From a virus, in IMG/VR virus record IMGVR_UViG_3300045020_000095, positions 1 through 43,574 of that record: a stretch of DNA of 43,574 bases. One strand, 5' to 3'. Of the stretch, positions 1 through 43,574 are shown piece after piece (position 1 is the stretch's first letter; every line of letters begins with the position of its first letter). The notes under the pieces are model-generated. The model did not search any database. It had not been told where the DNA came from and saw only the letters and a program-made list of their open reading frames with translations. The position numbers and the translations under genes were made by a program.

Positions 1-475
1 GGACCTCCGCGGGGCGAACCTCAGCGTGGCGAACCTCAGCGTGGCGAACCTCCGCGAGGCGAACCTCGGCGGGGCGAACCTCCGCGAGGCGAACCTCAGC
101 GAGGCGAACCTCCGCGTGGCGGACCTCCAGCCTATCCGGGATGATTTCTGGGCAGTCCTCGCATCATCTCCGAGAGAAATAGTAGGTTTGCGCGCCGCGC
201 TCATTGAAGGACGCGTGGAAGGATCACAGTACCAAGGGGAGTGCGCCTGCCTCGTGGGAACGATAGCCAATGTTCGCGGCTGTGAGTATACGGAACTCGG
301 TGTACTTGCCCCGATGAGCGTCAGGCCAGCGGAGATATTTTTCCTTGGTATTTCGAAAGGCGACACGCCGGAAACGAATCAATTCTCCGCGCTGGCAGTG
401 GAATGGATCGACGATTTCGTTTCGCGGATGCGCGAGGCGTTTAGTGTTCCTGATGATAAAGCCGCTGGCAATTGA
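1..475 (+). CDS. Pentapeptide-repeat protein, 3' part (joins 43193-43574 on the circle)
   Basis: This is the carboxy-terminal part of a gene that begins at 43193 and runs through the contig end; the frame is kept across the join, giving about 242 aa. Codons here start at position 2. It opens with pentapeptide repeats of the A(N/D)Lxx type, encoded by 15-bp units, which in this family fold into a right-handed quadrilateral beta-helix. After residue L of 'VADL' comes a non-repeat domain with '[12 protein letters not shown]', 'RPAEIFF' and 'GDTPETN', a tail I recall from other phage pentapeptide proteins. Function is unknown; some pentapeptide proteins mimic DNA, but nothing here shows that. The stop overlaps the start of a methyltransferase relic at 453. 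Confidence 0.9.
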
Positions 476-589
476 TCTTTTCTGCGGCCTCGGCGGCTGG
501 GCGGAAGGAAGCGCAAGGCCGCATCCGCCCAGATAGCCAAGATCCCCTTCCCGCTCGCCCAGCACATCGCCCGCGTGTACAAGGCCTAG
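453..589 (+). pseudogene. Relic of a C5-cytosine DNA methyltransferase (both ends kept, middle lost)
   Basis: An ATG at 453 opens [19 protein letters not shown], which matches the amino end of phage Dcm-type methyltransferases, including motif I (DLFCGxGG). Within about 20 codons the reading changes frame, and positions up to the TAG at 587-589 encode KAASAQIAKIPFPLAQHIAR plus VYKA, the typical carboxy end of the same family. The two ends are in different frames (453 is frame 0, 587 is frame 2) and everything between, including the PCQ and ENV catalytic motifs, is absent. A whole enzyme is roughly 300 aa or more, so some 800 bp were lost. It cannot be active. Its start overlaps the pentapeptide gene by 23 bp and its TAG overlaps the stop of the opposing gene. 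Confidence 0.8.
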
Positions 590-1488
590 GACGCGGGAGG
601 CTTTCCGAACAGCGCGAGCAGCGTGTTTACTCCGTCGAGGCACGCCGTGAGCCGCGCATCCTGTGCAGTTGTCAGCCCACCGCTGCTGGCGGGAGGAGCT
701 GCCGTCACTTGGAATAGCGCGAAGCCACCGCCCAGGCCAGCCGATTGAATCGCCCACCCGGAGGGGATCGTCTGCTGCATCGGAATGGGACCCGCGGCGT
801 TCCCGGCGGGGTAGGACAGCACGGTCCCAGGAGTGAGCTCCCACGGCGGAGTTCCGGTGGTGACCGAGAGGTTGAACGAACCCGGCGCTCCGATGCCATT
901 GCTGTTCATCTGCTGAACGGCCTCGCCAACATTGATCCCGCCAGGCGCGCCAGGCCACGGCAGCACGTAGACGTTGCGAGTCTCGCCGTTGAGTACGACG
1001 GTTTGACTGTCAATCAACGTCACGGGCGAAGCGATCGCCGCGGCGATAACGGAAGCGGAGAGGCCGAGCAGTCCGCCGATGAGCTGCACCTGTGCGGGCG
1101 TTGAGAGCAACTGGGGTTGAAGCGGGATGGTTTGGAAGCCGCCGCCGACCAACTGCGCCGGAGTCGGCGGGATCGTGTACGGCTCATACATGAGTTGGCC
1201 AAGCGGTCCAGGAACATTCAGCGAAGCCGCTTGTGCGGCGGTCAGTGTGAAAGTGGCCCACTGTCCGGTCACGGTCGAGTACGCGCCATAGGTGAACACT
1301 TGGGAGGGATTGCCGGCGGCGACGGCGGCGACCGCAGCAGGATCGACCCAGAGCTTCGAAGGCTGAGTTGTGTCGTATGGCGTCCAGAGGACGAATGGCG
1401 CGTTTGGCGGAAACAGATCCAGCGCGGAAAGCGGATAGACGGCGGCAAGCGGAGGCGGAGGCGGGAAGACCATAGAGGCTGTGCTCAT
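586..1488 (-). CDS. Hypothetical protein, probably virion-associated, Pro/Ala/Gly-rich
   Basis: About 300 aa from the ATG at 1488 (another ATG at 1497 is possible; the open frame runs further but would overlap the opposing gene at 1512). The amino end is 'MSTASMVFPPPPPLAAVYPL'. The rest is rich in Ala, Gly, Pro and Thr with short predicted beta stretches, e.g. 'VVLNGETRNVYVLPWPGAPGG' read in two pieces, and no catalytic motif. The composition resembles phage tail or decoration proteins, but I recognise no family. A -10-like TATCAT lies seven nucleotides before the ATG and there is no Shine-Dalgarno sequence. It is divergent from the 1512 gene and converges with the methyltransferase relic; the two TAG stops overlap in a CTAG. 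Confidence 0.75.
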   Translation of the reverse strand: MSTASMVFPPPPPLAAVYPLSALDLFPPNAPFVLWTPYDTTQPSKLWVDPAAVAAVAAGNPSQVFTYGAYSTVTGQWATFTLTAAQAASLNVPGPLGQLMYEPYTIPPTPAQLVGGGFQTIPLQPQLLSTPAQVQLIGGLLGLSASVIAAAIASPVTLIDSQTVVLNGETRNVYVLPWPGAPGGINVGEAVQQMNSNGIGAPGSFNLSVTTGTPPWELTPGTVLSYPAGNAAGPIPMQQTIPSGWAIQSAGLGGGFALFQVTAAPPASSGGLTTAQDARLTACLDGVNTLLALFGKPPAS

Positions 1489-1495
1489 GGGCGTC

Positions 1496-1505
1496 ATGAT
1501 ACCAT
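1496..1505. promoter_or_regulatory. Overlapping divergent -10 elements
   Basis: On the plus strand TACCAT at 1500-1505 lies six nucleotides before the ATG at 1512. On the minus strand TATCAT at 1501-1496 lies seven nucleotides before the ATG at 1488. Neither gene has a Shine-Dalgarno sequence. I see no good -35 for either, so the call rests on the spacing rule shared with other genes in this genome. Confidence 0.45.
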
Positions 1506-1511
1506 GTCCAC

Positions 1512-1850
1512 ATGGCCAACGCCTTCGTAGCGGAGATCGTGAACATCGGAAAGCACATCGTTTCCGGTATCGAGAAGGCCGCGCCGCTGGTTGAGAAGAT
1601 TCTGACCTCGAAACCAATCGCCGCAATCCCGATATACGGGCCTATTCTCTCGGAGCTTGGCACTGTCTTCAGTAATATCGAGGCAGCCAAGACGGAGCCG
1701 CTCACATCCTCCGAAGTCGAGGCGATTGTCACAGCCACAGTGACAGCCCTTCAAATCAAGGCTGCCGCGAGTGCTGCGGCGACACATGACCCAGCGGCCT
1801 TTACCTCAACCGTGACCGCAGTCACTTCCCCCATAACAGGAGCCCAATGA
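1512..1850 (+). CDS. Hypothetical protein, helical, in a small lysis-or-surface operon
   Basis: A 112-aa protein starting MANAFVAEIVNIGKHIVSGI. It is predicted mostly helical, with an amphipathic amino half and an Ala/Thr-rich carboxy half; there is no clear signal peptide or long membrane span, although 'PIAAIPIYGPIL' is hydrophobic. The family is unknown to me. The start has no Shine-Dalgarno sequence but has TACCAT six nucleotides upstream. It is translationally coupled to the next gene through an ATGA overlap at 1847-1850, with AGGAG just before the overlap. The partner is a lipoprotein, so the pair could act at the envelope, for example in lysis or superinfection control; this is a guess. 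Confidence 0.75.
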   Translation: MANAFVAEIVNIGKHIVSGIEKAAPLVEKILTSKPIAAIPIYGPILSELGTVFSNIEAAKTEPLTSSEVEAIVTATVTALQIKAAASAAATHDPAAFTSTVTAVTSPITGAQ

Positions 1851-2377
1851 ACCTCAAGACCCGAAGTCTCACCGCCCTTTTGATGCTCGCTGTGCTACTG
1901 TGCGCCGCGTGCGGAGCCGCCGAAGTTGTCAACGGCCTGGAGCTGGCCATTGATGCCGCCGAGGCCGTACTGCCTGCAATCGCTGCCGCGGCAACCCTTC
2001 CACCAGCAACCCTAACCCTGATCGATAATTACCTTGCGGCCGTTGCCACAGCCCTATCGAAGACATCGGCGCTGCTTGCGTCCGGGTCGCCGAGTGATGT
2101 CGAGGCATCTCAGATCGTCGCGCTGTTTGCAAGCGCCGTTGCTCCGGCGCTGCCCGCTGGGACGCCGCAGTCTGTGGCAGCCGCGGTGCAGGCTGTCGGA
2201 AATGCCGTGGCGAACTTCCTTGCGCAGTTTCAGGTTTCGACCACACCCGCAGGAGGGACTGCCTTCGCGGCAAGTAAGAAGCTATCTTCGGTGAAGCTGA
2301 CGGCGGAGCAGCGGAAGAAAGCCGCGCAGTTGAAGGCGCGAGCTGATGCCGTGCTGGCGAAGATCCCAAAGAAGTGA
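1847..2377 (+). CDS. Predicted lipoprotein, Ala-rich
   Basis: A 176-aa protein whose amino end (MNLKTRSLTALLMLAVLLC, then AACG) has positive residues, a hydrophobic core and a Cys suited to lipid attachment. The lipobox is imperfect, because position -3 to the second Cys is itself Cys. The mature part is helical and Ala/Val-rich and ends in a Lys-rich segment. Start choice is firm: ATGA overlap with the upstream gene and AGGAG eight bases before it. Small phage lipoproteins can be outer-membrane spanins or exclusion proteins; I cannot tell which. A terminator-like hairpin follows at 2413. Confidence 0.8.
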   Translation: MNLKTRSLTALLMLAVLLCAACGAAEVVNGLELAIDAAEAVLPAIAAAATLPPATLTLIDNYLAAVATALSKTSALLASGSPSDVEASQIVALFASAVAPALPAGTPQSVAAAVQAVGNAVANFLAQFQVSTTPAGGTAFAASKKLSSVKLTAEQRKKAAQLKARADAVLAKIPKK

Positions 2378-2412
2378 TAAGCTAGGCCACGCGATACCGA
2401 TTGCCATTTCAC

Positions 2413-2449
2413 AGGGCCGTTCCACCTCCGAGAGCGGCCCTTTTTGTTT
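2413..2449 (+). terminator. Rho-independent terminator
   Basis: A perfect 7-bp stem (AGGGCCG at 2413-2419 with CGGCCCT at 2435-2441) is followed by TTTTTGTTT. It ends the two-gene operon 1512-2377. Oddly, the T-tract runs straight into the ATG of the next plus gene at 2450, so expression of that gene depends on readthrough or attenuation. Confidence 0.8.
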
Positions 2450-3514
2450 ATGAAACTCTTCACGATTATAATTCCCCTGCTCCCAGCGCTGGCTGCCGCG
2501 CAGGGCTTGCAGTTCTATCCGCTCGCCCCGTGCAGGATCGTGGACACGCGCGGCGCTGGAGGCGGTTTCGTGGGCGCAAGCCCATTTTCCGGGCCCTCCA
2601 TCGCTGCCGCGGCCACGGTCTCTTTTCCCTTCCAGTCGGCCACTCAGGCCACGACGACGGCACCGACGCCATGCGGGCAGCTTCCTGCGACTGCGGTCGC
2701 GTACTCCCTTAACCTCACTGTCGTTCCTGCCGGAGAGGCAGACTACATCACCATATGGCCCATGGGCGCCCCACAGCCGACGACAGCGCTGCTGGATGAC
2801 GTTCCGGGGGCGCTTGTATCCAACGCCGCGATCGTGGGCGCCGGGACGGGCGGAATCTCCGTTTTCAACAGCGGGCCATCAGGCGCCGACATCGTCATCG
2901 ACTTGAACGGCTATTACGCGGCCGCGCCGGTCGCTCCGTGGGGAGCATTCGTTCTGCCGAATGGCCCTCCGGGTTCATGGTCTCCGCCGCCAGGAGTGCC
3001 GCCGTCACAGGTGATTGGATGCCTGCCTTACAGCCCAGGCAATCCGATGGTGTACGCCACGCCCGGCCAATTTTATTACGAACCCGGATTGCAGACACCG
3101 GTTCAGACGGTGTCCGGCTCACCGTTCACATTCACCTACGCCGTTCTGGCGACAGACACGCCCCTGACCATCGCGGCGGGGCTTGCGGCCCTGGTAACAG
3201 GGAACGCTGCGCTACTCGCTGCTGGAGTGACGGTCAGCCTTGACGGAATGGGCGATTTTACCTTGACGGTACCCGCCGCACTCGGGGTCTTTGGCCTCAA
3301 CTCGAATGCCGACAATTCATCGCACAACCCCTCCGAGGGGATCGCAGTGCTTCCCGGCGACGAAGTGGCGATCAGTGGCGTCGCCACCGCAGGCGACACG
3401 GTCTCGCTCTACCTTAGCTTTTCCTCGGTCACCACGGCGCCGGATGAGCTGTGGGTGTGCATGATCGGGAAGTCGCAAACTGGCGAATGGGTTCCGGTGG
3501 TCACCGCGCCCTAG
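2450..3514 (+). CDS. Secreted protein with an Acidobacteria-type beta module
   Basis: From ATG 2450 the protein has 354 aa (a TTG at 2444 would add two). Residues 1-19 form a signal peptide (MKLFTIIIPLLPALAAAQG). Residues about 20-155 carry the pattern 'FYPLAPCRIVDTR', 'AVAYSLNLTVVPAG', 'YITIWPMG', 'VSNAAIV' and 'DIVIDLNGYY', a module I know from secreted proteins of Acidobacteriota and related soil bacteria. The remaining 200 residues are Gly/Ala/Thr-rich, probably beta-structured. No catalytic motif is visible. A phage gene with this module was probably taken from its host. There is no good Shine-Dalgarno sequence, and a terminator hairpin abuts the start, so regulation is unclear. It could alter the host surface or be a virion-linked adhesin. 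Confidence 0.8.
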   Translation: MKLFTIIIPLLPALAAAQGLQFYPLAPCRIVDTRGAGGGFVGASPFSGPSIAAAATVSFPFQSATQATTTAPTPCGQLPATAVAYSLNLTVVPAGEADYITIWPMGAPQPTTALLDDVPGALVSNAAIVGAGTGGISVFNSGPSGADIVIDLNGYYAAAPVAPWGAFVLPNGPPGSWSPPPGVPPSQVIGCLPYSPGNPMVYATPGQFYYEPGLQTPVQTVSGSPFTFTYAVLATDTPLTIAAGLAALVTGNAALLAAGVTVSLDGMGDFTLTVPAALGVFGLNSNADNSSHNPSEGIAVLPGDEVAISGVATAGDTVSLYLSFSSVTTAPDELWVCMIGKSQTGEWVPVVTAP

Positions 3515-3520
3515 CTCGTA

Positions 3521-3556
3521 AGTACTATTGACGCGCCCGAGGGCGCTTGGCAGGAT
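3521..3556 (+). promoter_or_regulatory. Promoter with AGTACTATTGAC element
   Basis: AGTACTATTGAC at 3521-3532 contains a -35-like TTGACG (3528-3533). After 17 bp comes CAGGAT (3551-3556), a weak -10, and six nucleotides later the ATG at 3563. CAGGATGGGG could instead serve as a poor Shine-Dalgarno sequence, so leaderless initiation is less certain here than at 4907. Confidence 0.6.
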
Positions 3557-3562
3557 GGGGTC

Positions 3563-3880
3563 ATGAGTCACACACCAGGACCTTGGGTGCTTGATGGCGA
3601 AACAGTCGGCGAATTGGCTGTCATGTCTTCCGATGGAAAAACGGCCATTTGTATATTTTGCGACCCCGTCGACCTTGGCCCCCCCGAGGTCATCTTTCCT
3701 AATGCCCGCCTGATAGCAGCTGCACCAGAGTTGCTCGAGGCCCTGAAGGTTCTTGACGCGCATCTTGATTTTGCCGTGCCGTTCGAGAATTGTGAATGCA
3801 TCAGTGATGCATCCGGCATCAACGCGGCCATGCTCGCGGCCCGCGCAGCGATAGAGAAAGCCGAAAATGACTCCCTCTGA
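3563..3880 (+). CDS. Conserved small phage protein, HTPGPW/NARLIAAAPELLEAL type
   Basis: A 105-aa protein with the two hallmarks of a very common phage family: 'SHTPGPW' at residues 2-8 and 'NARLIAAAPELLEALK' at about 48-63. The biochemical role of this family is not known to me. The middle has Cys at 'CIFC' and 'CEC', which might bind metal. It is the first gene of a plus-strand operon running 3563-4115 and overlaps the next gene by 14 bp. Expression is likely from the AGTACTATTGAC promoter just upstream. Confidence 0.85.
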   Translation: MSHTPGPWVLDGETVGELAVMSSDGKTAICIFCDPVDLGPPEVIFPNARLIAAAPELLEALKVLDAHLDFAVPFENCECISDASGINAAMLAARAAIEKAENDSL

Positions 3881-4115
3881 AGCTGCTCAGGCGATCATGG
3901 AAAAGAGGGGCTATATCGTGCTCTCCTCACCTATCAAGCATGAAATCCCCTCCACGATACCCGGGGCCAAGGGAGGTATATGTGGTCCGCTCGCCGTGGC
4001 CCTCCGAATCATCAAAGAGACAGACCGGGAGGACGACCTGAAACAGTATCCGATTCTGGGCGTCAAGGCCCCGTCTGTGCGGAGCAGATACTATTATCGA
4101 TGCGTGGCGGAATAA
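3867..4115 (+). CDS. Hypothetical protein
   Basis: An 82-aa protein (MTPSEAAQAIMEKRGYIVLS...). It has a helical amino end and mixed alpha/beta remainder, no signal peptide and no motif that I recognise. It overlaps the preceding gene by 14 bp, which suggests coupled translation, and lies before the small ORF and sigma factor gene. Start choice follows from the overlap; no other start gives a comparable protein. Confidence 0.65.
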   Translation: MTPSEAAQAIMEKRGYIVLSSPIKHEIPSTIPGAKGGICGPLAVALRIIKETDREDDLKQYPILGVKAPSVRSRYYYRCVAE

Positions 4116-4133
4116 ACACGCCGCTGAACGTAG

Positions 4134-4139
4134 TACAAT
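4134..4139 (+). promoter_or_regulatory. -10 element for leaderless mRNA of the sigma operon
   Basis: TACAAT at 4134-4139, within TAGTACAAT, lies six nucleotides before the ATG at 4146, and no Shine-Dalgarno sequence is present. No convincing -35 is seen at 17 bp (AATAAA). The spacing matches the promoter at 4872-4900. Confidence 0.5.
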
Positions 4140-4145
4140 GCCCGC

Positions 4146-4271
4146 ATGAAGCCGCGCCGCCCATCTCTCGCAGGCTGCCCCGCCTGGTGGGTCCGCAAGA
4201 TGGAAGCGCTCAATCACGATCCGCGTATCAACTGGCAGACACCATCCGACGCGAAGCTGCTCAAGCCATGA
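4146..4271 (+). CDS. Small ORF coupled to the sigma factor gene
   Basis: A 41-aa reading frame (MKPRRPSLAGCPAWWVRKME, then ALNHDPRINWQTPSDAKLLKP) whose TGA overlaps the sigma gene start as ATGA at 4268-4271. A TACAAT lies six nucleotides before its ATG. It is basic with two adjacent Trp and no known family. Its coupling suggests a leader or partner peptide for the sigma factor, but it could simply deliver ribosomes to the downstream start. Confidence 0.55.
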   Translation: MKPRRPSLAGCPAWWVRKMEALNHDPRINWQTPSDAKLLKP

Positions 4272-4840
4272 CGCGCGAAGAGACGATCCTCTCACTGGCC
4301 CCCAATGTTAACGCGATCGCCGCCCTCTTCGCCCGAAGGGTGCCGCGCACGGTCCTGGTCGCCGAACTCCGAAGTGTTGCCTGGATCGGAGCTATCCACG
4401 CCGTAGATAGGTATGATTGCAGACGGAAAGTATCTCTTGCCGCCTTCGCGCAGCTTCGCATTCGCGGGGAGATCCTAGATTACCTGCGCCGGCTTGACCA
4501 CCTTACGCGCGGCGAACGCACGAAGCTAAAGAGCGTGGGAGCCGTGCAGCCCGTCGTTGTCTCTCTCGATTCGAAGACTCGCCATGATCAACAGGTGCCG
4601 ACGGCATTCCTTCGCGACCATCGAGCGCAGCGTCAGACCGAGACCGCCGAAGCTAGGATCTTGACAGAAGGTCTCTTCTTGCGCGCAAGCCTTCCAGCGC
4701 GAACAGAAGATGTGATCCGGCGCTTTTACGAGGGCGAGAAACAAGGCGAGACAGCGGCGGTATTGGGCGTTTCGCGAGGCCGCGTGTCTATCATGCGCAA
4801 AAATGGCGAGAAGGCGCTGGCAGCCTGGGCTTTTCAATAG
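4268..4840 (+). CDS. Phage-encoded sigma-70 family RNA polymerase sigma factor
   Basis: A 190-aa protein. Region 2 is seen at about residues 30-80: 'VAWIGAIHAVDRYD' (core-binding helix) and 'VSLAAFAQLRIRGEILDYLR' (the -10 recognition segment, like FliA/SigF 'F..yA..RIRGaiLDyLR'). Region 4 at about 145-180 ('DVIRRFYEGEKQGETAAVLG' then 'VSRGRVSIMRKNGEKAL') is a helix-turn-helix for the -35. No region 1.1 and little of region 3. It would redirect host RNA polymerase, probably to phage promoters. The longer open frame to 3980 has no family match; the ATG at 4268 is favoured by the ATGA overlap. Its stop lies within the target duplication of an IS1595-type element. Confidence 0.85.
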   Translation: MTREETILSLAPNVNAIAALFARRVPRTVLVAELRSVAWIGAIHAVDRYDCRRKVSLAAFAQLRIRGEILDYLRRLDHLTRGERTKLKSVGAVQPVVVSLDSKTRHDQQVPTAFLRDHRAQRQTETAEARILTEGLFLRASLPARTEDVIRRFYEGEKQGETAAVLGVSRGRVSIMRKNGEKALAAWAFQ

Positions 4841-4861
4841 GGAATTATATAGGTGACTACA
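4832..4861 (+). repeat. Target duplication and left terminal inverted repeat
   Basis: Target duplication TTTCAATA at 4832-4839, then the 22-bp left inverted repeat at 4840-4861, starting GGGAATTATATAGG. It matches the right repeat (5945-5966) without mismatch. Confidence 0.95.
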
Positions 4862-4871
4862 CATTTTTCTG

Positions 4872-4900
4872 TTGACACGTTGCGTGTAGTCATGTACTAT
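4872..4900 (+). promoter_or_regulatory. Sigma-70-like promoter driving a leaderless transcript
   Basis: TTGACA (4872-4877), a 17-bp spacer and TACTAT (4895-4900) give a near-consensus promoter. The ATG at 4907 is six nucleotides further, at the expected transcription start, and no Shine-Dalgarno sequence can fit. It lies just inside the left inverted repeat, so the element carries its own promoter. Confidence 0.85.
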
Positions 4901-4906
4901 TAAAGT

Positions 4907-5194
4907 ATGAAGAACACAGACAAATGCAACGAATGTGGCGGCCGGGGGGAGCATAAAGTATGGTGCTCGCTCGACCCAACTCCACAAGGCCCGGTAACTG
5001 TCACGGAGCGAGTGTGGACCGCACTGACAAGCGATGGACGTCGCCTGAAATTCACGGTGGGACCGAAGGCGGATGCTGAATTTGCACTCGCTTACGCGCG
5101 GCGCAACAGCCACAAGCTGCAATTTGAGCAACTCGCATTTTCTACCGAAATCGTGTCGGTCGAAGCTGGCGAAGAAAGCACGAGGGTTGCATAA
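4907..5194 (+). CDS. Cargo gene of the IS1595-type element: small Cys-rich protein
   Basis: A 95-aa protein whose amino end (MKNTDKCNECGGRGEHKVWC) holds CxxCGGxG plus a further Cys, like half of a DnaJ-type zinc motif found in many phage proteins. The remainder is mixed alpha/beta with no family that I recognise. It starts exactly at the predicted transcription start. Its stop is followed directly by the ATG of the next cargo gene. Cargo genes are known in IS1595-family elements; the benefit of this one is unknown. Confidence 0.75.
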   Translation: MKNTDKCNECGGRGEHKVWCSLDPTPQGPVTVTERVWTALTSDGRRLKFTVGPKADAEFALAYARRNSHKLQFEQLAFSTEIVSVEAGEESTRVA

Positions 5195-5389
5195 ATGCAA
5201 GCCGCAATGATCGGAACGGGAAGGGTTAGATGGACGGCCGATACGCAGAGGCATCTGAACCGCGATCCCCGCGTAATCGAGTGGTGGGAAGACGGAGAGG
5301 AACTGGTATTTTCCTACGGTGTGGCTGGCGATCCGACCGGGATATGGAAAGTTACGGCGCGCGATCTTCACATCGACGATTTGAGTTGA
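5195..5389 (+). CDS. Cargo gene of the IS1595-type element: hypothetical protein
   Basis: A 64-aa acidic protein starting MQAAMIGTGRVRWTADTQRH, with several Trp residues ('RVIEWWEDG', 'GIWKVTARDL'), predicted mainly beta. It follows the first cargo gene without a gap (TAA then ATG) and has GAGG nine bases before the start. It precedes the transposase fragment by three bases, so all are likely one transcript. No family recognised. Confidence 0.7.
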   Translation: MQAAMIGTGRVRWTADTQRHLNRDPRVIEWWEDGEELVFSYGVAGDPTGIWKVTARDLHIDDLS

Positions 5390-5392
5390 GAT

Positions 5393-5803
5393 ATGAGCAA
5401 ATCCACAATCAGCACGTTCCAATTGTTCGCCCTGTTCCCTGACGACGAAACCGCTCGTCAGTATCTCGAAAGCCGCCTCTGGCCTAATGGTCCAATCTGC
5501 CCCGACTGCAAGTCTGGAGAGCGCATAAGCACCCTCAGCACGTGTGCCACGCGTAAGGCCGGTTTCTATCGGTGCTTGGCTTGCGCTTTCGATTTCACGA
5601 TTCGAACGAACACCATTTTCGAGCGCTCGAAAGTTCCCCTCCACAAGTGGCTCTACAGCATGTACTTGCTGGTGACCGCGCGGAAGGGCATCTCTTCGCT
5701 TCAACTCGGAAAAGAGATTGGGGTAACCCAGAAAACCGCATGGTTCATCCTCGGACGGCTTCGCGAGGCGTGTGGCGGACCCGATGGACCGCTCACGGCA
5801 TGA
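5393..5803 (+). pseudogene. Truncated IS1595-family (ISXO2-like) transposase, amino half only
   Basis: The 136 aa carry the amino-terminal features of this family: 'FPDDETARQYLESRLWPNG' (residues about 14-32), a zinc ribbon with CPDC and CLAC, and a helix-turn-helix segment 'KGISSLQLGKEIGVTQKTAW'. It stops after 'GPDGPLTA', just where intact relatives continue into 'GxVExDExYxGG', the first acidic residue of the DDE domain. The catalytic domain is thus deleted rather than mutated. The fragment may still bind the element ends and act as a repressor of transposition, as is known for truncated transposases; that is inference. A complete member is about 300 aa. Confidence 0.85.
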
Positions 5804-5937
5804 AGGACGTGCCGGAAGTTCTCGACAAAATGGTTGACGCAGTGCTGGGCTATAAGCCGAAACCGAAGTCGAAAGCAGCGAAGAAACGCCGCCGCAAGGC
5901 TGCGAAGAAGGGAAAGGCGCAAGCCGATGGTTCCTAA
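5800..5937 (+). pseudogene. Probable carboxy tail of the IS1595-family transposase, now a separate 45-aa ORF
   Basis: ATG at 5800 overlaps the TGA of the truncated transposase (ATGA). The product MKDVPEVLDKMVDAVLGYKP is followed by a Lys/Arg-rich tail (KPKSKAAKKRRRKAAKKG). A 'VLxYxPKPKSKAAKKR' ending is what I recall at the end of many ISXO2-like transposases, so this looks like the far side of the deletion that removed the DDE domain. It could also be read as a small basic DNA-binding peptide. Right inverted repeat follows eight bases after its stop. Confidence 0.6.
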
Positions 5938-5944
5938 CGATGAA

Positions 5945-5974
5945 TGTAGTCACCTATATAATTCCCTTTCAATA
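5945..5974 (-). repeat. Right terminal inverted repeat and target duplication
   Basis: The right 22-bp inverted repeat at 5945-5966 ends in CCC and is followed by the second copy of TTTCAATA at 5967-5974. Perfect ends and duplication indicate a fairly recent insertion. Confidence 0.95.
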
Positions 5975-7138
5975 GCAGTAGCTGCCCAACTGCCCGCACT
6001 GATACGGCAGCGCACGCCGTGTCGTCACCTTCTCAAGGCAGAGCTGAGTGACCACCGATCCGCCCACCCCAGCTTGCACGCCCCACCAAGCGTTTTCAAT
6101 TGCGCCGTCCACCCAAGTGCTGCCCGCGTTCTGCTCGGTGATGGCCTGCTTGATGGCGAAACTCGGCGTGAGGTCGACCGTCCCGATTACAACATCCATC
6201 CCATTCGACGGTTGTGGCCGCACGATCAACCCGAGGCTTTGAGCGCTGGGGTCGCGAGCGCACACGTTCAATGCAATTCCGAGGATACCGGCATAGCAAT
6301 CTACCGAGGGAAACGAGAATAGCGCATCGTGTCCACTGACGCCACCGGTGATGTAGGACGTGTTTCCATCTGGGGCCTGCCCGAATCCTACGCTTGCGGG
6401 GTTCTCACTGATCGCCTGCCATGCGGAATCGCTCCCGGGAATCACCGTAGGCCAATCAATGAACGCATTCGCCCCCGGGAAGTACGCCTTGACTCGGCAA
6501 GGCCCCAGGCGAGTGTTGTTGACACTTCCGGTGCCGTCCGACACCACAATGTCACAAATATTGAACCCGTTGCCCGGGTTGAAAGGCACGTTCGCTACGA
6601 TCTGAAACAGCGACGGCTGGACGCCCCACGCGATGTTGTTCGCGCTAGGGTTGCCTGGGTTCGTGGTGTCAAGCACATCGTTGATGTACATCGCGCACCA
6701 CCCGTTGCCGCTCGCCGGAAAGTACCAATCGAAGTCAACCGAATACCACGTGTTGGCTGTCAGCACGGCCTGGGAGACATACGCAAGCGTCCCCAGCGTC
6801 GTAAAGCCATCGCCTCCGGCATAGATGCGCAAATGGCCATCATTCGACACGGAAACAGAGGACACGCACGCGCCCGAAGTGAGCCATGCGGCAATATTTG
6901 ATTCCCAGCGCGCGCCGATCGGCGAGTAGTTGAACGAGAAGGAAAAGCGCCAGTGCGGCTGAACATCGAACGTGAGTCCGTAGATGTTCTGGATGTTGGC
7001 CGCATAGTAGGCGTACTGATCACGCCCTGTGACCACCTCGAAGGCGTACCTTGGGTATGGATACGTGTACTTGAGTCCAGCGCCGATGTTGAGCGCTGAG
7101 GTGGTCGCCCACGAGCAAGAGTCTGCAAAGCGGATCAT
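5969..7138 (-). CDS. Tail-associated LamG/concanavalin-like protein
   Basis: About 389 aa from ATG 7138, which overlaps the TGA of the tail hub gene as ATGA; the longer frame to 7201 is discarded for that reason. The amino end 'MIRFADSCSW' plus later 'GRDQYAYY', 'WRFSFSFNYSP' and 'WYSVDFDWYFP' follows the pattern of phage tail proteins with a LamG-like jelly-roll near the amino end ('RFxDSFxxY...GR...l...'). These are lectin-like and may bind host glycans. It is the last gene of the tail operon. Its stop codon lies in the TTTCAATA target of the IS1595-type element, yet the frame is intact. Confidence 0.75.
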   Translation of the reverse strand: MIRFADSCSWATTSALNIGAGLKYTYPYPRYAFEVVTGRDQYAYYAANIQNIYGLTFDVQPHWRFSFSFNYSPIGARWESNIAAWLTSGACVSSVSVSNDGHLRIYAGGDGFTTLGTLAYVSQAVLTANTWYSVDFDWYFPASGNGWCAMYINDVLDTTNPGNPSANNIAWGVQPSLFQIVANVPFNPGNGFNICDIVVSDGTGSVNNTRLGPCRVKAYFPGANAFIDWPTVIPGSDSAWQAISENPASVGFGQAPDGNTSYITGGVSGHDALFSFPSVDCYAGILGIALNVCARDPSAQSLGLIVRPQPSNGMDVVIGTVDLTPSFAIKQAITEQNAGSTWVDGAIENAWWGVQAGVGGSVVTQLCLEKVTTRRALPYQCGQLGSYCY

Positions 7139-9654
7139 TCTACGTACGTGGCGTAAACGCCGGGCTGGATCTGCCCCGCCGGCAACCCAGCCACCGTCCA
7201 TTGGACGTAAACCGTAACGCTGGCCGCTGGCGTGGGCGCGCTTCCGATCACCTGGTAGCTGATCGACACGGACAACAGATCACCGATCGCCACCGTCAGC
7301 CCTGCCGCGGCGAAGGTCATCGTCAGAACCTGAGTATAGGAACCAGCCGGCACGATCAGCGGTGAAGACAGGATCGACACGCCGTTGTCGAGGATATCCA
7401 CCACGAGGTTTTGGTCCTCCGGTGGTGTCCCGCAAATGACATACGCCTGCGTCAACGCGCCCGCCGTCGTCAGCGGCACTGGATTGTTTTGCGGCGTCCC
7501 AGCGGCGAGCGATCCTTCGGGCGCGAGAATGAAGGTTAAGTCACCCGTCTGCTGAATCGGAAGCGGATTCTCCGTGCGCGCGATCAGCCGTTCAAACCAG
7601 AAGGTTGAGTTACCAAGATCCTGTCCGCTCGTCGCCTGAATCACCCACCGGAAGTAGCCTTGATACACTCCGAAGCCAGCCGAGCCCACGCCGGGAGAAG
7701 CTACGGTCGCCTGGATGCCGGTGATCGTCCACTGAGTGGCGCCGGGTAGAAAGCTGATCGGCAGATTGATGTAGATCGATTGGCCGACCTGCGCCCCTGG
7801 TTCGTCCGTCTCGAACTGGATCAGGATAGGAACCTGATCAGAGCGATTGAGCAGCGCTGCGGCCACGGCGTTGAGATCGGATTGCAGATTGATGTTTTGA
7901 ACCTGCTGCACGTTCTCGTAGATCCCGGAACCCCACGTCCCCGCGACTCCCGGCGTGGCCGGAACCAGCGGGCCGTTGCCCTGCTGAACGATAGCTTGCT
8001 GCGAAGAGGCGATCGCAATATATGAAATCTCGACCACATCGCCGCTGTTCGGATACGGTGACGTGGTTGGTGGGTATGGGAACACTGGCGTGTCGTTAGC
8101 GGCATTCGGCGGATAAAGGAACGGGAAGCCAGGAAAGAACCACCAACTCTGCTGAAGGTTGTAGACTGGCGCTCCTGCCGGCGGAGCCCCGTTTTGCACG
8201 GGCTGAGACACCCCGTTGACCGTCAGCGCCGTGATCTGAGCAATCGGGAAATTGGTGATGATCGAGCCCAACAGAAAACCGCGGGCCACCGCAGCCGCTT
8301 GCGGGATCGTGTACGTCTCGGTGATCGTCGGACCGCCATAGCCGGGCTGCCCGGGCTGCAAGCCGCCCTGCTGCTGCTGCGCAACGCCGGGAACCGCGGT
8401 GAGGTTCGAGGTGATGTATTGCACGTTGCGATAGTCGCTCAGGTTGGCTGTTCCGCTGAGCGCGCGCCAATTGTCGGAGGTTTCTGTCAGAGAGAAGGGA
8501 CAGGACGGCAACGTCGTATAGTCGATGAAATGCAGATCCGCGTTGACATCGATCCACCACACGCAGCCCGTGTCCGTGGCGAGCTGATTGAAAGCCTGGG
8601 TGACCGAAACTAAGTTGAACACCTCGGTTGTGTCGGTGAGCCCGAGTGGACCGCCGATCTCTGGAACGTTGTTCGCCGTGATCCCTTCATTGGGATTGCA
8701 AAGGACGTTTTGCCAGATCGATAAGACGATGCCCGCAATGTCTGATCCAGCGGGATAGGTTGCGTTAACCACGCGGCGATCGCAGATGGCTGACCAATCC
8801 TGCGCGATGACATGGTAGCTTTGGAGGGGCCCGATCGCTGACTGGATGCGGTCCACCTGCACCGTCATGATCCCGCCGCTCATCAGTTTGACGCCGTTCT
8901 CGATCAGCACGAAGGTTTGCGCGATCTCCGGGTAGGTTGCCATCTCCGTATCGATGAAGTCGAAGACAGCCGTCCAGCGTCCCAGGGTCTGTGAAGTGAT
9001 CTGAAGGGGTTGCGCCACGGTGGTAGCGTCGAGTCCGGTATTGGCGACACCCTGGTTGCTCAGATACTTCGTGTAGTCGAGACCTCCGATGAGGAGCTGC
9101 ATCCCGGTGGCACCGGGAATCGTGGGAACACCGGCGCGGAAGGCGCTCGCGAGTCCCGACGGTGAGATGCGCTGAGGTCCACCGCTGACCGTCGGAGAGC
9201 CCGCCGCGAAGTGGCTCGCGAGCCCTGTTGGATCAATCACCTGGGCCGGAACAAGCGACGGTACGCCGGGCGCGAATTCGGAGGCTAGCCCGGTTGGCTC
9301 GATGGCCTGGGCGACGTTCAGCGCCGGGAGACCGGGCGCGAAGGCCGAAGGCAAGCCCGTTGGTGTGATCGTGTTGCTTCCCACTGTCGGAGTGCCGGTG
9401 GCGAAGCCGGATGGTAGCCCGGCAGGGATGATGGTGTTGAGGTACTCAAGGTCTGGATGTCCAGCGGCAAACCCGCTGGCAAGTCCAGATGGGGAAAGAT
9501 CCTGGTTGTATTTGAGTGTCGGGTCACCAGCGGCGAAGGCGCTCGCAAGACCAGTGGGACCGAGGTTTTGCGTCGATGATCCGCTATTGCGAAGCGCGCC
9601 GATCGCCGCTCCGGGCGACGTTTGAAGCGCCCCGATGTCGTATCCTAGCGCCAT
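7135..9654 (-). CDS. Tail hub / baseplate-like protein with seven amino-terminal repeats
   Basis: An 839-aa protein. Residues 33-180 are seven imperfect tandem repeats of about 22 aa built on 'PTGLASAFAAGxPTL'. Residues from about 185 on ('MQLLIGGLDYTKYLSNQG', 'QTLGRWTAVFDFID', 'SYHVIAQDWSAICDRRVV') resemble phage tail hub proteins of the gp27/Dit-Tal kind, where a domain for tail-tube docking is followed by insertions. The rest is beta-rich, ending in a likely fibronectin-like domain ('NLVVDILDNGVSIL'). It lies between the beta-helix protein and the LamG protein, in the usual place for host-recognition parts. Start follows the upstream TAG by three bases. Confidence 0.75.
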   Translation of the reverse strand: MALGYDIGALQTSPGAAIGALRNSGSSTQNLGPTGLASAFAAGDPTLKYNQDLSPSGLASGFAAGHPDLEYLNTIIPAGLPSGFATGTPTVGSNTITPTGLPSAFAPGLPALNVAQAIEPTGLASEFAPGVPSLVPAQVIDPTGLASHFAAGSPTVSGGPQRISPSGLASAFRAGVPTIPGATGMQLLIGGLDYTKYLSNQGVANTGLDATTVAQPLQITSQTLGRWTAVFDFIDTEMATYPEIAQTFVLIENGVKLMSGGIMTVQVDRIQSAIGPLQSYHVIAQDWSAICDRRVVNATYPAGSDIAGIVLSIWQNVLCNPNEGITANNVPEIGGPLGLTDTTEVFNLVSVTQAFNQLATDTGCVWWIDVNADLHFIDYTTLPSCPFSLTETSDNWRALSGTANLSDYRNVQYITSNLTAVPGVAQQQQGGLQPGQPGYGGPTITETYTIPQAAAVARGFLLGSIITNFPIAQITALTVNGVSQPVQNGAPPAGAPVYNLQQSWWFFPGFPFLYPPNAANDTPVFPYPPTTSPYPNSGDVVEISYIAIASSQQAIVQQGNGPLVPATPGVAGTWGSGIYENVQQVQNINLQSDLNAVAAALLNRSDQVPILIQFETDEPGAQVGQSIYINLPISFLPGATQWTITGIQATVASPGVGSAGFGVYQGYFRWVIQATSGQDLGNSTFWFERLIARTENPLPIQQTGDLTFILAPEGSLAAGTPQNNPVPLTTAGALTQAYVICGTPPEDQNLVVDILDNGVSILSSPLIVPAGSYTQVLTMTFAAAGLTVAIGDLLSVSISYQVIGSAPTPAASVTVYVQWTVAGLPAGQIQPGVYATYVE
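9115..9558 (-). repeat. Seven tandem ~66-bp coding repeats
   Basis: Repeats of 21-23 codons in the tail hub gene; each holds P(T/S/A)GLxSxFxxGxPxL. Members include 'GLASAFAAGDPTL', 'GLASGFAAGHPDL', 'GLPSGFATGTPTV', 'GLPSAFAPGLPAL', 'GLASEFAPGVPSL', 'GLASHFAAGSPTV' and 'GLASAFRAGVPTI'. They are diverged at DNA level, so not a recent expansion. Confidence 0.9.
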
Positions 9655-9657
9655 TCC

Positions 9658-11283
9658 CTAGATGATACTGGATTGCCAACCAGCGCCCGTGCAGGCAAGA
9701 CCGCCGCCGCTCGTGCTGTTGAGCGAGAAGTCTCCAGTTGATGGGTTGTTGAACGGGTTAGCTGAAAGGGTTACGTCAGCGATGCCAGCGGCGAGTCCGC
9801 TACTGCGAGCGCCAGAGCCGTTGGCACCGAATGCATTATTGCGCTGAACAAGGAATGTGTTTCCCGACGGCGCGCCAGAGTCGCTTGAAAACTGAATTCC
9901 GTAGCCGCCGTTGTCGTAATAAATGGTGTTGATCGTCGTCAACCCGTTGAACGATCCAAGATCGGCCTGTACGCCGTTCATGGTGTTATCGTACGCAACA
10001 CAGTCCTTGAGCGAGAGACCGGATTGTCCGTTGGTTGACGCAGCGCAATACCATCCATGGCCCGTGTTCCCAGACGACACGCAGTTAATAAATGTCGCGA
10101 TCGCGCCGGGAGTTGATCCGCCTTGGAGAATCACTCCATGGCTGCCGTTTCCGTGGATGTAGCAGCCCATCGCCAGAAGAGGGCAGCCCAGCTTGATACC
10201 GTAGCTTGCCGAGCTTGTGATCTCCACCTCGATCAGCGTCACCATCGCGAGATTGTAGACCGTCGTGTTGTCGCCGTTGAAGATCCCGATGCTCCAGCCG
10301 GTGAAGACGCAGTCCTGAAGCGTGACGTAATAGCTGTTGCCACCTCCTGAAGGCGCCACCATGCCGTCACCAGGCGTCCCCGCGGTGCAGGTCCAGTTCA
10401 CCTGGATGATCTGATAACCGTAGGCGTTGACCATCGCGATGCCGTTCACGGAATTCGTTGCGCACGTGACCACCGCACGCCCGGTGTCACCGCGGTAGGT
10501 GCCGTAGCCCTTGAGGGTGATGCTAAGCGACCCGCTGCTGTTCGCCGCCGGCCCAAACGTCACCGCCGCTGTAATCGTGAGGGTCCCGGTCATCCAAACC
10601 AAATTGCCGGAACTGGATGTCTGTCCGGTGCTCTTGAATAGCGTGCCACTTAAAGTCGCCAGCGCACCGCCCTGGTAGCCGTGGCCACCCGTACTGAGTG
10701 TCGTACCGACGCTGCGATCCATTGTCGCGGTCACCGTCGACACGCTTTTGATACAGTACCATCCTGTCGTGAATCCGCTCCCGCTGGTCACCTGAATGAG
10801 ATTCCCAACCTGCTGTTTGCCGAATGGGCTTCCGGCGCTGGTCAGATTCGTGGTAGTCGCGCCGATCACCAGGTCCGTGTAGGAGAACTGCGCGGAGGCC
10901 TGTTGGCTGTAATCAATCGTCCATGTCGCGCCGGTGGGTGACGCCGTGGAGGCGCAACCGCCGGCCGTGCTGAGCGTGTTATTGGCGAGCGTGAACTGGC
11001 CGCTGGTGGCGTTAAGCGTCGCCGCATTCGAAGCGACGGAAGCGATCTGATACCAACCGGCAATCCAGTTAGTGCCCGCCGCGATATAGACGAAGGCACC
11101 GACATCTCCGGCAACGAAGTTGTAGCTAGCAGAGCTGAAGACTGGAGCGCTGCCGGTGGCGGAAGTTGCCGCCCCGTCGGTGTTCATTCCTGCCGTCTGA
11201 GACGGATCGAAGCCGCCGGCGCATGCGCTGTCCGATCCCGAGGCCGGGAGAACTTCCCAGACGACATACTCGGTTAGCGCCAT
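9658..11283 (-). CDS. Tail protein with parallel beta-helix (pectate-lyase-like) fold
   Basis: A 541-aa protein starting MALTEYVVWEVLPASG. From about residue 220 it shows the short repeated Gly/Asn turns of right-handed beta-helices: 'VNGIAMVNAYGYQIIQVNW', 'NSYYVTLQDCVFTGWSIGIF', 'YGIKLGCPLLAMGCYIHG', 'HGVILQGG', 'LSLKDCVAYDNTMNGVQADL'. Such proteins in phage tails bind or cleave surface polysaccharides, but no catalytic residues can be assigned here. The carboxy end 'NPSTGDFSLN' is typical of secreted beta-helix proteins in environmental bacteria. It is positioned between two tail genes, with three bases to the hub gene. Confidence 0.75.
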   Translation of the reverse strand: MALTEYVVWEVLPASGSDSACAGGFDPSQTAGMNTDGAATSATGSAPVFSSASYNFVAGDVGAFVYIAAGTNWIAGWYQIASVASNAATLNATSGQFTLANNTLSTAGGCASTASPTGATWTIDYSQQASAQFSYTDLVIGATTTNLTSAGSPFGKQQVGNLIQVTSGSGFTTGWYCIKSVSTVTATMDRSVGTTLSTGGHGYQGGALATLSGTLFKSTGQTSSSGNLVWMTGTLTITAAVTFGPAANSSGSLSITLKGYGTYRGDTGRAVVTCATNSVNGIAMVNAYGYQIIQVNWTCTAGTPGDGMVAPSGGGNSYYVTLQDCVFTGWSIGIFNGDNTTVYNLAMVTLIEVEITSSASYGIKLGCPLLAMGCYIHGNGSHGVILQGGSTPGAIATFINCVSSGNTGHGWYCAASTNGQSGLSLKDCVAYDNTMNGVQADLGSFNGLTTINTIYYDNGGYGIQFSSDSGAPSGNTFLVQRNNAFGANGSGARSSGLAAGIADVTLSANPFNNPSTGDFSLNSTSGGGLACTGAGWQSSII

Positions 11284-11286
11284 TGC

Positions 11287-11928
11287 TTAATTGAAGATCG
11301 GAATGCGACCGCCGAACTTCTTTTCAATCTCACGCGCCTTCGCCTGCCGCTCCTCCCAGGCTGCTTGCGCGCAAGCCTGTTCGTGGGTCGGCTTCATCTG
11401 CTTAAGTGTCGGAACGCCCGCCCACACTTTGCCGGTGTAGGTGCGATCGAAGAGGCGGGACACAGCGTCGCGAACCGTCGCCCATGCGCCGACGCCGACA
11501 TAATCGACTTCCTTGCACAGCGTGAAGATTTTATTCGTTCCGGTGTCCCACTGAACGACAATATTGCCGCCGTTCGGCGTGCAGGGCAGTCCAGTCGCTG
11601 TGTCGATGTTCATGATCAGCGGTGAGCTGTTGTTGTTCGTGATGAACGAGTACAGCGTAACGTACGCGAACTGAGCGCCGGTGACGCTCGACACGGTCTC
11701 GTTCGCCGCGTTCGCCGTCCCGAGGCTCGCCGACAAAGAGGAGAACGTTCCGCTCTGGGCGATGATGTAGCCGGAGCTGACGGCTACACCGAGATATTGA
11801 TCGGTGGTGTAGTTCGGCGAGTATCCGCTGGTGACGAAGGCGAGCTGAATCGCCGCCGAGGTCCAATCGAAGCCGCTCGCGCCGGTAAGGAAGGAATTCC
11901 TTGCCAGGCCGTACATGGTCGTGGCCAT
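11287..11928 (-). CDS. Conserved phage tail-region protein
   Basis: A 213-aa protein. Residues 6-30 read 'GLARNSFLTGASGFDWTSA' and 'IQLAFVTSGYSPN', a pattern I recall in structural proteins of many siphoviruses, with 'DQYLG' following. The last 60 residues become charged and helical ('EQACAQAAWEERQAKAREIEKK'). Role unknown; position after the tape measure suggests a distal tail or accessory protein. The ATG follows the upstream TAG directly, and GGGGTGAAG serves as ribosome site. Confidence 0.75.
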   Translation of the reverse strand: MATTMYGLARNSFLTGASGFDWTSAAIQLAFVTSGYSPNYTTDQYLGVAVSSGYIIAQSGTFSSLSASLGTANAANETVSSVTGAQFAYVTLYSFITNNNSSPLIMNIDTATGLPCTPNGGNIVVQWDTGTNKIFTLCKEVDYVGVGAWATVRDAVSRLFDRTYTGKVWAGVPTLKQMKPTHEQACAQAAWEERQAKAREIEKKFGGRIPIFN

Positions 11929-12249
11929 CTACTTCACCCCCGCGATCTGCTTCAGCCGGTCAACAACCGCCTTGCCAAGCGTCAGTGCACCCTTCCCCGC
12001 CAGGTCGAGGAGTTCCTTCGCCATGTCTGGGGACGTATTGAGCGGAGAGGGCCCTTGCCCGATGACTAGATCAAAGCCAGCGCGGGTGGCCGCGTTTTTC
12101 TGCTGCGTCTTCGCCTGGATCATCGGGATCAGTGCCGCGCGCTTTGCGATCACTTCCGCGTGCTCAGAGGCGTAAGAGGAGTGGAGCGCCAAGAGGTCGT
12201 CAAGCCCCATCTCGGCGAGGTTCGATGGTACCGGCACCCCGATTGGCAT
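11929..12249 (-). CDS. Hypothetical protein downstream of the tape measure gene
   Basis: A 106-aa mostly helical protein (MPIGVPVPSNLAEMGLDDLL...) with a coiled-coil-like middle ('SEHAEVIAKRAALIPMIQAK'). There is a strong Shine-Dalgarno sequence (AAAGGAG) before the ATG. No family recognised; it sits between the tape measure and tail genes, so a minor tail or assembly role is likely. Confidence 0.7.
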   Translation of the reverse strand: MPIGVPVPSNLAEMGLDDLLALHSSYASEHAEVIAKRAALIPMIQAKTQQKNAATRAGFDLVIGQGPSPLNTSPDMAKELLDLAGKGALTLGKAVVDRLKQIAGVK

Positions 12250-12258
12250 ATTTCTCCT

Positions 12259-15200
12259 TTAGGTTAGCTTACCAATTCCCGCGTTCTTCAGGGCCGTGAC
12301 CATCTGTTGGGCCACGGTTTGAGCGTTCGCCGGAGTCATCCCCGTGATATTGATGGTGATCGGCGAAGACGCCGGAGTCGCCGTGCCGTTTCCGAAGGTG
12401 GCCGAAGGACTGTAGTTCGAGCCGCCAGTCACGGCCATTCCGCCACCCTGGAAGTACCAGCCAGGGCCCTCCGGTCCGACCGTCTGCTGCCACTGTCCAG
12501 CGGAGGTATCGGCAACTGTGGCCGACACCGTTGTTGCGCCAGCAGGTTCAGTCGCCGAAAAGCCGGAGGATGTCGGAGGGCCGGATGTCGATGAGCTGGA
12601 CGACGGCCCTATCACCGCACCGGTTGCCTGCTGCGCGCCCTGGTAATACCAGCCCGGACCATTCGCGCCGGTCGCCGAATACTCCCAGTCTCCGCTTGAG
12701 GTCTGAACCAGATCCGAGGAAAGCTGGGTCCCCGATGGCTGGCTCGACGAGAATCCAGCCGTAGAAGCGGCCCCGGTGGAAGCGGACGTGAGGGAACCAA
12801 TCGAGGTGATTGCCACGCCCACGCTTGCCGCCGCGCTCTGCAGCGTCGCCACGTACGCGCCGACGGTGGCTTCAAACTGGGCCATCGTCTCGGTGCCAGC
12901 ATTCAGCGCGGCGGCAGCCGCATTGACCGAAGCGACCGTGACGTTAGACGCTGAGCTGACCGTTGAAGCCGAATCACTCGCCGCTGCTCCCAAGTCCGTT
13001 ACGGCTCCGGTGAGTCCGCTTGTGGACGAATCACCCACTGCGGAAGCGGTCGCGGTCGAAGCTGTTCCGAGATCCGTGACGCTGTCAACCAGCGGGTTCA
13101 TCGCACCGGAACCGACGATCGCGCCTGTGGCAATATCGATGATCTGGTTGCCGAAACTGGCGAAGGTCGGTGTTGCCTGCGCCGCAACGTACGCTGCTGC
13201 CTGGATCGCGCTGTACACGTCACCTGTCGAATCTTGAAGGTCGAGGCTCGCCTGGTTCTCTTGCCCAAGGGCGAGCGTCAGCGCTTCAGCCGTCGCGGTG
13301 TTGCCCTGTCCTTCGTCGTCCAGTTGGGCGAGCTGGCTCGCATACTCTGATCCCGTTGTGTTGACATTCTGGAGTTGCGCCTGAATGCTCGCCAGGGACG
13401 TGTTGAGATCCGCGGACGTTTCCGACGCCATATCGGCGCTATTCGATAGGAAATTCGTCGTGACCGTCAGCGTGTTCAGGGAACTGGCCAAGTCACCAGA
13501 TGACGCCGTCACGGCCGGAATGCTATCCCCGGACAAGTCGCGCATCTCCCCATCGAGGGTTGAGGTCGCGAGGGTGGTCTGGTCCATCGACGGCGCAAGG
13601 GAGCCGCCGGTCAGCGCGTATTCGAGTTGCTGCGTTGACGTGGTGGTGGTTCCAAGCCCGGCCTCGAGCAACGCAAGAAGCTGGGACAGCGTCGAGGTTG
13701 CTGTTGACGCCGCCGTGGTCGCCTGGGTCGCCTGCTGGGTCGCCTGCGCGTTCTGGAGGATGGCTTGTGATTGCGCCTGCTCAGCTTGGAGGTTGGCCTG
13801 CACCGCCGCTTGGAGAGCGGAGGAGGTTTGCTGTGCTAGCTGCTGCTGGTACGCCTCGCCCCCGGAAACGTTCACGTCGATGCCACCACCGCCGTACTGG
13901 CCACCGTAATCGAACTCGCCCAGGCCCATCGCCGAGAGGTCACTGAAGGGATTCGCCGCCGCTGCGGCGAAGGATTCAAGTGCCGCCTGCGCGTTATTGC
14001 CAGCGCCGCCCCCACCCCCAGAACCGCGCGAAGCAGCGCCGGAAGCCGCCGCCACTGCGTCGAGCGAATCAACAAGCGCGTCGTTCGCGTTCGTCAGTGC
14101 TTGCGTCGGAGCGACCGCCGCGCCGTTCGCTTCGGCGTAGTTCGTGATCGCCGTCGTGGCTTGGCCTGCCGCTGACGTGGCATAAACCACCCCATCTGAG
14201 AATTGGCTGACATTGCCAGTCAACCCAGCCGTAGCAACCCCAGCGGAGCTTTCCGCGTATATGACGCCGTTCGATAGCACCGCTGCGTACGCCGTGGCGT
14301 TGGCTGTCGCCGCGTTGAATTGGGAGATAAGGAGCGACAGAGGACCGCCAGTAAACTGTGAGGCAGTGGCCCCGAAGTTTTGAGTTGCCGCTGTCGCCGC
14401 AACCGCCGCTCCTCTGAGGTTCGTGATCCCGACCGATGCTCCGGTTGCCGCATCCTGCACCTGCGACATGCTCGAGGTGACCGCAGTACCGCTCGTGCCC
14501 AACTTCACCACCGCCGCGCTAGCGTTGTTGATACCGAGTTCGAAGTCAAGAACGTCATCACCTGTCGATTGCGCCTGCGATCCGAGCGCGACGAGTTGCA
14601 GTTTTCCATTCTCAATGACTACACCGAGGCCACTCATGGCGGCACCGGCCGTGTTGATCTGATCGGCAAGGGCCCCAATACCCACCCCCGCAGTGCTAGC
14701 GATCGTCTGGACGTTCGATAGCGCATCTTTCAGTTCGTTCGCGCTCGCGGTGCCGCTGGTTGCGAGAGTTTGGAGAACCGTGATTGAAGAGTTCAGGATG
14801 GCGTTGAAGCCGCCCATCTGTCCAGCGGCTTGCGTGATGGCCGCACCGATGGACTCGCCGCCTTTTTGGGCCGCTTGCGATATCTGAGTCCATGCCACTT
14901 CTTGTTCCTCAGCGGAACTATTTGCATTCGTGGCCATCGTCAGCCACACGCCAGCGGCGGTCGTCGCGGCTGTGGACTGCGCTTCCATCTTCGCGGTGAT
15001 GTCGGCCGTAGCCTCGTCTACCTTCGCCTGGAAACTGTCGAAGTACCCGGAAAGTGCCCGAATCTGAGCGCCAGAAAGGTTCGCATCGTTGTCCCATGCT
15101 TGCGCCGCCGCCTGCGCGGCTTTGAGTGCAGCGGGTGTCTTGCCGATCTCCGTATTGAGGGCATTCTGGGCCTTCGTAACATTCGCCTGCGCGGCAGCGA

Positions 15201-17469
15201 GATCCGTGGAATACTGCGCTGTTCCCTGTTCGGTATCCTGGACGATTTCAAGTGTTGTCTGGGCCTCGATCAGCGCCCCTTTTAGGTTCGCTACAGACTG
15301 CTGAAGCCTGAGTACTTGAGGATCTGTATTGGCTGCCGCCGTCCCAACGCCTTCGATGCCTTCTCCAGCGCTTTGCGCTGACTTGATTGACTGAAGAAGC
15401 GCAAGGGCGAATTCCTGCTGACTGAGGTCGCCCTGCACTAAGGTCATCCCGTAACCCTGGGCGATAGTGTTCAGTTTCGTGATCGCGTTCGACAGGCCAT
15501 CGCCAGAAGCGCTGGTTTGGTCCAGATTGACGCCCAGCGACTTCGCGAAGCCGCTCATTGTATTCAGCTCTTGCGAAGCGTCTTGAAGTCCGCCCAACCA
15601 GTCGCCGATGGACCACCCGGCCATGACGGCCGCAAGCGCAGCCAAGCTGCCCTTGACTCCGATCGCAGCAACACTCAAGGCGCCGAGGCCGGCTTCACCA
15701 GCAGCAGCAGCAGCGCTCGCGGCGAGAGTGTCTTCAGCTACCGCCGTCTCCGTCGCGGCTGCGCCTACCGCCGCGATGTTCGGGGCTGCTGTCGCTGCCG
15801 CAGCACCTTCCGTAGTGATGGCTCCCCCCGCTGCCGTTGCCGCCGCCGTCGCCGTATTATTTGCGAGATTAAAGGCCGACATCAGGCCAGTGACTGCCGG
15901 GATAATTCCCTGAAGCCCGATGACGGCCAAGCCCAAGGCCGACAGCGCCGCCGTCGCTGGGACCACGGCCGCAGCAAGAAGGCCGACCGCGGCGATCGTA
16001 TCCTGTACCGGGCCAGAGAAGCCGCTAAAGGCCTCTGCCGCCGAGGCGACCGCCTTCGCGACGGTATCCCCAAATGACAGGATGTCGCCTACGACAGGGG
16101 CGAGCGCGTTGCCCACGCCCACCATTACCTCTTCGAAGTTATTCTGGAAGATCTGCCATTCACCGGAAATGCCCTGCGCTTGCGCGATGGCATCCCCGGA
16201 GAACTTACTGAGCGCGGTATCTAGCGCCGTGATCCGGTCTTCCTGATCGAGCGCCTTAAACGCTGCCGCGGCTTCGTCCGCGGTCACACCCATCGCCGCG
16301 CCGAGATCGGCAGTAGAAATGCCAAGAGCCGCCATTGAGCGGGCGTTGGCAGTGCCAGATAGCGACATCCGGTCCAGCATGTTGGCTACGCCGGAGAATG
16401 CGTTCCCAGTGGCCGCGCTGGAATTGGCCACCGCCTGCATGGTAACGCCTACCTGTTCTGCGGAAACACCCATGGCGACCATCTTTTGAATGGTTGGGGC
16501 GATCTCAGGAAAGGCGAATGGTTCTGTTGCCGCCAAGTCCTTGATCTGCTCAATGATGTCGTCAGCTTGCTGGGCTGAGCCGGTCAACGAAGTCAGCCCG
16601 ATGGTGACGCTCTGGACGGTTCCAGCAGCGTTCAGCGCCTCTTCCCCGAACTCCTTGAGACCTTCCGTGATGGCCAGCGCTTCACCCAGCAGCGTGAGCT
16701 GCTCAACCATCCCTTCGAGCCCACCCTCGGCCTCTTCCGAGTCGTCGTCAACCTCTTCCAGCGCAGGGGGAAGATTCTGAATACTGGGAAGGATGGATTC
16801 TACGCCGTCGCCAACCTGGGAAAGAGAACTCGCAGCGTCGATAGAACTTTGATCAAAAAGATCGAGTTGGGCCGCCGCCTCCTGGACTTCACCGCCAAAT
16901 AAACTCCATTGACCACCAACTTCCACGCCCGCATTGCTCAAGTCAGAGAGGGAATCTGTGGCCTCTTCGGCGCTATCGCCGATCCCGCTTAGCGCATCGG
17001 AGGCTTCCTCTGTCGAGTCCGCAATCTCGCTGAGCGAATCGTCAGCTTCGCTGGCGGCGTCGTCAAGGTCGGAGATCGACGATGCAGCCTCTGACGACGC
17101 GTCGTCGATCTCACCAACGGCGCCTGCTGCGTCCGAGGCGGAGTCGCCGACGGAGTTCATCTCCTCCGTAACTTCGAGGATCGCTTGGGCGAGCGCAAAC
17201 GAGGACGCCGAGAAATCGTCCGCCGAGTCCCCCGCTTCGCTCAGCCCGTCTACGGTACTTTCAGATGCGTCACCAACGCCGCTCAACGCTTCAGAGAGCC
17301 CCGAGAGGCTGTCCGACATGGCATCGAACGTGCCGGTATCGCTGAAGGCGTCAGCGATGGCATCCGCAGCTGCTTGGCCGGCTTCCTGGATGTCCTGGAA
17401 GTCGGATTGTAGTTCCGACCAATCGGCGCTTACAAGTACGTCTAGCTCGCCTAGGGGTTGATCAGCCAC
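12259..17469 (-). CDS. Tail tape measure protein
   Basis: A 1736-aa protein; length and position between the tail chaperones and distal tail genes are decisive. It fixes tail length and may help DNA cross the envelope. Start is GTG at 17469. Residues about 35-240 form a Ser/Asp/Ala-rich helical stretch with loose repeats ('DSLSEIADSTEEASDALSGI'). Residues 290-480 match TP901-type tape measures ('FAFPEIAPTIQKMVAMGVSA', 'MAALGISTADLGAAMGV', 'AIAQAQGISGEWQIFQNNFE'). Hydrophobic spans lie around 490-540. The carboxy end has two similar 'GFSATEPAG...GPGWYFQGG' units. At 17.5 to 1 aa per angstrom scale the tail would be long (about 2,600 angstrom by the usual 1.5 angstrom per residue rule). Confidence 0.95.
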   Translation of the reverse strand: MADQPLGELDVLVSADWSELQSDFQDIQEAGQAAADAIADAFSDTGTFDAMSDSLSGLSEALSGVGDASESTVDGLSEAGDSADDFSASSFALAQAILEVTEEMNSVGDSASDAAGAVGEIDDASSEAASSISDLDDAASEADDSLSEIADSTEEASDALSGIGDSAEEATDSLSDLSNAGVEVGGQWSLFGGEVQEAAAQLDLFDQSSIDAASSLSQVGDGVESILPSIQNLPPALEEVDDDSEEAEGGLEGMVEQLTLLGEALAITEGLKEFGEEALNAAGTVQSVTIGLTSLTGSAQQADDIIEQIKDLAATEPFAFPEIAPTIQKMVAMGVSAEQVGVTMQAVANSSAATGNAFSGVANMLDRMSLSGTANARSMAALGISTADLGAAMGVTADEAAAAFKALDQEDRITALDTALSKFSGDAIAQAQGISGEWQIFQNNFEEVMVGVGNALAPVVGDILSFGDTVAKAVASAAEAFSGFSGPVQDTIAAVGLLAAAVVPATAALSALGLAVIGLQGIIPAVTGLMSAFNLANNTATAAATAAGGAITTEGAAAATAAPNIAAVGAAATETAVAEDTLAASAAAAAGEAGLGALSVAAIGVKGSLAALAAVMAGWSIGDWLGGLQDASQELNTMSGFAKSLGVNLDQTSASGDGLSNAITKLNTIAQGYGMTLVQGDLSQQEFALALLQSIKSAQSAGEGIEGVGTAAANTDPQVLRLQQSVANLKGALIEAQTTLEIVQDTEQGTAQYSTDLAAAQANVTKAQNALNTEIGKTPAALKAAQAAAQAWDNDANLSGAQIRALSGYFDSFQAKVDEATADITAKMEAQSTAATTAAGVWLTMATNANSSAEEQEVAWTQISQAAQKGGESIGAAITQAAGQMGGFNAILNSSITVLQTLATSGTASANELKDALSNVQTIASTAGVGIGALADQINTAGAAMSGLGVVIENGKLQLVALGSQAQSTGDDVLDFELGINNASAAVVKLGTSGTAVTSSMSQVQDAATGASVGITNLRGAAVAATAATQNFGATASQFTGGPLSLLISQFNAATANATAYAAVLSNGVIYAESSAGVATAGLTGNVSQFSDGVVYATSAAGQATTAITNYAEANGAAVAPTQALTNANDALVDSLDAVAAASGAASRGSGGGGGAGNNAQAALESFAAAAANPFSDLSAMGLGEFDYGGQYGGGGIDVNVSGGEAYQQQLAQQTSSALQAAVQANLQAEQAQSQAILQNAQATQQATQATTAASTATSTLSQLLALLEAGLGTTTTSTQQLEYALTGGSLAPSMDQTTLATSTLDGEMRDLSGDSIPAVTASSGDLASSLNTLTVTTNFLSNSADMASETSADLNTSLASIQAQLQNVNTTGSEYASQLAQLDDEGQGNTATAEALTLALGQENQASLDLQDSTGDVYSAIQAAAYVAAQATPTFASFGNQIIDIATGAIVGSGAMNPLVDSVTDLGTASTATASAVGDSSTSGLTGAVTDLGAAASDSASTVSSASNVTVASVNAAAAALNAGTETMAQFEATVGAYVATLQSAAASVGVAITSIGSLTSASTGAASTAGFSSSQPSGTQLSSDLVQTSSGDWEYSATGANGPGWYYQGAQQATGAVIGPSSSSSTSGPPTSSGFSATEPAGATTVSATVADTSAGQWQQTVGPEGPGWYFQGGGMAVTGGSNYSPSATFGNGTATPASSPITINITGMTPANAQTVAQQMVTALKNAGIGKLT

Positions 17470-17472
17470 ACA

Positions 17473-18248
17473 TCACCCCTTGCCGTTGCCGAAGGCTCGC
17501 GCGATCTCTTCGGGACTCCAGCCCCCGCCAGGCCCTTTGCCCTTCGCTCGCGCCCATTGCGGCATTCCCTCGATGTCTTCCGGCTTCGTTCCTGAGTGGA
17601 TACCCGCCAAGCCGCGCTGTGTCTTCATGAGTTCCATCTGGGCGATCTGACGCTCCGCTACGCGCGCTGTACGATCGCCGCTGCCCAGAACTTCTTCCCA
17701 CGTCCAGGGGACTTCCGGGCGGAAAGCGAAGTTGCGGAACTCGGCGCGCTCGATTGCCCAGTTGCGCTCTTTGCGCTCGCAAACTGCGCTGAGTGCTTGG
17801 AATTCGCGGGGGGTAAGATCCCAGGATTGAGCGGAGGATAAGCCAAGCCCGTGCGGCGATGTTGCGAACGCCCACGATTTGAGCCACTCCTCCTCCCGGT
17901 CTACTGTTTCGTGAGTAGAGGCTCTTGCGGCTTTTCCGCCGGCGCCTGAGCCTGCGGGGTCGGCGGGAAGGCTTTTCCCCAGGCCACCATGAGCGCGGAC
18001 ACGCAATCGCCCCGCTTGTCGTACACCAGCTCCGCCAGATCCTCATGCGTGCCTTCAAAGCCGATCACCGCGTGCATGACGTCCACCACCGCCGTGAACG
18101 ACATGGTCACTTGATTGTTGGCGACGCGGGGATTGAAAACCACCCCGAGCTTGCCCATGCGGTAGAGAATGCCGCGGGAGAATTTGACCGTGTAAGCCTT
18201 TCCCCCGAGTTCAAGAGTGGGGTAGTCAACCCCGGTGCCGTTGATCAT
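17473..18248 (-). CDS. Tail assembly chaperone, frameshift product (G-T type)
   Basis: The 258-aa fusion is made when ribosomes slip back one base at 17973-17979 while reading the upstream chaperone gene. Residues 1-92 come from that gene; then SLPADPAGSG starts the -1 frame, which runs 166 residues to 17473. The T part has 'DREEEWLKSWAFATSPHGLG' and a Gly-rich end 'GPGGGWSPEEIARAFGNGKG'. As in lambda gpG/gpGT, such proteins coat the tape measure during tail assembly and are absent from the virion. The tape measure GTG start lies four bases after the stop. No independent start is needed for the T frame. Confidence 0.85.
17901..18248 (-). CDS. Tail assembly chaperone, short form (G type)
   Basis: A 115-aa protein from ATG 18248 (MINGTGVDYPTLELGGKAYT) ending at TAG 17901 in a Pro/Gln-rich tail. 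It lies between the tail tube gene and the tape measure, where gpG-type proteins are always found, and carries a canonical slippery site at codons 90-92. It would be the major product, with the fusion made from a small share of passages. Confidence 0.85.
   Translation of the reverse strand: MINGTGVDYPTLELGGKAYTVKFSRGILYRMGKLGVVFNPRVANNQVTMSFTAVVDVMHAVIGFEGTHEDLAELVYDKRGDCVSALMVAWGKAFPPTPQAQAPAEKPQEPLLTKQ
17973..17979 (-). other. Programmed -1 ribosomal frameshift site
   Basis: The heptamer G GGA AAA (codons TGG GGA AAA in the zero frame, Gly91-Lys92) fits X XXY YYZ and is close to the lambda site G GGA AAG. The -1 frame is open from here to 17473 and gives the expected T domain. Confidence 0.88.
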
Positions 18249-18258
18249 GCCGACAATC

Positions 18259-18714
18259 TTAACAGAGTGTGGGCGCTCCAGAGTTGGCCAAGTCTACCGA
18301 CGCTTCCCACGCCTTGCCGACCATGCCGTCGACGGCGAAGCCGGTGACGTACGCCGGGAACACGTCTTGCGAGTTGTTCACGTCCGGATACTGGACCTTG
18401 AAGACGCGCAGCGGTGACGGGTAGCTCACCAAGCAGTATCGCAAGCCGTAGGGCGAGCTGTTGTTCTGCGTGGTGTCGCCCATCTGCCAGAAGACCTTGA
18501 GCGAAATCTTCCCCATGTCCTTCAAGGTCGGAACGTTGCGTACCCAGTTGTCACCGATATTGGTGACGTCGATCGTCTTCTGAACGGTGGGGAGTGTGAT
18601 CGAACTCACGTTCGTGATTGGCACGAACGTGTCGGGCGACAACCCGTTATCGATGTTCAGGATTGTCCCTTCAACCGGAACGTAGGGCCCAAAAACAGAG
18701 GTTTGGACTGGCAT
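18259..18714 (-). CDS. Major tail tube protein
   Basis: A 151-aa protein with predicted beta-sandwich character: 'GTILNIDNGLSPDTFVPITN' at the amino end, then 'KTIDVTNIGDNWVRNVPTLK', 'MGKISLKVFW' and 'FPAYVTGFAVDGMVGKAWEA'. This layout ('I..V..i..P.....id.T.......r...tl.D.G.is.....') is that of siphovirus tail tube subunits. It is directly upstream of the chaperone genes and has a strong Shine-Dalgarno sequence (AAGGAGAAA), fitting high expression. Confidence 0.88.
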   Translation of the reverse strand: MPVQTSVFGPYVPVEGTILNIDNGLSPDTFVPITNVSSITLPTVQKTIDVTNIGDNWVRNVPTLKDMGKISLKVFWQMGDTTQNNSSPYGLRYCLVSYPSPLRVFKVQYPDVNNSQDVFPAYVTGFAVDGMVGKAWEASVDLANSGAPTLC

Positions 18715-18728
18715 TTAGCGTTTCTCCT

Positions 18729-19166
18729 TCAGATACTCTCGTCGTTCAGAATCATCGCGTCCACGAAGCGCATGTAGGTCATGGGCTGGGTTTCGGCGAT
18801 GCCGCCGTCCCGATCCGACAGAATTTGATTCGCCGCCTGCGTGGCCGTGGAACCAGCCTGATAAGCGAAAAAGCTCCACAGGAACTCGATTAGTGCGGCC
18901 ACGATCGCCGACGCGTTGGTTGAGTCCCTGCCGTACCCGTACACGGTGAACTGGACCCGGTTCCAGCTTGTTGCCATCTGCCCGCGCACTTCGTACGATC
19001 GCGGGTTGCTGACAAGAAACACCGTGATGGCTCCGAGTGTGGAGAGATTCCAGGCTTGCTCCAGTTGTTGATCGGCCCACTGAAAGGGATTTGTTCCGAG
19101 CAACGCCTGTAACCCCGCATTGGCAGAGGCTGCCATAAACAGCTTTTCTTTGAGTGGCGTTCCCAT
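18729..19166 (-). CDS. Probable tail terminator protein
   Basis: A 145-aa protein from ATG 19166. The amino half ('ANAGLQALLGTNPFQWADQQ') and middle ('RVQFTVYGYGRDSTNASAIV', 'AALIEFLWSF') recall small alpha/beta tail terminators that cap the tube. Its place between the head-closure-like gene and the tail tube gene supports this. Sequence alone is weak evidence. Confidence 0.65.
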   Translation of the reverse strand: MGTPLKEKLFMAASANAGLQALLGTNPFQWADQQLEQAWNLSTLGAITVFLVSNPRSYEVRGQMATSWNRVQFTVYGYGRDSTNASAIVAALIEFLWSFFAYQAGSTATQAANQILSDRDGGIAETQPMTYMRFVDAMILNDESI

Positions 19167-19169
19167 TCA

Positions 19170-19535
19170 TTACAATTGCACCAGTTGCAGATCAACGCGG
19201 GTCTGGATCGTATCTGAATCGTTCTCCGCGCCCAACACCTCGTACGTGAACCCGTCCACCACCATCCGGCTTGTCTGTGCGGCCCAGTTTGGCGCGTCCA
19301 GGAAACACTGATTGAGCAGCACGTGCCGCAGCCCCTTGGCCATGATCTCCGCTACGTCCTTCATCTCGGTCGCCTGGATACGGGCGATCGACGCGGGCGC
19401 ATCTTTGCAGGGTATGCTGACCACGCCCGCGACATCCGCCCACACGTTTGTGTAGTTGCCGGTAGGCCCCTGAACGTGCGTGAGCTGCTGAAGTGTGGCG
19501 AGCGATGGGAACATCCCCGCAATGGTCGCTGCCGG
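19170..19535 (-). CDS. Probable head-closure (stopper) protein
   Basis: From ATG 19535 a 121-aa protein starts MPAATIAGMFPSLATLQQLT. The pattern 'L..ltHvQGPTGNYTNVWADVAG...IPC' and the closing 'VDGFTYEVLGAENDSDTIQTRV' fit small beta-barrel connectors of the gp16/HK97 gp7 kind. The open frame could start at GTG 19637, but that would overlap the upstream gene by 64 bp. It lies in the usual order adaptor, closure, terminator, tube. Confidence 0.6.
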   Translation of the reverse strand, partial: PAATIAGMFPSLATLQQLTHVQGPTGNYTNVWADVAGVVSIPCKDAPASIARIQATEMKDVAEIMAKGLRHVLLNQCFLDAPNWAAQTSRMVVDGFTYEVLGAENDSDTIQTRVDLQLVQL

Positions 19536-19573
19536 CATAACTCCAGCGAGCGCGTAATTGAGACCGGCCTGGT

Positions 19574-20113
19574 TCACGACGGGAACCCTCCGCTCTGCCT
19601 CTGGACCGTCTTCCAGTACCGATCGGTAAAGCTCCACCAGTCGTTAACCTGTTCGATGATGGCAAAAGCCCCGCTGTTGTCGTCGGCCTCCCGAAGCGCT
19701 GCGGCCTGTTTCTGCATGGCTGCGACCGCGCCGGGATTCAGTTTCGTGTCGAGCTGCTGGCTGATCAGCGAAATCCTGGCCTGGTTGCTGGCCAAGCAGT
19801 CGATCAGGGTCGCTGCGATGCGGCGCCATGGAATCGGGATATTCGGGAGATTCGCTACGCCGGTTGGCCCACTCCAGAACATACCGCTCTGCCAAGTGGC
19901 CATCTCGATATTGGTGGCAGACTGGATTTCCTCGTCCCAGAAGGCGTAGATCGGGTTCCCGTTGGCATCGAATTGAACGGTGTCACTCACAAGCAGCCGC
20001 GGGTAATCGATCGGAGGATTTGCTCCGCCCTGATACGTGAATGTCCCGATGTAGGCCATATACAAAAGTGCGGCGCACCCGATCAGGACACGCCGCTGGA
20101 AAGGAGAAAGCAC
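19574..20113 (-). CDS. Probable head-tail adaptor protein
   Basis: About 179 aa from GTG 20113, which has AAGGA five bases upstream, right after the capsid stop; ATG 20059 (MAYIGTFTYQGG) is the alternative. Content: 'YPRLLVSDTVQFDANGNPIY', 'FWDEEIQSATNIEMATWQS', 'RRIAATLIDCLASNQARISL', then helical 'AMQKQAAALREADDNSG'. All-helical connectors of the gp15/gp6 type have such 'yPRllI.D........D.el......e...... AA..l.' features. The position just after the capsid gene fits. Confidence 0.65.
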   Translation of the reverse strand: MLSPFQRRVLIGCAALLYMAYIGTFTYQGGANPPIDYPRLLVSDTVQFDANGNPIYAFWDEEIQSATNIEMATWQSGMFWSGPTGVANLPNIPIPWRRIAATLIDCLASNQARISLISQQLDTKLNPGAVAAMQKQAAALREADDNSGAFAIIEQVNDWWSFTDRYWKTVQRQSGGFPS

Positions 20114-20121
20114 CCGTGTCC

Positions 20122-21537
20122 TTACGCGTTCGCCCCGGTCGATCCAACCATGGAGCGGCCATCGATCTGTGTGCCGCCCATGACGCCGATAATTTTCATC
20201 TCCTGATCCATGGTGTAGTAGTCGCCCAACATCGGATCGACGCCGCCGCCCATCCGCATCGTGTTCGGCACCTTCTGGAAGATCTGAGGAGTTTCGTAGC
20301 CGTTGAGGAATCCGACTTCGACGCCGGGGCGTTCCTGCGCATCTGGGTCGCAAACCAGCGCCCAGGCAGTTTGAGCGATGTTGCCGGCAGCGCCAGTCAT
20401 GACGATCGGCATGTACGGGTCCATGATCGGAATGATGTTTTGCGCCACCCAGTTTGGAACCTGGAGCATCTGCTGGATGAAGGAGTTGGACGCAGTTTCC
20501 GTACCGCCTTCATTCGTGACGAACATATTCACGGCCTTCAGCGCGTTATTGGCGGCGGCGATTTGCGAGGGCCCGTGCACCAAGTACAACTTGCCGGTGA
20601 TCATGATCGGGTTGCCACTCGAATCGAGCTGCCCGGCCAGCACCTTCAGCGCATCCATCAATCCTTGCGAAGAGATGGGCGGATTGGTCGCCAGCGCGCC
20701 GTAGGTCGGAGTGATCAGGTTCTTGTACGCGGCCTTGAAGATCGCCGCATTCAACCCAGCGGAGCTGAAGAAAAAGCTGGTGATGAATTGTGACACACCG
20801 CGGTTGCCCTGCATCGCCAGGCGCTTCGACAGATCCTTGAAAATTCCCAGGTCGTCATTCACCAGCGCGGCCCAGTTGACAGCAGTGCCGGAGCCGTAAG
20901 CCAGCGGTTGATACTGAATCGGAGCGGTGTCGGTGGTCGGGAAGGTCGAGCCGTCCTGGGGAACCGGGCCACTGAGTGCGGTCTGTGGAATCGCGCCCGC
21001 CGGTCCGCCGCCGCTCGTTTGCGTGCTGCGATTGCGACCGATGGGGAGATACGGCGATACGGCGCCATCGAGCAGGTAGCGCGAGACAACACGGAAGTCG
21101 CGAAGTTGGTGAACGCGGACAATCGGCTTGTTTACGACTGGATAGGCGTTGTAGTAGCCATAATACATCCGATCCAGCACGTCCACGTAGAGCGCCTGGT
21201 AATCCGTGATGCTCATCGTTTCGCGCAATCCCAGGAGCCGCCGCCCGGCCCTGTCGTCCATGTACAGGTTCGGGTATTTCTCCATTAGATGCGCGACAAA
21301 CACTTCGTTGCGCGGCATGATGGCTTCGCGCAAGAAGACCGGATCAAGGTTTCCCTGGAGCACGTCCGCATAAATTCTGGCCGCTTCATCGACCCGGCGC
21401 TTCCGGGCCACCGATGAGTTGCGCTGCGCCGCCATGAAATCGTTGAGACCCTGCTCTCGCAGCATGCCGACGACGCCGTCTTGTGGTCCGTACAGCTTCC
21501 CGTCGATGACCGTTCCGTAATTTCCTAGCTTTTCCAT
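20122..21537 (-). CDS. Major capsid protein
   Basis: A 471-aa protein from ATG 21537 (MEKLGNYGTVIDGKLYG), with AAAGGGG about 12 bases upstream; the frame to 21570 lacks support. It follows the DUF2190 protein and protease/scaffold genes. 'AMQGNRGVSQFITSFFFSSA' (spine region), 'PGVEVGFLNGYETPQIFQKV' and 'DYYTMDQEMKIIGVMGGTQI' near the end match Mu-gpT/HK97-fold capsid proteins, with the carboxy part forming P- and A-domain strands. Order protease, decoration, capsid, adaptor is standard. Confidence 0.88.
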   Translation of the reverse strand: MEKLGNYGTVIDGKLYGPQDGVVGMLREQGLNDFMAAQRNSSVARKRRVDEAARIYADVLQGNLDPVFLREAIMPRNEVFVAHLMEKYPNLYMDDRAGRRLLGLRETMSITDYQALYVDVLDRMYYGYYNAYPVVNKPIVRVHQLRDFRVVSRYLLDGAVSPYLPIGRNRSTQTSGGGPAGAIPQTALSGPVPQDGSTFPTTDTAPIQYQPLAYGSGTAVNWAALVNDDLGIFKDLSKRLAMQGNRGVSQFITSFFFSSAGLNAAIFKAAYKNLITPTYGALATNPPISSQGLMDALKVLAGQLDSSGNPIMITGKLYLVHGPSQIAAANNALKAVNMFVTNEGGTETASNSFIQQMLQVPNWVAQNIIPIMDPYMPIVMTGAAGNIAQTAWALVCDPDAQERPGVEVGFLNGYETPQIFQKVPNTMRMGGGVDPMLGDYYTMDQEMKIIGVMGGTQIDGRSMVGSTGANA

Positions 21538-21553
21538 TGTCTGGTGGTCCCCT

Positions 21554-21976
21554 TTACATTCCGTGGTCAAGCAGCACGGAGGCCGATGCGTCTGTCGCCC
21601 CCGCGGCGATCGACGGCGATTGCGGATCGAGATAGCCGAAGAACGTGTTGTTGCTGTTCGCGTCCAGGGTCAGGTTGTACGTCACGTTCGTGTTGGTGTC
21701 GAGCGTGCCGTTCGCGTAAATCTTGTCGCCTGGGTTGATCTTGTGGGTGGTCACGGGCGATTCAGCCGACTGCCCGATTACAGTGAGATCGAAGGAGCCC
21801 CCGAAAAGGCAAACCACCGACGGCGCACCAACGGCGTACTCGTTGCTGTCAAGGGTCACGCAGGGGAGCTGCCCGACGAGGATTGGCGTGCCGGCCGGGA
21901 TGGCCACGGTCGTATACGCCGGAAGGATGACGGTACGCCGCGAAGTGGGTGACCCGGTATTTTGCTGGTTGATCAT
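21554..21976 (-). CDS. DUF2190-type capsid decoration protein
   Basis: A 140-aa protein with 'TVAIPAGTPILVGQLPCVTL' and 'VGAPSVVCLFGGSFDLTVIG', 'INPGDKIYANGTLDTNTNVT', then 'FFGYLDPQSPSIAAGATDAS' and 'VLLDHGM'. This is the layout of DUF2190 proteins, small beta-rich subunits that cement capsids. It lies between protease/scaffold and capsid genes. The ATG directly follows the upstream stop. Confidence 0.82.
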   Translation of the reverse strand: MINQQNTGSPTSRRTVILPAYTTVAIPAGTPILVGQLPCVTLDSNEYAVGAPSVVCLFGGSFDLTVIGQSAESPVTTHKINPGDKIYANGTLDTNTNVTYNLTLDANSNNTFFGYLDPQSPSIAAGATDASASVLLDHGM

Positions 21977-23647
21977 TTACGCGGCCCGTCCTTTCGCGGC
22001 AATCTTCGCCGCGTCCTCAGGCATCCCCAGCCGCTGGAAGACATCAACAGCGCCCTCCTCTTCGGCTTCGCGAAGCTTACGTTCCCGCTTGGCCTGCTTC
22101 GCTGCTTCCTTGGCGTCGATCTCGACCGGAGCGGCGATCCCGAGCCCGCGCACCGTCGCCGGAGCGACCACGCCGAGCAGCGCGGCAACACGCTTCGCTT
22201 CGGCCATCACCAACTCTTCGAACTTTTTGGTATCGAGCGCGCCTTCCGTGAGGGGGAACGCTTCGGGCTTGTCGAGCACCCGGGTGATGATTTCCTGTTT
22301 TGCCGCCTCGTGAAGATTCAGCGGAGAGAGCACGCGGGTTGCTTCCACCAGCGCATCGCCGCGCAAAGCGCGAGAGCGAAGCGGCGCGGTTGCGCTTTCC
22401 ACGAGCCGTTTAACGTCGGCTTCGGTCATATCGACCTCCTGTTGATTTGCGGCTCGCGCCGATTCGGAAAGAAATAGGCCGCCAGCTCCGGCACGCGTCA
22501 CCATGTCGGCGCCTTCGGCGGATGTGAACTCGTGGAGAACGGGAACACCTTCCCGGATGACGGGCTTGCCGGATTCGTGGAGCGCGCTTCCGTTGGCGCG
22601 GATACTGACACCGGCGTACGGTCCCTTTTCCTGGATGGTCTGGGCGTGGTCGCTAAAGGGCTTGATTTCGCTATAGAGACCCTTCCCGGAATCCTTCCCG
22701 TCTTTCCCGATGTACGATTCAAGCCACTCGGCATCGTGTGCGAGAACCGCACCCCAATCCTTGACGGAGCCTTCCGGCCTTGCGGCCTCTTCCGCCTTGG
22801 TAGGATGATCAATTCGCATCGGCAGGCCGGCGTGGAAGATCTTGTCTGAGGCTGCCTGTTTCAGCGCGGCCTCTGTGTACCATGCGCTAGAGCCTTTGCC
22901 GGGAGCGATGAGCTTAATCTTCTTACCGACCGTGAAAGCTTCGCGGAGTTCGATATCTACAGGGAACGAGACGGATTCGCAAAGCTTGAGTGTTCCGCGC
23001 TCAACTGTTTCACCTGCTGCACTTTCCGCGGTGGACGTATCCCCATCGCCCTGCCACGCCTTTGGCAGGTATTTGGTCCAGCCCTTCCGCTTCGCAATCG
23101 CGATGATCCTAGCCTTGAGCGTCGAAGCGCCCACGTTCTTGTCGCCCGCTCGACCCATTGAATGAACCGCAGCGGAGATATCGCCGGGCGTGTTGATCGG
23201 GAAGGATTTGCCTTTGCCCGCAAAATCCTCGGGTGCCATCTTCTCCCGTTCGCCCTTCGAAATAAACCGTTCGCACAGCGGAAGTGGGCCTTTGGTGTAG
23301 AGCCCGGCTTCCATCATCGAAGCGTAATTGTCGTCGTCGTCAGCTTCCTCTTCGTAGGTGGTCCGCGGGACAACGTTCTTGGAGGAATCGATATCGACGT
23401 TGGCGACCTGCTTGCCGCCCTGGCTCTGGATCTCATACGGAGCGCTACGGATATCTCCGTCACAGTTATAAATGCAATCGCCGGAATCACCGTCGCCGTT
23501 GTGGTCGATATAGCTCGCCCACTTGCCTGTGCCACGGTGTTTGTCCTGGATGGTGTCGCTGAGCCGCTTCGCCACGTCCGAATGCATCAGGTCAGCTGAT
23601 TCCTGAAGACGGAGGGCTACGGCCACGTACGGCGTGCGAAGTACCAT
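21977..23647 (-). CDS. Prohead protease fused to scaffold, with extra amino domain
   Basis: A 556-aa protein. Residues about 120-195 ('EKMAPEDFAGKGKSFPINTP', 'MGRAGDKNVGASTLKARIIA') match a short domain seen in phage head proteins (DUF6582-like). Residues 220-400 form the protease: 'GLPMRIDHPTKAEEAARPEG' (catalytic His) and 'GPYAGVSIRANGSALHESGK' (catalytic Ser), then 'FTSAEGADMVTRAGAGGLF'. The last 150 residues are helical and charged, as in scaffolds cleaved after assembly. The start ATG 23647 has TACTAT eight bases upstream and no Shine-Dalgarno sequence. Confidence 0.82.
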   Translation of the reverse strand: MVLRTPYVAVALRLQESADLMHSDVAKRLSDTIQDKHRGTGKWASYIDHNGDGDSGDCIYNCDGDIRSAPYEIQSQGGKQVANVDIDSSKNVVPRTTYEEEADDDDNYASMMEAGLYTKGPLPLCERFISKGEREKMAPEDFAGKGKSFPINTPGDISAAVHSMGRAGDKNVGASTLKARIIAIAKRKGWTKYLPKAWQGDGDTSTAESAAGETVERGTLKLCESVSFPVDIELREAFTVGKKIKLIAPGKGSSAWYTEAALKQAASDKIFHAGLPMRIDHPTKAEEAARPEGSVKDWGAVLAHDAEWLESYIGKDGKDSGKGLYSEIKPFSDHAQTIQEKGPYAGVSIRANGSALHESGKPVIREGVPVLHEFTSAEGADMVTRAGAGGLFLSESARAANQQEVDMTEADVKRLVESATAPLRSRALRGDALVEATRVLSPLNLHEAAKQEIITRVLDKPEAFPLTEGALDTKKFEELVMAEAKRVAALLGVVAPATVRGLGIAAPVEIDAKEAAKQAKRERKLREAEEEGAVDVFQRLGMPEDAAKIAAKGRAA

Positions 23648-23680
23648 TGACAGGCATAGTACTACGGGATTTGCTAGGCT
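23640..23680. promoter_or_regulatory. Divergent promoter region with AGTACCATTGAC
   Basis: Plus strand: AGTACCATTGAC at 23640-23651 with TTGACA at 23647-23652; TTTGCT at 17 bp (23670-23675) would be its -10, leading to ATG 23689. Minus strand: GTACTATG places TACTAT at 23661-23656, eight bases before ATG 23647. The -35 of one promoter thus overlaps the start codon of the opposing gene. Confidence 0.5.
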
Positions 23681-23688
23681 CAGTAGAA

Positions 23689-24006
23689 ATGGGCAAAGAT
23701 TCCGCTGTAACGATTACCGAAGCCGAGGTCTGTTCGCACTGTGGAAAGGAGCCTAGGGCACTTGGGCACCGCTGGTGTGCGCCGTGCAAAGCAGAGGCTC
23801 AGCGGCGCTATGATACGGAACGGGAAAAGATGATCGAGGCGCGGGGATTTGCGGCTGGGGTGTCAGCGATGAGGAGCGTGCTCTTGGCCGGGATGCTCAA
23901 CGCGCACCCGGCGGCCGTGCTCAAGGTCGGTGAGTTTGCCAACTACGTCAGCTCGACTCCGGTGCCAACACGGTCACAACCCGTAGCTGATAGTCAGGGT
24001 GGTTGA
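23689..24006 (+). CDS. Small zinc-ribbon protein on the strand opposite the head genes
   Basis: A 105-aa protein from ATG 23689 (MGKDSAVTITEAEVCSHCGK); a TTG at 23647 in frame would overlap the opposing start and is not favoured. CSHC and CAPC (residues 15-18 and 30-33) form a likely zinc ribbon. A helical, Arg/Glu-rich stretch follows ('EAQRRYDTEREKMIEARGF'). It stands alone on the plus strand within the minus-strand head block, with its own promoter, like a moron. It overlaps the 3' end of the opposing gene by 33 bp. Confidence 0.72.
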   Translation: MGKDSAVTITEAEVCSHCGKEPRALGHRWCAPCKAEAQRRYDTEREKMIEARGFAAGVSAMRSVLLAGMLNAHPAAVLKVGEFANYVSSTPVPTRSQPVADSQGG

Positions 24007-24252
24007 GTTGGGCACGTAGGCGTGCACCTGGTTGAGCTGGATCGTGTCAATCCGGTCGTCACTATTCACACGGAAGGTCACCGGAACGCTCTCGGGCAAC
24101 TCCACACCCTGCGCGGCACCGGTGCTTGAGTCTCCGATCCGCGCTGTGCCGCCAATGGCGCACACGGTGAGCTGGCGCGCCTGTTGGGCTCCGGTCGAGA
24201 GTGGGACCGTGGCGCCAGCACCGGCGATGTCTGGGAGCGATGAGAGTTGCAT
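23974..24252 (-). CDS. Small conserved structural-type protein
   Basis: A 92-aa beta-rich protein from ATG 24252 (MQLSSLPDIAGAGATVPLST). 'ARQLTVCAIGGTARIGDSST' and 'NQVHAYVPNSTTLTISYGL' follow a pattern common to small phage proteins next to head genes, which present one Ig-like or beta-sandwich unit. It starts seven bases after the stop of the gp10-like gene. A minor head or decoration protein is likely. Confidence 0.65.
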   Translation of the reverse strand: MQLSSLPDIAGAGATVPLSTGAQQARQLTVCAIGGTARIGDSSTGAAQGVELPESVPVTFRVNSDDRIDTIQLNQVHAYVPNSTTLTISYGL

Positions 24253-24259
24253 GCGGGGA

Positions 24260-24667
24260 TTATAGCGCGCTTCTGATCGCCGTGGCGACGATGTCGAGAT
24301 AGCTCCCAGCCAACTCGTCAAGCGCCGGGCGCATGTACGGCTCCGGCACCATCCCGGGCCAAGACTCCTTGTACGGGCCTGGACCGTGAAGTGGGGATTC
24401 CTGCCCGCGGCGTCCAGTCCCGAACTCGACGTAGAACATGTAGAAAATATCCGGGCCCCACGCTGCCCACGCGCTCGAAGCATCGCTACCGTTCTTGATG
24501 GTGATCGAATCGGCGAGTGCGCCCGTGTCGCGCGGAACGATGGAGGTGGAAATACTGAATCCTGCGTTTGCGGCGTCCATGACGCCCTGCTGAGCACCAG
24601 CAGCGATTTTTGAAAGGAAGCTGCTGGTGTTCGCAAGGTTGAACGTAGCTTTCGCGGTGAGTCCCAC
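24260..24667 (-). CDS. HK97 gp10-like tail completion / neck protein
   Basis: A 135-aa protein. 'SIVPRDTGALADSITIKNGS', 'YMFYVEFGTGRRGQ' and 'PYMRPALDELAGSY' are the hallmarks of the HK97 gp10 family (PRDTGxLxxSI, YxxFxExGT, PFMRPAxd). It takes part in joining tails to heads. Unusually, it is encoded upstream of the protease and capsid genes rather than between adaptor and tail tube genes. GTG start follows the upstream TAA directly. Confidence 0.82.
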   Translation of the reverse strand: MGLTAKATFNLANTSSFLSKIAAGAQQGVMDAANAGFSISTSIVPRDTGALADSITIKNGSDASSAWAAWGPDIFYMFYVEFGTGRRGQESPLHGPGPYKESWPGMVPEPYMRPALDELAGSYLDIVATAIRSAL

Positions 24668-24895
24668 TTAGCTCGAGGCGGGGGTTGTCGGAGCAGCCGG
24701 AATGGTCGCGGCCTGGGTCGCCAGCGCTGCGGACTGCGTCACGATGGCAGCGAGCGCCGCTGTGTCGGCGGGGTTGAGTTCGGAGGTTTGGGAGCTCTCG
24801 AAGTTTTGGATTGCGGTATCGAGAGCAGTGATGCCGGCCGCGATTGCGGATAGGCTGGATTGAACGGCGGCGAGTTGTGAAGAGACGGAGGCCAT
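24668..24895 (-). CDS. Small helical protein
   Basis: A 75-aa protein from ATG 24895, chosen because AAGGA lies just before it; a GTG at 24940 is possible. It is a run of Ala/Ser/Gln-rich heptads ('SSQLAAVQSSLSAIAAGITA', 'ALAAIVTQSAALATQAATI'), so a coiled coil with a Pro-rich end. Such short coiled coils lie near head genes in other phages; function unknown. Confidence 0.65.
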   Translation of the reverse strand: MASVSSQLAAVQSSLSAIAAGITALDTAIQNFESSQTSELNPADTAALAAIVTQSAALATQAATIPAAPTTPASS

Positions 24896-24982
24896 AAGTT
24901 CCTTGATCCTTTCGAGTAGCGCTTGGCGCTGGGGTTGCACTCACCCACGGTACCAGAGTTCTAGGGCGCTTTCTAGGGTGAA

Positions 24983-25018
24983 AGTACTATTGATCGGTTC
25001 GAAACACAGCCGCACAAT
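24983..25018 (+). promoter_or_regulatory. Promoter with AGTACTATTGAT element, leaderless start
   Basis: AGTACTATTGAT at 24983-24994 includes TTGATC (24990-24995); 17 bp later is CACAAT (25013-25018) and six bases later the ATG at 25025. Just upstream TTCTAGGG occurs twice, 12 bp apart (24959 and 24971), which might be an operator. Confidence 0.65.
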
Positions 25019-25024
25019 CGACTC

Positions 25025-25270
25025 ATGAGCGGGATCAAGCACATCAACGAATACCAACTCCGGAAGGCCCGCGTCATCGTGGCCTTCCTCGTGGGGTGCC
25101 AGCAGAACTCAACGCTGACGCGTCACCAGCTCGCGCAGGTCGTCGCGATCATGGACGCCGAGCAGTGGCAGAAAGTGGCGTTCTCCGCCGGCGTCCCGGT
25201 GGCAGACATCAAGGCGAAGGCGGCTGTACTGGCGCTCTTACGCAACCGCGAGATTCATTGCGTCAGCTAA
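25025..25270 (+). CDS. Small plus-strand protein inside the head block
   Basis: An 81-aa helical protein (MSGIKHINEYQLRKARVIVA, 'LTRHQLAQVVAIMDAEQWQK', 'VPVADIKAKAAVLALLR'). Two or three helices might form a helix-turn-helix, so a regulator is possible but not shown. No Shine-Dalgarno sequence; start defined by the promoter at 24983-25018. Overlaps the 3' end of the opposing phosphatase gene by 33 bp, exactly as the other plus-strand gene at 23689 does. Confidence 0.7.
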   Translation: MSGIKHINEYQLRKARVIVAFLVGCQQNSTLTRHQLAQVVAIMDAEQWQKVAFSAGVPVADIKAKAAVLALLRNREIHCVS

Positions 25271-25789
25271 ATCCCGCGCTGCCTCGATAATCGCTGCCGC
25301 CTCGATTTCTTTCCCCACCAGTTTCGGATCAACGAACCAGTGGAGCCGTGCCACGACCTGCTCATGCGTGTCGCGGTCCATCGTCTGCTGTGACACGTGC
25401 GCGATCGCGCCATGCTCGAAGCGGATCGAGCCTCCGTTGATCAGCCAAGCGAGAAGTAGATTGATCGATGGATCGTGGCCCACGATGAGGACGTGTTGAG
25501 ACTGCTGTCCGAGCCGCTCGATTTCCTTCCAGGCGTCTTCCGGCTTCGCGTCGGGCTCCAGCATTCTGGTGGTGGTGACGTACGATCCCAGCGCATCCGC
25601 CATGATCTCGGCTGTCTCGAGCGCGCGCGCGAATGGCGAACTGATCACGATGTCCACGCGCCCGATATCGGCAACAAGAAACGCGGCCATCTGTGCGGCC
25701 TGCTTCTTTCCCGCTTCGGTGAGCTGGCGGGTCGCGTCCATCGGGTGACCGGGAACGGGTTCGGCGTGACGCTGGAGGTAGAGTTTCAC
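25238..25789 (-). CDS. SixA-like histidine phosphatase
   Basis: A 183-aa protein from GTG 25789 (VKLYLQRHAEPVPGHPMDAT). It has the histidine phosphatase signature: LxRHAEP at the amino end, 'ISSPFARALETAEIMADAL' (second Arg), and 'HVLIVGHDPSINLLLAWLIN' (catalytic His). Closest in pattern to SixA phosphohistidine phosphatases, which act on phosphorelay proteins in the cytoplasm. Start overlaps the upstream TGA as GTGA, with AGGTGAT before it. It is rare to see this enzyme inside a phage head operon; a host-derived metabolic or signalling gene seems likely. Confidence 0.85.
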   Translation of the reverse strand: MKLYLQRHAEPVPGHPMDATRQLTEAGKKQAAQMAAFLVADIGRVDIVISSPFARALETAEIMADALGSYVTTTRMLEPDAKPEDAWKEIERLGQQSQHVLIVGHDPSINLLLAWLINGGSIRFEHGAIAHVSQQTMDRDTHEQVVARLHWFVDPKLVGKEIEAAAIIEAARDLADAMNLAVA

Positions 25790-26034
25790 CGAATCACCTG
25801 GGCCCAGACGTGCGCAACCCACGTGCGGATTTCGCCGACCATCGTCGGGCGATACTCGATCCCGCATCGTGGACACGTCCACGTAACAGCCTTGTCGAGC
25901 AATCCTTGCCGCGCGTCTCGCTCAAAGCGCGCCTTGCAACACGGATCAGGCTCCATGATCGTCTGAAGCACGCCGCGCCCCTGCTCTTCGAGCTTCTTGC
26001 GCTTCTCGGCTTCGGTGATTTCGCGGATGTTCAC
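25786..26034 (-). CDS. Small zinc-binding protein downstream of portal
   Basis: An 82-aa protein starting at GTG 26034, overlapping the portal TGA as GTGA. It is basic and helical at first ('REITEAEKRKKLEEQGRG'), then has 'DPCCKARFERDARQG' and 'WTCPRCGIEYRPTMVG', a CC...CPRC zinc site. Role unknown; coupling to portal and phosphatase suggests co-expression with head genes. Confidence 0.72.
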   Translation of the reverse strand: MNIREITEAEKRKKLEEQGRGVLQTIMEPDPCCKARFERDARQGLLDKAVTWTCPRCGIEYRPTMVGEIRTWVAHVWAQVIR

Positions 26035-28067
26035 GCCGCCCTCTTGCGTACGGCCTCAACCAGCCGCGCCAGTTTCTGCACGAAGGCGCTTTCCTGCGCC
26101 GGCTGGGCGCCAGGTGCTTCCGGCGTTCCCGGTGGCGCTGGAGCCGCGGTTGTCGCCGGAGCTGGCGACCCACCGGGCAACTGCGGCTGTCCACCCGGAT
26201 TGGGCAGCGCCTTGCCGATGGGTGGCGGAAGATCCGCTTTCGTGCGCGACGGATCGTAGGCCGGCTCGTACCCAGGCGTACCTTTAACCCCAGACGGAGT
26301 TTCCGGGTACATCTTGTCCAGGATCTCCTCAGGATCTTCTACGCCGAGTGTCTCGAACAACAGCCGTACGCCTTCGCGCTCATCGATACCAACGATCTGA
26401 CCGCCCTTGTTCTCGAGCGTCATCGCGGTTGCAATGGCCGCAATGATCGCCGGCATGTCACCTTCACGAATAGCCGGAAAGGTGACGCGCACCTGAATCT
26501 CATTCGCCTTCGGCGGCGCCTTTTCGTCGTAAACTCGAAGCCCATTCGGCAGTGTCTTCCGCGGTGCCTCGGTGATCGAAACAACGTTTCCGGCTCCCAG
26601 AGACTCTCGCAGTTTGCCGCTTGTGGCGCCAGCCGACACGCTCAAAACGAATTTGGAAATGGTCACCAAATCGTCTTCCCATTCCATTTGACGCGCGCGC
26701 ATTCCGAGTTCGGTTGGACGGTCGAGCGTCGTCGCTGTTGAGAGATTCGAGGTCTCCATGTCACCCAACCAGGTCGGTGGAATTCCGAAGACATTCCCGA
26801 TGTACACGTTGTACGTGAGCCCTTCTTTCGGGTCGAGAGACTTGCCCCGCGAGTTCACCATCTCCCACTGCGTACCGGGCCCGTGGGCGAGTTGCGAGGC
26901 TATCACTGGCGTCGGGTTTGTATCCCACAGGGAGTTTCCCGGCGAAGTGTTTACCTGGGTCTGAAGCTGGCGCTTGGTTCCTTCGATCGCGCCTTGACCG
27001 CCCTTGGTTGTGATGTCCCAGGCGATTTGCGCGTGAGATGCCGCGAGCGTTGCACAGCTCTGCATGTAACGTGCGGCGGTCTTCACCCATTCGAGCGCCG
27101 GGTATCCCTCCGGGCATCCGAAATGCCACTTTGCGATGCCCCCAGACTTGCGGTGCAAAATGGGGCTGTCCCAGTACACCGGGTCAACCCCGATAGTCTC
27201 TCCAATTCCAGGCGGCTTAACATAACCGAGCGCCGGGTACCAGGCTATCTGCTGAACGCGTGAAGTTGATCCGGTCGATGGATCGAATTGAGTATTGGTC
27301 CAAATGCGCTTAAACAACTGTTCCTTGTCGCTGTCGTTTGGATCGGTGATGATTTCCTGGATCTCTGTTGCGTCGATGCGGCGCGCGTCCACTTTCCCTG
27401 ATTCCGCTGTGTCGCAAAAGAACACCCAGAAGAGATTTCCGTCCATCGACTTTGCCCGCTGCGTTGCCAGCAAAGCCGTGGGGCCGAACGTATGGCGGTT
27501 GCGCTCAAAGAAATCTTGCAGCACATCGTTTGCGGTGGTGTTGGTGCTCGTAATTTCCACGCCGCGGCCGAACACGTACGCTGCGACAACGTCGATTGCA
27601 CGGCGGAGGAGGGGTTGTTTGACGTAGTACAGCCGCGAAATCAGGATGATCTGCTGAATACCCCATCGTGAGAACTCCAGCCAGCTCAGATTAATCTCAC
27701 GACGCCAGTCAACGTTTTGCAGCGCCAGTTCAATATCGCCAAACGCGCCAATGGCGGAGACTGGAATGGTTTCGCGGAGCCCGCTAAGGGCCGCTTCCTG
27801 AATCCGCAGCATGACGCGGTTGGCTTCCTGGATGAGCGCCGGGCCGGGCATCGCGTACGCTGGCCCACTGCCGCACATCATTCGGGCTTCGACCATCTCC
27901 GAGGCCATCTCGCGGAAGCGATAGAACGACGTCGACTCGTCGGGCGTGAGGCGCGATATCAGCTCGCGGAGAACGCGGTTTTCACCGGCATGGTCGTAGG
28001 GGACCGGAGGCGGAGCGAGTGCCCGCGTCCACCGGAGCAGCAGGGCGCGCAAGAACCGCTTGAACAT
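26031..28067 (-). CDS. Portal protein
   Basis: A 678-aa protein. The central part has portal features: 'WLEFSRWGIQQIILISRLYY' then 'VKQPLLRRAIDVVAAYVFGR' (the family's 'NP..r..v......lvG'), 'GNLFWVFF', 'RIDATEIQEIITDPNDSDK', and 'FGIPPTWLGDMETSNLSTAT'. The carboxy tail is Pro/Ala-rich. It forms the dodecameric DNA gate at one capsid vertex. It starts 16 bases after the stop of a glycosyltransferase-like gene, without Shine-Dalgarno sequence but with TATACT six bases before the ATG. Confidence 0.88.
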   Translation of the reverse strand: MFKRFLRALLLRWTRALAPPPVPYDHAGENRVLRELISRLTPDESTSFYRFREMASEMVEARMMCGSGPAYAMPGPALIQEANRVMLRIQEAALSGLRETIPVSAIGAFGDIELALQNVDWRREINLSWLEFSRWGIQQIILISRLYYVKQPLLRRAIDVVAAYVFGRGVEITSTNTTANDVLQDFFERNRHTFGPTALLATQRAKSMDGNLFWVFFCDTAESGKVDARRIDATEIQEIITDPNDSDKEQLFKRIWTNTQFDPSTGSTSRVQQIAWYPALGYVKPPGIGETIGVDPVYWDSPILHRKSGGIAKWHFGCPEGYPALEWVKTAARYMQSCATLAASHAQIAWDITTKGGQGAIEGTKRQLQTQVNTSPGNSLWDTNPTPVIASQLAHGPGTQWEMVNSRGKSLDPKEGLTYNVYIGNVFGIPPTWLGDMETSNLSTATTLDRPTELGMRARQMEWEDDLVTISKFVLSVSAGATSGKLRESLGAGNVVSITEAPRKTLPNGLRVYDEKAPPKANEIQVRVTFPAIREGDMPAIIAAIATAMTLENKGGQIVGIDEREGVRLLFETLGVEDPEEILDKMYPETPSGVKGTPGYEPAYDPSRTKADLPPPIGKALPNPGGQPQLPGGSPAPATTAAPAPPGTPEAPGAQPAQESAFVQKLARLVEAVRKRAA

Positions 28068-28073
28068 GCGGAT

Positions 28074-28079
28074 AGTATA
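28074..28079 (-). promoter_or_regulatory. -10-like element before portal
   Basis: On the minus strand TATACT (28079-28074) lies six bases before ATG 28067, inside an imperfect palindrome GCGGTATACTATCCGC. No Shine-Dalgarno sequence is present and no clear -35. It could start a leaderless head transcript inside the long operon. Confidence 0.45.
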
Positions 28080-28082
28080 CCG

Positions 28083-29087
28083 CTAGACCACTCCAAAGAA
28101 ATCCAACCCGGCGAAGGTCTTTGCTCCGTGCTCGGCAATTAGCCGTCTCAGCGCGATCTCCTGCCAAGGAGCCTCGGTCTCGGAAACATCGAGATAGCTC
28201 ATCTCGGCAATTAGCCGTCTCAGCGCGATCTCCTGCCAAGGAGCCTCGGTCTCGGAAACATCGAGATAGCTCATCAGGTGCGCATACGGTAGCCACCACT
28301 CAAGCGGAACCGGAGCCGTGGTGTGCTTTGCCGGATCGCTATCGTAAACGGCGCGGCCATACATGGCGTTCAGCTCCTCCTTGAGTTCGTAATCCGTGTT
28401 GCACTTTTTTCCATTGAGCATCGTCGGCGCTGGCCACCGGAGAACCTCGACCGCCTTGTATAGCGCCTGCTTGGCGCGAAGTCTCCGCTGGCTGAGGAAC
28501 TGGAGGTGCATGATACCGCCCTGCTCCGGTTTGAGCGGTGCGTGAAAGTTGCGTCCGATTCCCATCGGGTTGCGGTGGTGGAAATCGCGACCACCATCGT
28601 GAAGCGCCCAGTGCGCGCTTGGCTCGTCTTTGAAGGCCATTGAGACCTGCTGGCCCGGTCCCCAGATCCCGGAAGTGAGGTAACGGTCAGTGGTGCGCGG
28701 AAGCGCTAGCCAGGGAAGCTGGAGGACGGTCGACGGCTTGATCTCACTCACAAGGCATTCGATGCGCACCTTGCCGTTGTCGATCAGTAAATTGCCGGTC
28801 AGGATCTCGTCCGCGTCGATCATCGCGATGTGCGTTGCGCCGCGCTCTCTCGCGGCCACTAGCAAGCGCTGCCGATGCGCCATTTCGGCCCACTCGTGTT
28901 GCGGTTGGATCACGATTGTCACGCGCCCGGGATGCTCGTCCCTTACAAAGCAAGCGATTTGCGCGGAGTGGTCCGTGCACGCGTGCAGGCCGATAATCAA
29001 CTCATCGCACCACATCAGCGCGGCGCGCGCGGTGAGACCCAGGCACCACTCTTCGTTGCGGACAGGCATGATACAAGTAAGTTTCAT
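28083..29087 (-). CDS. Family 2-like glycosyltransferase with internal 24-aa duplication
   Basis: A 334-aa protein. 'MKLTCIMPVRNEEWCLGLTA' and 'MWCDELIIGLHACTDHSAQI' are the nucleotide-sugar-binding start of GT-A glycosyltransferases, and 'THIAMIDADEIL' supplies the DxD metal site. Near the end MSYLDVSETEAPWQEIALRR plus LIAE occurs twice in a row, from a 72-bp tandem duplication. It is coupled by ATGA to the gene upstream. Likely sugar transfer to a virion protein, host glycan or modified DNA; substrate cannot be told. Confidence 0.75.
   Translation of the reverse strand: MKLTCIMPVRNEEWCLGLTARAALMWCDELIIGLHACTDHSAQIACFVRDEHPGRVTIVIQPQHEWAEMAHRQRLLVAARERGATHIAMIDADEILTGNLLIDNGKVRIECLVSEIKPSTVLQLPWLALPRTTDRYLTSGIWGPGQQVSMAFKDEPSAHWALHDGGRDFHHRNPMGIGRNFHAPLKPEQGGIMHLQFLSQRRLRAKQALYKAVEVLRWPAPTMLNGKKCNTDYELKEELNAMYGRAVYDSDPAKHTTAPVPLEWWLPYAHLMSYLDVSETEAPWQEIALRRLIAEMSYLDVSETEAPWQEIALRRLIAEHGAKTFAGLDFFGVV
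28131..28274 (-). repeat. Perfect 72-bp tandem duplication
   Basis: Positions 28131-28202 and 28203-28274 are identical. The length is a multiple of three, so the frame is kept and 24 residues are repeated. The identity points to a very recent event or an assembly error. Confidence 0.95.
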
Positions 29088-29239
29088 AGCGTCCAGCCTG
29101 AAGAAATTACCACCGAGTCTGCGCCGAATATCTCAATCAGGATGGCCCGGCGAAGAAAGTCCCGCGCTAGTTGTTTCCGCGCGCGCCGCAAAAACTCAAG
29201 CTCAATCAGAGTAAAATCCTGCACCGCCGCCTCGGTCAT
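29084..29239 (-). CDS. Small hypothetical protein
   Basis: A 51-aa protein from ATG 29239 (MTEAAVQDFTLIELEFLRRA), with ATGA overlaps to both neighbours. Helical and Arg-rich ('ARKQLARDFLRRAILIEIFG'). No family recognised; support comes from coupling on both sides. Confidence 0.6.
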   Translation of the reverse strand: MTEAAVQDFTLIELEFLRRARKQLARDFLRRAILIEIFGADSVVISSGWTL

Positions 29240-29505
29240 GATGGCTTCGCCGCCTCCTGCACATTGGCCCATTCCACGAACCCTGGATTGATCTGCCGCA
29301 CAACCGCTATGGCCTTACAGGGAACGCGCAGTCCGGCCGCGCCGGCCGCCGCGGCTTCCGCGTCCGTGAAGATGCGATCCAGTTTGGCCAGAACGAGCTC
29401 GCCGCCGTCGCGGGCGAACATCGCGCAACGGTGCTTCTTGCAGAGGGCACGGAACTCTTCGAGGATATCGGCAGCGCGCTCTGGGTCGTTGGGGTCGATG
29501 ATCAC
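29236..29505 (-). CDS. Small hypothetical protein
   Basis: An 89-aa protein from GTG 29505, overlapping the upstream TGA as GTGA. It starts 'IIDPNDPERAADILEEFRAL', and has alpha/beta make-up with 'LVLAKLDRIFTDAEAAAAGA'. No motif recognised. It is part of a row of small coupled genes between the glycosyltransferases. Confidence 0.65.
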   Translation of the reverse strand: MIIDPNDPERAADILEEFRALCKKHRCAMFARDGGELVLAKLDRIFTDAEAAAAGAAGLRVPCKAIAVVRQINPGFVEWANVQEAAKPS

Positions 29506-29849
29506 TTTTCCCCCCGTGAATATTTTGTCTCGATAACGCGCATAATGGATTCCCCCGCCCGCTTGATCGCGTCATTCGCCGCGCTGTACAACTCAATCAG
29601 ATCAAGCGCCTCTGGTTTCTTGCGACACTCTTCGCACAGCACCACAGGGAAGGGCGCGCTTGGCGCGGAAGAAAAAAAGACCAGCGGAGTGATATTAAAC
29701 TCCGTAGAAACCCTAACGGCGTGCGTGGCTGAGTGATGAGAGCACAATCTAATATGGCACCCGAGGCATCCCTCCGCCTCCGAAACTTCCCTGTCGCATT
29801 CCGGGATGGAGCATATCGCCACTGTCACGGTTTTTGTTCGCGGGGTCAT
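29502..29849 (-). CDS. Small Cys/His-rich zinc-binding protein
   Basis: A 115-aa protein from ATG 29849 (MTPRTKTVTVAICSIPECDR), overlapping the upstream TGA as ATGA. Cys and His residues are spaced 'C...CD', 'CLGCHIRLCSHH' and 'CEEC', able to bind two zinc ions, somewhat like B-box or ClpX-type fingers. Helical end 'YSAANDAIKRAGESIMRVIE'. Function unknown. Confidence 0.68.
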   Translation of the reverse strand: MTPRTKTVTVAICSIPECDREVSEAEGCLGCHIRLCSHHSATHAVRVSTEFNITPLVFFSSAPSAPFPVVLCEECRKKPEALDLIELYSAANDAIKRAGESIMRVIETKYSRGEK

Positions 29850-30073
29850 TGCAGTGCCACCTTTAGCTCGTCGCAACGCTTCGGATCATTGGTCGGCTTC
29901 GTCGCGTAAATCACTCCATCCGTGTATACCGATTGGCCGGCCCAAAATGGCGTAGATGGGCGCCAATGGATCCAACCCTCTTCGGACGCCAAAACAAGGC
30001 CACAACGGGAACACGCCTGAGTCCTCGCCACGATATCGGGGGTGCCCGCGAGATGTTCGATAAAGGCGATCAT
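29846..30073 (-). CDS. Small hypothetical protein with CxxC
   Basis: A 75-aa protein from ATG 30073 (MIAFIEHLAGTPDIVARTQA), overlapping the upstream TGA as ATGA. 'CSRCGLVLASEEGWIHWRP' and a late 'KRCDE' may form a small zinc site. No family recognised. Confidence 0.65.
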   Translation of the reverse strand: MIAFIEHLAGTPDIVARTQACSRCGLVLASEEGWIHWRPSTPFWAGQSVYTDGVIYATKPTNDPKRCDELKVALQ

Positions 30074-30747
30074 TCCAGCACCACCCACGGCTTCCGAAAC
30101 ACCGCGTCAACGTGATTCGGGTTGCCCTTCGCGCGCGCGTATTTGTGATAAAACAGCTTTCCGGTGGTCGGCATCAGCTCGGCCAAATGCATGAACGACG
30201 AGTCGATGCAGTGAATCTCGGCGGCCATATGGATGTAATTGCCCCAGTCCGTTAGCCGCGAGGTCCGAGGCTCGACGCGCACCACCGGGAGATCCGTAAC
30301 CCCCTTCCGCATCGAGAAACCTCGCAGACTGTCATCGTGGCAGAGTGCGTAGTCCGCGACCATCTCGGGATACAACTCCGAGTCGGAGCGCGGCACGCTA
30401 AATTTGCTCCACTTCGCTTCGAAGGGCGCCCCAGCCCGGCGATAAAACATCTCGTCCCACTGTCTGTCGTTGGGGTCCGCGCCAATCGGCCCGTGATAGT
30501 TGATCCCGATCGAGCGCACCTCATACGCGCCGCTGATCGTGGGCCCATCACCTTCGGCGACCACGACGCGGACGTTCGATAGATCGCTGAACATGTGGCG
30601 CACGGTCGGCAGATTGTGCTCCCAACACGGCACGATGATCTCACGCACGCGGTACGGAACCTCGGCCTCGGCGAGATGGCGCACGAGGCCGTTACAGATG
30701 ATCGCGTCGCCGAGTCCCAGGTTCCAATCAAGAAAGAGGGGCTTCAT
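30070..30747 (-). CDS. Glycosyltransferase family 9-like protein
   Basis: A 225-aa protein from ATG 30747 (MKPLFLDWNLGLGDAIICNG), overlapping the upstream TGA as ATGA. 'LGDAIICNGLVRHLAE' recalls the start of ADP-heptose-type (GT-B, family 9) transferases; the later 'MAAEIHCIDSSFMHLAELMP' resembles their donor-binding 'a....v..dTg..HlA'. It is shorter than complete family members (about 330 aa). Part of the sugar cluster between TerL and portal. Confidence 0.65.
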   Translation of the reverse strand: MKPLFLDWNLGLGDAIICNGLVRHLAEAEVPYRVREIIVPCWEHNLPTVRHMFSDLSNVRVVVAEGDGPTISGAYEVRSIGINYHGPIGADPNDRQWDEMFYRRAGAPFEAKWSKFSVPRSDSELYPEMVADYALCHDDSLRGFSMRKGVTDLPVVRVEPRTSRLTDWGNYIHMAAEIHCIDSSFMHLAELMPTTGKLFYHKYARAKGNPNHVDAVFRKPWVVLE

Positions 30748-31031
30748 GGCTTCTCCATTTCGATGCCTATCGTAATACCACAAGCCCCAACTAGGAGACA
30801 CGCGCCAAGCCCATCCAGGGCCACCCCGGACAAGCTGGTGCCATGAATAATCTGATAACCGGCCCACTTATAGAACGCTGAATGGTGGTGCCTTATTTGA
30901 ACCTCAAGAAACTCCTGAAATATGTCCGAGCTCTGCGCGGCCTCTTCTATGATTGATCTGTAGCGCTCCGCGATCCCCAGATCCCCGCCATCCTTTTTCC
31001 ATAAATCCAGCACTTCATCAAGCGTCTTCAT
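30744..31031 (-). CDS. Small protein with carboxy-terminal hydrophobic segment
   Basis: A 95-aa protein from ATG 31031 (MKTLDEVLDLWKKDGGDLGI), whose A overlaps the upstream TGA. The first 60 residues are helical and acidic; the end 'GVALDGLGACLLVGACGITI' could be one membrane span. Family unknown. Coupled to the next gene by ATGA. Confidence 0.65.
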   Translation of the reverse strand: MKTLDEVLDLWKKDGGDLGIAERYRSIIEEAAQSSDIFQEFLEVQIRHHHSAFYKWAGYQIIHGTSLSGVALDGLGACLLVGACGITIGIEMEKP

Positions 31032-31792
31032 CACATCCCCGCGATCTCCAGAACGGTGGTCTCGTCAGCCTTTCCGCTCTTGCCGGGAACCGTCGAGTGC
31101 CCCGCCTGGTAAGCAACAAATCTAGGCCACGGCGTTAAGTCCGTCAACCCGTACTCATGGGCTATGAGGCTCAGTGCGCTTTGATCCTGCCTGTGGCCGG
31201 AGCATCGCGGATCGTAGCTGACAAACCCGACGTTGCGGTAATGGTGCGTCTTGTTGGCTGCGAGCGAATTGGAGTGCGGCGCGGCGAAACCGGCACGCTC
31301 GGTGGCTTGCGCCCAGGCTATGACAGCTCCACGCACCTGGCGGTTCTGCGCACCCGCGTCGACCCTCATCCCAACGATCCCGGAGGCTACGTCCGGTATC
31401 TTCATCGCGTGGTCGCGGTCGAGGCCCCATTGCGCCAGCATCGCATCATTCGTCCATTCGCCGATAGTGAATCCGGCGGGCGCGAGATAGTAGCCGCGAT
31501 CCCAGATGAAGTCGAGAAGCGGCTGGATGTGTTTGATCGGGTACACGCTCGCATCGATCAGCAGCGCCACGTCGGCGCCGGAGTCCATCGCATATTTCAT
31601 CGCCCATGGCTTTGCCGCATAGCCGGTATAGTCCACGCCGTCGACCACCAGCCGCGGCGTCCCAGGCGGCAGAACGTTCAACCACCCTTGCAGTTCGTAG
31701 CCTGGGGAGACGCGTTCAAATTCGCGGATCTGGCGCTCCAGGCCCTTGCGGTACCAGCCGCCGTAGGCCACGGTGCAGATTACGGCTTTCAT
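31031..31792 (-). CDS. Glycosyltransferase-like protein
   Basis: A 253-aa protein (MKAVICTVAYGGWYRKGLER). A Rossmann-type start, 'AKPWAMKYAMDSGADVALLI' followed by 'DASVYPIKHIQPL' fits the GT-A pattern 'kp..i...l.....d.vlwlDaD..i', with DAS in place of DxD. 'THHYRNVGFVSYDPRCSGHR' near the end has several His. Coupled by ATGA to the 59-aa gene upstream. Substrate unknown; part of the sugar cluster. Confidence 0.65.
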   Translation of the reverse strand: MKAVICTVAYGGWYRKGLERQIREFERVSPGYELQGWLNVLPPGTPRLVVDGVDYTGYAAKPWAMKYAMDSGADVALLIDASVYPIKHIQPLLDFIWDRGYYLAPAGFTIGEWTNDAMLAQWGLDRDHAMKIPDVASGIVGMRVDAGAQNRQVRGAVIAWAQATERAGFAAPHSNSLAANKTHHYRNVGFVSYDPRCSGHRQDQSALSLIAHEYGLTDLTPWPRFVAYQAGHSTVPGKSGKADETTVLEIAGM

Positions 31793-31968
31793 GCGCGCCC
31801 CTCCATCTTCACTCTTCCGCCGTCCGCGTACTCGATATCGATTTCGATCCTGATCGCATCCGGCGGCAAGTACTCCTCCGCCAGCGCCATAATCTTACCG
31901 ACGTTCACCGCGCGCTCTTTCGTCATCCCGAAATCATTGCCTTTCGTCCTCACCAGCTCTTTATTCAT
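31789..31968 (-). CDS. Small coupled protein in the glycosyltransferase cluster
   Basis: A 59-aa protein (MNKELVRTKGNDFGMTKERA, 'VNVGKIMALAEEYLPPDAIR', 'IEIDIEYADGGRVKMEGRA'). Both ends are ATGA overlaps: start with the stop of the 32720 gene, stop with the start of the 31792 gene. It fills the only gap in this stretch. No family recognised. Confidence 0.7.
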   Translation of the reverse strand: MNKELVRTKGNDFGMTKERAVNVGKIMALAEEYLPPDAIRIEIDIEYADGGRVKMEGRA

Positions 31969-32720
31969 AGCGGCTCCGATCCTGGAAAGCCTTCTTTACG
32001 GCGGCGAAAAAAGATCGTCTCAGCTTCCTTCCAGTGCTCTTTCGTGTTCCATTTCTTCAGGTGTTCCGGGATCATATCGACGGTGTAATGAGGCACGCGC
32101 CCAGCGTGCGCATGGTGATGTGTAAGGTCGCGGCGCTCCCAGTAGACGCCGAGTTTCAGGGCCACCGCACGGGCCTCTTCGTCAACAAACATGTGCTGGT
32201 ACTCGGGCCACAGCGGACCGTTGCCCTGATTAACCCGCTTGCAATATTCGCGACCGTACCACGCCGATCCGGCGACGCGGTCGATGTAGGCAGAGCGCAT
32301 GTCCGGGCGATGATGGTTCGGATTCTCACCCCAACGATCACCGGTCGGCTGCATAACGCCGAAGCTCCCGCCGAAGTGCTCTTGGCACTCTGCAGCGATT
32401 TCGTCAGCCGTGTGGTTCGGATCGGGATAGACGTCGTCACCGGCGATGATGAACCACTCCGCGTAGAAGTGCGCCTGCATCGGAAGCATAAGAAGGGTAA
32501 TCAACGCATTGACGGCCCTTGCGTATCCTGGATACGGCATGGAGCCAGATGGTCGGTACGGAGAAAATACCACCTCTACGCCGATAGTGCCCCACTCTTC
32601 CGTCCAACCGCCGTCGTCGCGCCACAATGCAATCCTGTACCCGCGCTCGCGCCACGCCGCTGCCCACTTCGCCACTTCATCGAAGGGACGTGCCGATGGA
32701 ATCGTTACCCAGACGCTCAT
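31965..32720 (-). CDS. Glycosyltransferase-like protein
   Basis: A 251-aa protein (MSVWVTIPSARPFDEVAKWA). Features: 'NALITLLMLPMQAHFYAEWF' then 'IIAGDDVYPDPNH', where GDDVYPDP sits like the DxD of family 2 enzymes; 'FGVMQPTGDRWGENPNHHRP' and 'GREYCKRVNQGNGPLWPEYQ' follow; 'HHHAHAGRVPHYT' near the end may bind metal. Overlaps both neighbours as ATGA. Confidence 0.7.
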   Translation of the reverse strand: MSVWVTIPSARPFDEVAKWAAAWRERGYRIALWRDDGGWTEEWGTIGVEVVFSPYRPSGSMPYPGYARAVNALITLLMLPMQAHFYAEWFIIAGDDVYPDPNHTADEIAAECQEHFGGSFGVMQPTGDRWGENPNHHRPDMRSAYIDRVAGSAWYGREYCKRVNQGNGPLWPEYQHMFVDEEARAVALKLGVYWERRDLTHHHAHAGRVPHYTVDMIPEHLKKWNTKEHWKEAETIFFRRRKEGFPGSEPL

Positions 32721-33466
32721 AGTTTCATTCTCTCCTCACAGTACGCGTCCCATCCTGGAAGGCGCTCCCACTGCTCAGATCCCATCGCTACATGCCGCTC
32801 AAGATCGTATCCGGTCGAGGTGTTGCCTGGATGAATTCTGGCCATCATACGGGGCGGGTACCGATCCATCGGGTCGCTGCGCATCGAACTCACGGATTCC
32901 ACCTTTATGTCGCGGCACCACTTTTCTTCAACGCCTTGGTTCTCGTTCAGGAATGGTCTTCGCTCCCATGCCTGACGCCAATAACATAGCGATGTCCCGA
33001 GCGCGTAGTTTTTCGTGCCACCGGTAAAGAACCACGCTTCCCGGTTAGGCTCGCGCCAGAACAGCATATCGACGTACCCGACGGCCTCAGCGCCGCTATA
33101 TTCCAACAGCCCGACCTGTTCTCCGATGCGGTTCGGGTGGCTATAGTCGTCGTCGTCCCAGTGGATCAAGATCTTAGCCGTATCTGACTCTGCTATAAAT
33201 CCGGTCCAACTTTTTGCCAACTGGTTCGCGTAATTCCGCAGCCTCCCGATGCTTAGGCTTGTGTGGTATGGGCCGTAGAACCACTCCTCCGTCGCATAAT
33301 CCATGTCGGCCTGGCTTTTATCGTTAGCGTTAGGATTGGCGCTGGTGTCGAGGATGAAAAGCCGCTTAGCCGCGTACGTCTGCGCGCGAAAGCTCGCCAC
33401 GGCCCGCGCGGCCATCTCGGGCCGATCACGCGTGAGCATCACCGCGCATACGAGAGGTTTGATCAT
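32717..33466 (-). CDS. Family 2 glycosyltransferase
   Basis: A 249-aa protein (MIKPLVCAVMLTRDRPEMAA). 'RAVASFRAQTYAAKRLFILD' and 'ILIHWDDDDYSHPNRIGEQV' give the typical GT2 fold with a DDDD metal site; 'GTSLCYWRQAWERRPFLNEN' then 'QGVEEKWCRD' holds the acidic residues where the catalytic base is expected. First of the sugar cluster after TerL. Confidence 0.8.
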   Translation of the reverse strand: MIKPLVCAVMLTRDRPEMAARAVASFRAQTYAAKRLFILDTSANPNANDKSQADMDYATEEWFYGPYHTSLSIGRLRNYANQLAKSWTGFIAESDTAKILIHWDDDDYSHPNRIGEQVGLLEYSGAEAVGYVDMLFWREPNREAWFFTGGTKNYALGTSLCYWRQAWERRPFLNENQGVEEKWCRDIKVESVSSMRSDPMDRYPPRMMARIHPGNTSTGYDLERHVAMGSEQWERLPGWDAYCEERMKL

Positions 33467-33514
33467 GTTCCGCTATCTTAGCCGAGCCTCACGCATCGCG
33501 CAAGATCCGTACTC

Positions 33515-34927
33515 CTAGTACCCGCGGTCTGGTGGCATCGCGTCGATCACGTACCGCTCAAGCCTGGGAACGAGTTTCTGAAACGCCATAACCAGCGCCT
33601 CGGCGCGATCAGGGGAACTCGATCCGCGGGCCCGTGCCTCGTCCTTATGCTCAATCTCAATCTTGCCGTTCAGCATCTCCCGGTACCGGACATCAGAGAG
33701 TTGCGCCTGACAGTCCTCATCCGTGACGCCGTGAATCACGCCATCCCGCATGTGCTCACGCAATCTCCAGTACGCCTCCGCTTTCGCATTCGCGAACATG
33801 ACCGGATCGAGCGGCGCGCCACCTGCCACGAACTCGCGCACATCCACGCCTTCGCGCGCCACGGCGCGGGCAAAGTGATAACCAACACCCACGACGTCGG
33901 CGAGGACAACAATCGGCACGCCAGGGAATCGGCGGATCAGTCGGGTAATCAGCGCGCGAACTTCATCCAACGGGTCTGGTTTAGACCAACTCAATTGCTC
34001 GATCACGTATGTTCCGATTCGCGCACAGCACGATGTTTCATCGTCGCCGGGCCCGGCGATATCGAGGCCGATCTGGATGCACAGCCGGTCGGCGTTGCGT
34101 TGCAAATCTCCCGCGAAAGCCTCTTCGTCAACCGGTAGCGCCGCTTGCTCAATCCAGTCGAGATGGAAGACGGCGTCGCTCGCCTGGGTCGGGAACTCAC
34201 CCAACACGCGCGACTGAAACCGCGGGTTGTTTGGGCCCCACTTGTAATACATCTCCTTCACCCAGCGCCGGCGTGTCGTCGGAAACGGCGAGTGATCGAG
34301 TTGCTCATCATCAAGTTCCAGCAGCGACTCGATCGTGAGTCCCTCGAGATTCGGAGTGTCGAAAGCGGAGATCGTGATACAGGCCGTGCTGGCGCGAAGT
34401 TTCGTGAAGTCTTCAAACGGCGCGCCGCTTGGAACAGTGGGGTTGCATAGCTTCACCAGGCGAACATCGCCTGAACTGCGAATGCCGTCGATGGCATCCC
34501 ACAGATCCGGGCCGATCCCAATTGCCTCATCCGCGATGATCGTAACGCGCTTGCCGTGGAACCCCTGTGCGTTGACGCCCTTCGAGCTCGAGAATCCGAG
34601 TGCATAGCGGCGGTCGTCGAGTTTCCATCCGGTTGTGGTCCGCTCCGGCAACCGCGCCGGTATCGTGGCGATCGCAGCTTCAATCTCGTTCCACATGAGC
34701 TTGACTTGCCGAAGGGTTGGAGCCACGGTCAGCACGATCGAGTCCTCGTAAGCGAGAAGATCGTACGGCACGATGCCGGCGACGGTGAAGGTCTTACCGG
34801 AGCCGTGGCAGCCTTTTACTGAAACGCTGCGGTGATTCTGAATCGCGTTGCACAGCTCGCGTTGCTTCGACCATAGGCGCCGGTGAAGAACGAGTTGTTG
34901 AAAGTCAATCGCTGACCGGAGCGCCAC
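33515..34927 (-). CDS. Terminase large subunit
   Basis: A 470-aa protein from GTG 34927, selected for GGAGG nine bases upstream; an ATG at 34975 would overlap TerS by 71 bp. Walker A is 'KGCHGSGKT' at about residue 37, Walker B 'VTIIADEA', and 'NPTVPSGAPF' follows as coupling motif. The nuclease domain has 'IGLDIAGPGDDETSC' (first Asp), 'VVLADVVGVGYHFA' and 'SPDRAEALVMAF' (last Asp). It cuts and pumps DNA into proheads through the portal. Confidence 0.92.
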   Translation of the reverse strand: MALRSAIDFQQLVLHRRLWSKQRELCNAIQNHRSVSVKGCHGSGKTFTVAGIVPYDLLAYEDSIVLTVAPTLRQVKLMWNEIEAAIATIPARLPERTTTGWKLDDRRYALGFSSSKGVNAQGFHGKRVTIIADEAIGIGPDLWDAIDGIRSSGDVRLVKLCNPTVPSGAPFEDFTKLRASTACITISAFDTPNLEGLTIESLLELDDEQLDHSPFPTTRRRWVKEMYYKWGPNNPRFQSRVLGEFPTQASDAVFHLDWIEQAALPVDEEAFAGDLQRNADRLCIQIGLDIAGPGDDETSCCARIGTYVIEQLSWSKPDPLDEVRALITRLIRRFPGVPIVVLADVVGVGYHFARAVAREGVDVREFVAGGAPLDPVMFANAKAEAYWRLREHMRDGVIHGVTDEDCQAQLSDVRYREMLNGKIEIEHKDEARARGSSSPDRAEALVMAFQKLVPRLERYVIDAMPPDRGY

Positions 34928-35369
34928 GCAACCAGGCCTCCAGGGCGGATCTTTCGAACAGCGCGCCTCCGTCATGCCCAGCGTGTCGCGTATCGAGACT
35001 GTCACGCTGCCCGAGAAGCTGCTTACCCATCCATATCAGCATAGTCGGATTGCCTTCGAGCGCGACTTCCATCTGTTTGCGACGTAGGGAGCTATAGCCG
35101 CCGCAGTAACCACGCTCCATTGTCTCCGCGAACTTGGGATCGTCCTTGATGCGGGCCTGGATCGTATCAACAGAGCAACCAAAAAATGCCGCAATCTCAC
35201 GCTGGGTTGCGTTGATGTGGCAAAGTTTTTCAAGTTGGAGGAGGTCGAATTTAACCTCCGGGCGACCGCCTTTATCCAATGGCCGATCAACCCCTCTGGT
35301 CAAAGGATTGTCGAGACTCTCCCCGCCAAGTCCCTGAGACTTGCCAGCACCATGATTTGCGTCTTCCAT
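34905..35369 (-). CDS. Terminase small subunit
   Basis: A 154-aa protein. The middle reads 'GGRPEVKFDLLQLEKLCHIN', 'ATQREIAAFFGCSVDTIQAR' (helix-turn-helix for DNA recognition), 'MERGYCGGYSSLRRKQMEVA' and 'NPTMLIWMGKQLLGQRD', a frequent small terminase type in phages of soil bacteria. Overlaps TerL by 23 bp and the GNAT-like gene by 70 bp. GGGAAAAC precedes the ATG. Confidence 0.88.
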   Translation of the reverse strand: MEDANHGAGKSQGLGGESLDNPLTRGVDRPLDKGGRPEVKFDLLQLEKLCHINATQREIAAFFGCSVDTIQARIKDDPKFAETMERGYCGGYSSLRRKQMEVALEGNPTMLIWMGKQLLGQRDSLDTRHAGHDGGALFERSALEAWLRGAPVSD

Positions 35370-35755
35370 CGTTTTCCCATTTTAGGCTCACCGATAGCGA
35401 TAAAGCCACAGTGCTCGAAAAACGGCACCGCAGATTCAATCACCCGCGCGAAACTCACCTGGCAGTAGCCGACGATGGCGCGACCGAGCCCGGCGCGACG
35501 GAAGGGCGGCGCAACACACAATACCAGGAGACAGTTCGTCCGCGGCTGGATTAGGGCCACGGCAGCATCGCGACCATCCACCGTGAAAAACATCGCGCCA
35601 CCGTTCCTGGCTGCGGTCGCGTAAAGAGATCTTCCGATGAATGTGGGGTGTTTGCCGACATTCAGGATTGCCTTAGCGCGCGCGTATTCGTAGCCCCGCC
35701 CCTGGACGACTACGAAGTCCGGGCAACGTGCCGGTGGCCGCATTTGCACACGCAA
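35300..35755 (-). CDS. GNAT-like N-acetyltransferase
   Basis: A 151-aa protein. 'LLVLCVAPPFRRAGLGRAIV' holds the acetyl-CoA loop (RxxGLG), and 'FARVIESAVPFFEHCGFIAI' is the GNAT carboxy part. Such proteins often lie next to ParB-like and TerS genes in related phages. Substrate unknown. Overlaps ParB-like gene by 46 bp; a start at 35743 is also possible. Confidence 0.75.
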   Translation of the reverse strand: MRVQMRPPARCPDFVVVQGRGYEYARAKAILNVGKHPTFIGRSLYATAARNGGAMFFTVDGRDAAVALIQPRTNCLLVLCVAPPFRRAGLGRAIVGYCQVSFARVIESAVPFFEHCGFIAIGEPKMGKRWKTQIMVLASLRDLAGRVSTIL

Positions 35756-36237
35756 TTCGGGATTGAGTTCCGGTTGCTGGTATTGTCCAGCGCGTCGGGC
35801 ACCTGGAGTCCCGCGAGTCGCTCCTTGAGCGTGGCGTCGAAGGTCTTGATCTCTGCGAGCATCAAATCTGGCAAGTAGATTTCCTTTAGAGTCCTATCAT
35901 CGAGCGTGGAGAGAAAAGGCGCAATCAGTTCGACATTCGGGTCGCCGTGGACGGTATTCATGTTCATCGCTATGCGCGCGGCCTGCGCGTCCGTGCATGG
36001 ATTAATCAGCACGCACGCGATGTCTGTGTGGCCCAGTTCCCGGCAGGCCATAACGCGGTGATTGCCACTCAGGATTTCAAAGGTGCCCTTCGGGCGCTTG
36101 CGGACTACAATGGGAGCCAGGAAGCCGTCGCGCTCGATGGAGGTTTTGAGCCCCTCCATTTGGGCCTCGGTGAGGTATTGCGGGTTGCGCCGGAGAGCCA
36201 CGAGCTTATCCAGCGCGATCGTGAGGAGCTTCGTCAA
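35710..36237 (-). CDS. ParB/Srx-fold nuclease-like protein
   Basis: A 175-aa protein from TTG 36237, overlapping the ASCH gene's TGA as TTGA. Residues about 10-65 show the ParB N-domain: 'LRRNPQYLTEAQMEGLKTSI', 'GFLAPIVVRKRPKGTFEILS' and GNHRVMACRELG (the ExxxGxxR-H-like box). The carboxy end 'CVCKCGHRH' may bind zinc. In phages such proteins are placed before terminase and may act in DNA processing or transcription. Confidence 0.8.
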   Translation of the reverse strand: MTKLLTIALDKLVALRRNPQYLTEAQMEGLKTSIERDGFLAPIVVRKRPKGTFEILSGNHRVMACRELGHTDIACVLINPCTDAQAARIAMNMNTVHGDPNVELIAPFLSTLDDRTLKEIYLPDLMLAEIKTFDATLKERLAGLQVPDALDNTSNRNSIPNCVCKCGHRHVARTS

Positions 36238-36536
36238 GCCGCTAGTTTACCAGCGGCGCGGTGGAAATGGAAGAAGTAGATTGGCCCCGAGCCTTCCGGG
36301 TAGCACGCGCGAATGGCAGCCACGCTGAGATAGTATCCCGCCGCGCTCGAGGCGCGAGAGGCCTCCTCCGCCCGGTCGAAAATCTCGACGCGTGAAACCG
36401 TGACGCGGAAGCGTCCGTTGATCGATAATTGGTCGCCCACCCGGATGTTGCGGTATCGATGGCCCGCGCGCATCTCGTAGCGCTTGGTGCCCTCGCGGAT
36501 TGCGGCGTAGTAAGGGTTGCGGACAAAGAGGAGCAT
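36234..36536 (-). CDS. ASCH-domain protein
   Basis: A 100-aa protein. 'VRNPYYAAIREGTKRYEMRA', 'RNIRVGDQLSINGRFRVTVS' and 'YFFHFHRA' fit the ASCH (PUA-like) fold, which binds RNA or modified nucleosides; small ASCH proteins include amidohydrolases for N4-acetylcytidine. AAGGA lies seven bases before the ATG. First gene of the virion block, with promoter at 36590-36625. Confidence 0.75.
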   Translation of the reverse strand: MLLFVRNPYYAAIREGTKRYEMRAGHRYRNIRVGDQLSINGRFRVTVSRVEIFDRAEEASRASSAAGYYLSVAAIRACYPEGSGPIYFFHFHRAAGKLAA

Positions 36537-36589
36537 CTGCCTATCCTTGGTACTTTCTGCCCCGTGGGGCGCTATTCTCTAACAAGATC

Positions 36590-36625
36590 AGTGTGCGACA
36601 CCGCTCTGTAGGGATCAATAGTACC
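36590..36625 (-). promoter_or_regulatory. Promoter of the virion block
   Basis: On the minus strand GGTACTATTGAT (36625-36614) includes TTGATC (36618-36613); CACACT lies 17 bp further (36595-36590). This would give a leader of about 47 bases, with a GCCCC-AC-GGGGC hairpin and AAGGA, before ATG 36536. Confidence 0.55.
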
Positions 36626-36677
36626 TGCGAAAGAATCTTGTCTTAGTACTTTAGTGCTACGAAACAAACAAATCGAA

Positions 36678-36714
36678 AGTACCATAGACGCCCGTACGGA
36701 AGTGGGCGTACTAT
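36678..36714 (+). promoter_or_regulatory. Divergent plus-strand promoter, leaderless start
   Basis: AGTACCATAGAC (36678-36689) includes TAGACG; after 18 bp comes TACTAT (36709-36714) and six bases later ATG 36721. Together with the minus promoter at 36590-36625 it makes a 184-bp divergent control region. Confidence 0.65.
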
Positions 36715-36720
36715 CGACCC

Positions 36721-36906
36721 ATGAAACACTTCCTTGCGTTCCTCATTCCCTCCGACCCCTGGCATCTCGTTCTGATCGCCAGCGCGGTTTTCTTTGTAGT
36801 TCTGTTGAATGTGACCTGGTACTACCGGGACCGTACCGTCATAAACCGTGACGCCGCCTACCGCCGCGTGCGAGACGGTTTTACAACTGAAAGGCGCGGC
36901 TCGTGA
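36721..36906 (+). CDS. Small membrane protein
   Basis: A 61-aa protein. Residues 16-33 ('LVLIASAVFFVVLLNVTW') form one membrane span, followed by a basic, probably cytoplasmic tail ('YYRDRTVINRDAAYRRVRDG'). No Shine-Dalgarno sequence; leaderless start. Coupled by GTGA to the next gene. Could be a small holin-like or exclusion protein. Confidence 0.72.
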   Translation: MKHFLAFLIPSDPWHLVLIASAVFFVVLLNVTWYYRDRTVINRDAAYRRVRDGFTTERRGS

Positions 36907-37295
36907 GCTACGGCGTGCGCATTGATGGACAAACCACGATCGAGGGCGACTGGAACGGTGACGCGCTCCGGCCCTGGTCAGAGATCGAGGCGGAGTCGGT
37001 GATGATCCAACTCCGCAAAGAGTTCATGGCCCTGGGTGCTGCGCCGCCCCAGATGCGTGTTGTCTCACTTGCCAAATCCAACGTGCGCAAGCAATCCTCC
37101 GGCAAAGCTCAGCGCCGCGGAGCACCCCAGAATCCACCAGCGAAAATTCTCAAGAGCCCGGACACGTGGCTCAAGAGATTCTGTCGCTTCATGCAGGTCG
37201 GAGGTCAAACGGTTGAGCACGGTCACAATCTCCACGAGGAGGTCTCTGTCTGTCTTGCCATGAGCGAGTTCGATCGGCATTTCGTCCAAGATTAG
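36903..37295 (+). CDS. Hypothetical protein, partly antisense to the 37065-37298 gene
   Basis: A 130-aa frame from GTG 36903, overlapping the upstream TGA as GTGA. The first 50 residues look like a real protein ('YGVRIDGQTTIEGDWNGDAL', 'ESVMIQLRKEFMALGAAPPQ'). The remaining 77 residues lie wholly antisense to a convincing minus-strand gene and are of less natural composition. Either both strands code or the true gene ends early. Confidence 0.5.
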   Translation: MSYGVRIDGQTTIEGDWNGDALRPWSEIEAESVMIQLRKEFMALGAAPPQMRVVSLAKSNVRKQSSGKAQRRGAPQNPPAKILKSPDTWLKRFCRFMQVGGQTVEHGHNLHEEVSVCLAMSEFDRHFVQD

Positions 37296-37298
37296 CAT
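37065..37298 (-). CDS. XhlA/holin-accessory-like membrane protein
   Basis: A 77-aa protein from ATG 37298 with GGAG five bases upstream. It has a coiled-coil part ('RDLLVEIVTVLNRLTSDLHE', 'ESLEPRVRALENFRW') and one membrane span near the end ('WILGCSAALSFAGGLLAHVG'). This plan (heptads, 'LE.frWwi.G' and one span) is that of XhlA-like and related phage proteins near lysis genes. Function is inferred only from plan. Confidence 0.72.
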   Translation of the reverse strand: MLILDEMPIELAHGKTDRDLLVEIVTVLNRLTSDLHEATESLEPRVRALENFRWWILGCSAALSFAGGLLAHVGFGK

Positions 37299-37369
37299 GC
37301 CGGCTCCAATCTCCCCATCCCGGAGATTACCAGTAACGGGAAACCGTTTCTATCGCGTTCTAACGCGTT

Positions 37370-37585
37370 CTAAGGGGGCTGAGGTGAGAGGGGTGCCACC
37401 TTGGGTCCTTTTCTCCTCGTCAGGGGCATTACAGCGCACGCACGGCAGCACGACGGGCAGAAATAACCGAACCTGCCGACCTCTTCGACGAGGTGGCACG
37501 GGATTTTCTCGGAACCGGTCGGTTGTCCGCAATCGTCGCATAGCGCGGAAACGCGGGCTGTTATCAGGCAGTTAGAAATCGCCAT
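37370..37585 (-). CDS. Small Cys-rich zinc-binding protein
   Basis: A 71-aa protein from ATG 37585 (MAISNCLITARVSALCDDCG). CDDCG and CPSCC, 27 residues apart, form a likely zinc ribbon ('GRFGYFCPSCCRACAV'). Overlaps the upstream gene by 14 bp; no clear Shine-Dalgarno sequence. Last gene of the replication block. Confidence 0.6.
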   Translation of the reverse strand: MAISNCLITARVSALCDDCGQPTGSEKIPCHLVEEVGRFGYFCPSCCRACAVMPLTRRKGPKVAPLSPQPP

Positions 37586-37955
37586 GGTATGTATCCAGAA
37601 GCACCCCTACGGATTGCAACCCTTTCCCCCTGACTTTTGGTTTCGTGATCACGTCACGGGCCCGATTTGCCTGCTCGATCAGATCAGGCTCACGCTGCCT
37701 TCGATCTTTCCCGGCCGCACAATCACACCACTTCCAGACTCCGGTAAACTGCGTGCCAATCAATCCTCCGTAAATCCCCCAACCATGGCAGCGGCTGCAA
37801 TTATCCTCGTGAACGACGGGTGCTCCGAGGCGCTTACAGATGCACTCACGGACGCCGCTGTACGTCATATCCGCGAACGGCCCTCTTGTCATTCCGCGGC
37901 CGGCCGCCATGAACGGAGCCCGGCCCGAACCTCCGCATATCACGCAATCTTTCAC
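37572..37955 (-). CDS. Zinc-binding protein with DnaJ-type Cys motifs
   Basis: A 127-aa protein (MKDCVICGGSGRAPFMAAGR). CVICGGSG, 'ECICK', CSRCHGWG and CDC give four Cys pairs, similar to the zinc centre of DnaJ though without a J domain. Overlaps the DUF1376 gene as ATGA. Such phage proteins often accompany replication initiators; role unknown. Confidence 0.72.
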   Translation of the reverse strand: MKDCVICGGSGRAPFMAAGRGMTRGPFADMTYSGVRECICKRLGAPVVHEDNCSRCHGWGIYGGLIGTQFTGVWKWCDCAAGKDRRQREPDLIEQANRARDVITKPKVRGKGLQSVGVLLDTYHGDF

Positions 37956-38788
37956 GCACGCCTCCCGTTTATGAGTTTCTCTCGAAATAGTTCTGCGTTG
38001 AACCTGCCGGCCTCCCCGGCCGCGGCGCGCTGGGCGCGTTCAAACTCCACCAGTCTGTCAATCGCCGCAATTCTCTCCGGATCGAGCGGTGGTGGCGATT
38101 CCTGAACCACGCTTGTACGCGTGGGCTCACCCATGATCGCCGCAAGATTCTCTGACGCCCGTAGTTCCCGGAGTCCAGATTTTCGGTCCGGTTTCGGCCG
38201 CGCTTTTTTTTTAAAAGCGCCGTGATCCCCGGTAGAAACTTCATCCGGCTTCGGTCGGTCGGAGAAGACAGGCGGCGGATTTAATAAATCTACTCTCGGA
38301 GAAGGAACTGACGGAGTCTCCGACTGCGAAGCAGGAGGAGTTGGTTGAGGTTGAGGTTGAGGTTGAGGTTGAGCATTTCCAAGCATTGCTTGGCGAATGC
38401 TTGGAGCATTGCTTAGAGCATTGCTTAGAGCATTGCTTAGAGCATTGCTTGGAGCATTCCACCGAGCATTCGCTGCCTTCTTTGCCCTAAGAGTGTTACT
38501 TTGCTCGTATGAGTCAAGTTTTGCAATCACTTCCGAAGCTTTCTTGTTCTCTAAATTACCGTCACGCGTCTCCCTAAAACAGGCCTTTACCTGTGGCCAA
38601 GAACGCTTCCACTCACGATCGGTTACGGAAGCGATTTTTTGCAGAGTTTTGTCTGAGTTTGGTAGAGATCCGGTGTAATATAGGTGGTCGAGCAGCTCCC
38701 GATAGATGCATCTTGCCTCCGCTGAGAGCCGCATTCTTGCCTCAGACAGCCGCCAGTCGGCAACGTACCACGGATAGGAATGTCGCAA
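37952..38788 (-). CDS. DUF1376 (YdaU-like) replication-region protein
   Basis: A 278-aa protein from TTG 38788, with AGGAG five bases upstream. Amino end: 'YPWYVADWRLSEARMRLSAE', 'ARCIYRELLDHLYYTGSLPN', 'VTDREWKRSWPQVKACF', the DUF1376 winged-helix domain (yprYvgDwl.dt..Ls..e.GaY..Ll...Y...gpLp). Then repeats of N-A-L-S and a QP run, and a charged carboxy part. Family members sit where phages keep replication initiators. It is the only replication-like gene here, so host enzymes must do most of the work. Confidence 0.82.
   Translation of the reverse strand: MRHSYPWYVADWRLSEARMRLSAEARCIYRELLDHLYYTGSLPNSDKTLQKIASVTDREWKRSWPQVKACFRETRDGNLENKKASEVIAKLDSYEQSNTLRAKKAANARWNAPSNALSNALSNALSNAPSIRQAMLGNAQPQPQPQPQPTPPASQSETPSVPSPRVDLLNPPPVFSDRPKPDEVSTGDHGAFKKKARPKPDRKSGLRELRASENLAAIMGEPTRTSVVQESPPPLDPERIAAIDRLVEFERAQRAAAGEAGRFNAELFREKLINGRRA
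38343..38462 (-). repeat. 6-bp and 12-bp microsatellites in the DUF1376 gene
   Basis: GGTTGA is repeated about five times at 38343-38372 (Gln-Pro repeats), and a 12-bp unit TTAGAGCATTGC with slight variants is repeated about five times at 38391-38462 (Asn-Ala-Leu/Pro-Ser). Both keep frame, so length changes alter only the linker. Confidence 0.92.
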
Positions 38789-38807
38789 CGGTTCTCCTCA
38801 CGTCACA

Positions 38808-38872
38808 CCGCTGGCCACGGGCCCGTGAGGCAAGCCCGAGTCCAGCGGTTGAATTAGCGCCCCGTCGGGCGC
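38808..38872 (-). promoter_or_regulatory. Structured leader before the DUF1376 gene
   Basis: In the 122-bp gap after the nuclease gene, the minus strand can form GCGCCC-GACG-GGGCGC (38872-38857) and a larger hairpin closed by CCGCTGG/CCAGCGG (38848-38808) with the 12-bp palindrome CACGGGCCCGTG inside. The AGGAG and TTG start follow ten bases on. No T-tract follows, so control of translation is more likely than termination. Confidence 0.5.
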
Positions 38873-38910
38873 ATCCTCTTTTCAGGGGGTAGGGGTAGGA
38901 TACGAAGATT

Positions 38911-39258
38911 TTATAGTGGTGTCAAGAAGGAAGAAAGTGCTCCTTTTTCAAGTCCCACATCTACGAGCGCTTCGCGGAGTTGCGCCACTGCCCGCTCTGG
39001 CGAAGTGACTTCGTAGACGGCGCCCTTCCACCAGGAGCGCCACTCCCGTTGACGCTTCAGCGTCCCGCTAGAGTTTTCCTTGCCGCCTTTGCGGTCGGGG
39101 TTCTTGACCTCCATCAGAATATTGACGCCGGCGAACCCAACTAGAAGATCTGGAATACCGAGCCCGACAGCCGAAAGGCTCTGGACCGTGCAGCCGAGAT
39201 CCAGGAGCGCCTTGACGATTTCGGACTGGTTTTCATCCACCCGCGCAGCTCGCCTCAC
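38911..39258 (-). CDS. VRR-NUC-like nuclease
   Basis: A 115-aa protein from GTG 39258, overlapping the upstream TGA as GTGA. 'RVDENQSEIVKALLDLGCTV', 'VGLGIPDLLVGFAGVNILME' and VKNPDRKGG give the PD-(E)xK core (GxPDLLVG...ILMEVK) of small VRR-NUC phage enzymes; 'LKRQREWRSWWKGAVYEVTS' is the usual Q-helix and last strand. These resolve branched DNA or nick it. The frame to 39351 is not needed. Confidence 0.8.
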   Translation of the reverse strand: MRRAARVDENQSEIVKALLDLGCTVQSLSAVGLGIPDLLVGFAGVNILMEVKNPDRKGGKENSSGTLKRQREWRSWWKGAVYEVTSPERAVAQLREALVDVGLEKGALSSFLTPL

Positions 39259-39704
39259 GCAGGCTGCTCCACTTCGGTACCGGGCAGCGTCTCTTGCTTC
39301 GAGTAGTTGATCTTCATGACGCCAGCGCCATCGCCCATCTTCTGGAACCATGCCTCCGCCTTCGCGGCCACATCCGAGCCACCGAACCTCACGATAAAGC
39401 GCAGTTCGTTCCGCCGCCCTTTGCCGCGCGAGTTCGGCGTTTCCAGGCGAATGATTTCGAAGTGCCCTACGGTCGCGTAAGCTACGTCGATCTCAGCACG
39501 AATACCATCTTCCTTTGGAGACAGTAAGAGATTGCCGCCGGAGAGCTCGCCCTCCATCTTCGCTCCCGTTGCGCCTTCGGGCAGGTCGCCCCATCCCATC
39601 GCCTCGATAACCTTGGCTGTCAGTGAAGCCGAGAAGTGGAGCTTGCCTGATTCCGCGTCACGTTCGATCTTCCGTAATATCACCTGCGTGAAGTTGAGTT
39701 GCAT
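39255..39704 (-). CDS. Conserved hypothetical protein of the recombination block
   Basis: A 149-aa protein (MQLNFTQVILRKIERDAESG) with a very good Shine-Dalgarno sequence (AAAAAGGAG). It is alpha/beta with 'KVIEAMGWGDLPEG', 'HFEIIRLETPNSRGKGRRNE' and 'LRFIVRFGGSDVAAKAEAWF'. I recall similar proteins next to nuclease genes in phages but know no function. Confidence 0.7.
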   Translation of the reverse strand: MQLNFTQVILRKIERDAESGKLHFSASLTAKVIEAMGWGDLPEGATGAKMEGELSGGNLLLSPKEDGIRAEIDVAYATVGHFEIIRLETPNSRGKGRRNELRFIVRFGGSDVAAKAEAWFQKMGDGAGVMKINYSKQETLPGTEVEQPA

Positions 39705-39861
39705 TGGTCTCCTTTTTCCAGAAATAGAGTAAATTATTCCAAAACTCGCACCGCTTTCGTTCAGCCTGTTTTTGCGCGACCATCAGAACCACGACGGCGC
39801 GCGACGTGATCATGTGCGCCTGGTACCGCGGGTGCATCTCGCGAAGGATATCGCCAGTCAT
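39658..39861 (-). CDS. Small hypothetical protein
   Basis: A 67-aa protein from ATG 39861 (MTGDILREMHPRYQAHMITS), overlapping the MazG-like gene's TGA as ATGA. Helical and basic ('VAQKQAERKRCEFWNNLLYF'). It overlaps the next gene by 47 bp, including that gene's ribosome site, which lowers confidence. Confidence 0.5.
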   Translation of the reverse strand: MTGDILREMHPRYQAHMITSRAVVVLMVAQKQAERKRCEFWNNLLYFWKKETNATQLHAGDITEDRT

Positions 39862-40136
39862 CCGATCCGCGAATCCTTCGGGTTGTCGCAAACGTCGATC
39901 ACGAACCGCATCGCCATTGCGGCGACCTGGATCGCTTCGGCCCGCATGCGGCCCACATCACGATCCTTCTTGTTTTTCCACACCTCAGCTTTCAGTTCGT
40001 CCACCTCTTCGAGGAGTACGGCGAAGCCCTCGTGCGCGCTATTGAAGCGGTTGAACTTCAGGACTGCCCTGCTAAGCTCCTCTTCGGCTTCGATGGTCAC
40101 GTACATGCGGTCGTCGTGATTGTATTCCTTTGGCAT
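39858..40136 (-). CDS. MazG-like nucleotide pyrophosphohydrolase domain protein
   Basis: A 92-aa all-helical protein. 'HEGFAVLLEEVDELKAEVWK' supplies the ExxE metal motif and 'MRAEAIQVAAMAMRFVIDVC' the second (ExxQ/D-like) helix of MazG/NTP-PPase folds. These hydrolyse NTPs or dNTPs. AAGGAG is close to the ATG, and a structured 158-bp leader precedes it. Confidence 0.75.
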   Translation of the reverse strand: MPKEYNHDDRMYVTIEAEEELSRAVLKFNRFNSAHEGFAVLLEEVDELKAEVWKNKKDRDVGRMRAEAIQVAAMAMRFVIDVCDNPKDSRIG

Positions 40137-40294
40137 AATCTCCTTTTTGTGGAGGGACGGCTCCCCCGGGATTTATAGGCTCATTCGCTTTCGCGATGCT
40201 GGCCGACACACCGGACCGCCCCCGCCTCAAACCGTCCCGAAGGACGGAAACCTGTGGGGCCGCGATAACAGATGGCCCCGCCGCGCGACAACGC
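40137..40294 (-). promoter_or_regulatory. Structured 158-bp leader with competing helices
   Basis: The longest gap in this block holds three perfect hairpins on the minus strand: GGGGCC/GGCCCC (40279-40256), CCGTCC-TTCG-GGACGG (40247-40232), and TCGC-GAAA-GCGA (about 40197-40186). GGGACGG (40238-40232) can pair instead with CCGTCCC (40160-40154) next to the ribosome site, and CTCC (40154-40151) can pair with the GGAG of the Shine-Dalgarno sequence. That is the plan of a translational switch or attenuator. Confidence 0.5.
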
Positions 40295-40489
40295 CTACGC
40301 GGTATCTCGCAAAACCTTCTCGCACCCCATCAGATCGCGCTCGATCTCCCGCAACTTCGCTTCCATCTGTGGTGGCGACCCTGCATCACGCCACACCTCA
40401 CCCACCTGCTCGCGCGCGATTTGCAAGCGCATGACCATCTCGAGTCGCTTCGCCCCGCGGGCGCGGTCCTCACTCGAAGGTCTCGCCAT
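40295..40489 (-). CDS. Small hypothetical protein
   Basis: A 64-aa protein from ATG 40489 (MARPSSEDRARGAKRLEMVM), whose A overlaps the Gp157 gene's TAA. Strongly helical and charged ('EVWRDAGSPPQMEAKLREIE'), ending 'CEKVLRDTA'. No family recognised; coupled to Gp157-like gene. Confidence 0.62.
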   Translation of the reverse strand: MARPSSEDRARGAKRLEMVMRLQIAREQVGEVWRDAGSPPQMEAKLREIERDLMGCEKVLRDTA

Positions 40490-41127
40490 TATGATACCCT
40501 CACGTGCTCGCCGCGCTCTCCCAGTTCGCAACCGGGAACACCCTCTCCGCGCTCCAGCGCCGCACGGATTGCCTCGTTGTTGGGGACCGTATCAACCCTA
40601 TACACGCACCGATCCTCACCCTCCAACAGCTCGCGCACAATTGAACGCCACAGGTGTGTGTCCAGCGTGACGGTGGTTTTCAGCAATCCCAGCGGCACCA
40701 ATTCAGGCTGCCGGATGATAAGCGGCTTCAATCCGCCGTTACCCTGCCGGCGAATCCAGTGCAGCGCCCCTTCAAGCTTCGTCTTGCCGAGTTGCTGCAT
40801 GCACCACAGCAGCACCTCCTTCATGCGCTCGATGTTGTCTTGGGCCCGACCCGCGAGGATAGCCTGCTCCTTCGCTTCCTCCTGCCGCACCTGTGCTTCA
40901 TTCTCCTGCCACCGAATGTAGTTCCGGATTCCATCAACCTTCGCGGGAAGCTCTTGTTGGAGGAACTGCTTCAATTGCGCGTCGATCAGTGCCACGGCCT
41001 CGGAATCGCCTTCATATTCGGCTTGCTCGCGCAGCTCGTGAAAACGCAGAATATCGCTGGTGATGTCGTACAGCGAACGCCGCGGAGCGGGAACGCTAGA
41101 AGGGTACGTCTTCGTCGTCTGCGACAT
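40489..41127 (-). CDS. Siphovirus Gp157-like protein
   Basis: A 212-aa protein from ATG 41127 (MSQTTKTYPSSVPAPRRSLY), with AAGG nine bases upstream. 'RRSLYDITSDILRFHELREQ', 'KQFLQQELPAKVDGIRNYIR' and the helical 'RAQDNIERMKEVLLWCMQQL' plus 'GKTKLEGALHWIRRQGNG' fit the Gp157 family (about 160-200 aa), reported in Streptococcus phage resistance. Overlaps the annealing-like gene by 32 bp. Confidence 0.82.
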   Translation of the reverse strand: MSQTTKTYPSSVPAPRRSLYDITSDILRFHELREQAEYEGDSEAVALIDAQLKQFLQQELPAKVDGIRNYIRWQENEAQVRQEEAKEQAILAGRAQDNIERMKEVLLWCMQQLGKTKLEGALHWIRRQGNGGLKPLIIRQPELVPLGLLKTTVTLDTHLWRSIVRELLEGEDRCVYRVDTVPNNEAIRAALERGEGVPGCELGERGEHVRVS

Positions 41128-42211
41128 GGCCACCAACCTTCCGTTCTTCAGTCTTGGGCGCGGACTCCGCAACCCGGCGCATCCGCATAGCCTCGATCTC
41201 GCCCCACACGTCCAACAGGAAGTTCTCCATCACGTCAGGCGGAATCGCAGTGCCTTTCGGGAAGCTGGCGCGAATGCCGGCGTTACGATTCGTATACGCC
41301 GCGCTGATCCCGAGGGCCGCACATTCCTTTTCGAGAAACGCGCACGCGCTCTTGACCGCGGAGGCGTCGCCCTTGCGGAGCTTGTCCACAACCACCGTCA
41401 ACTCTTCCGGAACCTTGCGATCCTTCGGTGCCTGAGCCGCCTCGCGTTTTGCATGTTCCGGTGCGGCGCCGAAGGTTTGAGGACTGTCCTCGATGTCTTG
41501 CGTGAAGTATTGGCTTGCCCCGGTCGCGCTCAACACGGCCGCTACCATGGCGCGCTTCTGTCCCATCTTTTGCACTGTGTTGATGATATCCGCAAAGTCC
41601 GGGTTTGCGATGCGCCCCACTTGTTGGGCTTCTATCGCTGGATCACCGTCGATGTACTTTGCTCCGCAACCACCCTTCTTCGCGAAGCAGATCCAGCCTC
41701 CGCCGTACTGCTCCTTGCCCTTGATGATCGAATCCTTGCCGCATGCCGGGCAAACGCGTGACGCGTTGCGGTAGCGGTACTTCGATTCCCATGAGTTGCA
41801 CGAGCCCTGCCCCTCGCCGACTGGCTTGCCGTCCTTCGATAGAGTGCAGGTGTACTTGTAATAAAACAGGGCTTCGCCGTACTTACCCCCATCCCAATCC
41901 TCGATGCATTCAGAGGAGTAATGCGGAGCGTAGCCGAAAAACGCGCATAGCTTTTCAGCGCCAGACTTGAAGAGTACGGGCTTGTCGCCCACACCCGGGA
42001 TCTTGCCGTAATCGATGTCTTCCACGAGCAACGCTTTCAGCTCGCGAAGCATCTGTTCCCGCTCACTAAATTGCTTTACGGTGAGCGTTGGCATGTAGCG
42101 CGTCGCGGTGCGCTGTGTTTCCTCTGCGATGCGGTCGAGGATCGAAGCCTCACGGTTAAGGCCTGCGCTCGCATCCGGTGCGGGCGCGGTCAACGCAGTA
42201 CTGCTACTCAT
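41096..42211 (-). CDS. Predicted ssDNA-binding/annealing-type protein with zinc ribbon and SSB-like tail
   Basis: A 371-aa protein from ATG 42211 (GGAGGAG upstream). 'LLVEDIDYGKIPGVGDKPVL' and 'FKSGAEKLCAFFGYAPHY' are typical of a conserved phage/ICE family encoded with recombination genes. 'CPACGKDSIIKGKEQYGGGW' then 'ICFAKKGGCGAKY' is a zinc ribbon. The final 'ADDEDVPF' copies the acidic tip of SSB (DDDIPF), which recruits host repair proteins. Neighbours (nuclease, Gp157) support a role in recombination; ssDNA binding is inferred. Confidence 0.65.
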   Translation of the reverse strand: MSSSTALTAPAPDASAGLNREASILDRIAEETQRTATRYMPTLTVKQFSEREQMLRELKALLVEDIDYGKIPGVGDKPVLFKSGAEKLCAFFGYAPHYSSECIEDWDGGKYGEALFYYKYTCTLSKDGKPVGEGQGSCNSWESKYRYRNASRVCPACGKDSIIKGKEQYGGGWICFAKKGGCGAKYIDGDPAIEAQQVGRIANPDFADIINTVQKMGQKRAMVAAVLSATGASQYFTQDIEDSPQTFGAAPEHAKREAAQAPKDRKVPEELTVVVDKLRKGDASAVKSACAFLEKECAALGISAAYTNRNAGIRASFPKGTAIPPDVMENFLLDVWGEIEAMRMRRVAESAPKTEERKVGGHVADDEDVPF

Positions 42212-42401
42212 GCGTGTACTCCTCCTTGGTGTCGGCAAGCGGAACGGTGGGCGCGGCCAGCTCCGGCTCGCGCATTTCCTCGTTGCTAAGCTTATGTCGC
42301 GGGCATCGCTCACCGCCTGTGCGCCAGAGGCAGCGCGGCACCGGGCAGTAGAGATGCGGATGTTCCCGCTTGTATTCGGCGACCTTAGATGCGGTGTTCA
42401 T
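42204..42401 (-). CDS. Small Cys/His protein
   Basis: A 65-aa protein (MNTASKVAEYKREHPHLYCP). 'CPVPRCLW' and 'CPRH' form a likely zinc knuckle. ATGA overlap with upstream gene; overlaps the next start by eight bases and carries its ribosome site. Function unknown. Confidence 0.68.
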   Translation of the reverse strand: MNTASKVAEYKREHPHLYCPVPRCLWRTGGERCPRHKLSNEEMREPELAAPTVPLADTKEEYTHE

Positions 42402-42673
42402 AGCTTCACCCCGGCGTGGACATCACCGGCGAGGAAGCGGGCCAACGCAATTTCGGCGAGGCCATTGCTGTCGAGCCGTCCTTCGCGAGCAAGGTAATTC
42501 CTCGCTCCTTCGAGAGCGTCGAGGCCGGCGCCGTCCATCTCGTCGGCGTTCTCTTCAATCAGCCGATCAAGGATGTCGCGGGGTGTAATCACTTCGTCGG
42601 ACTCCGGCTCGTCGGGCCCGAAATAATCATCAATGTCGGCGTCGGTGACGCCCGGGGGATAGTTGTTTGCCAT
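42398..42673 (-). CDS. Acidic small protein, first gene of the replication block
   Basis: A 91-aa protein from ATG 42673 (MANNYPPGVTDADIDDYFGP); a TTG at 42688 is in frame but lies inside the promoter. Acidic amino half ('DEPESDEVITPRDILDRLIE') and a helical remainder. Leaderless start predicted: no Shine-Dalgarno sequence and CATCAT five bases upstream. Coupled to next gene by ATGA. No family recognised. Confidence 0.72.
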   Translation of the reverse strand: MANNYPPGVTDADIDDYFGPDEPESDEVITPRDILDRLIEENADEMDGAGLDALEGARNYLAREGRLDSNGLAEIALARFLAGDVHAGVKL

Positions 42674-42678
42674 GACTG

Positions 42679-42714
42679 ATGATGCCAAGCGGATGTGCGC
42701 TTGTAAATGGTACT
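42679..42714 (-). promoter_or_regulatory. Promoter of the replication block, leaderless start
   Basis: On the minus strand AGTACCATTTAC (42714-42703) overlaps TTTACA (42707-42702); after 17 bp comes CATCAT (42684-42679) and five bases later ATG 42673. Upstream, TACCCCAGTAC matches the sequence before the pentapeptide gene. GGTAC-TGGG-GTACC (42709-42722) can form a hairpin. Confidence 0.65.
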
Positions 42715-42726
42715 GGGGTACCTATT

Positions 42727-43134
42727 TTAGGTTCCAAGCTTGCTTTCGAGCGCCGCCGCCTGGGCTTCCGGTAAATGGGCTTCATACCGCAGTTTGTACA
42801 CCCCAGCGCGGTCGAGGTACCAGGCCACGTTGAGATTTACGTTATTTCCAGCCCAGAGCGCAAACCCGGCCTTTGCGTTTGTCAACGGGTCCAGTAAGCC
42901 CTCCTCCGCGCTCCCCAGCAACACCTTCTGTTGGATGAGCTTTTCCACCTCCGCGTTGGCCATATTGATCTGGAGGAGCCCGTATGAGCGGTCACCCGTC
43001 GCGGTGTTTGGATTGAACGCAGCGGGATCACCGGCGCTTTCGCGAAGGGCGATCGCTGTCATGGTTACGGCGACTGTGGGCGGAAAGCCGACGGCACGCA
43101 TCACTTCGAAGATCGCGAGTGGTGTCATGATCAT
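42727..43134 (-). CDS. Lytic transglycosylase / lysozyme-like protein
   Basis: A 135-aa protein from ATG 43134 (MIMTPLAIFEVMRAVGFPPT). 'MTAIALRESAGDPAAFNPNT' has the catalytic Glu of the SLT/goose lysozyme fold (ALxES), and 'GDRSYGLLQINM' is the family's 'sxGLmQin' strand; 'DPLTNAKAGFALWA' follows as expected. It would cleave peptidoglycan, as the endolysin or a tail lysin; no signal peptide seen. The -10-like TATCAT lies six bases before the ATG. Frame to 43293 is not used. Confidence 0.8.
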   Translation of the reverse strand: MIMTPLAIFEVMRAVGFPPTVAVTMTAIALRESAGDPAAFNPNTATGDRSYGLLQINMANAEVEKLIQQKVLLGSAEEGLLDPLTNAKAGFALWAGNNVNLNVAWYLDRAGVYKLRYEAHLPEAQAAALESKLGT

Positions 43135-43140
43135 TCGATA

Positions 43141-43146
43141 ATGATA
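43141..43146 (-). promoter_or_regulatory. -10 element for the lysozyme-like gene
   Basis: TATCAT (minus strand, 43146-43141) lies six bases before ATG 43134, without a Shine-Dalgarno sequence. A -35 is weak (TTGCGC at a 15-bp spacer). Confidence 0.5.
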
Positions 43147-43150
43147 CCCC

Positions 43151-43186
43151 AGTACTATTGCGCGCAACTGAAGCGCGTGGCAACAT
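43151..43186 (+). promoter_or_regulatory. Promoter with AGTACTATTGCG element, leaderless start
   Basis: AGTACTATTGCG (43151-43162) includes TTGCGC (43158-43163); 17 bp later is CAACAT (43181-43186), and six bases later ATG 43193. It is divergent from the lysozyme-like gene. Confidence 0.65.
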
Positions 43187-43192
43187 TCGTGT

Positions 43193-43574
43193 ATGGCTTT
43201 TGAAATCAAAAATCGATTCACCGGCGCCGTGCAGTACCGTTCCAAACTCGCATCTAATGTGCGCGCGGCGATACTGGAAGCGCTTTCAAACATGGCGGAC
43301 CTCCGCGGGGCGAACCTCCGCGGGGCGAGCCTCGGCGAGGCGAACCTCGGCGGGGCGGACCTCAGCGAGGCAGACCTCCGCGGGGCGAACCTCCGCGAGG
43401 CGAACCTCAGCGAGGCGAACCTCCGCGTGGCGAACCTCAGCGGGGCGAACCTCCGCGGGGCGAACCTCAGCGTGGCGAACCTCAGCGTGGCGAACCTCCG
43501 CGAGGCGAACCTCGGCGGGGCGAACCTCCGCGAGGCGAACCTCAGCGAGGCGAACCTCCGCGTGGCGGACCTCC
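43193..43574 (+). CDS. Pentapeptide-repeat protein, 5' part (continues at 1-475)
   Basis: Residues 1-33 ([20 protein letters not shown]...) form the short amino domain I recall from phage pentapeptide proteins (FEIKNRxTGxVQ). From residue 34 the A(N/D)LxxA(N/D)Lxx repeats begin, encoded by 15-bp units. The frame continues through the contig end into position 2 onward. The gene starts the plus-strand side of a divergent region opposite the lysozyme-like gene; start fixed by the promoter spacing. Confidence 0.9.
43294..43574 (+). repeat. 15-bp minisatellite and terminal duplication of the contig
   Basis: Units of the type GCGAACCTCCGCGAG recur without spacers for the entire stretch and on through 1-128. 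Positions 43449-43574 equal 3-128 base for base (126 bp); position 43448 is A where position 2 is G. The overlap marks the circle's closure. Confidence 0.92.

Follow-up and report, generated by a model that had tools for sequence, protein, structure and literature searches.

Predicted leaderless gene starts with a six-base spacing between the -10 hexamer and the start codon in a soil phage and its relatives

Record IMGVR_UViG_3300045020_000095 is a virus contig of 43,574 bases (60% GC), analysed here over its full length (the window). A search for phage DNA near-identical to the window returned none. Its first and last ~128 bases look alike when the sequence is inspected by eye, and this end repeat is near-exact at best, since a script for exact matches reported no end repeat on the contig. 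The contig is probably circular, as judged from the sequence. The host of this soil phage is probably a member of the Acidobacteriota. A short contig of a Bryobacteraceae MAG carries a relative of its terminase (77%), and the host assignment is tentative because a second terminase match (60%) lies in a betaproteobacterial MAG. Short tandem repeats, GCATTGCTTAGA and GAGGTT units, occur in the region of a DUF1376 gene (38350-38460). The features relevant to gene starts are listed in Table 1.

The initial annotation took the ATG at 4907 as its leading example of a leaderless phage start. The sequence is exactly as described there, with TTGACA (4872-4877), a 17-base spacer, TACTAT (4895-4900), the six bases TAAAGT and the ATG; the site was, however, rejected as a phage promoter, lying inside an IS1595-type insertion element that has inserted at the stop codon of a gene for a sigma factor. 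This element encloses both the promoter (4872-4900) and the ORF 4907-5194, encodes a Zn_ribbon_IS1595 transposase and has the terminal inverted repeats and 8-bp target duplication of the IS1595 family. A catalytic DDE domain was looked for in the element and was not found, and therefore this IS copy may be non-autonomous. Related transposase DNA (65-74%) is present in relatives of the Bryobacteraceae MAG. The promoter of the insertion element is itself of the -10, six bases, ATG form, and is uninformative on the phage's own rule because the element carries it.

All ten hexamers listed initially are present at their positions, with a gap of six bases before the ATG at nine starts and of five at 42673 on the minus strand. 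The start at 24252 was absent from that list. No clear -35 element precedes starts of the simple -10 type (1512 and 28067, for example), and the promoter of the portal gene overlaps with the end of the gene before it. The divergent genes starting at 1488 and 1512 have overlapping -10 hexamers on opposite strands, and both the overlap and the spacing are kept in the closest relative, L034; for the minus-strand gene of this pair the codon-based caller chose 1497 as the start instead. Of the ten starts in the initial list, 3563 alone has a Shine-Dalgarno (SD)-like word at SD distance (at 4146, the ORF of which was not called by the gene caller, this was judged by reading the sequence). The promoter at 3563 is ambiguous because its CAGGAT also contains the SD-like AGGA, which is potentially usable as an SD in three -10 hexamers: CAGGAT at 3556, CAGGAT in L046 and AAGGAT in L010.

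Table 1. Coordinates of genes, the insertion element and gene starts in the window
Feature	Position	Strand	Sequence elements	Gene or remark
Pentapeptide-repeat-like gene, repeat-rich	43193-43574 + 1-475	+		appears to span contig ends
Sigma-70-family factor, regions 2 and 4, 190 aa	4268-4840	+		adjoins insertion element
IS1595-type insertion element	4840-5966	+	23-bp inverted ends; 8-bp target duplication TTTCAATA (4832-4839 / 5967-5974)	
Start 3563	3522..3565	+	GTACTA 3522-3527, TTGACG (-35) 3528-3533, 17 b, CAGGAT 3551-3556, six, ATG 3563	gene 3563-3880
Start 25025	24984..25027	+	GTACTA, TTGATC, 17 b, CACAAT 25013-25018, six, ATG 25025	gene 25025-25270
Start 36721	36679..36723	+	GTACCA, TAGACG, 18 b, TACTAT 36709-36714, six, ATG 36721	gene 36721-36906
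Start 43193	43152..43195	+	GTACTA, TTGCGC, 17 b, CAACAT 43181-43186, six, ATG 43193	pentapeptide-repeat-like gene
Start 42673	42671..42713	-	GTACCA, TTTACA, 17 b, CATCAT 42684-42679, five, ATG	gene 42398-42673
Start 43134	43132..43146	-	TATCAT 43146-43141, six, ATG 43134	SLT/lysozyme-like gene; L034 ortholog TATCAT-6-ATG
Start 28067	28065..28079	-	TATACT 28079-28074, six, ATG 28067	portal gene, operon-internal
Start 1512	1500..1514	+	TACCAT 1500-1505, six, ATG 1512	L034 ortholog TACCCT-6-ATG
Start 1488	1486..1501	-	TATCAT 1501-1496, seven, ATG 1488	divergent; -10 overlaps plus-strand -10
Start 4146	4134..4148	+	TACAAT, six, ATG 4146	41-aa ORF overlapping start of sigma-factor gene
Start 24252	24250..24264	-	TATAAT, six, ATG 24252	operon-internal
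Start 36536	36589..36624	-	GTACTA-TTGATC-17-CACACT, leader ~50 bases, SD-like AAGGA, ATG 36536	leadered exception

Gene calling relied solely on codon statistics and was blind to promoters; it gave a set of 20 first genes with ATG starts in the window. YANNMT followed by six bases and the ATG precedes 7 of these 20, against 0.30 expected, and none of 2000 dinucleotide-shuffled versions of these upstream regions reaches 7; TANNNT at gap 6 precedes 4 of 20, against 0.26 in shuffles, and 0/2000 runs reach 4. The gap-6 class of blind first genes is thus far above shuffled sequence. When all ATGs of the window are counted irrespective of genes, TANNNT is found at gap 6 in 12 cases, with a background of about 5 per offset; this is only about a twofold excess, and therefore the evidence rests on the link to gene starts.

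The spacing recurs in the phage family. TANNNT stands at gap 6 before 12 and at gap 7 before 8 of 148 first genes (24 dereplicated loci, 1.2 per offset expected), and before 9 and 2, respectively, of the 25 divergent genes of the same loci; with the window left out, the family loci have it at gap 6-7 in 8 of 18 divergent genes, against 0.51 in shuffles. No gap-6 peak was seen in 19 other viral loci, with 1 and 2 matches at gaps 6 and 7 of their first genes (background 3.7), in 100 kb of E. coli K-12 (0 matches), in Arthrobacter phage TripleJ (0 matches) or in Tunturi_1 and Tunturi_4, two isolated phages of Acidobacteriota; therefore, not all phages of Acidobacteriota behave in this way.

In related phages the six bases persist where the sequence has diverged. 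Six orthologous or equivalent starts of L034 keep exactly six bases, with hexamers (TACCCT, TACGAT, CAAAAT, TATCCT, TATCAT and TAGAAT) and spacers that differ from those of the window; the ortholog of the 36721 promoter retains GTACCATTGATC...TACGAT-6-ATG, and that of the minus-strand 42673 promoter reads GTACTATTTACA...CAAAAT-6-ATG. TANNNT precedes the portal start by 6-9 bases in 11 of the 12 distinct upstream sequences, that of the window included (portal genes with 33-87% identity), with a binomial p of 8e-14 to 2e-16 depending on the background chosen; the exception, L061, carries an SD. For the terminase, a consistent -10 was not found in the relatives, the position of its start being uncertain. 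That distant relatives keep the six-base spacing suggests that the spacing is functional. The roughly twofold excess over all window ATGs would be in keeping with chance, in the form of a degenerate AT-rich hexamer picked by eye before AT-rich starts, but the shuffles, the conservation in relatives and the lack of a peak in unrelated phages leave this explanation hardly any probability. Chance can be regarded as refuted for the class taken together, and single sites may still be due to it. The -10/six-base spacing before gene starts is real and, together with the negative controls and its conservation, argues strongly for predicted leaderless starts.

The proposed rule that first genes are leaderless throughout the phage stood as a strong tendency and not as a law. 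Starts 2450, 36536 (minus), 40136 (minus) and others are without the spacing, and of the first genes, 36536 and 40136 at least have a leader and an SD. Gene 2450-3514 on the plus strand has neither leaderless spacing nor SD and starts directly after a terminator-like hairpin; its ortholog in L034 is located elsewhere, behind a GTACTATTG promoter, and the gene of the window was likely relocated and severed from its promoter. Nor are such starts confined to first genes, as the operon-internal portal start and the one at 24252 carry the -10 and six bases. The expectation that internal genes use an SD or stop-start overlap mostly holds: in the family, SDs precede 49% of internal starts and 28% of first starts, and internal genes have a weak -10 spacing excess.

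A sharper class native to the phage consists of GTACYA abutting a TTGAC-like -35, followed by 17 bases, nAnnAT, six bases and the start codon. Thirteen GTACYAT-type sites were judged to be promoters (in the window, L034, L038, L046 and L010); they were picked by the GTACYAT pattern, so that only the downstream spacing is independent evidence, and the window and L034 are related, which makes the counts not fully independent. A -10-like hexamer is found at +29 in 12 of these sites and at +30 in one, the spacer between -35 and -10 is of the sigma-70 type (17 bases in 12 sites, 18 in one), and a start codon follows 5-7 bases past the hexamer in 11 of 13. The other two sites (36624, minus, and L038:1357) are leadered and have an SD. 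GTACYA usually occurs within the palindrome AGTACY. RGTACY is over-represented between genes (11 of 38 sites fall in 1.6 kb of intergenic DNA; p 3e-7), in part because of the promoters themselves. The window shares promoters of this class with several relatives, and the putative host has hardly any: per 100 kb, GTACYATTG has a frequency of 3.1 in the family and 0.28 in the host MAG (2 matches in 703 kb). A DNA-binding regulator able to read GTACYA was not found by Pfam among the promoter-proximal genes.

The sigma-70-family gene of the window, which has its own -10/six-base start at 4146, and the rarity of the motif in the host MAG might indicate that the sigma factor reading the GTACYA-TTGAC promoters is the phage's own rather than the housekeeping sigma of the host. 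The phage factor has a 41% identical stretch in a Bryobacteraceae MAG, and no relative was found in a protein search of viral contigs. L034, however, has three GTACYA promoters though it lacks the 3563-4840 cassette at the corresponding place, a sigma domain was not found in the records of L034 (which is incomplete and may have a sigma gene elsewhere), L038 and other relatives, and the -35, the -10 and the 17-base spacer resemble those of sigma-70. The phage sigma is thus disfavoured as a necessary reader because relatives keep the motif where the cassette is missing, and we regard this alternative as quite improbable. Reading by the host RNA polymerase with its housekeeping sigma factor is the most likely option.

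In the proposed mechanism, a sigma-70-type promoter would be placed with +1 at the first base (A or G) of the start codon, so that a -10 hexamer, exactly six bases and the ATG would yield a message beginning at the start codon, without a ribosome-binding leader, and host ribosomes would initiate on the 5'-terminal AUG. In the sharpest subclass, GTACYA abutting the -35 TTGAC may be where a regulator of the phage or of the host acts. Six bases is the textbook spacing between -10 and +1. RNA polymerase might instead start at a variable distance, giving messages with leaders of just 1 to 5 nt rather than truly leaderless ones; in the family, gaps 7-11 form a shoulder of the histogram (8, 4, 5, 3 and 4), and portal gaps range from 6 to 9. 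This alternative seems unlikely, given that the mode is exactly six, the textbook distance, and that gap-5 TANNNT was not seen in family first genes. Starts with gaps of 7-9 could have leaders of 1-3 nt. The leaderless reading of these starts is likely, and we assign a probability of about 0.8 to the interpretation that many transcription units of the phage start with leaderless mRNAs through host sigma-70-type transcription, probably regulated through GTACYA.

Leaderless mRNAs of the lambda cI type start at the AUG and are read by the host polymerase and ribosome. The phage described here would be similar in its predicted AUG-first transcripts and in the use of the host polymerase and ribosome, and differs from such single genes, often repressors, in that many genes, including portal, are involved, with conservation across the family. 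Lambda leaderless mRNA is also mentioned in the survey of Zheng et al. 2011 (PMC3160421), in which bacterial TA-led leaderless genes have TANNNT ~12 bp upstream of the start and were found in 3/3 genomes of Acidobacteria, with a mean of 13.3%. The family first genes have a peak for the first T of TANNNT at 12-13 bp, which the controls lack. The phage resembles bacterial TA-led genes (PMC3160421) in the form of the hexamer, its distance, the loose middle positions at high GC and the SDs of operon-distal genes, and differs in being a phage and in the extra conserved GTACYA at the -35. The leaderless transcriptomes of Mycobacterium (PMC3898074, PMC4633059) and Corynebacterium (PMC3890552) are likewise reported to include many leaderless genes with a TANNNT-type -10; those are cellular genomes of another phylum with mapped 5' ends, whereas the phage starts are predicted from sequence.

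The suggestion that the host itself uses leaderless mRNAs is plausible in view of the known leaderless genes of Acidobacteria (PMC3160421); the initial annotation also offered, as a hypothetical alternative, an infection phase in which leaderless mRNAs would be favoured. First genes in 703 kb of the Bryobacteraceae MAG peak at gaps 6 and 7 (15 and 13, against 3.3 per offset) and its internal genes have no such peak, but a second Bryobacteraceae MAG, from the list of relatives, has no clear excess. Divergent genes of the phage family are at gap 6-7 more often than those of the first MAG (11/25, 44%, vs 19/148, 13%; Fisher p 6e-4), and for all first genes together the family has no significant excess over this MAG (p 0.26). 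A more far-reaching reading is that the family expresses most promoters, including those of structural genes, via leaderless mRNAs controlled at a phage-specific GTACYA fused to the -35, and that leaderless translation would be a general strategy of expression during infection, beyond the host average; we put it forward tentatively, as a possibility in both its parts and less probable than the interpretation above.

In the first 150 kb of Tunturi_5 (PP885688; L138, L140 and L141), an isolated 308-kb phage of Acidobacteriota, a repeated promoter-like motif, CATCTTT-N16-TAGGTTGA, has 15 copies by a search for TAGGTTGA plus CATYT. In about half of the copies TAGGTT and ATG are separated by exactly six bases, and TANNNT at gap 6 precedes 9/67 first genes, against 0.5 per offset.

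This type of start is already known in Acidobacteria, and its predicted family-wide use by phages with a -35 element of their own would be new. Most known cases of leaderless translation in phages concern single genes. If the reading is true, a whole phage family of a little-studied phylum would have predictable leaderless starts, as a virus tuned to the translation habits of its host. This would improve the annotation of start sites in soil phages and provide a natural collection of promoters on which leaderless initiation can be tested, and with the isolated phage Tunturi_5 a related test is possible in culture.
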